36,012 bases of DNA, taken from a virus. A model generated the notes under the pieces. That model worked only from the letters and a program-made list of their open reading frames with translations, did not search any database and was not told the origin of the DNA. A program made the position numbers and the translations under genes. The stretch spans positions 1-36,012 of the IMG/VR virus record IMGVR_UViG_3300029787_000158; one strand, written 5' to 3'. Positions 1 to 36,012 of the stretch are shown here, piece after piece. Within the stretch, counting starts at the first letter, position 1; every line of letters starts with the position of its first letter.

Positions 1-89
1 TAATTGAAAATGAAAACAAGTGGATTGCTTTCAGCATTAAACAAACAACCAAGGAGGTAACTAATGCAAGATTCTCAGAAAGAAAATAA
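1..89 (+). CDS. C-terminal part of a small ORF entering from the window edge
   Basis: An open frame enters at the first base (codons in phase with position 3) and stops with TAA at 87-89. It reads KWIAFSIKQTT in its middle and overlaps the start of the next gene by 26 bases. If the window is a circle, the ATG at 36006-36008, which has a good Shine-Dalgarno (GAGGAGAG), joins in frame and gives a complete protein of about 31 residues. The family is not recognised. The ORF is short and could be a chance frame; the clean junction is the main support. Confidence 0.4.
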   Translation, partial: IENENKWIAFSIKQTTKEVTNARFSERK

Positions 90-573
90 TATGTTATTAT
101 GGAAACAAGTAGCACATACTGATCCAAAATATACAAAACCATTTCCATCATTCGGAAAAACATTAACAACTATTGATCCAATGTATCAGATCATGACAAT
201 GACTGGTACGTTTGGGCCAGTAGGTCGTGGCTGGAATTACACAGTAAATTATACTTATACGGATAAATGTGTATTTGCAGAAGTATCTGTTGCAACACAA
301 AAACGAGAAGATAGCTTTTGGGATTACTATGGCCCAATATCTTCTGTTCAACCACTCTTTAAAAAGAATGGTTCACTAGATACTGAAGCTCCCAAGAAAG
401 CTATGACAGATGCTTTAACAAAATCATTTAGTCATCTTGGTGTAAGTGCAGATGTATTCTTAGGTCTATTTGACAATAATAAATATGTATCTGACATGAA
501 AGAAAAGTTTGCAGCTGAAAAATCTAATACTGCAAATTTAAACTTAGTAAACTTTAACTCGAAAGGAAAATAA
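64..573 (+). CDS. Single-strand annealing protein-like (Rad52/Erf type)
   Basis: A 169-residue protein that resembles phage single-strand annealing proteins of the Erf/Rad52 superfamily, which bind ssDNA and anneal complementary strands during recombination-dependent replication. What I see is an N-terminal block (IDPMYQIMTMTGTFGPVG) followed by a beta-rich core, then EAPKKAMTDALTKSFSHLG near residues 108-126, the lysine/alanine-rich helix pattern typical of these folds. A strong AAGGAGG lies 7 bases before the ATG. The SSB gene follows after one base, so the two are very likely co-translated and cooperate on ssDNA. Family assignment is by pattern, with no search run; another ssDNA-binding role is possible. 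Confidence 0.6.
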   Translation: MQDSQKENNMLLWKQVAHTDPKYTKPFPSFGKTLTTIDPMYQIMTMTGTFGPVGRGWNYTVNYTYTDKCVFAEVSVATQKREDSFWDYYGPISSVQPLFKKNGSLDTEAPKKAMTDALTKSFSHLGVSADVFLGLFDNNKYVSDMKEKFAAEKSNTANLNLVNFNSKGK

Positions 574-574
574 T

Positions 575-991
575 ATGTTAAATCAAGTAACTCTCGTTGG
601 TAGATTAGGTGCTGATCCTGAAACAAAAGAAACTACATCAGGTACTCACTTTTGTAATCTATCTCTCGCTACAAATGAGCGATACAAACAAGGTGAGGAA
701 TACAAGGAAAAAACTCAATGGCACAAGGTTGTTGTGTTTAATCCTAACTTAGCTCAATCTATTGGTAAGTATTTCAAAAAAGGTGATACAATTACTATTC
801 AAGGTCAAATTGAATATCGTAGTTATGACAATGGTGACGGAACTAAATACGTTACCGAAATTGTTGTACCAAGATTTAATGGTTCAGTTAAATTAATTCC
901 GCAAGGAGCTGGTGGTTCAAAACCAAAAGCTACTGCTCCAACACAACAAGCTCAAGCTAATGGTGGTGATGAACCTTATGTACCATTTTAA
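575..991 (+). CDS. ssb: Single-stranded DNA-binding protein
   Basis: A 138-residue protein with a classic bacterial-type OB fold: MLNQVTLVGRLGADPE at the N-terminus, then FCNLSLATNE, the WHKVVVFN block, and KGDTITIQGQIEYRSY (about residues 69-84). A low-complexity linker rich in Gln, Ala and Gly (110-130) leads to an acidic tip ending DEPYVPF. That tip resembles the DDDIPF tail by which cellular SSBs recruit host repair and replication enzymes, so the protein may dock host partners. It sits directly after the annealing protein, forming a recombination pair. Start is the ATG one base after the upstream stop. Confidence 0.95.
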   Translation: MLNQVTLVGRLGADPETKETTSGTHFCNLSLATNERYKQGEEYKEKTQWHKVVVFNPNLAQSIGKYFKKGDTITIQGQIEYRSYDNGDGTKYVTEIVVPRFNGSVKLIPQGAGGSKPKATAPTQQAQANGGDEPYVPF

Positions 992-992
992 A

Positions 993-1055
993 CACACTAG
1001 CCTCCTACTAAGATTTTGTCTTCAGCTTTTTCTTAGACATAACTAGTGTGGGGTG
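993..1055 (+). promoter_or_regulatory. Structured element A after ssb (stem plus GTGTGGGGTG)
   Basis: Directly after the ssb stop, CACACTAG (993-1000) pairs perfectly with CTAGTGTG (1043-1050); a smaller CTAAG/CTTAG stem nests inside. The 3' arm runs into GGGGTG. The motif TAGTGTGGGGTG (1044-1055) recurs at 33938-33949, also 3' of an inverted repeat and in front of a plus-strand gene. It could be an attenuator, an RNA leader or a protein site. No known riboswitch is recognised. Confidence 0.4.
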
Positions 1056-1122
1056 AAAAAGTATGCTCCGCTGTTTACTTGAGTAGCCCAACTGAATTTA
1101 GCCTTTAGAGTCCTATAACGGA

Positions 1123-1209
1123 TGGTGATGGGTTCGTTAGATATGATGATTATGTGGTTCTCGAGAAGGCATCTTATAAATACAACCACAAATCATATCA
1201 TCCATCACT
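1123..1209 (+). promoter_or_regulatory. Long imperfect hairpin leader before the DnaA-like gene
   Basis: The outer stem pairs GGTGATGG (about 1123-1131) with CCATCACT (1202-1209). After a one-sided bulge of roughly 12 bases, an inner stem with two single-base bulges pairs GATTATGTGGTT (up to 1159) with AACCACAAATC (from 1183). The structure ends about 8 bases before the GGAGGG Shine-Dalgarno of the gene at 1226, so folding could affect its translation or transcript stability. The pairing is read by eye; no folding energy was calculated. Confidence 0.45.
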
Positions 1210-1225
1210 CTTTATTGGAGGGTAT

Positions 1226-1684
1226 ATGAATAAAGAATTAGAAGATTTAGTAATTTTAGAAGTAACCCATGAACTTGGTGTTACGAAGGAATTATTATTA
1301 TCAAATAGACGAGATATAATGTGTGTCATTGCAAGGCAATTCCTCGTGTATATGTTAAATTATTATTTTGGATACGATACAATAAAAATAGCTGATGCTA
1401 TTGGCAAAGATCGTTCTACTATTCACTTTAACATCTATGCTTTTGAAAAAAGTATGAGGAAAAACAACAATTATCTTAATGAATTTATCCGTGTTGACAA
1501 AGGTGTGAGTAGAATAGTTCGTAATTATATGGATTACTTAGGATATGATAGACGACCTTTTCGAAGCACGCACAACATCCTCGCTGGAACAGATTTTTCA
1601 CGAGTGGATAGAATACTTAATCGACATAGGTCAGATCAAGAGAGAGAACATCAATTACAAGATGTTGAATCAAGCAATAGTTGA
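1226..1684 (+). CDS. DnaA domain IV-like DNA-binding protein
   Basis: A 152-residue protein whose first 80 residues resemble the C-terminal DNA-binding domain of DnaA. RRDIMCVIARQFLVYML (about 28-44) matches the helix after the basic loop, IADAIG follows, and KDRSTIHFN (61-69) matches the DHTTVLHA signature that contacts the DnaA box. No AAA+ ATPase domain is present. It may bind an origin, recruit or displace host DnaA, or act as a repressor. I chose the ATG at 1226 because GGAGGG precedes it; an upstream in-frame GTG at 1154 lies inside the leader hairpin. The C-terminal 45 residues are Arg/Asp/His-rich and overlap another open frame. DnaA-box-like sites occur at 34884-35183. Confidence 0.7.
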   Translation: MNKELEDLVILEVTHELGVTKELLLSNRRDIMCVIARQFLVYMLNYYFGYDTIKIADAIGKDRSTIHFNIYAFEKSMRKNNNYLNEFIRVDKGVSRIVRNYMDYLGYDRRPFRSTHNILAGTDFSRVDRILNRHRSDQEREHQLQDVESSNS

Positions 1685-1730
1685 ATTGGAGAAAGAACAA
1701 TATGTTAAAAGTGGACGAAAATTACATTAA
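1545..1730 (+). CDS. Overlapping small ORF, possibly expressed
   Basis: A 61-residue frame starting at an ATG inside the DnaA-like gene (plus-one frame) and ending inside the lysozyme start. Its translation looks protein-like (EQIFHEWIEYLIDIGQIK, AIVELEKEQYV) and amphipathic. Against it, its third codon positions are more GC-rich than the competing frame in this AT-rich genome, and I see no Shine-Dalgarno. It could be an overprinted gene, the product of a frameshift in the DnaA-like gene, or chance. Confidence 0.25.
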   Translation: MIDDLFEARTTSSLEQIFHEWIEYLIDIGQIKRENINYKMLNQAIVELEKEQYVKSGRKLH

Positions 1731-2142
1731 AGAATCTATTATGGAAAACGAAGGATACCGAAATACTGTCTATGTATGTACCGAAGGTCATAGAACTGTG
1801 GGCTGGGGGCATAAGTGTATTGAAGATCATTGGGAAGATAGAGTACCCTACCCTCAAGGTTATCTAAAAGATGTTTTTGATGTAGACTTTAATAAAGCAA
1901 AAAAACAAATGAAAGAATTTTTAGCTCAAGAAGATTTGGCTATTAAAAAAGAAGCGGAATACATATTAGTAGAAATGATATTTCAAATGGGAAAAAATGG
2001 CGTATCCAAATTCCGCAATATGATAAAAGCTCTTAGAGGTCAAAATTATTCTTTGGCAAGTATTGAGATGTTAGATTCACTTTGGTATAAACAGACACCT
2101 AATCGGGCAAAAAAATTAAGTGATCTTATGGCTTCCCTTTAA
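1702..2142 (+). CDS. Phage lysozyme (GH24 endolysin), cysteine variant of the triad
   Basis: A 146-residue muramidase that cleaves the glycan strands of peptidoglycan at lysis. The T4-lysozyme signature is clear: ENEGYRNTVYVCTEGHRTVGWGH, split here as ENEGYRNTV plus YVCTEGHRTVGWGH. It gives the E-8-(D/C)-5-T triad with E17, C26 and T32; Cys stands where T4 lysozyme has Asp20. No signal peptide or SAR segment is visible, so export presumably needs a holin. I chose ATG 1702 over TTG 1681 because GGAGA precedes it at good spacing. It is the last gene of the plus-strand arm and overlaps the convergent MarR-like gene by 27 bases; the holin-like gene is on the opposite arm. Confidence 0.93.
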   Translation: MLKVDENYIKESIMENEGYRNTVYVCTEGHRTVGWGHKCIEDHWEDRVPYPQGYLKDVFDVDFNKAKKQMKEFLAQEDLAIKKEAEYILVEMIFQMGKNGVSKFRNMIKALRGQNYSLASIEMLDSLWYKQTPNRAKKLSDLMASL

Positions 2143-2499
2143 GGAAACATTTTTAGTACTTCTAAGAATATTAATAACCCAACCAGATAATTCATCTATT
2201 GTTTCTTGACATAGTTCTAAATAAATTACTCGTTTATCTTTAGTTGATATTACTTGTTTAATATATTCATCTTCTACTAAACGCTTAATAACAATATCAC
2301 CTTGTCTGTAAGAACAGGTTAATAATTTTTTTAAATCTGAAACATTCAATAAATCTTCTTTTATCGATAATAAAAATAATACAGCTAAATGATGATTATT
2401 ATCTAATCGTAATATACGTTTAATATGTTTAGTTTCACTTTCTCCATAATATGCCGTGTCAAGAACATCACTCATATATTTTTTAATGGAGTTATTCAT
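2116..2499 (-). CDS. MarR-like winged-helix regulator
   Basis: A 127-residue protein with a MarR-type winged-helix layout. LAVLFLLSIKE (about 38-48) is the first helix of the HTH, LNVSDLKKLLTCSYRQGDIVIKRLVEDEYI (about 51-80) contains the HTH with a recognition helix, and STKDKRVIYLEL (about 85-96) is the beta wing. It probably binds DNA as a dimer and regulates phage or host transcription. It is the last gene of the minus arm, separated from the holin-like gene by a 218-base gap that holds its likely promoter, and its 3' end overlaps the lysozyme gene. There is no clear Shine-Dalgarno. Confidence 0.65.
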   Translation of the reverse strand: MNNSIKKYMSDVLDTAYYGESETKHIKRILRLDNNHHLAVLFLLSIKEDLLNVSDLKKLLTCSYRQGDIVIKRLVEDEYIKQVISTKDKRVIYLELCQETIDELSGWVINILRSTKNVSLKGSHKIT

Positions 2500-2717
2500 T
2501 ACTGAGGCGGTTCTAATCCTGAAAAATTATAAAAAATACACATACCCTCTTTTTTAAACCGATTCTGATTCTGAAAAGAGTGTAAATATTACAGATGATT
2601 CATAATAGCGTTTTAAGAATCACCAGATTCCTTAATTATTCTAAGGTCTAATCATACAGGGCATACCTAAAAAACGCTCTCACGCTTAAATATGAGATGA
2701 TTTTAAGAGATTAATTT
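2500..2717 (-). promoter_or_regulatory. Intergenic region before the MarR-like gene
   Basis: A 218-base gap. On the minus strand a consensus TATAAT (complement of 2526-2531) lies about 27 bases before the MarR-like start, but its -35 region is poor. A tandem GATTCTG repeat (about 2561-2573) just upstream could be an operator. A hairpin is formed by GATT/CCTTA and TAAGG/AATC (2626-2653). A weak stem TCTCA/TGAGA followed by six T on the minus strand (about 2670-2700) could end transcripts from the holin side. Confidence 0.35.
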
Positions 2718-3101
2718 CTATTTTTTACCGAAAAAGCGACTTGCACCCTTAATTCCAAAACTTGCCGATACAATTACACCTAAAGTGTATTTATACCAAT
2801 CCGGTGTCTTTGAAAGAGCGACAAACCCATTTTCAACATAACCAACTGTCCAAGGCAAGAAGCAAAGAAGAAGGGGGATGCTAAACAAAATGGTTAAGTA
2901 CTCATCTTTCCAGCTCCCCTTTGTATTTTTGATTGCTTCTATATCCCAATCGACTTCTCCTTTAATCTGTTTTTCCATCAAAGAAGTTTTAGCTTTTATT
3001 TCAGTAACCTTTTGTTCCGCTTTCGCTTTCTTGGTATCTACGAAACCTTTGACAGATGTACCAACAATATCAACTATTGGGCCAAGCAATAAATTTAACA
3101 T
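2718..3101 (-). CDS. Holin-like membrane protein (GTA 3TM holin type)
   Basis: A 127-residue protein with a hydrophobic N-terminus (1-14), a charged helical stretch rich in Lys and Glu (20-60), then two membrane segments at about 69-89 and 105-121, and a basic tail (FFGKK). The layout and the KGSWKDEYLT block just before the first membrane span recall the 3TM holins of gene transfer agents and related alphaproteobacterial phages (PF11351 family). It would form membrane lesions that release the lysozyme. It lies in a group of small membrane genes at the end of the late arm. Holin function is inferred. Confidence 0.6.
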   Translation of the reverse strand: MLNLLLGPIVDIVGTSVKGFVDTKKAKAEQKVTEIKAKTSLMEKQIKGEVDWDIEAIKNTKGSWKDEYLTILFSIPLLLCFLPWTVGYVENGFVALSKTPDWYKYTLGVIVSASFGIKGASRFFGKK

Positions 3102-3209
3102 TTAAAATATAGCACCCAATATAATTAATATTAGTATTCCAGCTAAACCTGAAAATAAAATTTTTCCTCTTTTAGAAAGTCCATTCCAAAAGTATTTAAT
3201 TTTTTCCAT
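3102..3209 (-). CDS. 35-residue single-span membrane protein
   Basis: A very short gene: basic N-terminal part (MEKIKYFWNGLSKRGK) and one hydrophobic segment FSGLAGILILIILGAIF reaching the C-terminus. The ATG at 3209 is preceded by a strong GGAGAGAGAG, which argues for this start over the longer in-frame extension at 3284. It overlaps the metallophosphoesterase gene by 14 bases and ends next to the holin-like gene. It could be a lysis accessory such as an antiholin or small holin. Function unknown. Confidence 0.55.
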   Translation of the reverse strand: MEKIKYFWNGLSKRGKILFSGLAGILILIILGAIF

Positions 3210-4002
3210 ACTCTCTCTCCAATCTATCCATAGAAACAAAATTCTTTTCTTGGATATGGTTATCCCAGATGGACAATTCGACAATTCCGTATGACCATCC
3301 AGTCATATTAAGCTTTGCATACCTTTCAACATGGTTCATAGGCAACGCACAACCAACATTAACGATCCGAACAAACTTTTTATCGCCAATTTTAGGGGCT
3401 TTCCAATCTCTATCTTTATGCGTGTGACCAAACACCAAGTCATGTAAACAATCATTTGCTATAGATATTTCAGCATTACGTCCTCCATACTCTTTACCCA
3501 TTATATTCTTCGGTACATGCGTAAACCCTACTCCCGATACAAAAAATATACTTCCGTATTCAGACACGCTCCAATTACTGCTGTGGAAGGATTGATAGAG
3601 TTGGTCTTTCATCATGCCTTCGATCTCAGGAATCTTTTCTTCGAACTTATGTACTCGTTGTTCATGATTACCTAGTGTAATATGTTTAGGTACTTCAACA
3701 TTCCCCATTCCTTTATTGATTAATGCTAAGGCAGTACGCATTGATTGTATATCAACCATAAACGCATCTTTTAATTTACCTTGTTGGGTATCGTTTGCTT
3801 GAAAATATGATAATGAATCAAAACTGCTAAAGTCACCTATGTGTACAACATAGTCTGGTTTAATTTTTTTAATATGTTTACCAATCCATAAAAAACGATC
3901 TTTTGGTATATCAGGACTGTCATGGGTATCACCTATGACCAGTACTTTATGCCCTTTAAATGAATTTATCTTAGGATTGTTATTATTTTTATTGTTGTCC
4001 AT
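3196..4002 (-). CDS. Calcineurin-like metallophosphoesterase
   Basis: A 268-residue protein with all the metal-binding motifs of the calcineurin-like phosphoesterase superfamily: GDTH (D25, H27), IGDF (D57), GNHE (N112-E114), FTHV (H162) and GHTH (192-195). It should hydrolyse phosphomono- or diesters using a two-metal centre; the substrate (DNA end, cyclic nucleotide or protein phosphate) cannot be told from sequence. The ATG at 4002 was chosen over a TTG at 4029. The N-terminus has a run of Asn and Lys before the fold. It sits between small membrane genes near the holin, an unusual place for a DNA-processing nuclease. Confidence 0.85.
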   Translation of the reverse strand: MDNNKNNNNPKINSFKGHKVLVIGDTHDSPDIPKDRFLWIGKHIKKIKPDYVVHIGDFSSFDSLSYFQANDTQQGKLKDAFMVDIQSMRTALALINKGMGNVEVPKHITLGNHEQRVHKFEEKIPEIEGMMKDQLYQSFHSSNWSVSEYGSIFFVSGVGFTHVPKNIMGKEYGGRNAEISIANDCLHDLVFGHTHKDRDWKAPKIGDKKFVRIVNVGCALPMNHVERYAKLNMTGWSYGIVELSIWDNHIQEKNFVSMDRLEREYGKN

Positions 4003-4169
4003 ATTAGAGTGACAAAACCACCAAGCCAAAGAACAGTTTTAATTGCTCCCTTACCAGTAGCTAAATCTTCTTTTAGCTCGACTATTTCTTCTCTATTTTC
4101 TTTAATCTCTACTTTAATTTCGTTTAAAGTATTTTGTAGATTTTTAACTTGTGATTCCCATTCAGACAT
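3966..4169 (-). CDS. Coiled-coil protein with one C-terminal membrane span (XhlA-like)
   Basis: A 67-residue protein: a charged heptad-type helix (about residues 5-40, IKVEIKENREEIVELKEDL) followed by a membrane segment (about 45-64). This is the layout of XhlA/hemolysin-type lysis helpers, which work with holins, and it could also be an i-spanin-like protein. It overlaps the metallophosphoesterase start by 37 bases and the next upstream gene by 8. The XhlA resemblance is based on layout and the chance-prone coiled coil, so function is tentative. Confidence 0.55.
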   Translation of the reverse strand: MSEWESQVKNLQNTLNEIKVEIKENREEIVELKEDLATGKGAIKTVLWLGGFVTLIWTTIKIITILR

Positions 4170-4389
4170 TTGAATTTAAAAATTTAGGGATTGGAAAAGA
4201 ATCAAATGGTAAACAATGAGCGTCTACCTTAACTCCGTCTTGATATTCTTTTGGTTTAGTAGAATAAAAATTTAAAAATTTTAATTGTGCTTGTATACAA
4301 TAATCTTCCGTAGAATATATTGATGCTTCATATTTGACACTTGGCATTTGAGGTGTATGCAAAAATAACACTAACAGCCACACCTTCAT
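4162..4389 (-). CDS. Small exported protein with two cysteines
   Basis: A 75-residue protein starting with a hydrophobic stretch (MKVWLLVLFLHTP) that looks like a signal peptide or membrane anchor, then a soluble region with two Cys (about 31 and 59) that could form a disulfide in the periplasm. The ATG overlaps the upstream stop as TAATG, so translation is coupled. It forms a pair with the next gene, which has similar size and layout. The family is not recognised; a periplasmic lysis or superinfection role is possible. Confidence 0.55.
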   Translation of the reverse strand: MKVWLLVLFLHTPQMPSVKYEASIYSTEDYCIQAQLKFLNFYSTKPKEYQDGVKVDAHCLPFDSFPIPKFLNSNV

Positions 4390-4622
4390 TAATATTTATC
4401 CTCTAATATTTTTTTTATTTTCATGTTACCTTCGCTATCTGGTTCTAGTTCAGCCACTACTTGACCACATTGATATTGAATAACATTAGCTCTATTGTCA
4501 GCTAGGTTTCTTTCAGCTTCACGCTTTACTTTTAAACAGTTTGATAATCCATCAGTTAGCATATGACCATCTAATGAACCATTAACAAACATACATAAGG
4601 CAAATACTGTTTCAACCACCAT
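4389..4622 (-). CDS. Small exported protein with three cysteines
   Basis: A 77-residue protein with a hydrophobic start (MVVETVFALCMFVNG) followed by a soluble region with Cys near 29 and 52 and a charged C-terminus. It is coupled to the downstream gene by a TAATG overlap and overlaps the upstream gene by 11 bases. Both neighbours have membrane or signal-like segments, so this group of four or five genes probably acts at the envelope. Function unknown. Confidence 0.55.
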   Translation of the reverse strand: MVVETVFALCMFVNGSLDGHMLTDGLSNCLKVKREAERNLADNRANVIQYQCGQVVAELEPDSEGNMKIKKILEDKY

Positions 4623-5001
4623 TTTTTCTAACTTTGTCTTTTAGTAATTCAACATCACTAGCTATTTTTTCTACCTGATTTTTAAGAAAATCGATATTCA
4701 CTTTATTGTGCATTCCACCTTCTAATTGTTTTGTATGATTTTCTACTTGTTCCGCTATGTGTTCTATCAGCATAAATTGTTCACTATCTGCTGGTAATGA
4801 ACCCATTTCACCACGAGGCCATTTAATTCTAAATTCAGTATTTTTTTCGAGATCAGCTTCCGATAAGGTAGCTCTTGTTTCTAAACTATTAAGTCTTTCT
4901 ATTATTCCAAAATACGCCCATACACCAATACCTACTGCACCTAATATACTTATTAGGTTTCTCATTGGCATTGATATAGCTGTATTGTCTGAAAGCTTCA
5001 T
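4612..5001 (-). CDS. Membrane-anchored coiled-coil protein
   Basis: A 129-residue protein with one N-terminal membrane segment (about 15-33, LISILGAVGIGVWAYFGI), followed by RLNSLETRATLSEADLEKN and two coiled-coil stretches, the last at about 100-125. Its core has a conserved-looking RIKWPRGEMGSLPADSEQ block. The layout, inner-membrane anchor with a periplasmic helix, would suit an i-spanin or a membrane-bound virion assembly factor. Its ATG follows the stop of the Cys-rich gene with no gap. Function unknown. Confidence 0.6.
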   Translation of the reverse strand: MKLSDNTAISMPMRNLISILGAVGIGVWAYFGIIERLNSLETRATLSEADLEKNTEFRIKWPRGEMGSLPADSEQFMLIEHIAEQVENHTKQLEGGMHNKVNIDFLKNQVEKIASDVELLKDKVRKNGG

Positions 5002-5136
5002 TTACGCTCCACATGATTCACAATCATCAGGACAAGTACAATCATCCATTCTTAACGCGCCACAATCAGGACAAGGGCCTTGACAATTACAATATACTTC
5101 TTTGCCACAATCACAGAAACGTTTAGGAGTAATCAT
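5002..5136 (-). CDS. 44-residue cysteine-rich protein (probable metal binder)
   Basis: A very short gene with ten cysteines in 44 residues: Cys at 8, 10, 16, 18, 22, 25, 33, 35, 39 and 42, arranged as CxC, CxC, CxxC, CxC and CxxC (CDC, CNC, CPDC, CTC, CESC). This spacing suggests a zinc ribbon or metallothionein-like metal cluster; an iron-sulfur site cannot be excluded. The start overlaps the upstream fibre gene stop as ATGA and its stop is followed immediately by the next ATG, so coupling strongly supports that it is real. Only Gly, Asp and Pro otherwise stand out. Function unknown. Confidence 0.75.
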   Translation of the reverse strand: MITPKRFCDCGKEVYCNCQGPCPDCGALRMDDCTCPDDCESCGA

Positions 5137-5693
5137 GTGTCACCAAATCTTTGAAACGTCATATAGGTATAACTAGCATTAGTATTTCCAGTTGTATAAA
5201 TTCCACTAGCACCCGCTCTAAATTTTACTTTAACTTGTGCTGTATCAGTAACATCAACTAACTTTGTGCATACTGAACTTGTAAATTCACCATTTGCATC
5301 TAACTCAGTAAATGCTCTTACAGATGCACTATAACTGCTATTATTTGTTGTAACATAAATATAAGATGCAATTTGGTCAGAAGCGGAGTTATGGTAATAA
5401 AATTGTGCATTAAAATCTATTCTCCATAATCCTGTACTTGGAAAAGAAAATACTCCACTACTTTGTGACATACCTGTTCCAAGTTGACCATTTCCATAAG
5501 TATCAACTCTTTCTAAATCACTTGTTAAATAATTAAGACCAGATTGGTCAGTAGTAAATCTCCATTGGTCAAATTCAGTAAGTCCACCACTAATCCCAGT
5601 TAGTGAAGCACCCGAAATAGCTGGAAGATTACCCGCTAACTTTGTAGCATCTAGTGTTGAATATGCTGAAGTTCCAATTCGTGTTAATGCCAT
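5133..5693 (-). CDS. Fibre-tip protein with C1q-like fold
   Basis: A 186-residue protein. The N-terminus (MALTRIGTSAYSTLDATKL) followed by a Gly/Ser-rich link is typical of small phage structural proteins; the C-terminal 140 residues have the WRIDFNAQFYY, ASYIYVTTNNSSY and KVKFRAGASG strands expected of a C1q/TNF-like jelly roll. Such trimers often sit at tail-fibre tips and bind host surface sugars. It is the last of a run of similar genes. Assignment is by pattern. Confidence 0.55.
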   Translation of the reverse strand: MALTRIGTSAYSTLDATKLAGNLPAISGASLTGISGGLTEFDQWRFTTDQSGLNYLTSDLERVDTYGNGQLGTGMSQSSGVFSFPSTGLWRIDFNAQFYYHNSASDQIASYIYVTTNNSSYSASVRAFTELDANGEFTSSVCTKLVDVTDTAQVKVKFRAGASGIYTTGNTNASYTYMTFQRFGDT

Positions 5694-5694
5694 T

Positions 5695-6249
5695 CTATAC
5701 TCCTATTAATCTATATCCAAAAAAACCATGAGTATGAATAGCATTTGTTCCATCTCCACCATATAAAGTTACACCTCCAGATTGATTGTGATAACAATAA
5801 CACTGATAATAATCACCTGCTGAAGCCACATCTACTATATTTATCATTGTACTTGGATAAACTGGATTAGAGCCATCGTTTACATTCATTCTTCCAATTC
5901 TACTTCCATTTTTGTAAATTTGAACTCTAAATTGTGATACTGTTGATGTATTACAATATAATAAAGCACCGATTACATAAGTTCCTGCTTTACCAGAAGG
6001 CACTGTAAATTTATAGTTACCAGAAGTATTAGTATAAGCGTTGTCTGTATCTAATAACTCTGTGTCCATTTCTACTAATGTGTGAGTATTTTGAGAAAGA
6101 CCAGATTGGTTGCCGTTCATGGTTACTGCCCATGCAGGAGTATTATCTCCTGTTAGAATGTTACTTGTAAAAGTACCACTACCATTACTAGAAACAATAG
6201 TATTACCTCCACTATCCTGTATATCGTCTACTTTAAGTATACTTGCCAT
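5695..6249 (-). CDS. Fibre-tip protein with C1q-like fold
   Basis: A 184-residue protein with an N-terminal head (MASILKVDDIQDSGGNTIV) shared in style with the proteins at 6602 and 7156, then a C1q-like jelly roll: YKFTVPSGKAGTYVIGALLY, QIYKNGSRIGR, and a Cys-bearing YYQCYCYHNQSGG near the end. Probably a virion-surface or receptor-binding protein. One base separates it from the downstream paralogue-like gene. Confidence 0.6.
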   Translation of the reverse strand: MASILKVDDIQDSGGNTIVSSNGSGTFTSNILTGDNTPAWAVTMNGNQSGLSQNTHTLVEMDTELLDTDNAYTNTSGNYKFTVPSGKAGTYVIGALLYCNTSTVSQFRVQIYKNGSRIGRMNVNDGSNPVYPSTMINIVDVASAGDYYQCYCYHNQSGGVTLYGGDGTNAIHTHGFFGYRLIGV

Positions 6250-6252
6250 GTA

Positions 6253-6582
6253 TTAGCTCTTTGGGTTGTCATCTTTGATCCCTTGAATGCGTGTTTTCCA
6301 TGCGTCCATATCTTTAAATATTTCATCAAGTTGATCTCCAATATCTCCATATAATTGTTTACGAGTATTTCTAACCTTATTGTTAGATTCCTCTGTATCG
6401 CCATCTGATTCATATGAATCAAGTTGAGCGTCAGTTGGTTGTGCTATGCTAAGATTCCATTCTTTGATGTAAGCTCCCTTACCATCTGAATCATCTTGCA
6501 ACATAACGTCTTTTTGAAAATCTACTGAAGCTACACCCATGTTGCTACAATACATTTGTATTTTACTAGATAATTGTGCCAT
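6253..6582 (-). CDS. Tail-fibre assembly-type protein (XkdW-like)
   Basis: A 109-residue protein whose centre (AYIKEWNLSIAQPTDAQLD) and tail (RKQLYGDIGDQLDEIFKDM, then WKTRIQGIK) match the layout of small XkdW/tail-fibre assembly chaperones: a PTxxQL motif followed by a helix with an R...YxxIxDQLDxI pattern. It sits among fibre-tip genes and could assist their folding or attachment. Assignment is by motif. Confidence 0.55.
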   Translation of the reverse strand: MAQLSSKIQMYCSNMGVASVDFQKDVMLQDDSDGKGAYIKEWNLSIAQPTDAQLDSYESDGDTEESNNKVRNTRKQLYGDIGDQLDEIFKDMDAWKTRIQGIKDDNPKS

Positions 6583-6601
6583 TATGCACCTCCTTTAAAA
6601 A

Positions 6602-7159
6602 TTATGTTATTAATTTGTATGCTCCAAATATTGAATTATCATTATTGTTAATTCTTCCGTTTCCTGAAGTAATGTCAAAAAAACAATATGGCTCAATGTA
6701 ATCTGATGAGCCATTAAAATCTATTACAGTAGATATTGTTCCAGTAACTCCGTATAAATAATAATTATCGTAAGCATCAAAATAACTTTGTTTATAACCA
6801 CTCCCATTTTTATATATTGATGCATAAGCTCTATGAAATTTGTCTACTGCTTGTGTATCAAAAACAACATGAAGATAACAAACATACTTTCCTGCTGTTT
6901 GAGGTGTGTATCTATAATTTGATGTATCGTAAGCAGATGCAGAATCATAAATTTCTGTGTCATAGTTTAATTTTGTCCAAGTTGCGTCAGTAGGTGTTTG
7001 ATTACTTCCCATTTTAGCTTCAAAGTAAGGAGTATTAGTTCCACCAAATCCTGTTTGTGATGCACCTGATCCTAATGCGATTGTATCACCAGATTGTCCA
7101 AAAGTTATAGTTCCAGTACCTGTACGTTTTAATATTGTATCTACTTTTAATGTACTCAT
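6602..7159 (-). CDS. Fibre-tip protein with C1q-like fold
   Basis: A 185-residue protein. It opens MSTLKVDTILKRTGTGTITF, followed by GDTIALGSGASQTG and then the jelly-roll pattern (YFEAKMGSNQT, YRYTPQTAGKYVCYLHVVF, ASIYKNGSGY, STVIDFNGSSDYIEPY). The same strand order occurs in the next gene (TPQTAGYYQINL, STVIQLNGSSDYVK), so the two are tandem paralogues. It overlaps its upstream paralogue by four bases. Confidence 0.65.
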   Translation of the reverse strand: MSTLKVDTILKRTGTGTITFGQSGDTIALGSGASQTGFGGTNTPYFEAKMGSNQTPTDATWTKLNYDTEIYDSASAYDTSNYRYTPQTAGKYVCYLHVVFDTQAVDKFHRAYASIYKNGSGYKQSYFDAYDNYYLYGVTGTISTVIDFNGSSDYIEPYCFFDITSGNGRINNNDNSIFGAYKLIT

Positions 7160-7740
7160 GTTATTAACCTAAAACCACTAAAATTTGTATATTGTCGTTC
7201 CCCATGAACTGAACCAGAAGCTCCTACAATGTAAACTTTAGATTTAACATAATCACTACTTCCATTAAGTTGAATTACTGTACTTACTGTTGTAACAAAC
7301 CTATTAACTTCAGGGTCATTTAATGTAATAAAATTAGTTGAACGAGGATCATTTTCAGTATTTTTAAAAATACCAATCATTAACTGTGAAACATCAGAAG
7401 TTGAATCGCCATTAAAATCTCTAGCCATAGCAGTTAAATTAATTTGATAATATCCAGCAGTTTGTGGTGTAAATCTTCCATTAGAAGTATCGTATGCATT
7501 TGCTGAATCTACATCTTCTGCATTATGAATAATATCTGTCCAAGTAGCACTGCTTACTCCTGTTTGAGTACCACTTCTATATGCAACAAAATATGGTGCA
7601 TTATTTCCACCAAAACCAGTAGCAGTACCAGAATTTTGTATGGTTGCTCCACTAGGAATAGTAAAGGTATCTCCACTATCACCAAGTGTAATAGAAGTTC
7701 CTGATTGAGGGCTAATTTTATTTACTTGTATTTCACTCAT
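7156..7740 (-). CDS. Fibre-tip protein with C1q-like fold
   Basis: A 194-residue tandem paralogue of the protein at 6602-7159: MSEIQVNKISPQSGTSITL head, GDTFTIPSGAT linker, then RFTPQTAGYYQINLTAMARD and STVIQLNGSSDYVKSK strands of a C1q-like jelly roll, ending in SGFRLIT. The head is likely the attachment part and the jelly roll the binding part. It overlaps both neighbours by four bases. Confidence 0.65.
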   Translation of the reverse strand: MSEIQVNKISPQSGTSITLGDSGDTFTIPSGATIQNSGTATGFGGNNAPYFVAYRSGTQTGVSSATWTDIIHNAEDVDSANAYDTSNGRFTPQTAGYYQINLTAMARDFNGDSTSDVSQLMIGIFKNTENDPRSTNFITLNDPEVNRFVTTVSTVIQLNGSSDYVKSKVYIVGASGSVHGERQYTNFSGFRLIT

Positions 7741-8180
7741 ATAATTACCAATGTAGCGTTGCTACCTACTGTTAAAGTACCAGACACACTTATTGGCCCA
7801 GCGATAACACTATTCTTAGATGCAGAAATTGTTAGATCAGCAAAAGCTGTAGGATTTTCTACATAAAAGTTAGAATGTAATTTACTAGCAGTTATGACGC
7901 CATCTGACACTTCACCTAATGTAACTGCTTCACCCATAGATAAAATAAAAACATCTGCTTTAGCTACAGATTCACTAAACGTAATTGTTGATCCATTTAC
8001 TGTATACGCTTCTATTGGCTGTTGAATAACACCTTGATGTACGACGATTAAATTTTCTGCGACTGTTGAAAAATTAGCAGAATTTTTTTGTAATGTATAC
8101 GCTGTAGCTGGTGTGCTACCAGATAAACTTAGTATTGATCTATTACCTAATGACTCTAAATTGTTTCCTATATAACTCAT
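7737..8180 (-). CDS. Fibre-associated structural protein
   Basis: A 147-residue protein starting MSYIGNNLESLGNRSI. The middle (YTLQKNSANFSTVAENLIVVHQGVIQQPIEAYTVNGSTITF) resembles the binding-type beta repeats found in tail proteins of marine podoviruses, and a long Ser/Val-rich C-terminus follows. I chose ATG 8180 because its start overlaps the upstream stop as TAATG; a longer frame reaching 8207 is not supported. Probably part of the fibre or tail baseplate. Confidence 0.6.
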   Translation of the reverse strand: MSYIGNNLESLGNRSILSLSGSTPATAYTLQKNSANFSTVAENLIVVHQGVIQQPIEAYTVNGSTITFSESVAKADVFILSMGEAVTLGEVSDGVITASKLHSNFYVENPTAFADLTISASKNSVIAGPISVSGTLTVGSNATLVII

Positions 8181-8722
8181 TACGCTAATACCTCCATTAA
8201 AACACAATCACTTTCTCTGTTATCGCCATTAAAATACATTGGCTCTGATCCAGTATTATTTCTAAAGTCAAATTTATAACTCACAGCACTTGTAGTGTTG
8301 GTTGTTCTTAATTGTTGATGAGAAAGTATTTTTGAAATCCAAACTCCATCTCCTCCATAATCATAAGCACCTGGCACTTCGTAATCTTGTATAAATTCTG
8401 TGTAAGAGCCACTACCAATTTTTTCAAACATTCTAACTGTACCTCTTGAATTTTGCTGATTACCAGCTGCTTTTGCAATATTTAAACTACACATAAATAA
8501 AATTTTAGATGTGGTAGCACTAGGAGTAATAGAAATTTCCCAAGTAACTCCACTTGCACTTAAAAGGTCTGTATAGCCTGTTCCAGTATGTGTTACTTGA
8601 TAAGAATTATTACTGCCAACAACTTGACCAATCTTACCACCACCAGCACCAGCTACAGTACCAGTAAAGGTAAAGTTTTGTGCTAAGTCAATTCCATTTG
8701 GTTTTAATAAAGTAAAAGGCAT
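8180..8722 (-). CDS. Putative fibre-tip protein
   Basis: A 180-residue beta-rich protein with a short head (MPFTLLKPNGIDLAQNFTF), a glycine-rich turn (VAGAGGGKIGQVVG) and a globular part containing WEISITPSATTSKILFMC, FEKIGSGSYTEF and SYKFDFRNNTGSEPMYF. The SITPSATTSKIL strand also recurs in the neighbouring gene as IKMAITPATTNTRARF, which suggests a shared fold. It is in the fibre cluster; no exact family is recognised. Confidence 0.55.
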   Translation of the reverse strand: MPFTLLKPNGIDLAQNFTFTGTVAGAGGGKIGQVVGSNNSYQVTHTGTGYTDLLSASGVTWEISITPSATTSKILFMCSLNIAKAAGNQQNSRGTVRMFEKIGSGSYTEFIQDYEVPGAYDYGGDGVWISKILSHQQLRTTNTTSAVSYKFDFRNNTGSEPMYFNGDNRESDCVLMEVLA

Positions 8723-8723
8723 A

Positions 8724-9062
8724 TTATGGTTTCTCCCATACTGTATGTGTTAATTGTCCAAAGTTATCTTTGGTTTCATCTGTTTCTCTAGCAAGTAATT
8801 CATCATATTTATCTGCTGAATAATCTTGTGGTATATCTCGCATAGATTTTCTAAATGCTTTCATTTCATCAGACATAGTGTTATCTGACATGGCAAGATA
8901 ATCTGTTTCAGAAAGTTTTTGATTTCTTATATTTCTTATTTCAGCTAACTGTCTATTAACTTTATTATCTTCCCACTCTTTATTACGAGCTATAATATCA
9001 GCTTTTTCTTGCTCAGTAGCTTCTCTTTCTATTCCATTTTCACTTACTATATATTCTGTCAT
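8724..9062 (-). CDS. Tail assembly chaperone-like protein
   Basis: A 112-residue charged helical protein. RNIRNQKLSETDYLAMSD followed by KAFRKSMRDIPQDY matches the phage tail assembly chaperone pattern (PF16778 type: RN.KL..TDW...YR..LRDIP). I chose ATG 9062 over a longer frame reaching 9092; it starts one base after the upstream stop region. Likely assists fibre or tail assembly. Confidence 0.6.
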   Translation of the reverse strand: MTEYIVSENGIEREATEQEKADIIARNKEWEDNKVNRQLAEIRNIRNQKLSETDYLAMSDNTMSDEMKAFRKSMRDIPQDYSADKYDELLARETDETKDNFGQLTHTVWEKP

Positions 9063-9063
9063 T

Positions 9064-10083
9064 TTAACTATCCTGTAATCCGTAAATATCAATTTTGTGT
9101 TTAGCTATATCTCCACTTTCTTGATAAATTAATATGCCATCATTATTGCCACCATTAGCATACATACCACCACCATATTGTCTGGTCATGTAACTGTCTG
9201 AAGTATAAACTGTAGCTTCTTGTTGAAACATTACATAATCTCCATACTCAGCATTAGTTGTTGCTGGTAAAGGGTTTTGAATATGAAGTGTTATATATTG
9301 TTGCTGACCACTATTATTGCTTCCACCCCATTGTGTCATTTGATAATATGTTGATGGAGAATTACCCTCACCACCACCTACACCACTTTCTGAACTTCCA
9401 GAAACACCTCTACCACCAGCAATCCAATGATAATGGTTATCGCCTATTGCACTACCACTTTGTAAAAGTTTGAATCTTGCTCTAGTGTTAGTTGTTGCTG
9501 GAGTGATTGCCATTTTAATTATGTAATTAGAATATGTACTTGTAAAAACATTACTAAAAGAAACATTAGCAACATTACTTGTACCAGATGCTCCACCAAC
9601 TCTTGTCATAGCTCCACTACCAGCTTCTGCCCAAGTTAATCCACCAGTATTACCAGATTGTGCTGTAAGCATATATCCGTTAACTGGAGAATTACTTACT
9701 TGCATTTTAGCTTCATTAATTGCTTGGTCGCCAATATTTGCTTGTGGTAAAGCACCTGTAACTTTAGAAGTTAAATCAATACTACCAGCTAACATATTAT
9801 TAGTTACAGAATTATCTGAAGGAGTTTGAGTAGCTACTGATTTTCCTAGATAAGCAATTTCTACAACATCACTAGCTGTTAATGTACCACCTAATGTTAT
9901 TCTAGTAGAAGTAGTTAATGAAAGATTTGTTGCATCTTGTTTGATATAATTCACCCATACGATTACATCAGCTAAACTAGAAATAGCATGATCTAAATCT
10001 ACAAAAGCATTAGTAGAAGAAGTTACACGCTGTTTAGCTGTCGTAATAAAATTACTAGAGGGTTTAGAACCTAAATACGCCAC
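9064..10083 (-). CDS. Tail-fibre protein
   Basis: A 339-residue protein beginning with a GTG at 10083 whose first base overlaps the TAG stop of the upstream gene (TAGTG), which I prefer over the TTG at 10122. The N-terminal AYLGSKPSSNFIT and IVWVNYIKQDATN blocks match a fibre head domain common in marine podoviruses; a short SxTNNMLAGSIDLTSKV linker follows. The C-terminal half is Gly/Ser/Tyr-rich and beta-structured (GGAIGDNHYHWIAGGRG, NNSGQQQYITLHIQNP). Probably binds the host receptor. Confidence 0.65.
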   Translation of the reverse strand: MAYLGSKPSSNFITTAKQRVTSSTNAFVDLDHAISSLADVIVWVNYIKQDATNLSLTTSTRITLGGTLTASDVVEIAYLGKSVATQTPSDNSVTNNMLAGSIDLTSKVTGALPQANIGDQAINEAKMQVSNSPVNGYMLTAQSGNTGGLTWAEAGSGAMTRVGGASGTSNVANVSFSNVFTSTYSNYIIKMAITPATTNTRARFKLLQSGSAIGDNHYHWIAGGRGVSGSSESGVGGGEGNSPSTYYQMTQWGGSNNSGQQQYITLHIQNPLPATTNAEYGDYVMFQQEATVYTSDSYMTRQYGGGMYANGGNNDGILIYQESGDIAKHKIDIYGLQDS

Positions 10084-10403
10084 TACGCAACATCCGTTAA
10101 TAATTGTAGAGCAACAGTACAAGTACCAGAACCTGAGCTTGATTGTGCTTGTATCTTATCTGAAGTCTGAAGTACAATTTTTGGAATCTCTAATGATGAT
10201 CCAACAGGTAATGGAGCAGTAGTAAGAATACTAAATCCAGTAGTTGCAGAAGCATCATATTTTTTGAGAGTTACATTAATTGATGAAGTTCCAGTATTAG
10301 ATAGAGTACCAGCAATAACCATAGATTTGTTACTAGCTGTGTAAATATCTGTCAAATTTGCATTTGAAAGAGCCACAGTTGCATCACCAAAATTATTAGC
10401 CAT
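10083..10403 (-). CDS. Small structural protein of the fibre module
   Basis: A 106-residue beta-rich protein (MANNFGDATVALSNANLTDIY) with SSINVTLKKYDASATTGF and PLPVGSSLEIPKIVLQ strands. Short proteins of this kind sit between the main fibre and the fibre tips in marine podoviruses and may be adaptors. Its stop overlaps the next GTG start, and eight bases separate it from the repeat-bearing fibre gene. Confidence 0.5.
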   Translation of the reverse strand: MANNFGDATVALSNANLTDIYTASNKSMVIAGTLSNTGTSSINVTLKKYDASATTGFSILTTAPLPVGSSLEIPKIVLQTSDKIQAQSSSGSGTCTVALQLLTDVA

Positions 10404-10410
10404 ATCTCTC

Positions 10411-11946
10411 CTATCCTAAAGCGATTGCAAATGGGATACTATTATCCGTAACCGTTGCCGCAATCGTTAGAGTTTCATTACCACCATCACTGCCCTCAGT
10501 GAAAGTCACATTTGTTCCAGCAACAAGTTTGCCATTTAAAAAACCAGCAGTTGTGTCATTGGAAGAAACTTTTGTTTTTACATCAGTATCAGCAGTAATT
10601 GTTTGCCAACCTGATCCGTCATAATATTTTAAAACATTTGAACTTGTATTAAATGCAAGATCACCAGCATCTAAAGAACTAGATGGATCACTTGAGTCTA
10701 CTCTATATCTATCAGCAAAACTATTTACGCCTGATATATTTGATGCAACAGTCGATATATTCGAATTAGCTCCAGCGACAGTCGATATATTCGAATTATT
10801 TCCCGCTACTGTGTTAATGTTGTTTATTGCTCCAGCGACAGTTGAAATATTTGCATTTGCTCCCGCTACAGTTGTAATGTTAGAATTAGCAGACGCTACA
10901 GTGTTAATATTGGATACTGCTCCCGCTACAGTATTAACATTGGATATTGCCCCACCTACCGAATTAACATTGGATACATTATTAGCAACAGTTTCTAAAT
11001 CATCTACAACACCACTTACAGCAAGAGTATTAAGGTCAGATACAATATCGCTTGTCGCTAAAGTGTTTAAATCACTTACTATGTCAGCCGTTGCTAAAGT
11101 ATTTAAGTCTGCAATAAAATCAGTAGTTATTAATGAAGCTTTTCCCGCAACAGTAGTTACATCAGATGAAATCCCAGCAACAGTGTTTACATTTGATATA
11201 GCTCCAGCAACAGTATTAATATTAGAGGCATTTGAAACAACAGAAGATATATTGCTGTTCATTCCAGCTACAGTTGTGACGTTGCTAGATATTCCAGCAA
11301 CAGTTGTTACATTACCTGATATTCCCGCAACAGTTGTAACATTGGCTTTAATATTTTCGACAGCACTAATATCGGATGCAATATTTGTTAAAGCAGTAAT
11401 GTCTGATGCAATTCCAGCAACAGTATTGACATTAGTTACCGATTGAGAAAATTCGAGGCCATTACCTGAAGCATTAACGGATAATATTCTATCGGCTACA
11501 AGGTTAGGAAAAGTTATATCAAATGTATTTGATGTAGTAGCTGATGCTTTAGGTGAAAATTTTAAATCTCTTTCTACTTGTTGCATCATAGCAACAACTT
11601 TGTCTAATTCCGTGTTTAGTGTTTCTACAGGAAATGAACCTGAATCAGAAAAATCGGTACTTCTTGATATCGCTAAATCACGATATATTGTGTATTTATC
11701 ATCAGCAGTAGCTCCACTACCTAGTAAAATTGATCCACCACCAGATGCTCCAGCACCAGATACAGAATATTGAGTAGCTGAAGAAGGAGAAGCATTATAA
11801 GATAGCGTAGTATCTGTACCACCACTTGTTTTGATAACAACCAAATCTCCATTTGCAAAAAACTCAAAAGGAACTGAAAATGAAGTTTGGTTGCTTGAAG
11901 CTGTATACTGTACTCTTGGTGTAGTATCAGAAATTGTAATTGACAT
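10411..11946 (-). CDS. T7-like tail fibre with decapeptide repeat shaft
   Basis: A 511-residue fibre. Residues 1-135 match the T7 gp17 N-terminal domain that fixes the fibre to the tail tube (TPRVQYTASSNQTSFSVPFEFF, DDKYTIYRDL, TLNTELDKVVAMMQQVERDL). Residues 171-410 are 24 uninterrupted decapeptide units of the SNISTVAG type, likely a shaft. The last 100 residues contain LAFNTSSNVLKYYDGSGW, common in phage fibre tips. It follows the largest internal virion gene directly. Confidence 0.85.
   Translation of the reverse strand: MSITISDTTPRVQYTASSNQTSFSVPFEFFANGDLVVIKTSGGTDTTLSYNASPSSATQYSVSGAGASGGGSILLGSGATADDKYTIYRDLAISRSTDFSDSGSFPVETLNTELDKVVAMMQQVERDLKFSPKASATTSNTFDITFPNLVADRILSVNASGNGLEFSQSVTNVNTVAGIASDITALTNIASDISAVENIKANVTTVAGISGNVTTVAGISSNVTTVAGMNSNISSVVSNASNINTVAGAISNVNTVAGISSDVTTVAGKASLITTDFIADLNTLATADIVSDLNTLATSDIVSDLNTLAVSGVVDDLETVANNVSNVNSVGGAISNVNTVAGAVSNINTVASANSNITTVAGANANISTVAGAINNINTVAGNNSNISTVAGANSNISTVASNISGVNSFADRYRVDSSDPSSSLDAGDLAFNTSSNVLKYYDGSGWQTITADTDVKTKVSSNDTTAGFLNGKLVAGTNVTFTEGSDGGNETLTIAATVTDNSIPFAIALG
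10717..11436 (-). repeat. 30-base tandem repeats coding 24 decapeptides
   Basis: The fibre shaft is coded by a 720-base array with a 30-base period. Units are degenerate in DNA but keep the (S/A)N(I/V)xTVAG pattern; a central block (about residues 275-325) shifts to the DLNTLAT type. The uninterrupted period, 24 by 10 residues, suggests duplication and slippage and could change shaft length between relatives. Confidence 0.85.
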
Positions 11947-14900
11947 TTATTCTAATCCTTTTTCTATCTGGTCAAAAATTGAATCCATGTACCATATGTT
12001 TTGGAATGGTATTAATCTACGCACATTAGATGCAGTTTCAGATTCATCTCCAACTGCTACGTTTAATAATTTATCAACATTTGAGCCAGTTGGCCCAAAA
12101 ACTCCACCAAGCATAGCTCCTCTATCTGCTGTCATTAATCTTTGTGCAGAATTTCCAACATCCATAAATATTCCACCAACACCACTTCTTTCAAATGCGT
12201 CCATAAATTTATCATTGTATGATTTAGAACTATAATCTTGATCAAATGCTTTTGAACGCATCATATCAACAACTGCACCCAACATAATCATTGTAATAAC
12301 GGAACTAAAAAAGGTAGCGTCTTTTTGTTGTAATCCTCTAATAAGAACTCGTTGTGTCATTCCCATAGAGAATTTTTTAAATTGAGCTATTAATCCACCA
12401 GCTTGAGTAGACATCCATAATGGTGTATCTCCTAAAGCTGGAGTAACTACCGATATATTTACGTCATTTTGTACTGCTAATTTAAATACATTAGCTACTT
12501 CAATATCATCCCACTCATCTGATTTTGCTATTCTGTTATATTTTAAATCACCTGTATTTCTTGCTCCAACACCTACTCCATATTCTTTATATTGACGAAC
12601 AATTCGTTCTGCTAATTGTCTATCAATTCCAGCTTGTGCTAACTTTAATTCATCTGATTTGCTAATTGTTCCTTTGATTAAGTTTTCTGATTCTTCAATA
12701 ATGCGATTACCAATCATCATTACTTGATTTGTTTTAATCATTTGATTCCAAGGTGACATTAAATTTAATAAAAAGAAAGCCCCTGTCATTTTGTTCATAC
12801 CTTGTGTTAATTTTGAACCAGTATTATATAAAGTGCTTATATCGTTATACAAAAATGCTCTTGTATTCATTGATATTTCAAAAAGCTCACCCATAGAACG
12901 ACCTTCTTTTTTTGTTAATTTATAAATATCTTTACTCATTTTAGATGTAAATGATTCCCAAGTACTTCTTAAAGTTCTGTTTAATCCATTAAAAAATACA
13001 GAACGACCAAGATCAACAAGAGAAGCTAATCCACCTTGTAAACTTGTCATAGCATTAAACATTTTCATCATGCCTATTCCACGACTGTACCAAGAAGTAG
13101 GATCATCAGATACTCCGTAAACTCCTTTAAATAAATCTCTTACAGCTTCCATATCTGCTAGTATTTCATCCCGTTCTTTTGCTAATTTCGATTTTTCACT
13201 ATTATTTTTAGCGTTATTTATTTTAGCTTGGTATTCAGCTTCAACATCTTTTAGACCAGCTTGATATCCTCTTTGTCTAAAATACGCCCCACCCATAGCA
13301 TTAGGCGTTCCAAATATAGATGTTAAATACACATCTGGTAAAACACTTCTGTGATACATTGGCATTAATAAATTAATATCACTATGAAAATACCCAGCTT
13401 TCATCCATTCCTCTTGATCTATTTCTAATCTTCGTCTTTTTAAATTTCCGCTCATGCCTGATGGGGAAAAAATATAATCTTCAATAATTATATCTTCATG
13501 TGTTTTTTTTGTATCGTTAGGATCAAATCTTTTCCATGGAGCTTTATTCTCATAACTTTTTACAATAGCTAATATTTCATCATCTGTAAGTTCAGGCATA
13601 GTTCGTCTAATACTTTCAGTAGCAAAAGCTCTCCAAGCTGGAATATTAGATTGTATTTTTTGTCTATTAATTACTCTGTTTAAATAATTATCACGCAAAG
13701 GTTTTGTTTTTAATTGTTCTAAATATTCTTTTTCTTGAGCAATTTTATTTTGTAATTCTTTTCGAGACATTTTAATTTTTTTTGTAGTTCCGTCTTGATA
13801 AGTTTTTGTAAAAGTAATTGTTTCACCTTTACTAGATTTTAATTTAGCTTCTAATTGTGCTACTAATATTTCTTGCGTATTGTATGCGGGATTACTTTCT
13901 TTTACTTTTTTACCAATTTCACGATAGTATTCTTTTGCTTTAGCTGTAGCTTGTTGTATTTCTTTTATTGGGTCTTTGTAATTAGGATTAACTAGGCCTT
14001 GTGATACTCGTTCATTAAATTCTGCTCTTGAAATAGGTTTATTATCAGTACCTTTTAAATTTTTCTTATAAGAAGAATATAATTTTGCAATATCTTCAAT
14101 CGCTGTACCTAAATAATAGGTATCCATTTTCATCCATTGTTCTAAAGATGCTGGTGTTTTTATGCCAAGAGCATTACCTTTAGTAAATAAAGATGATTTT
14201 AAAATAGCTTTACCAAACTTTATAGCTGTTAAATTACCTTTATTAACTAATCGTTGTATGGGATTCCAATTAGACGATTCACCTAATTTACCAAGCCATG
14301 TAGGTATAAATTGTTCATTTTCTAATGCTTCCAAATAAATCATTTTATTTTTTAAATATTCTTCTGCTTTAAAAGAACTATAAGGAACTACAGGACTGGA
14401 TAATGCTTTAGCATTAATTCTATTTTCATAATCAGCTAAACTTTCACCTCTTTTTCTTTTTATAAAAGTATGTGCTTTTTCATGATTCAATACAAATTCT
14501 TGCCATTCTTCTACTGTTTTAAATTGATCTTCAGGCAAAGGTTTAACACCTTTAATTCTAGGTTTTGTCCATGCTTTATCTTTAAATTGTTTTTCTATTA
14601 ATTTTTTATTAACTCGTATTTCAAAACCTTTTTCTGTTTTGTGCATAGTAGCAGATACTTGTTTCCAACCTTCAGGTTTCATATCAAAAGGTAAAGTGTT
14701 TACAGTTGTTCCATCAGGTTTTGACCATCTGCCAGTATCATCTACTACTTTAACAACTATATTTGTATTACCTCTAGCTATATGATTTATTTCATCACCA
14801 AGATCAGCTTGTTTTACAAAATCATCTATTGCTTCTTTATCTGCTCTAGTAAATCCACCTTTAAAAGCTGGAAGTAACATTTGTAATAAAGCATTAGTTC

Positions 14901-15504
14901 CAAGTATAGCATAAGCATGTTGGGCTGTTCTTTCAGGACTAGCAAATTGTTTTACTGTTTCTTCAGCTCCTAATATTCCTGTTGTTGTTGCAGTTCGTTT
15001 TAAACGACTTTGCATAAATATAGGTCTAGCAAATTTAGAGAAGAAAAATGCACTTGTAATATCAGTAAGACCACCCATCATCATACCAAATGTTTGCCAA
15101 TAAGGATTGCGATACATTTCTTGTTCTTTTTGCATTTTGTTAATCAAAAATTCTGTTTCTTTCATGCTTCTTGATTCAGCAAAATAATCAAAATTATTAT
15201 TTATAATTCTTGCATATTTTTCATCTTCATAAACTTTGTAGTTATCATCAGGGTTAAATTGTTCTTTATCTGAAAAAGCGGCAGTATATAAAATACCTAA
15301 AATGTTTTCGCTCATAAAACCATGAGCAAAATCTCTAGCTCCTTCTTCATCTATTAAAAAGCTTTTAAAAAAATTTGAGTTATACGTTTTTTCTTGATAA
15401 TTATCGTAGTTTAAAAATGGCTGTTCTATTGTTAAACTATTTTTTAAGGGCTGGTCTAAATAATCTGATTGACCTAAATTAGTATCTTTTTCAGTTTCAA
15501 CCAT
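11947..15504 (-). CDS. Large internal virion protein with a HExxH zincin motif
   Basis: A 1185-residue protein in the position of T7 gp16, the large internal core protein ejected into the cell with the DNA. I do not see the transglycosylase signature of T7 gp16. Instead residues 341-345 read HEKAH (LNHEKAHTFIKR), the zinc-binding HExxH of metallopeptidases, with a possible third ligand E360 in ADYENRINAKAL. A long Lys/Glu-rich helical region follows. Its C-terminus has VVDMMRSKAF and RSGVGGIFMDVGNSAQRL, hydrophobic helices that could insert into membrane. TAATG-coupled to the upstream gene. Confidence 0.7.
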   Translation of the reverse strand: MVETEKDTNLGQSDYLDQPLKNSLTIEQPFLNYDNYQEKTYNSNFFKSFLIDEEGARDFAHGFMSENILGILYTAAFSDKEQFNPDDNYKVYEDEKYARIINNNFDYFAESRSMKETEFLINKMQKEQEMYRNPYWQTFGMMMGGLTDITSAFFFSKFARPIFMQSRLKRTATTTGILGAEETVKQFASPERTAQHAYAILGTNALLQMLLPAFKGGFTRADKEAIDDFVKQADLGDEINHIARGNTNIVVKVVDDTGRWSKPDGTTVNTLPFDMKPEGWKQVSATMHKTEKGFEIRVNKKLIEKQFKDKAWTKPRIKGVKPLPEDQFKTVEEWQEFVLNHEKAHTFIKRKRGESLADYENRINAKALSSPVVPYSSFKAEEYLKNKMIYLEALENEQFIPTWLGKLGESSNWNPIQRLVNKGNLTAIKFGKAILKSSLFTKGNALGIKTPASLEQWMKMDTYYLGTAIEDIAKLYSSYKKNLKGTDNKPISRAEFNERVSQGLVNPNYKDPIKEIQQATAKAKEYYREIGKKVKESNPAYNTQEILVAQLEAKLKSSKGETITFTKTYQDGTTKKIKMSRKELQNKIAQEKEYLEQLKTKPLRDNYLNRVINRQKIQSNIPAWRAFATESIRRTMPELTDDEILAIVKSYENKAPWKRFDPNDTKKTHEDIIIEDYIFSPSGMSGNLKRRRLEIDQEEWMKAGYFHSDINLLMPMYHRSVLPDVYLTSIFGTPNAMGGAYFRQRGYQAGLKDVEAEYQAKINNAKNNSEKSKLAKERDEILADMEAVRDLFKGVYGVSDDPTSWYSRGIGMMKMFNAMTSLQGGLASLVDLGRSVFFNGLNRTLRSTWESFTSKMSKDIYKLTKKEGRSMGELFEISMNTRAFLYNDISTLYNTGSKLTQGMNKMTGAFFLLNLMSPWNQMIKTNQVMMIGNRIIEESENLIKGTISKSDELKLAQAGIDRQLAERIVRQYKEYGVGVGARNTGDLKYNRIAKSDEWDDIEVANVFKLAVQNDVNISVVTPALGDTPLWMSTQAGGLIAQFKKFSMGMTQRVLIRGLQQKDATFFSSVITMIMLGAVVDMMRSKAFDQDYSSKSYNDKFMDAFERSGVGGIFMDVGNSAQRLMTADRGAMLGGVFGPTGSNVDKLLNVAVGDESETASNVRRLIPFQNIWYMDSIFDQIEKGLE

Positions 15505-18500
15505 TACTTATTATAAGAAACATTCCAAAGATTTAACCAACTGTTAAATTGATCTTCTCTATCAATTTGATTAAAATAAAAAGACAGACGTTGTAATTTA
15601 TTTTTTGCAAATCTAAAATTTCCATTTTTTAATTCAGAATAAAATGCTGTTCCTTCACCAATTAATTCTTTCCAATTATCAGTAGAAGCAATTATATCTT
15701 TAATAACGAAAGCATAATTTGGTGGTATAATAGTTCCAATATTATCAATACTAAATGTATCGTTATAAACATCCAACATTGTTGCGTTATGTTGATTTGA
15801 TACATTAATCATATCTTCTTCATTTTCTGCACTATTAAATTTTTCAGGATAAAATCTCATATTGTGTTGCATTAAAACAACCTCTTGTTTTGTAGCAAAT
15901 TGAAAATCCATTGTTTTTTGTATTTTCTTTTGGTAATCATCAAACTGTGTTGTTAATAATGATTGAAATTCTGCTACTGTATTTATTTCACTATCATCAA
16001 TCCATTTGCTTCCAGCTAGTAAATTATTAATCCAGCTTTCTTCACCTTTAATCATATTTTTTAATAAAGTTTTAAATGTTTGCTTATCTTCAGGACTAGC
16101 ATTTTTTAAATCACCAATATTAATACCAAACGCATCTTGCCAAACACCAGACGCTTGTGATTCAAAATCTTTAAAATCATAAACTTCAGACCAACCGCTT
16201 GTATCTAAAAAGGCATCACCTTCAATTATATTGTCAGCCCATTTTTCTAATGTTTCATTATAAGTAAAACCTTTAGAAGAATTAGTAAATTGTGCATTGG
16301 GAAACCATTCCATAGGTATCCCATCTTTAGTCATTACTCGCCACAAACCATCTCTATCAGGATCAACATAAACATGCCAAGAAGGATTTTCGACATCCAT
16401 AGTGTCATTAACAGGTTTTAATTTAATTTTATTTTCTCTCCATAAACTCATGTAAGTTCTTTTAAAATCATCCCAATCATTAACGTCAAGTGAACTAGCT
16501 GGAACACCAAACCACATCATAGATGCTTCATTTGGATTTTTAGCAAATTCGTTTAATATTTCTTTGCCAATAAAAGCATTAGCATTTTGCATAATAATAT
16601 TTTCATCATATTCCCCATTCATAATTAATTTTTTTGGGTCTTGATCTGTTACAACTATGCCATTAGGATTTCCGTCTACATATAAAATTTTAGAAAAAGC
16701 AATATCAGGATTATTTCCCATATGTCTTATTCCATCTTCAATAACTGATTGTAATGCTACATGAAAATCATTACCTTTCATATTTTCTGTATGTAAAAAT
16801 CTTTCAATATTTTGATCAACATATCTATTCATCATATCAACTACACTTGTTGCCATTGATAAATTTTCACCAGTACGATTTGCCCCACCAAATATATTAC
16901 TTCTAAACCAATCAACCATACCACTTGTATTTTTATTTTTAACAAGGTTATCAAATTCTAAATCGTCTAAATCTTTTCCTGTCCACATTTTTCCTTTAGC
17001 CATAGCAATCCAACCAGCTAAATCTTCCCACTTTCTTCTGCTAACTGCTAATTCAAAAACTTCAGTAATTTGATTATTCATGTAATCATAACCACTAATT
17101 TTTTCACCTTTGTAAACTTGTATCTGATCGTTTTCATACCACTCGTTAAATTTTTTTATGTTTTCAGAAACAGGAGAAAATTCAGGATGTAAACGTTTAG
17201 CCCATTTAGAAGATGCTTGTCCAAAATTTCCTTTAGATTTATCATAGGCAATATAAACTTGATTTAATGCTTGGTTAATATCACCATCCATTCCCATTGG
17301 AGCTGAATTACCAAAAGCATAATTTTTTAGGATAGCCATACCAACAATATGTTTTTGATTTGTTTCATCTTTCATATCAAAAGTTTTGGCAGCACTAAAA
17401 TAATCTAAAAACTCTTGTGGCATATGAAATTCACTTTTCATAACATTTAAACCATTCATTAAATTTACATTATTCATCATATTAGCTTCATCAAACACAT
17501 CTCGTGTTATTGCTACTACATCTAAATTTTGATCTCCAAATGCTAATCGAACTGTATATTCTTTCATTATAGACATAGGATCGCCTTCTAATCCTAATGT
17601 TTTTAAATCAATCGCATTAGCTCTTTTTAAAAATTCTTTATCATCAATATTATCTTGTAATCGTAATTGAACTAATTCTTGAAAATTTTGTTTTGATTGT
17701 TGTTTTAATTCATATTCTTCTATTGCTTCAAGATCAGGACTCCAAGTATTTGTATCTTTATCATATGTCTGAAAAATTTTTTTTAATTCTGCTCTATTAT
17801 AAACTTTAGAAGTAAGGTTAGTTAATTCTGCATGTGCTTGTTCAATACCTTCATTAATTTCAGATTGAAGATTAGTATTTTCTTTTATTACACCTTCACG
17901 CCATTCTTGGTATTTAGAATCAATAGCCCCTTGAGCTTCATTAATAATATCTTCTCTTTGATCAGGTGTTAATAAAACATCACCAGCATATCTTTCTGTA
18001 TTATATTCAAATATTTCTAATAAACCATCAGCTGTACTTATATCAAAATCAGGATTAATTTGTTTCATTAACCTATCTATTTCATCTTTATCTTCAAGAT
18101 TACCTTTTTCGTAAATACCTAAAATTTGATTTGCAAGACCAAGATTTTGTTCTGTAACGTCAGCCATTACAAAATCAGTTAAGAAATGAGATATAAATGC
18201 TTTATCTCTTTCGTATACAAATTCAGCTATTACATTTTGTAAATCCACTGCTGTTTTTTTGTTTTGAGCATTACCCATAACATTAGTTTCATAACTGCCA
18301 ATTCTATCAGTAAGAAATTGCATAATTTTATTTGATTCTTGAAAATATAAAGATAAATCAGATGGGTTTTCTATATTAGCAATTAATTGTTGTGCTTGTA
18401 TTATGGAATGATTTTTTACGGCTGTAATTCCATCCCATGTATTTTCATTTAATTTATTTAAATAGTTTTTATTTATAGTTGCGTGATTGCTTCTTTTAAG

Positions 18501-18959
18501 ACTACTAAATTTTTCTCTAAATTTTAAACCTCTAGCTTGATCATACCAATCACCTGAATCTTCAACTACTTTAGCATAATATTCATCTAATTGTGTTACA
18601 AAATCTGCTGGACTACTATGATGTTTTAAAGATAAATCATAAGCATAATTATTTAAATCTATTACAGCACTTGTTAAAGCATTATCTTTTCTTGTTTCTT
18701 CTTGTGCTAACCATTCCGTTTCAAGAGCTTGGGTTGCTTTTTGTTCTGCTTTAATTTCACCTTCTAATAAACTTATTTGATCTTTTTTAGTTTGTAATTC
18801 TCTTTCATAAGATAATTGTGCTTGTCTATCATTAGAATTAATAATTTCACCTAAAACATTTATAGGATTTTCTAATGCGTTAAATGATGGAACATTAACT
18901 TGAATATTAGATGTTTGAACACCTTGTACTAATCGTCTGCCTCTATTTATTTGAACCAT
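15504..18959 (-). CDS. Internal virion protein (T7 gp15-like position)
   Basis: A 1151-residue, mostly helical protein. The N-terminal 80 residues include a coiled coil (AQLSYERELQTKKDQISLLE), and most of the rest is rich in Asn, Asp, Glu and Lys without membrane spans. Position, size and helical make-up fit the middle core protein (T7 gp15-like) of the DNA ejection channel. I recognise no catalytic motif. It overlaps the next downstream gene by the TAATG and the upstream gene by one base. Confidence 0.65.
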   Translation of the reverse strand: MVQINRGRRLVQGVQTSNIQVNVPSFNALENPINVLGEIINSNDRQAQLSYERELQTKKDQISLLEGEIKAEQKATQALETEWLAQEETRKDNALTSAVIDLNNYAYDLSLKHHSSPADFVTQLDEYYAKVVEDSGDWYDQARGLKFREKFSSLKRSNHATINKNYLNKLNENTWDGITAVKNHSIIQAQQLIANIENPSDLSLYFQESNKIMQFLTDRIGSYETNVMGNAQNKKTAVDLQNVIAEFVYERDKAFISHFLTDFVMADVTEQNLGLANQILGIYEKGNLEDKDEIDRLMKQINPDFDISTADGLLEIFEYNTERYAGDVLLTPDQREDIINEAQGAIDSKYQEWREGVIKENTNLQSEINEGIEQAHAELTNLTSKVYNRAELKKIFQTYDKDTNTWSPDLEAIEEYELKQQSKQNFQELVQLRLQDNIDDKEFLKRANAIDLKTLGLEGDPMSIMKEYTVRLAFGDQNLDVVAITRDVFDEANMMNNVNLMNGLNVMKSEFHMPQEFLDYFSAAKTFDMKDETNQKHIVGMAILKNYAFGNSAPMGMDGDINQALNQVYIAYDKSKGNFGQASSKWAKRLHPEFSPVSENIKKFNEWYENDQIQVYKGEKISGYDYMNNQITEVFELAVSRRKWEDLAGWIAMAKGKMWTGKDLDDLEFDNLVKNKNTSGMVDWFRSNIFGGANRTGENLSMATSVVDMMNRYVDQNIERFLHTENMKGNDFHVALQSVIEDGIRHMGNNPDIAFSKILYVDGNPNGIVVTDQDPKKLIMNGEYDENIIMQNANAFIGKEILNEFAKNPNEASMMWFGVPASSLDVNDWDDFKRTYMSLWRENKIKLKPVNDTMDVENPSWHVYVDPDRDGLWRVMTKDGIPMEWFPNAQFTNSSKGFTYNETLEKWADNIIEGDAFLDTSGWSEVYDFKDFESQASGVWQDAFGINIGDLKNASPEDKQTFKTLLKNMIKGEESWINNLLAGSKWIDDSEINTVAEFQSLLTTQFDDYQKKIQKTMDFQFATKQEVVLMQHNMRFYPEKFNSAENEEDMINVSNQHNATMLDVYNDTFSIDNIGTIIPPNYAFVIKDIIASTDNWKELIGEGTAFYSELKNGNFRFAKNKLQRLSFYFNQIDREDQFNSWLNLWNVSYNK

Positions 18960-19552
18960 TAATTAGGCCTTCCACCCCAATAAACAGCACTAGGATTAAC
19001 CCTAAACATTAATTTTTTGTATCCCATTTGAGAGGTTTTTTTCATGTCTTTTAATACTTTTGTTTGTTCTTTTAATAATTCTAATTGTTGATTTCGATAT
19101 GCTTGTTCAACACCTTTATTTTTAGTGTAATTATTATGCGAATAATAAATTGAACCAAGATCGGTTATTAAATTTAATTCGCTCATTAACATTTGATCTT
19201 TTAAATTTTTTAATGAATTATTAATGTCATTAATTGCCATGTTAGTAGAAATTTTATTCATAGAAATATCTTTATCTCTTGTTGTTTCTACTCGTTCTTG
19301 TATTGCTTCAAAGGAAGCACTATCCATAGGAGCATAACCACCAGTTGATGCAATAGTTAAATTGTTTGCTAGTGTTTCATCTGCAATATCATTAATTTGA
19401 TTTGCTGTTGTTTCTCCATTTAATTGAGCAAGTAATTTATTTGTATTTAATTTTTGTAATGTTTGTTTTTGTGATTTTCTTGTAAAAATAAAATTAGTAG
19501 TCGTTTGAAAACCTTGCATTATTAACATGCCTGTAATTGGATCGATTGCCAT
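18959..19552 (-). CDS. Internal virion protein (T7 gp14-like position)
   Basis: A 197-residue helical protein (MAIDPITGMLIMQGFQ hydrophobic N-terminus, then TNLLA, Gln/Asn-rich helices and QLELLKEQTKVLKDMKK). In T7-like phages the small core protein gp14 lies between tail tube B and the larger core proteins, as here, and it forms the outer-membrane pore after ejection. Function by position. Confidence 0.6.
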   Translation of the reverse strand: MAIDPITGMLIMQGFQTTTNFIFTRKSQKQTLQKLNTNKLLAQLNGETTANQINDIADETLANNLTIASTGGYAPMDSASFEAIQERVETTRDKDISMNKISTNMAINDINNSLKNLKDQMLMSELNLITDLGSIYYSHNNYTKNKGVEQAYRNQQLELLKEQTKVLKDMKKTSQMGYKKLMFRVNPSAVYWGGRPN

Positions 19553-21738
19553 TAGCTAAACTGTACCTCCAAAGCCATACCCAATACCTTCAGCGGTAAA
19601 GGATCATTTTGTGTAATTGTTACTGTTGGTGATTTATCGTATCCCAAAAAGTAAAATTCTTTTTTTCCTGATTGTTTTGTCAAATCACTTCCTATCGCAA
19701 ATCCACTTTGTAAAATTACCAATTCATGTGCCGAAGCTGTATTTGGTGATTTTAATGATACATCTAAAGCATCTTCTACATCTAGTATGCAACGCACTAT
19801 TCTCCTACTTTGACCAGTAAGTGATCCTGTATCTGTTTCTGCATCTACAGGCATGGTTTCAAGGCTTGGAGTATAATTAAATCCTACATTAACGCTTGTA
19901 GGCTGTGGACTAACAGTAAAAGTTAAAGTATCTGATCCTGATACTGTAAATGAACCAATAGAAGAATTACCTGATACAGCATTTACTACTTCATTTGTAT
20001 AAATGCCATTAACAGTATGTAAAAATCCTTTTGTAAATGTAATAGTAGCATTATCAGAAGGACTAGAAGCTAAATTTTGATTTAACGTACAAGTGTAGCT
20101 ACCTCCTCCATTATTGGTAATAGCTGTAATTCGGTAAGTACCTGTAACGCCATTAATAGTAAATTCTTCTTGTATTTGTGGATTAGAGGTTAATCCATCT
20201 ATAATTAATGTAAGCCCTGATTGAGAACCACCTTGAACTTGAGGAGAACCACGCTGGGATAGTGTGGAAGTAGTAGAACAATCAAGGCTTGTAGAATCAT
20301 CTTCTGCAAACTTTTCTAATGTATAAGTTGTTACGCTGTTTAACGATCTTTTGCAAACAGCAAATAAATGTTCGTTAGCTGATACAATAGAATGAAACGT
20401 ATCACCTGTTTTTGTTGTCCATAATGTCCAACCAGCTATTTCTTCTTCTCGTATAGAATGAAAAACTGCAAGTGTACCATCTGTGTTAGTAAGAACTGCT
20501 ATTTGTTCAGGTCTAGTAGAACTACCACTTAACATGGCAATATCTTTAGGAGTATTAATTAAATGGTTAGCTAATACCGATATATTTGTAGAAACATATC
20601 CAGCTTCACTATCCGAATAAATAAATTCTCTAACTGCTTTACCATTTTTTTGTGTAAAGATAGAAGCTCCGTCAAAAAGGATAGGACGAGTTCTACTACA
20701 ACCATAAGGAGTTTGTCGTCTAAATACAATATTGCTTGGAGTAATAGCACTTGTATCAGATGATGTTGGAATAATATACTCGCCACTATCTGTAAAAATT
20801 TGTAAATTAGAACCAGAATATAAATGACGTACTTCGTTTACTTGGTCACCACCTACTGCTACATCAATTCCTTCACTTGCTAATGCTGTTCCAACACTAA
20901 AATTAAAATAATCAGCTACATGAGAAGCATTTATAGACGCTGGTTTTGATTTAACGCCTCCAATCCATAAACGATTGTCGTGAAATGTAATTGCTTGAGG
21001 GTATCCTCGTCTTGCAGATATTAATTGTTCATCCCAATCTGATTCAGCACCAGTTCCTCCAAGCGTTTCTCTTACAGTAGCATTAACTTGTGTAGCAGAT
21101 GTATAACCAGTTATATCTACTTCTTTTTTATCTAATCGAACAGTATCATTAACCCAATCAGCAGAAAATATACTAGCAGATGCAGTTAAAGTAATATTAC
21201 CTGAAGTTGCTGATGGTGTTAATGTAACACTTGCATCTTCATATTTATAATATGGTTGATACCGAGGGTAATTCGAAGAATGACTTGCAAAGGTAAAAGC
21301 TGTTACAGAAAAATTTGTAGCAGATGTTCTAACTATTTTTCGTATAGGATTATTTCTATGTGTAATAAATACCGTATCACCAAACTGTGCTAAATTTAAT
21401 TCAAATAATTGTGCTGTTGTCCAATTACAATTAGACGTAATATTTGCTTGAACAGAAACTCCATCTTTATCAAAAATATCCAATCTATTATTTGATAAAG
21501 CAAAAATTGCTATTTCATCTTCTGAAAATACAAATGGTAATAATCTACTTTCTCCAGCAAGTGTTTGTTTATACGAAGTACCTTGTCTACGCATAATGCC
21601 ACCACTATCCATAATGTACCAATTACGAAGTGTTTTAGCTCCGTTAAAATACGCTTTTGTATCTGTTCTTGTTCTTAATAAAGGATTAAGTTCTCCAGCA
21701 GAAAAGTTAGAAAGAACAGTACGAAGTGTTCTTGCCAT
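19552..21738 (-). CDS. Tail tubular protein B (nozzle)
   Basis: A 728-residue protein with the T7 gp12-like N-terminus of many marine podoviruses: LSNFSAGELNPLLRTRTDTKAY, then LRNWYIMDSGGIMRRQGTSY, then beta-propeller-like strands (GYPQAITFHDNRLWIGGVKS, DVAVGGDQVNEVRHLYSGSNLQIF). It forms the distal nozzle of the short tail and supports the fibres. It follows tail tube A. Confidence 0.85.
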   Translation of the reverse strand: MARTLRTVLSNFSAGELNPLLRTRTDTKAYFNGAKTLRNWYIMDSGGIMRRQGTSYKQTLAGESRLLPFVFSEDEIAIFALSNNRLDIFDKDGVSVQANITSNCNWTTAQLFELNLAQFGDTVFITHRNNPIRKIVRTSATNFSVTAFTFASHSSNYPRYQPYYKYEDASVTLTPSATSGNITLTASASIFSADWVNDTVRLDKKEVDITGYTSATQVNATVRETLGGTGAESDWDEQLISARRGYPQAITFHDNRLWIGGVKSKPASINASHVADYFNFSVGTALASEGIDVAVGGDQVNEVRHLYSGSNLQIFTDSGEYIIPTSSDTSAITPSNIVFRRQTPYGCSRTRPILFDGASIFTQKNGKAVREFIYSDSEAGYVSTNISVLANHLINTPKDIAMLSGSSTRPEQIAVLTNTDGTLAVFHSIREEEIAGWTLWTTKTGDTFHSIVSANEHLFAVCKRSLNSVTTYTLEKFAEDDSTSLDCSTTSTLSQRGSPQVQGGSQSGLTLIIDGLTSNPQIQEEFTINGVTGTYRITAITNNGGGSYTCTLNQNLASSPSDNATITFTKGFLHTVNGIYTNEVVNAVSGNSSIGSFTVSGSDTLTFTVSPQPTSVNVGFNYTPSLETMPVDAETDTGSLTGQSRRIVRCILDVEDALDVSLKSPNTASAHELVILQSGFAIGSDLTKQSGKKEFYFLGYDKSPTVTITQNDPLPLKVLGMALEVQFS

Positions 21739-22332
21739 TTATGTTCCTGTTGATTGTCTATTATTAATAAATCTAGAATGATCGATTTTTTGTGTTGTTC
21801 TCTCAGCCGTATCAACATTTTTAGCTATTAAATATTGACGTTCTGCCATTTCAGCAAATTGTTTTATCATTCCTGAATCTCTAGCTATTGAACCAGCAAA
21901 TAAACTAGCTAAACTATATTCGAGTGCCAAGATAAAATGGGGAGGAAACTCAGCTTCATCTTGGCGAAAAACATAATCACAGATAACAGCAGAATTACTT
22001 CCGTAGTTATCAAGAAAAACTTTATCTCCATATCTTTCATATGGAATAACTTTATCATTAACTGTTAATGTAATTAATTGTAGTAGTTCAGGGTTTGTTG
22101 GTAGTTGATACGCATATTTATATCTACCAGTAGGTTCTGCTGTTAATAAACTTAATTGTTTTTGTTCGGTAGCAAAACGCCATCTATGTCTTGTTAATGA
22201 TGCTTTTAATAAATCTTCGTAGACAGTATTACATACATTTGCTTCTGTACTGCCATCTGTAAATGAGGAAATTGTATTAGCTCCAATAAGTATAAGAGCT
22301 GTTGAACATATATCTATTTTTGTTGTTGCCAT
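21739..22332 (-). CDS. Tail tubular protein A (adaptor)
   Basis: A 197-residue protein with the gp11-like pattern: CSTALILIGANTISSF at the N-terminus, VCNTVYEDLLKASLTRHRWRFATEQ, then YKYAYQLPTNPELLQL and a helical end (AEMAERQYLIAKNVD). It joins the portal ring to the nozzle. Next gene is tail tube B; the terminator at 22341-22363 separates it from the capsid pair. Confidence 0.85.
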   Translation of the reverse strand: MATTKIDICSTALILIGANTISSFTDGSTEANVCNTVYEDLLKASLTRHRWRFATEQKQLSLLTAEPTGRYKYAYQLPTNPELLQLITLTVNDKVIPYERYGDKVFLDNYGSNSAVICDYVFRQDEAEFPPHFILALEYSLASLFAGSIARDSGMIKQFAEMAERQYLIAKNVDTAERTTQKIDHSRFINNRQSTGT

Positions 22333-22340
22333 AATTTATA

Positions 22341-22363
22341 ATAAAGGGGGCTATTAAGCCCCC
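22341..22363 (-). terminator. Intrinsic terminator downstream of the capsid genes
   Basis: On the minus strand GGGGGC (complement of 22358-22363) pairs with GCCCCC (complement of 22346-22351) around a 6-base loop, followed by TTTATT. It is the strongest hairpin in the late arm and lies eight bases after the small gene behind the major capsid gene, a place comparable to the T7 terminator T-phi after gene 10. Partial termination here would raise capsid messages over tail messages. Confidence 0.8.
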
Positions 22364-22370
22364 GATATAA

Positions 22371-22619
22371 TTATGATAATAATGCTGTTCTAACTTGAGC
22401 AGAAGTTGCTGTTGTAACAATCAGCATATCTACCACCGCATTAGAACCTCCACTATTTACGATGATAACATCACCAGCAGAAACATTTGGATATTCTGCT
22501 AAGAAATATTCGTTATCGTCAATAGTTCCAATCGCATCTCCGTCTGTGTAGTACCAAAGATTATTGGAATCTCCCATTTGGGATATTTTCTTAAGTGGGT
22601 TATCACTTGAATAAGCCAT
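22371..22619 (-). CDS. Small structural protein behind the capsid gene
   Basis: An 82-residue protein (MAYSSDNPLKKISQMGDSNN, YYTDGDAIGTIDDNEYFL, AGDVIIVNSGG). It lies between the major capsid gene and the terminator and its product may decorate the capsid or act as a head completion factor. Ten bases separate it from the capsid gene. No family is recognised. Confidence 0.6.
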   Translation of the reverse strand: MAYSSDNPLKKISQMGDSNNLWYYTDGDAIGTIDDNEYFLAEYPNVSAGDVIIVNSGGSNAVVDMLIVTTATSAQVRTALLS

Positions 22620-22630
22620 AATAATCTCCT

Positions 22631-23461
22631 TTACTCAGCACAAAGCTGTATTCTAACAGCGTCACCGTCAATAGCTACACAACCCATAGATAGAGAAGAA
22701 GTAACTAGGTTAGAAACCTTTTCAGGAATATAATTAACCTCAGTAGACACATCTTTACCGATACCAAGACCAGTAGAAGATTTATGCCATGCTAAAGTTT
22801 TTCTATCAGAAGAAGGTTTACTTAAACCAGAATGAACAAACCATAAAAAGCCCATCCATCTCTTTGCAGTAGATTCACCATTAGTGAATGGTAATTGATC
22901 CGTACCAACGTATTCGGCACGAGAAAATTGATCGATACTGATTAGGTCGCCCCATTGTTTAGGGCCAACAGCCCAGTATCTTTGTCCGTCATCAGGAACA
23001 TCATTAGAAGCAAAAACTTCTTGCATATTTTTTGCTTTAATAAGAGTCATTCCTGTGCCAGATGAATTTACATTGTTTGCAATAGTAGTTTCAGCATCCA
23101 TTACGTCAATTATGATTTGGTCAGTTTTTCTTCCCAAAGCATAAGCCGCATTTTGTGCTACAACTTGTCTTTCATCAATGTTGATTTTCAATTCATCTAA
23201 CTTATCGATGTAGTCAGCCGCATAAAAGTCCTCTAGAGTTGCAGATACATTCGTATGCGAAAGGTTCATAGCTACTACTTCAGCATGTCTTGCTTTAGAA
23301 GTTGCTGTTCCCTTTGCAACCTTTTGGAATTTAACGCTAGAGCCACTTACACCATTAACAGTTCTAACCAGATTTTTTAATTTAGAACCCATACGCTGAT
23401 ACGCCATGTGTACTTCTGATTCAAACTGAGTAATAAAGGCATTAGTAATTGAACTAGCCAT
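22631..23461 (-). CDS. Major capsid protein
   Basis: A 276-residue protein with the fold pattern of HK97-like podovirus capsids: helical N-terminus (SSITNAFITQFESEVHMAYQ), GSSVKFQKVAKGTATSKAR, a long strand ADYIDKLDELKINIDERQVV, and C-terminal SLSMGCVAIDGDAVRIQL. It follows the scaffold and a small gene, with a strong GGAG seven bases before the ATG and a 108-base leader. It should form the icosahedral head. Confidence 0.85.
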   Translation of the reverse strand: MASSITNAFITQFESEVHMAYQRMGSKLKNLVRTVNGVSGSSVKFQKVAKGTATSKARHAEVVAMNLSHTNVSATLEDFYAADYIDKLDELKINIDERQVVAQNAAYALGRKTDQIIIDVMDAETTIANNVNSSGTGMTLIKAKNMQEVFASNDVPDDGQRYWAVGPKQWGDLISIDQFSRAEYVGTDQLPFTNGESTAKRWMGFLWFVHSGLSKPSSDRKTLAWHKSSTGLGIGKDVSTEVNYIPEKVSNLVTSSLSMGCVAIDGDAVRIQLCAE

Positions 23462-23569
23462 ATGTCATCTCCGTTAAGTTAAGGTTTCGATTGTCTATCC
23501 AGTATTCAGTAAGTTATCCAAAGGGCAAACATTCCACTCTCAAGGTCTTAAGGGGAGTAAAAACTTTTT
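23462..23569 (-). promoter_or_regulatory. Leader before the major capsid gene
   Basis: A 108-base gap, one of only a few in the late arm. On the minus strand TTGAGA, 17 bases and TGGATA could be a weak sigma70 promoter, with a strong GGAG ribosome site before the ATG. It would give capsid genes extra expression, as expected for the most abundant protein. The match is modest. Confidence 0.3.
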
Positions 23570-23836
23570 TTATTCTTTTTCGCAACGCACATTTATTATT
23601 TCCTCTATACATCCACGAGGAATAACAGTTGTACGCCCTACTTCTGTATCTGTAATATCAGTAGGTATGTCAGCAGATATTTTTAAATCTCTATCTGTTT
23701 CTTGTATAATCCAGCCGACACTTTTAATTTCAGCTGAATTTGTTTTATTTACTTCGTCAAAATCATGCCATGTTCCACTTGATACTTCTTTTGTATCAAG
23801 CCAAGTAACCATAACTAATTTATCGTGACTTGGCAT
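23570..23836 (-). CDS. Small protein between scaffold and capsid
   Basis: An 88-residue protein (LVMVTWLDTKEVSSGTWHDF, SVGWIIQETDRDLKISAD, GRTTVIPRGCIEEI). Such short beta-rich proteins are common here in marine podoviruses; function unknown. Its ATG overlaps the scaffold stop by one base and it ends 108 bases before the capsid start, perhaps helping head assembly. Confidence 0.55.
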   Translation of the reverse strand: MPSHDKLVMVTWLDTKEVSSGTWHDFDEVNKTNSAEIKSVGWIIQETDRDLKISADIPTDITDTEVGRTTVIPRGCIEEIINVRCEKE

Positions 23837-24558
23837 TATTTACCTAATTGTTCAAATAACTTGCCAACACGATCAATATACGCTGGATCTTTTTCTCCAT
23901 CTTTCCAATATCGAGGATCTTGCATCATTCCTCGTAAATCTTGTATAGAAGGTTTAGCATCTATAGCAGTTGGTTGATTTGGCATTACATTTGATTTACC
24001 AAGATTCATTATTTCTTCCATAGCTTTTATACCTTCAGATGTGCCAGATAATTTAGCCATAGTGTTATAAGCTGATTCAGAAAGGTTCTTTTTAGCCCAT
24101 AAATCAGCACTCTCGACTCTTTCTTTCGCATTATCACCCAAGTTTTGCATTTCAGCTTCTCTATTTGGCAAAGAATTAACCTCATTTTGAACAAATGCGT
24201 TAATTCCTTCATTATATTGGTCTTGAGATAAGCCCATTGATTTAGCGGTTTCACTCCACCATTGTAATAAAGGCATTTCTTTATTTATTTCCATATCTAC
24301 ATCTTCAGGAAGTTCAGGCATTGTAAGTTCATATTCTTCAGGCACTTTTGATTTAGTTTCATTTTCAATATCTGTGCGTATCTGTTTTGTTAATTCATCT
24401 GTACGCTGTCCAAGTTTTTTTTCTAAGGAATTATAAGATGAACCTAGTTTTTCTACATTTACCTCTCCCTTCGTATTATCCCAAAACTTCTCGTTTATGT
24501 ATTCGGGTTTGGTTGATTCTTGTGTTTCTTCTGTGGTTGTCTGGTTTTCTTCTACCAT
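23836..24558 (-). CDS. Capsid scaffolding protein
   Basis: A 240-residue acidic, helical protein: Thr/Glu-rich N-terminus, LGSSYNSLEKKLGQRTDEL near 38-56, and a C-terminus with DPRYWKDGEKDPAYIDRVGK. The last motif is typical of phage scaffolds, which bind the capsid protein through a C-terminal helix and are removed before DNA packaging. It lies between the portal group and the capsid as in T7 gp9. No protease is seen next to it. Confidence 0.75.
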   Translation of the reverse strand: MVEENQTTTEETQESTKPEYINEKFWDNTKGEVNVEKLGSSYNSLEKKLGQRTDELTKQIRTDIENETKSKVPEEYELTMPELPEDVDMEINKEMPLLQWWSETAKSMGLSQDQYNEGINAFVQNEVNSLPNREAEMQNLGDNAKERVESADLWAKKNLSESAYNTMAKLSGTSEGIKAMEEIMNLGKSNVMPNQPTAIDAKPSIQDLRGMMQDPRYWKDGEKDPAYIDRVGKLFEQLGK

Positions 24559-24833
24559 TATTTTCTCCTGTTATTAGCGTTGATACGTTGTTGAATAATT
24601 CCAACTAAAAATCTTTGTCCTTCTAAATGAAACAAAGCGTTATTAGTAATTTCTGAACCAGCTACGGCTTCTGTAGTTATAGATTTTAAATATGCGAGTA
24701 CTCGTTTTCCATTATCATCTTTAAAAACGGAAGCGACTAACTCGTTTAATTCATTTTCTACTTCTGGTGTTCTTTGGTATCCATCAATAGATACCATTGG
24801 TTTTTTAGGCGACTTGATCTGTTCCCATGTCAT
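24558..24833 (-). CDS. Small head-associated protein (Bbp19-like)
   Basis: A 91-residue protein with the pattern of Bbp19-type phage head proteins: VFKDDNGKRVLAYLKSIT followed by LEGQRFLVGIIQQRI. It overlaps the end of the portal gene by 29 bases and the scaffold start by one. Probably a minor head protein. Confidence 0.55.
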   Translation of the reverse strand: MTWEQIKSPKKPMVSIDGYQRTPEVENELNELVASVFKDDNGKRVLAYLKSITTEAVAGSEITNNALFHLEGQRFLVGIIQQRINANNRRK

Positions 24834-26397
24834 TTTGCTGTTCTCCTAGTTGTCCTTGTTGAGCTTGTTGTTGCATTTGTTGCATTTGCTGGGCTAGTTC
24901 TTCCTGTTCGGTTTCACTTCGTAATAACTTTTCAGGAATGTTCATTAAATTACCAATATGTTTTGCAACCTCATTTTGTTTTACAATCAAATTTAAAACT
25001 TGAGGGCCAAATGTTGTACCGATAATTTCATGAAATCTGTTTATATCGCTAATATCTTGTTGGTATTGAGCTCTTGCAAGTGGTGATACAGCACTTACTT
25101 TAACTTCTCTACCATTAACGATTGGTAATTCTATTCTACCTTGTTCTTTTAAAATTCTAATTACTCGTCTTAATACTGGAATAACAAATTCCGATTGTAA
25201 TCGACCGAATGATGATCCTATCTGTCTTGATAAATCAGCCATTCGTTCAGCTACTTCTGTTGCTGTCATTGGAGTTCCTTCAGGTCTGCCAAGGGTTTCC
25301 ATATACAATGCTTTTTTAATATTAGCTCTCATATCTTCTAGTACCAACTGTGCTACATCAAATCGCCCAGCCGAATTTATTGGCTGTAAACCTTTTGAGT
25401 TTGGTGCGATTGGAATTAAACTGCCAGGTACTAGCTGTATGTTATCAGGATTAACAATACCATCATCTTCTACTTGATATATTCCTGATATAGACATTTG
25501 TGCATTTTCTAAAATTAATTGAATTGTTAAATTAGTAGTTTTAATTGCACTCATGGCATTAAAGATTGGGCCACGACCATAAACTTCACCTGATGCTTTA
25601 TTCCATCTAAAACAAACATATGGATTTGATCCAACACCTTCAAACATTTCTTCTAAAATAATTTCTTTTTTATCCATTAAGACAACACAATGTTTATGCT
25701 TTTCAACATTAGGTTCATCATACACTCGGTAAACAGCATCAAGTATAGTGCATTTTTTTTCTGGGTTCATTGTAGACATAATGTACTCAGGTATTTTTGC
25801 TTTAGGATACATTACTTCTATTTCGTTTAGTTTACATTGGCGTTTTCTGTATACCGCATCAATTTTATTTGTTGGGCCATTCATTAAACATACATGGGGT
25901 AAAGGAATTGCATTAAATTTTATTGGATTAATTGCATCACCTTCTTCCACTAATAAAACACCAGTACCAACAGCTAAATCCATAAATGATTCATGAACTT
26001 CAGAATTAAAATTAGAATTACTAATTACTTCAAAAACATATTGTGTAATAGCATCTAAAGAAGCATTAACTTGTTCTGTATCATTTTCTGGTATTTCTAT
26101 TCCAGCTTTTAAATCAGCCCATCTTGCAAAAGTAGGAACTATTCCTGATTGTAATCGACTAGCAAATTCTTGTATGCCTACTACTGCTGTTTCATCAAAA
26201 ATTTTATCTGTTCTTTTTTGACCAGCACTTTCTTCATAAAAACTTTCTCTTTGAGGTAAGCAATATTCATATGCTTCTTCAAATTTATCTTTCCAATTAT
26301 CTTTTAACGCTTCAGCTTCTTTATAGCGTTTAATAATTGTTTGTACTTTTTTAGAACTATCTTCCGATAATACTTCTGTTGTATCTTCGTATGCCAT
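24805..26397 (-). CDS. Portal protein (head-tail connector)
   Basis: A 530-residue T7 gp8-type portal: YCLPQRESFYEESAGQKR near 50-67, TAVVGIQEFASRLQSGIVPT, and PEGTPMTATEVAERMADLSR (about 377-396), the helix of the connector core. It forms the dodecameric ring through which DNA is packaged and to which the tail attaches. The C-terminus is Gln-rich (about 505-520), common in these portals. Confidence 0.9.
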   Translation of the reverse strand: MAYEDTTEVLSEDSSKKVQTIIKRYKEAEALKDNWKDKFEEAYEYCLPQRESFYEESAGQKRTDKIFDETAVVGIQEFASRLQSGIVPTFARWADLKAGIEIPENDTEQVNASLDAITQYVFEVISNSNFNSEVHESFMDLAVGTGVLLVEEGDAINPIKFNAIPLPHVCLMNGPTNKIDAVYRKRQCKLNEIEVMYPKAKIPEYIMSTMNPEKKCTILDAVYRVYDEPNVEKHKHCVVLMDKKEIILEEMFEGVGSNPYVCFRWNKASGEVYGRGPIFNAMSAIKTTNLTIQLILENAQMSISGIYQVEDDGIVNPDNIQLVPGSLIPIAPNSKGLQPINSAGRFDVAQLVLEDMRANIKKALYMETLGRPEGTPMTATEVAERMADLSRQIGSSFGRLQSEFVIPVLRRVIRILKEQGRIELPIVNGREVKVSAVSPLARAQYQQDISDINRFHEIIGTTFGPQVLNLIVKQNEVAKHIGNLMNIPEKLLRSETEQEELAQQMQQMQQQAQQGQLGEQQNDMGTDQVA

Positions 26398-27140
26398 TAT
26401 GTGTAAAATGTCCTTTTGTTTGTTGATTCATCCATGCCAGTACCAGCAAAATACTTTGTTGTATTTTTAGATGTTTTAGATTTCTTTTTATTTGTATTAT
26501 TACTTACTACATCTACTTCACCCATAGCTGAATTTGCTACACCTTCATTTGCTAATGAAGAAACATCAAATGTTGTATTTAAATTTGCTTTAAAAGATTT
26601 TTGATAATCGCTATATTGTTTTGTTAATTCTTTACCAGCCATCATTCGTAATGGACTTCCCATAATTGGCCCTACCATTAAAGACATACCTCCTAAAGCT
26701 ACTGCTTTAATTTTTTTTTGTCTTTCAAACATTTGTTCTGAAATTGGAACACTTCCAATTATAGATGCCGAATTACCAGTACCCATAGCTGTTCCTTCTT
26801 GAGCTTGTCCTTTTGTATACGAACCATATTTCATAGCCCATCCTTTTGATGTAAGCATATATCCACCACCACCAGTTTTTTTTGCTTCACCAATAGAAAA
26901 TAAATATTCATTTGTTGCTTTAGATACTTGACCTCCATACATATAATTTCTTTCGCCATCTTTCATTGTGTAAGTATTTCCTTTTGCATCTGTTTGAAAT
27001 TTTACTTTTTTCTTAACTGTATTTGTTGCTTTTTTTGTTTGTTTTTTTGGAGCTATAACAACATTGTTATTATTGTTATTATTACTACTTCCTCCTCCTG
27101 AGTTACTTGAGCCTGAACTTGTTTTATTTTTAGAACCCAT
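26397..27140 (-). CDS. Hypothetical protein with poly-Asn/Ser N-terminus
   Basis: A 247-residue protein with a low-complexity N-terminus (poly-Ser, poly-Asn) and a basic KKQTKKATNTVKKKVKF patch, then GERNYMYGGQVSKATNEY and GGYMLTSKGWAMKYGSY, and a helical region (QKKIKAVALGGMSLMVG). Many marine podoviruses carry such a gene between terminase and portal; function unknown. It overlaps both neighbours by the TAATG. Confidence 0.55.
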   Translation of the reverse strand: MGSKNKTSSGSSNSGGGSSNNNNNNNVVIAPKKQTKKATNTVKKKVKFQTDAKGNTYTMKDGERNYMYGGQVSKATNEYLFSIGEAKKTGGGGYMLTSKGWAMKYGSYTKGQAQEGTAMGTGNSASIIGSVPISEQMFERQKKIKAVALGGMSLMVGPIMGSPLRMMAGKELTKQYSDYQKSFKANLNTTFDVSSLANEGVANSAMGEVDVVSNNTNKKKSKTSKNTTKYFAGTGMDESTNKRTFYT

Positions 27141-27352
27141 TAATACATATTGCCTTCGTCATCATAAAATCCCCTACCACCAGCACGAGAAAATAATGCA
27201 CGAGAACCAACCAATCCACCAGCTATTCTTTTTTTTCTTTCTGCTCTTTTTTCTTCTTTTTCAATTCGTTCTTTTTGTTCTTCTGCTAATTGACGTTTAA
27301 TCATTTTATCAGTTTCCGTTTCTTGATATTTAGGTCGTTTTAAAACACCCAT
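27140..27352 (-). CDS. Small basic coiled-coil protein
   Basis: A 70-residue protein: an Arg/Lys/Glu-rich helix (TDKMIKRQLAEEQKERIEK, to about 40) followed by GGRGFYDDEGNMY. The layout and the stop-overlap with the next gene (TAATG) suggest a small structural partner of the portal region. No family is recognised. Confidence 0.5.
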   Translation of the reverse strand: MGVLKRPKYQETETDKMIKRQLAEEQKERIEKEEKRAERKKRIAGGLVGSRALFSRAGGRGFYDDEGNMY

Positions 27353-27369
27353 TTTAGTATCCCTTTGGT

Positions 27370-27822
27370 TTAGGCTTTGGTTTTGGTTTTGGTTTTTTGG
27401 CCATTGTTAATTCTTGCGTCCACAAAAAACTCAAAGTCTATCTTTCGCAACGCACAAAATAGCTGATAAGGAGTAAATAACCAAAAATTACGCAATCCAA
27501 TCATTCTTTGTATGTAGCTGACGCAACTATGTTCTTTAACCCACCACTCACCTTTAAATTGATGATTTGTCATTTCTTTGCCTTTGAGAATAGTTCCATT
27601 AAGTCTTTTAATAAAACTTAACATTTTAATTGCTTCTTCTTCGTCAATTAATTCTACCAATAACTGACCATACAGTCCTTCGACAACTACCCAGCAGTCA
27701 AATTGTTTATTAAAGTACATAGCACCACAATGGATAAATCCTTTTTTACGCCATTTGGTGTACCAAGGTGGATTATATGGCGAATAAAAAAATACTAACC
27801 ATTCATTCCGAATATGTTCCAA
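27370..27822 (-). CDS. Putative permuted papain-like (NlpC/P60-type) protein
   Basis: A 150-residue protein with HCGAMYF at 31-37 and SCVSYIQRMIGL at 99-110, then FTPYQLFCALR. The N-terminal His with a later Cys-led helix and TPxxL motif looks like the permuted papain fold of NlpC/P60 relatives. An amidase or peptidase role is possible; there is no certain catalytic triad. I chose a TTG at 27822 because AAGGA precedes it; it overlaps TerL by 28 bases. The C-terminus is a KTKTKTK tail. Confidence 0.4.
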   Translation of the reverse strand: MEHIRNEWLVFFYSPYNPPWYTKWRKKGFIHCGAMYFNKQFDCWVVVEGLYGQLLVELIDEEEAIKMLSFIKRLNGTILKGKEMTNHQFKGEWWVKEHSCVSYIQRMIGLRNFWLFTPYQLFCALRKIDFEFFVDARINNGQKTKTKTKA

Positions 27823-29324
27823 GATTTCCTTTTTGTTGGTGTTTGTTTATCAAAAACATTCCATGTTGTTTTTGCTTGTCTAGGGTTCATAGGTTTTTTG
27901 CCATGAACTAAGACTCTACCTTCTCCAGCTCCCATCAAACAATATTGCAAAGCATCATGAACATGGGAATATCTATTTTTATTTGGTTTTTCATCATAAC
28001 GATCACCCGAAGTTTGTAATCTTCGGTAGTGATAACCTCCATTGAAGCCTTTTTTGAGGTTCATACAGCGATTATCGAGCAAAAAGCATGGCTTTCCATC
28101 CGCCATTTTGTTTAAAAGGCTCTCTACGGCCTCGGTACGAAGCGAAATATCGTTAGATGGTGCTGGTTTTGCCATAACTCCAGCTTGTCGAAGCATTTGA
28201 AATGGGGTTCTTTCATCTGTTTGAGCTCTAAAATCTCCTGCGGGGTCACCATATATATCTAATTCATATCCTCTAAAGTATTTAGTAATATCTTGTTTTA
28301 AAACTTCGGCAAATCGTGTCGCTCCCATATCAAAGCATACTAATTCATGAAGTATCATCCATCTACCTGTTGCTAGTCTTTGACCAAATACAGCACTAGG
28401 TGTTAATCCAAAGTCAATGCCTATAAATATAGCTGAATTTTTATCTGGTATTAATGGCTCTTTAGCTAAATGAGATTCTTCTCTCCAACTTGGGTATACT
28501 GGTTTACCTTCTTCTAACGAACCTAGTTTGTTTAAAACGTAAACATCAATCCAACCCTTTGTTTTTCCTTTAATAATATTATCGTAGTATTTAGGCGTTA
28601 AATTTTTTTTATTTTCGGCATTATTATTATGTTCGTAGCCTGTTAAGTCACCTGTTTCATCCCTAATCTCTTTCATTCCTCCACCTTGTTTATAAAAAGA
28701 CCAATTATCAGGTTTAATTAACATTAAGGCTTCATCTCGTGAGATGTGATCGGGTACGGGAACTTCTCCAGCCATAATAGGCCACCAATGATCTTCTTCA
28801 GGAGCGTTAGTATCACAGATAACTCCATACCAAGAAGCACCACCATCTCGCATACTAGGAAATCTACCTACCCTCATAGTACAAGCATCAACAATCGTCT
28901 TAGGTATTTCTCTTGCTTCGTTAATCCAAACACCTGTAAGCTCAAGCGATAACAATTTCTTTACATCTTCAGGTCTATCTAATGCTAGGAAAATAACTTC
29001 ACAGTCTATGTCGCCTTTCTTAATATGATGCGTATAAGGTACTGACCACTTAAATCTTCCCCATATATTTTCATCATACCAATCAAGCCAAGTCTTAATA
29101 GTCGTAGTTTTTAGCTGTGGATTTGTATTTCGAATAACAGCCCACCTAGATTTACGGATACCTTCCGCATTAGGTTTTTGCTGTAAAGCTCTCCTAAATA
29201 TTTCTACACAACAAGCAACGGACTTTCCTGATCCAACTGGGCCTCTAATACCCCTAAAGAAATCATTTGACTTCATAAAGGTCTTTAATACTTCCCCGTA
29301 GGGCTTGTAGTTAAAGTCGCTCAC
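27795..29324 (-). CDS. terL: Terminase large subunit
   Basis: A 509-residue packaging motor. The ATPase half has Walker A GPVGSGKS (28-35) and Walker B GVWINEA (131-137, E137). The RNase H-like nuclease half has FIGIDFG (D304), YGDPAGD (D360, D364) and HVHDALQY (D457). It cuts and pumps DNA into the head. It starts with GTG at 29324, whose codon overlaps the upstream stop as GTGA, the only start consistent with coupling. Confidence 0.95.
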   Translation of the reverse strand: MSDFNYKPYGEVLKTFMKSNDFFRGIRGPVGSGKSVACCVEIFRRALQQKPNAEGIRKSRWAVIRNTNPQLKTTTIKTWLDWYDENIWGRFKWSVPYTHHIKKGDIDCEVIFLALDRPEDVKKLLSLELTGVWINEAREIPKTIVDACTMRVGRFPSMRDGGASWYGVICDTNAPEEDHWWPIMAGEVPVPDHISRDEALMLIKPDNWSFYKQGGGMKEIRDETGDLTGYEHNNNAENKKNLTPKYYDNIIKGKTKGWIDVYVLNKLGSLEEGKPVYPSWREESHLAKEPLIPDKNSAIFIGIDFGLTPSAVFGQRLATGRWMILHELVCFDMGATRFAEVLKQDITKYFRGYELDIYGDPAGDFRAQTDERTPFQMLRQAGVMAKPAPSNDISLRTEAVESLLNKMADGKPCFLLDNRCMNLKKGFNGGYHYRRLQTSGDRYDEKPNKNRYSHVHDALQYCLMGAGEGRVLVHGKKPMNPRQAKTTWNVFDKQTPTKRKSWNIFGMNG

Positions 29325-29512
29325 TCGGTTTTACCTGTATCTACTCCTAGTTTTAAAAATTTTTCTACCACATTGGGAGCAAAGGAATCTATGAGCTTAT
29401 CCGCTTCATAGTCGGTAATCATTTCGGTAGGGTAATTCTTTAAATGGATTTTTTTAACAACAGCTCTTAGTCTGCGTCTATCCCTTATTGTCAAAGTTTG
29501 GACGAAACTCAT
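29321..29512 (-). CDS. Small protein next to terminase
   Basis: A 63-residue basic protein (MSFVQTLTIRDRRRLRAVVK, EADKLIDSFAPNVVEKFLK). It is coupled to terL by a GTGA overlap. A gene of this size and position is frequent in marine podoviruses; it may help packaging. Function unknown. Confidence 0.55.
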   Translation of the reverse strand: MSFVQTLTIRDRRRLRAVVKKIHLKNYPTEMITDYEADKLIDSFAPNVVEKFLKLGVDTGKTE

Positions 29513-29648
29513 TTTTATGATCCTTATATAATTGTTTACGAAGGTCTTGTTTTTCTTCTAAGTGTCTTTCTAGGCTTTGGAGGAGTATTTTATTTTGTTC
29601 TTTGAGGTCGGCATTTTCTTGTTCTAATTTTGTCATTCGGTCATCCAT
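29478..29648 (-). CDS. 56-residue leucine-zipper-like ORF
   Basis: Reads MDDRMTKLEQENADLKEQNK followed by ILLQSLERHLEEKQDLRKQL: a clear heptad pattern with Leu at 8, 15 and 22, then a charged tail. It is too short for most gene callers, overlaps the next gene by 35 bases and has no Shine-Dalgarno. The clean heptad pattern argues for a real coiled-coil protein. A 189-base gap (29649-29837) upstream has a 7-base-pair stem (complement of about 29653-29672) and no other gene. Confidence 0.5.
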   Translation of the reverse strand: MDDRMTKLEQENADLKEQNKILLQSLERHLEEKQDLRKQLYKDHKNEFRPNFDNKG

Positions 29649-29837
29649 TTTATAAAGTGAGAAAAATCACCTTAAATAAATTAAAATATATTTGATACGC
29701 ACAAGGATGTTTCCGTGTACAGAAAACTAATCCATCTGGGGATAGAGCTTTTTTGAACCTATAATGCGAGTAGACTAGATATATATAGATAGACTTACCT
29801 GTTTTTTGCCCCCCACCCTCGTTTATGGGCTTAACGT

Positions 29838-30206
29838 CTATGTAAGATCAATATTGATTTTTATCTCGCCCTGTATGTCGTGCTGTACTCGTTCTGGCGC
29901 TCTTACTCCCGCTCTATCCAATAGATCACGGCTCGCCTCTAACTGTACGTACTCACTCTTAGCGTTATCGGATAACTCAATTAACTTTCTTGATGCAGAT
30001 ACAGCACCTAACCCGATTGTGTTTGCGACTCGTTCCATCATGTACCTTTGTACATGGGGTAATCGTAACGTTCTACTTGCTACTACTCGTCCTGATTCTC
30101 CCTTTGCATATCCTACTATTTCAGCACATTCTTTTATAGATTTGCCAGTGGTTACGACTGTATCAACTAAGTCCTTTTGCTTATCGGTAAGCGTATTCTT
30201 CTTCAT
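29838..30206 (-). CDS. terS: Terminase small subunit
   Basis: A 122-residue protein with TDKQKDLVDTVVTTGKSIKE (7-26) and AEIVGYAKGESGRVVASRTL (about 28-47), an HTH pattern typical of small terminases, then a helical C-terminus for oligomerisation. It binds phage DNA and feeds TerL. It is the first gene of the minus arm and begins just after the divergent gap. Confidence 0.7.
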   Translation of the reverse strand: MKKNTLTDKQKDLVDTVVTTGKSIKECAEIVGYAKGESGRVVASRTLRLPHVQRYMMERVANTIGLGAVSASRKLIELSDNAKSEYVQLEASRDLLDRAGVRAPERVQHDIQGEIKINIDLT

Positions 30207-30540
30207 AGCCCTTTAACACGATTAGTAGCTTCTAATTTGGTTGTCAAGACACATTGTGTAAATAGCGTTAGTACATTTAACAAGCTAACAAATAAGCGGA
30301 TTAAGGCTTGGTGGGTCTTAGCATATCAGATTGTCAACGCCCTCAAACATAATGGTAAATGAATCTTCACAGCATAATAGTATCTGCTCTTAACGAGCAT
30401 CTACGATTACACTGATTCATTCACAATTATCTTTGACGTAAACACGCTTATAAATCGCTCTCTATGTGTTTGACGCTGACTTAATCTGATTATGCGACCC
30501 AAGTACCAAGTCTTTAAGAGGTACAGAAAGAGAGTATATT
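30207..30540. promoter_or_regulatory. Divergent intergenic region between the two arms
   Basis: A 334-base gap from which the two arms diverge. On the minus strand a perfect TTGACA (complement of 30242-30247) is followed after 15 or 17 bases by weak -10 boxes, only about six bases before the terS ATG. TTGACG occurs twice on the plus strand (30433-30438 and 30470-30475) without good -10 boxes. A short stem TGCTC/GAGCA lies at 30385-30399, and an inverted GTACC/GGTAC repeat around 30500-30525. No gene or tRNA is visible. The main early and late promoters should lie here; the phage codes no RNA polymerase that I recognise. Confidence 0.45.
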
Positions 30541-30633
30541 ATGAAGAAATTAGAAATAGTGTTTGTAGCATTTTTAGTATCATTCACCATTAGTTATGTA
30601 TTAGCTCAGTTCGTGAGGGTACTATGGATGTAA
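30541..30633 (+). CDS. 30-residue single-span membrane protein
   Basis: Reads MKKLEIVFVAFLVSFTISYV, then LAQFVRVLWM: one hydrophobic helix with a basic start, preceded by AAAGAGAG. First gene of the plus arm. Its end overlaps the next ATG by ten bases. A small membrane toxin-like or host-takeover role is possible. Function unknown. Confidence 0.5.
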   Translation: MKKLEIVFVAFLVSFTISYVLAQFVRVLWM

Positions 30634-30797
30634 TCAAAAACTTACCAGAAACTATATATGAGCATCTGTATAATACAGATCAAAGATTTAAGACACTCAT
30701 CATTCAATTAGAACACGCTCAAAGTACTCAAGATGATGATCAAAAAGACATAGTGTTAAGCACTATACATAATGAATATGGAAAGGAGTTCATATGA
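30624..30797 (+). CDS. 57-residue hypothetical protein
   Basis: A short acidic helical protein (MDVIKNLPETIYEHLYNTDQ, DDDQKDIVLSTIHNEYGKEF). The start overlaps the previous gene and the stop overlaps the next ATG as ATGA, so it is probably translated with both. Early small protein, function unknown. Confidence 0.55.
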   Translation: MDVIKNLPETIYEHLYNTDQRFKTLIIQLEHAQSTQDDDQKDIVLSTIHNEYGKEFI

Positions 30798-31009
30798 CAG
30801 GGCCAGTACTAAGAAAAATAGCTAGTTTAATACCAAATTGGATTCAAGGTATGGCTGGTGCTTTTGAATTAACTGAAGATCAAGGAAACTATCATCTTGT
30901 AATGGTAAGATCAAATCTCAGTAGTCAACAATTATATATCAAACATACTCAGGATGGTCTTGAGAAAGAATATATGATTATAATTAAGGAGTTAAATTAT
31001 GATAACTAA
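30794..31009 (+). CDS. 71-residue hypothetical protein
   Basis: MTGPVLRKIASLIPNWIQGM at the start, then ELTEDQGNYHLVMVRSNLSS and a basic/acidic C-terminus. The AAGGAG before the ATG is strong. Part of an early small-gene run with overlapping ends; no family is recognised. Confidence 0.55.
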   Translation: MTGPVLRKIASLIPNWIQGMAGAFELTEDQGNYHLVMVRSNLSSQQLYIKHTQDGLEKEYMIIIKELNYDN

Positions 31010-31184
31010 AACATTATTCGCATTAGCTTATGGTATCAAACAAGGTACTAGAGCAACTAAATGGTTACTAAGGGATGATATTAAGCAAGGTAAAGAAATG
31101 CTTAAGAAAGTTCCATACATCAAGGATTATGACATTCAGTCACCTATCGTAAAAAAAGGAGTAAATGATGACAGCGGAAAATAA
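30999..31184 (+). CDS. 61-residue hypothetical protein
   Basis: A basic helical protein (LAYGIKQGTRATKWLLRDDI, KQGKEMLKKVPYIKDYDI). A GGAG precedes the ATG at good spacing, it overlaps the previous gene by 11 bases and the next by 20. Function unknown. Confidence 0.55.
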   Translation: MITKTLFALAYGIKQGTRATKWLLRDDIKQGKEMLKKVPYIKDYDIQSPIVKKGVNDDSGK

Positions 31185-31710
31185 GAAACCTAAAGACTTA
31201 TCATCTGTTAAAGACAGACTTCAGGAAGTTTTGTCAAATATAGACATTATAGAAAAAGAAAGATGTTTATATTTATACGAAACAGGTTCTAAAGATGATG
31301 ACTTCTATATAGACACTCAAATAGAACATGAGCAATATATTAAGTCATTAATATTCAGACGTACATTCTTTGACAGAAAACTTGATGAAAATAAAGTTAC
31401 GCAAAATGGTTTAGTGGAGGAAATTGGTTCTGTAAAAGATATAACTAATCCAGCTTTACAAATACCCAAGCAAACTAACGATCAAGTTATGGACATTGTG
31501 GAACTATATTCATTAAGGTATGCGATCTACAATTCAAGGATCAAAGTAGCAAAAGAAATATATCAGGAATTATACAAGAAAACATTTGTTGAGCGTAATT
31601 CAGCAAACTATAATCCTAATAATTTCAGAAAAGCGAGTGCAAAATTTAATCTCAAAAAAGCACAAGAAATCGTTTCTCACATAGATCAAGTCAGATCGCA
31701 ACCAGCATAA
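31165..31710 (+). CDS. 181-residue hypothetical helical protein
   Basis: A mostly helical, charged protein (SSVKDRLQEVLSNIDIIEKE, YIKSLIFRRTFFDRKLDENK, VDIVELYSLRYAIYNSRIKV-like region). An AAAAAGGAG precedes the ATG. The 3' end has a strong terminator, closing the first early operon. No domain is recognised. Confidence 0.6.
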   Translation: MMTAENKKPKDLSSVKDRLQEVLSNIDIIEKERCLYLYETGSKDDDFYIDTQIEHEQYIKSLIFRRTFFDRKLDENKVTQNGLVEEIGSVKDITNPALQIPKQTNDQVMDIVELYSLRYAIYNSRIKVAKEIYQELYKKTFVERNSANYNPNNFRKASAKFNLKKAQEIVSHIDQVRSQPA

Positions 31711-31725
31711 ATCATAATACTCCTA

Positions 31726-31756
31726 CTAGCTCATTTCATAATGGGCTAGTTTTTTT
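31726..31756 (+). terminator. Intrinsic terminator of the first early operon
   Basis: CTAGCTC (31726-31732) pairs with GGGCTAG (31743-31749), seven pairs with one G-T, loop of ten bases, followed by seven or more T (31750-31756). It lies 15 bases after the preceding stop. Confidence 0.9.
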
Positions 31757-31776
31757 ATCTTTAACAAGTCTAAATT

Positions 31777-31860
31777 GACGGATACCGAGTACTGATAAGT
31801 ATAGTCAATAGACCGAGGCGATAGCCATACCGACAGGTACAATCGACAGATACCGAGTAC
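31777..31860. repeat. Iteron-like ATACCGA repeats
   Basis: GACGGATACCGAGTAC (31777-31792) recurs as GACAGATACCGAGTAC (31845-31860), one mismatch in 16, 68 bases apart. A third partial copy, ATACCGACAGGTAC, is at 31827-31840. An AT-rich run (about 31870-31892) follows. TTGACG at 31775-31780 with TATAGT (about 31800) could be a promoter inside the array. This may be an operator array or replication site. The region 31711-31916 has no gene. Confidence 0.5.
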
Positions 31861-31916
31861 ACTACTCAAGATGGTTTTAAATAATTTAATTAACCGACAC
31901 CATAAAGGAATAAAAC

Positions 31917-32126
31917 ATGACAAATAAAATACAGGAAGAATTTGACAAAAAATCGCACAAAATAGGCACGTTTACAATCCTACTCATGACAATGGGCTTT
32001 GGCTTTATCGTGTCTATGTTGATGATGGGTGTGAATCCTACTTTAGTTATATCTGTGGTATCAGCTCCAGTATGGGTAGGTATCATAATCTTAGCTATCC
32101 GATTAACAAAAGCAATACGAGGTTAA
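31917..32126 (+). CDS. 69-residue two-span membrane protein
   Basis: A short charged N-terminus (MTNKIQEEFDKKSHKIG), then two hydrophobic helices at about 17-38 (FTILLMTMGFGFIVSMLMMG) and 44-60 (ISVVSAPVWVGIIILAI). AAAGGAATAAAAC precedes the ATG. First gene after the terminator and repeat region. Inner-membrane protein of unknown role. Confidence 0.6.
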   Translation: MTNKIQEEFDKKSHKIGTFTILLMTMGFGFIVSMLMMGVNPTLVISVVSAPVWVGIIILAIRLTKAIRG

Positions 32127-32127
32127 C

Positions 32128-32334
32128 ATGAGTCTAGCATTTAAGTCATGGGTAATGGACGAACAAGAAAAGGAAGAAAACAATATGATTGAAGTACAAA
32201 CTTTTATTGATGAGTTAAAATCAATATCTAAAATTAACGATCCATTAAATAGATTAGATGAAATTGATCAGCTCATTAAAAAATATGAAACAATAATTGA
32301 CGAACATGAAAGGCTAGAAAATGAAAGTGTATAG
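32128..32334 (+). CDS. 68-residue acidic helical protein
   Basis: Reads MSLAFKSWVMDEQEKEENNM, then EVQTFIDELKSISKINDPLN and LDEIDQLIKKYETIIDEHER. A second start at 32185, with AAGGAAG before it, would give a 49-residue protein. It begins one base after the previous stop and overlaps the next gene. Function unknown. Confidence 0.5.
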   Translation: MSLAFKSWVMDEQEKEENNMIEVQTFIDELKSISKINDPLNRLDEIDQLIKKYETIIDEHERLENESV

Positions 32335-32539
32335 ACTTATACGAGTATTGCATCACATAGGTTTTAAAATACCCTCAGACCTATGGCAATTAAAAGATAA
32401 ACAGTATTTTTCCAAGTCCAACGGATGTTGGCTACCAATAGATCAGATGGATATATTCCATGTAATTCGTGCATTAGCAAACGTAAATAAAACAAATGAA
32501 AGGAATGACAATGAGCGTGACGATAGACGATATGGTTAA
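32321..32539 (+). CDS. 72-residue hypothetical protein
   Basis: MKVYRLIRVLHHIGFKIPSD at the start, with SKSNGCWLPIDQMDIFHVIR in the middle and a charged Asn/Arg-rich tail. The next gene's start lies inside its tail. Function unknown. Confidence 0.5.
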   Translation: MKVYRLIRVLHHIGFKIPSDLWQLKDKQYFSKSNGCWLPIDQMDIFHVIRALANVNKTNERNDNERDDRRYG

Positions 32540-32747
32540 TGATGTTGTAGTTGAAAAACTAGAAGAAAAAGAATCTGAATTATCTGAAAAGATAGAAACA
32601 GAAACACAAGAATATTTAGATAATAATCTTGAAGATCAAGTAAACAGTTTAGTTAAGTCTGCTTTACTTGAGGATTTAAAAACACAAATTAAACAAGTAT
32701 TTGAAGGAGGAAAAAATGTTAATGACAAACCTAGCATACAAGGATGA
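32511..32747 (+). CDS. 78-residue acidic coiled-coil protein
   Basis: MSVTIDDMVNDVVVEKLEEK, then ESELSEKIETETQEYLDNNL and a helix ending KTQIKQVFEGG. I chose ATG 32511 (AAGGAATG in front) over 32496. Its last residues overlap the DUF932-like start, whose GGAGG lies inside this gene, so the two are coupled. Function unknown. Confidence 0.55.
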   Translation: MSVTIDDMVNDVVVEKLEEKESELSEKIETETQEYLDNNLEDQVNSLVKSALLEDLKTQIKQVFEGGKNVNDKPSIQG

Positions 32748-33600
32748 CACGACCAAGTTTGATATTCCTTATAACGCTGATTTTGATGTGGGGCTACGTC
32801 CTATCTTTAACATAAATCATAAACAAATACCTAGACGTAAAGAGGTATTTCGCAAAGATACTAACGAGGGATTAGCTGTCGTTAGTGATACATACAAAGT
32901 ACGTTCATATACAGAAGCTATGATGATGGTAAAAGATTTAATTCTTGGTTCAGGTATAGACACGAGAGATGTAGAGGTCAAACACACAATAGATAACAAT
33001 GGAGCAGTCTATATGTGTAGGTGGACGTTTAATCGTATCAAAGGGATTCAAATGTTTGATGATCCTAAAGAACGAAGTGTCTTTCAAATTGAATTTAGAT
33101 CATCACATAATATGCGATTTCCTGAAGAATTAATTGTTTGGGCTAAGTATCTATGGTGTGATAATGGATGTGCTAATACAGATTGGTCGCTCCATGTTAG
33201 AACTAAACATAATACTACTAAAGACGTTAAGATTGATTATTCAAGGATTAATGAAGCTGTTGAACTTTTTCTTCAAGGTGAAGAAGAAAAAAAAGAATGG
33301 CTTAAACAAGACGCAGACTTTACGCAAGTAACAAGATTATTTAAACAAACCTTGGCATTTAGTCCAAAAGATTCTCATGAATATAAATGGTATTCAGAAA
33401 ATCAAATGGAAGATTTAATTAAGTTGTATAAAAAATATAGCGATAGATATGGTGAAAATAAATTCGCTGTGTTTCAAACAGCTACCGATTGGTCAACACA
33501 CTTTGAAACCAAAGGTAAAGTATACAACGTACAAAACAAAAGAAATGCTCGTGTGCAAGAAATGTTAACACATGAGTTATTTACAGATAAATACTTCTAG
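32716..33600 (+). CDS. DUF932-like protein
   Basis: A 294-residue protein that matches the DUF932 layout found in phages and plasmids: IPRRKEVFRKDTNEGLAVVS near 36-55, then YKVRSYTEAM, and a C-terminal KHNTTKDVKIDYSRINEAVE region. The biochemical role of DUF932 is not known; it is often next to replication or DNA-metabolism genes. Strong GGAGG before ATG 32716; a longer frame from 32701 has no better start. A GC-rich hairpin region follows. Confidence 0.65.
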   Translation: MLMTNLAYKDDTTKFDIPYNADFDVGLRPIFNINHKQIPRRKEVFRKDTNEGLAVVSDTYKVRSYTEAMMMVKDLILGSGIDTRDVEVKHTIDNNGAVYMCRWTFNRIKGIQMFDDPKERSVFQIEFRSSHNMRFPEELIVWAKYLWCDNGCANTDWSLHVRTKHNTTKDVKIDYSRINEAVELFLQGEEEKKEWLKQDADFTQVTRLFKQTLAFSPKDSHEYKWYSENQMEDLIKLYKKYSDRYGENKFAVFQTATDWSTHFETKGKVYNVQNKRNARVQEMLTHELFTDKYF

Positions 33601-33713
33601 GGAGTTATCGTGGCACAACACGGCTAAGTTTGTGAACTAGAAGTTAGGTAGGGAGGCCAGTCAGCTCAGCTCACGCCTCCCCCCCATGGTTTCCTGTTAT
33701 GCAGACAGGAAAA
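33601..33713 (+). ncRNA. GC-rich multi-hairpin RNA candidate
   Basis: This stretch is clearly richer in G+C than its AT-rich surroundings. By eye it gives a weak stem CGTG/CACG (about 33609-33622), a small stem around 33624-33640 with a bulge, GGGAGGC/GCCTCCC (about 33652-33682, seven perfect pairs) and TTTCCTG/CAGGAAA (about 33690-33712, seven pairs). The last stem covers the AGGA before the next ATG. No T-run follows, so it is not a plain terminator. It could be a small RNA, a leader controlling the gene at 33718, or a mixed terminator. No known RNA class is recognised. Confidence 0.45.
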
Positions 33714-33717
33714 GCGT

Positions 33718-33861
33718 ATGACTGAACAACAATTTATAGGTTGTAAAGTACATATTCGGAAAGATATGGACAAATGTCTGAAGTGTTCGAATGTGGTTTC
33801 AAGTACTGGTCAAATTAGAAACTTGACTATACGGGAAAGATTGAGGGTGATCACAAGCTAA
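33718..33861 (+). CDS. 47-residue ORF with CxxC
   Basis: A short frame: MTEQQFIGCKVHIRKDMDKC, then LKCSNVVSSTGQIRN. The CLKC pair plus an earlier Cys (GCKV) could bind metal. An AGGA seven bases before the ATG lies in the 3' arm of a hairpin, suggesting that initiation might be controlled by RNA structure. No family is recognised; could be chance, but size and placement fit the gap. Confidence 0.35.
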   Translation: MTEQQFIGCKVHIRKDMDKCLKCSNVVSSTGQIRNLTIRERLRVITS

Positions 33862-33929
33862 CCCCTCTACGCACTTAATAAATTTAAGAAACTACCCTAA
33901 AGGATACAATACATTTATTTTAAATATTA

Positions 33930-33973
33930 ACACTAATTAGTGTGGGGTGTATTCAGCTAAATGCACCAACTTA
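33930..33973 (+). promoter_or_regulatory. Structured element B before the ParB-like gene
   Basis: ACACTAATTAGTGT (33930-33943) is a perfect 14-base palindrome, followed by GGGGTG; a second stem pairs GGTGTATT (about 33946-33953) with AATGCACC (about 33960-33967). TAGTGTGGGGTG (33938-33949) repeats element A at 1044-1055. It lies about 30 bases before the Shine-Dalgarno of the ParB-like gene. Possible operator or RNA leader. Confidence 0.4.
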
Positions 33974-34003
33974 AATTTATTAATTAAACTTAATGAGGTA
34001 ACT

Positions 34004-34771
34004 ATGAAAAAAACTATTAGAGTAACTAAAAACTATGAACAATTTGGATACAAATTCGGCAATAGAAAAGTTGAAATGAATCCTAATTACATCAAAAAAT
34101 TAGTTAAAGCTATGAGTGAAAATTATATACCAATACCTATCATGGTTAATCCAAACTTTGAGGTATTGGATGGACAACATAGACTTGAAGCTATTAAACA
34201 ATTAAATTTACCAGTCTATTTTATTATTACAGATGATTTAGACGTTAATGATATTCGTGGGATTAATTCTGTTGTTAAAAAATGGAGCATGGACGAATAT
34301 TTACAATCTTTTAAAGATAGTGAAGGTGAAATAGCTGGGCCATATACAACACTAGATTGGTACAGAAAAAAATATAATCTTAACTTAGATACTTCTATAG
34401 CAATACTACACAATAGTGGCACTATGTTAAGTGGTGTTCACCGAGATGAATTTAAAAATGGTAAATTTGAAGTTAAGAATTTAAGTTGGGCTAAATCGTT
34501 TGGTAACTTTTTACTAAAGATTAAACCTTACTTTGCTCACTTCAATAAGAGAGCTTTCGTTTTTGCATTATTACATTTAGATCAAGACCATCGATTTGAT
34601 AGAAAAACATTCATTCATAGAATGGAAGTTAATTCAATGAAGATGCGTAGATGTACTAATGTTGAGGATTACTTCGAACTATTAGAATATATCTATAATA
34701 TTGGTTCTAGACCAAAATTTAGATTTGATAGAAAAGAAGAATGGGTGCAAACTTATAAGCCCTTAAGATAA
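34004..34771 (+). CDS. ParB/sulfiredoxin-fold protein
   Basis: A 255-residue protein with the ParB-type N-terminal domain: NPNYIKKLVKAMSENYIPIP (27-46) and DGQHRLEAIKQLNLPVYFII (56-75, D56-R60 being the nucleotide-binding motif seen as GxxR in ParB). The C-terminal half is not recognised and lacks a clear ParB HTH. Family members bind CTP or DNA and occur in phages near replication sites. Start ATG 34004 follows GAGG; the longer frame from 33947 runs through element B. Two strong hairpins and the DnaA-box-like gap follow it. Confidence 0.65.
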   Translation: MKKTIRVTKNYEQFGYKFGNRKVEMNPNYIKKLVKAMSENYIPIPIMVNPNFEVLDGQHRLEAIKQLNLPVYFIITDDLDVNDIRGINSVVKKWSMDEYLQSFKDSEGEIAGPYTTLDWYRKKYNLNLDTSIAILHNSGTMLSGVHRDEFKNGKFEVKNLSWAKSFGNFLLKIKPYFAHFNKRAFVFALLHLDQDHRFDRKTFIHRMEVNSMKMRRCTNVEDYFELLEYIYNIGSRPKFRFDRKEEWVQTYKPLR

Positions 34772-34854
34772 TTCCAATACAAGGCCCGTGGGTAAATATT
34801 GGAAAAAACAGCTATCAGCTACTCATGTATAGAGATGCATCTCCTGATAGCTGT
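34772..34854 (+). terminator. Two successive hairpins after the ParB-like gene
   Basis: TTCCAATA (34772-34779) pairs with TATTGGAA (34797-34804), eight pairs, with CCC/GGG nested inside. Then ACAGCTATCAG (34808-34818) pairs with CTGATAGCTGT (34844-34854), eleven perfect pairs, and the 12-base palindrome GAGATGCATCTC (34832-34843) lies inside the loop. A short T-run (AACTTTT) follows. The first stem begins right after the stop codon. Likely a transcription stop, but the unusual nesting also fits a site used in replication. Confidence 0.55.
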
Positions 34855-34859
34855 AACTT

Positions 34860-35190
34860 TTACACGCAATTCTTATCCTTTTCTGTGTATAACGATTGTG
34901 TATAACCAAAACCTAGATATAGTAAGATTAATGTTAATAAAATTTGTTCAAAAAAGGTTATCTGTATATAACCCTGTGCAAAAGCTTACTTTTTTTGTAA
35001 AAATGGCTGTTTTCCGCCACAATAGTTACAGTTATCGTAAGTTAAATGCAAGGAATAAAAATAATTATCTTAAAATATTATCGCAGAAAACTGGGAAATA
35101 TTTAAGAGAAATTTTTACAGATAATTTTTTCAAGCAAATTTTACACATTAGTTACGATAACTACATAGGTAAATTGTGGAAAAAGCACTC
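34860..35190. other. Candidate replication origin with DnaA-box-like sites
   Basis: The gap from 34772 to 35175 has no supported gene. Two exact DnaA boxes (TGTGTATAA, the complement of TTATACACA) lie at 34884-34892 and 34897-34905. One-mismatch sites are at 34963-34971, 34975-34983, 35139-35147 and 35175-35183. An inverted repeat AGTTATCGTAA (35030-35040) and TTACGATAACT (35152-35162) frames a very AT-rich 110-base stretch, and GGTTAT/ATAACC is at about 34957-34973. AT-rich DNA gives some of these by chance. Fits a host-DnaA-dependent or phage DnaA-like-protein-dependent origin. Confidence 0.5.
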
Positions 35191-35418
35191 GGTACACACT
35201 TTCACGACCAGTTGATAACTCAGTTTGTAGCCCAAAGGCACAGACTTGGGTTAAGTCAAATGGACTTAGATGAAAAGATCGGTGTTGCTCGTGGTTTAGT
35301 ATCCAAATGGGAAGTTGGGATACGAAAACCATCAGGTTTTCTCTTTTGCGTATGGGCTGATGCATTGGGATGTAATTTGTGGCTACTAGAAGAAAAAGAA
35401 AACAGAAAATCAAATTAG
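35176..35418 (+). CDS. XRE/Cro-like HTH regulator
   Basis: An 80-residue protein with a compact XRE helix-turn-helix: RHRLGLSQMDLDEKIGVARG (about 21-40) followed by LVSKWEVGIRKPS, then LFCVWADALGCNLWLLEEK. It starts with GTG at 35176, the first start that gives the whole domain; AGGT is the only ribosome-site-like sequence. It may regulate the early genes or the nearby origin. A DnaA-box-like site overlaps its start. Confidence 0.75.
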   Translation: MEKALGTHFHDQLITQFVAQRHRLGLSQMDLDEKIGVARGLVSKWEVGIRKPSGFLFCVWADALGCNLWLLEEKENRKSN

Positions 35419-35582
35419 CTAATATGTGGTTTTTTGCTTTGCCTCTAGAAGAACGAATTAAGTATCAGAAATGTAGAGAAAACGACTGTAATGAAACAGG
35501 AATATTCTCACCAGATAGTTGTCGTAGTTGGTACTGCGAAAAGCATATGGAGGAGAATTATGAACGACAAGTACAACCCTAA
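35379..35582 (+). CDS. Small putative zinc-binding protein
   Basis: A 67-residue protein starting with GTG at 35379, which overlaps the HTH gene by 40 bases; an ATG at 35424 is an alternative start. After a basic N-terminus come KCRENDC, then SCRSWYC and KH: a C-x4-C-x10-C-x4-C pattern plus His, typical of a small zinc-binding module. It may be a DNA- or host-binding factor. The C-terminus contains the strong GGAGGAG of the next gene. Confidence 0.5.
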   Translation: MATRRKRKQKIKLANMWFFALPLEERIKYQKCRENDCNETGIFSPDSCRSWYCEKHMEENYERQVQP

Positions 35583-35904
35583 ATACTACAAAAATTATAG
35601 TATCCAAGTAACTGATGCGATTGAATCGTGGGGATTAACATTCGTACAGGGTAATATTATCAAATATATTGTTAGAGCTGGTAAAAAAACTGCCGACCCT
35701 TTTGATGACCTTAATAAAGCTCTTTGGTACTTAGAAAGAGAGCTATCCAAGTATGGACGACAGGAAGAAAAAGATTCTGACGAATATGATCAGCAGAATC
35801 GCAAGACCAAGCTCAAAACCAAAAGCACCACTACCCTATCACGAAAGAGTAGAAATTTGGCAAAATCAAATGGTGGAGTTCGTATTACGACACAAGCTTT
35901 TTAG
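35560..35904 (+). CDS. DUF3310 protein
   Basis: A 114-residue protein; residues 1-65 have the DUF3310 signature: KYYKNYSIQVTDAIESWGLT, FVQGNIIKYIVRAGKK (about 31-46), then DLNKALWYLERELSK. DUF3310 is widespread in phages, with a proposed nucleotide-metabolism role that is not established. The ATG 35560 has GGAGGAG in front; a longer frame from 35491 has no ribosome site. The C-terminal 45 residues are Lys/Thr-rich and overlap the next frame, so the true C-terminus is the weakest part. Confidence 0.75.
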   Translation: MNDKYNPKYYKNYSIQVTDAIESWGLTFVQGNIIKYIVRAGKKTADPFDDLNKALWYLERELSKYGRQEEKDSDEYDQQNRKTKLKTKSTTTLSRKSRNLAKSNGGVRITTQAF

Positions 35905-36012
35905 AGAGCATGGATCGTTTAATGAATTTGAAAAGAAATTTAGAGCTGGTGAAATACCAAGAGCTATTACGCAAAAAATTAATCTAGCTATGAGGAGAGA
36001 ACAAAATGTTAG
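35753..36012 (+). CDS. Hypothetical protein running off the window end
   Basis: A protein-like frame from ATG 35753 to the window end, 86 codons visible: MDDRKKKILTNMISRIARPS, then PLPYHERVEIWQNQMVEFVL and HGSFNEFEKKFRAGEIPRAI. It overlaps the DUF3310 tail by 152 bases; ATG 35786 is a shorter alternative. If the ends join it stops with TGA at positions 5-7 (ending RREQNVSN). Basic and helical; a DNA-binding role is possible. Function unknown. Confidence 0.55.
   Translation, partial: MDDRKKKILTNMISRIARPSSKPKAPLPYHERVEIWQNQMVEFVLRHKLFREHGSFNEFEKKFRAGEIPRAITQKINLAMRREQNV
36006..36012 (+). CDS. Start of a gene cut by the window end
   Basis: ATG at 36006-36008, with GAGGAGAG six bases upstream, begins a frame that has only two codons and one base inside the window (ATG TTA G). 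Joined to the first bases it continues into the frame that ends at 87-89. Confidence 0.4.

Follow-up and report, generated by a model that had tools for sequence, protein, structure and literature searches.

How marine podoviruses that have no DNA polymerase gene start their replication is an open question (PMC9860041), and the IMG/VR record IMGVR_UViG_3300029787_000158 raises it at a defined locus. The whole record (36,012 bases, class 'linear') was analysed and is called the window below. It belongs to a marine, pelagiphage-like podovirus whose terminase is closest, among isolates, to that of Pelagibacter phage EXVC031P Hodr (66.7% identity), so SAR11 is the likely host. The early genes run rightward from ~30.8 kb to the record end and then from base 1 to 2142, in the order DUF932, ParB-like, HTH_3 and DUF3310, then ERF-like, SSB, DnaA domain-IV and lysozyme. 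In the relative L006, ~1.3 kb including a YqaJ-type exonuclease gene lies between the matches to the end (36012) and the start (1) of the record, so the record is not closed and lacks ~1.3 kb. No helicase, primase or DNA polymerase gene was recognised among the genes scanned, and no Rep domain was found in the early genes scanned. The question is whether the gap between the ParB-like and HTH genes, which an earlier note had read as a candidate origin, is where replication of this phage begins. The features of the gap are as follows.

34808 to 34854: stem-loop to the left of the array, with covariation in L006 and L007
34884 to 34892, minus strand: DnaA box 1, TTATACACA; TGTGNATA is retained in relatives
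34897 to 34905, minus strand: DnaA box 2, TTATACACA; box and flanks (ATTGTGTATAACC) are identical in all 14 aligned sequences having that part, window included
34913 to 34972: least stable 60-bp stretch of the gap by nearest-neighbour stability, adjoining the exact boxes
34975 to 34983, minus strand: DnaA box TTTTGCACA; TTTTCCACA or TTATTCACA in relatives
35139 to 35147, plus strand: DnaA box TTTTACACA, in the opposite orientation; TTTTTCACA in relatives
35175 to 35183, minus strand: DnaA box TTTTCCACA
35176 to 35418, plus strand: HTH_3 protein gene (Pfam HTH_3, 8.9e-9), downstream of the array; the preceding box covers its GTG start codon

The exact word TTATNCACA occurs only twice in the 36,012-base record, both times in the gap and on the minus strand with starts 13 bases apart. 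The pair and its spacing are as the earlier note had stated. The near matches also lie where the note placed them, but they number five one-mismatch sites rather than four (34932, 34963, 34975 and 35175 on the minus strand, 35139 on the plus strand). Three of these, at 34975, 35139 and 35175, fit the relaxed consensus TTWTNCACA, which is found five times in the gap and once in the remaining record. Dinucleotide shuffles gave a mean of 0.086 for the gap and none of 5000 reached five, and shuffling the whole record 400 times never gave a 330-base cluster of more than three sites. Summed over five lineages the consensus occurs 23 times, and no other of 4000 same-composition permuted words reached 19. 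Over the whole record, one-mismatch sites of TTATNCACA number 47, below the 68 of shuffles; the unusual feature is the clustering of the boxes. Besides the DnaA boxes, no iteron-type direct-repeat array was found in the module alignment. Box 2 is followed by one to three TAG triplets, which are possible DnaA-trio repeats of uncertain polarity and significance.

To collect relatives, viral contigs were searched with two proteins, the HTH and the DnaA-like one, and with a conserved DNA word. The module that carries the array is present in 14 further contigs, with the array conserved in 13 of them and reduced in the 14th; in L112 the left part of the array is lost and an exact TTATCCACA is retained. 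The distance from box 1 to box 2 stays at 13 bases, and the remaining boxes keep their place and orientation, varying mostly at positions 3 and 5, which are the degenerate positions of the consensus. The DnaA-box array is therefore real, conserved and far above chance. Array-less relatives carry the same HTH gene (~72-85% identical) with nothing array-like upstream.

Next to the exact boxes, the stretch 34913-34972 ranks 22 of 35,953 60-bp windows for instability, about the sixth distinct place in a record that contains other AT-rich stretches, and it is a candidate unwinding stretch. The stem-loop at 34808-34854 probably terminates either the ParB-like gene or leftward transcripts and is not part of the array. 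Further elements lie outside the gap. Upstream of the ParB-like gene, 33691-33877 (plus strand) resembles the manA RNA motif (RF01745) in divergent form, scoring 36.0 bits (E 7.7e-8) where the gathering score is 55.2, and none of 14 related loci gave an Rfam match at gathering score. The intergenic regions before the DnaA-like and ParB-like genes, 990-1225 and 33920-33970 (both plus strand), share a TAGTGTGGGGTG motif. The stretches containing them fold more stably than shuffled sequence (z -2.2 and -3.7, respectively), and they are possible structured RNAs.

The right half of the gap has a different character.

35003 to 35215, plus strand: unannotated small ORF of 70 codons, with its ATG at 35003, overlapping the HTH gene start
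35030 to 35040: left arm of an inverted repeat, AGTTATCGTAA, inside the small ORF
35152 to 35162: right arm of the same repeat, TTACGATAACT, likewise within the small ORF

The gap had been described as non-coding, which holds for its left half only, since the frame at 35003-35215 is open in all relatives. This frame, with the motif SYSYR...HI(S/T)Y(D/E)NY, is uninterrupted across the matching part in 15 of 15 sequences, while the other two forward frames have two to eight stops each in the five lineages counted. The multiplied probability of a stop-free frame over these lineages is 9e-11, a value overstated by their relatedness; the open frame does speak for coding. Its dN/dS values (0.35 to 2.4) are noisy around 1 and are no proof of coding, suggesting either that the protein is fast-evolving or that a DNA function keeps its synonymous sites from changing, and the 16 invariant bases AGTTACAGTTATCGTA favour some constraint on the DNA. 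The putative protein gave family matches at chance level only and a poor structure model (pLDDT 62). A longer, 138-aa frame from 34799 was discarded; its part upstream of 35003 is not retained in more distant relatives.

The 11-base arms of the inverted repeat enclose AT-rich DNA, as the earlier note had observed, but they lie inside the conserved small frame and do not delimit a separate non-coding element. Nine pairs of the repeat are invariant in 12 sequences and none covary, so that a protein-binding dyad or a coding coincidence would fit better than a hairpin. A conserved hairpin at the repeat was accordingly rejected, even though single sequences fold well. It is also very improbable that the gap as a whole acts as a structured non-coding RNA or a long DNA hairpin around the repeat. 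Its plus strand does fold much better than shuffles (z -6.8), as do the cores of most relatives (z about -2 to -6). However, the minus strand also folds well, the consensus fold has nine pairs with no covariation, and the frame over the repeat part is open in every relative. Nor did Rfam yield a family at gathering score in the gap; the one match, to idnO, was weak, with 23 bits where the cut-off is 100.

A second locus co-occurs with the array.

1226 to 1684, plus strand: gene for a protein consisting of DnaA domain IV only, its start placed by GGAGG at 1217-1221 and by relatives

The DnaA-like protein that the earlier note had recognised in this genome matches the Bac_DnaA_C profile (32.1-32.6 bits against a curated cut-off of 31.5), as do 15 of 15 family members. 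It has 152 residues and comprises the C-terminal domain only. Its predicted structure (pLDDT 79) superposes on DnaA domain IV bound to its box at 2.1 A (3pvp) and 1.5 A (1j1v), and Foldseek matched it to domain IV entries with E-values of 0.002-0.02 and probability 1.00. By profile and predicted fold, the protein is thus assigned to DnaA domain IV. The AAA+ ATPase domain is absent, so the protein is not a full DnaA initiator and by itself should be unable to open DNA or load a helicase. Its box-reading motif is KDRST instead of the RDHTT of SAR11 DnaA, which makes binding of the same boxes plausible only. A second frame, 1545-1730 (plus strand), overlaps the end of this gene and is kept even where relatives lack the DnaA domain; it is probably a real small gene.

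Thirteen module-bearing sequences could be scored at both places (the window, L005, L006, L096-L098, L100, L105, L106 and L111-L114; the L111 contig holds only the right end of the module), and in all 13 the DnaA domain-IV gene sits between the SSB and lysozyme genes. The DnaA domain was found in none of the seven module-less relatives (L093, L094, L099, L102 and L108-L110), and L094 and L099 have a different small gene at its place. Simple counting gives p ~1e-5, for contigs that are related to one another. Mapped onto the SSB, ERF-like and HTH protein trees, the module requires three to four state changes; on the ERF tree, well-supported branches force four. Since the co-occurrence (13/13 versus 0/7) extends over these three to four changes, we read the array and the domain-IV gene as functionally linked.

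A linkage of this kind can be envisaged for more than one role. Host DnaA is also a transcription factor, and the array could be a control region of the early operon, with replication starting elsewhere; the phage domain-IV protein or host DnaA, perhaps with the HTH protein, would then bind the boxes and the inverted repeat and regulate the small ORF, the HTH gene and further genes downstream. The array does lie directly upstream of early genes, with one box over the HTH start codon, and module-less relatives have only a short promoter-like stretch in its place, to which some add a DnaA box at the start codon. HTVC010P, moreover, has a domain-IV protein and no array. On the other hand, the array contains no good sigma-70 promoter, its five to six boxes, in two orientations over 300 bp and with AT-rich DNA beside them, look more like an origin than like single operators, and the gene set needs some entry site for the host replisome. 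We consider early-gene control rather doubtful. As a separate observation, an exact TTATCCACA or TTATGCACA ends at the HTH start codon in the module-less L093-L095, L099 and L103.

The array might also be a sink for DnaA, comparable to the datA locus of E. coli. As phage genomes multiply, they would titrate host DnaA and, helped by the domain-IV protein, bring host initiation to a halt; the phage itself would start its replication by another route. A tight box cluster and a domain able to compete for boxes are consistent with such a role. Five boxes per phage genome are nevertheless few for titration early in infection, and neither the kept order and pitch nor the adjoining AT-rich DNA would be necessary, which makes a sink distinctly unlikely. 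The origin, control and sink roles can overlap.

Taken together, these comparisons lead us to favour, with some reserve, the reading of 34884-35183 as a DnaA-type phage replication origin. In support of it are the excess and clustering of the boxes, their conserved places, orientation and 13-base pitch, the co-occurrence with a DnaA domain-IV gene identified by profile and structure, the AT-rich stretch next to the exact boxes and the lack of any recognised helicase, primase or polymerase gene among those scanned. SAR11 DnaA also retains the RDHTT box-reading motif. Several observations point the other way. The GC skew turns at 30-31 kb, outside the gap; this turn coincides with the change of gene direction, by which skew is confounded, so it is neutral on the origin. 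Cultured pelagiphages have DnaA domain-IV proteins and no array, so the protein can act without it, and relatives without the array must replicate too. Searches of 6-8 SAR11 genomes turned up no DnaA-box pairs, and SAR11 dnaA has no box cluster nearby, so that box use by the host is deduced from the DnaA motif only. The reading motif of the phage protein is KDRST, not RDHTT. Finally, coding sequence extends over two of the five boxes, and the record is ~1.3 kb short. The candidate origin of the earlier note thus retains its box excess and its conservation in relatives, but loses the framed AT-rich element and is not joined by the skew turn.

From general knowledge of DnaA and the anatomy of the array, a course of initiation can be inferred. 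Host DnaA would bind the boxes, the AT-rich stretch 34913-34972 would open, and host helicase and polymerase III would be loaded, after which the phage YqaJ-type exonuclease, ERF-like recombinase and SSB may support recombination-dependent copying. The phage domain-IV protein would bind the same kind of box and tune or redirect initiation, by strengthening the choice of the phage origin, by later clearing DnaA or by competing at the host origin. Tentatively, and with less confidence than in the origin itself, we suggest a split initiator, in which the domain-IV protein labels the boxes of the phage and draws in or diverts the host machinery, array and gene forming a linked two-part replication cassette that passes between phages. 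If so, a phage lacking polymerase, helicase and Rep protein would capture host initiation through the DNA-reading part of DnaA alone, exploiting the host initiator with a protein that is only its DNA-binding domain. The question can thereby be put to one defined site of 300 bases and one defined small protein, which occur together in a single group of marine phages.

No report of a DnaA-box array linked to a phage DnaA gene was found in the literature searched, which omits most subscription journals. In alphaproteobacterial phages, DnaA sites were reported to lack an uneven distribution (PMC9437464), a result compatible with an array limited to the present phage group. DnaA genes have been reported in HTVC010P-type pelagiphages (PMC6811365). 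BLAST of the domain-IV protein against an isolate phage collection gave no match, and a profile search of isolate phages detected such a protein in four pelagiphages. HTVC010P (L315) encodes it at 26998-27531 (minus strand) in a gene annotated as hypothetical, with the DHTT motif kept, and isolated pelagiphages L321-L323 have domain-IV proteins in genomes without a box array. These SAR11 podophages thus resemble the window in the domain-IV protein, but HTVC010P, HTVC024P, HTVC034P and Lederberg have no DnaA-box array and differ in sequence outside the domain. The MPP-C cyanopodoviruses likewise have no DNA polymerase gene, and use of host polymerase III has been proposed for them (PMC9860041); unlike the window, where none was recognised, they encode a helicase-primase. 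With bacterial oriC and its basal unwinding system of DnaA boxes and unwinding core (PMC8287927), the array shares tandem TTWTNCACA boxes beside an AT-rich stretch; here, however, it lies on a phage with no ATPase-domain dnaA gene nearby, and the TAG-containing run after box 2 is not established as DnaA-trios. The P1, F, pSC101 and RK2 origins, which use host DnaA besides a Rep protein (reviewed in PMC4980987), are alike in that an extrachromosomal replicon carries a small number of DnaA boxes next to AT-rich DNA. Where those origins have iterons and a Rep-type initiator, neither of which was recognised here, the window instead carries a protein made of DnaA domain IV only.
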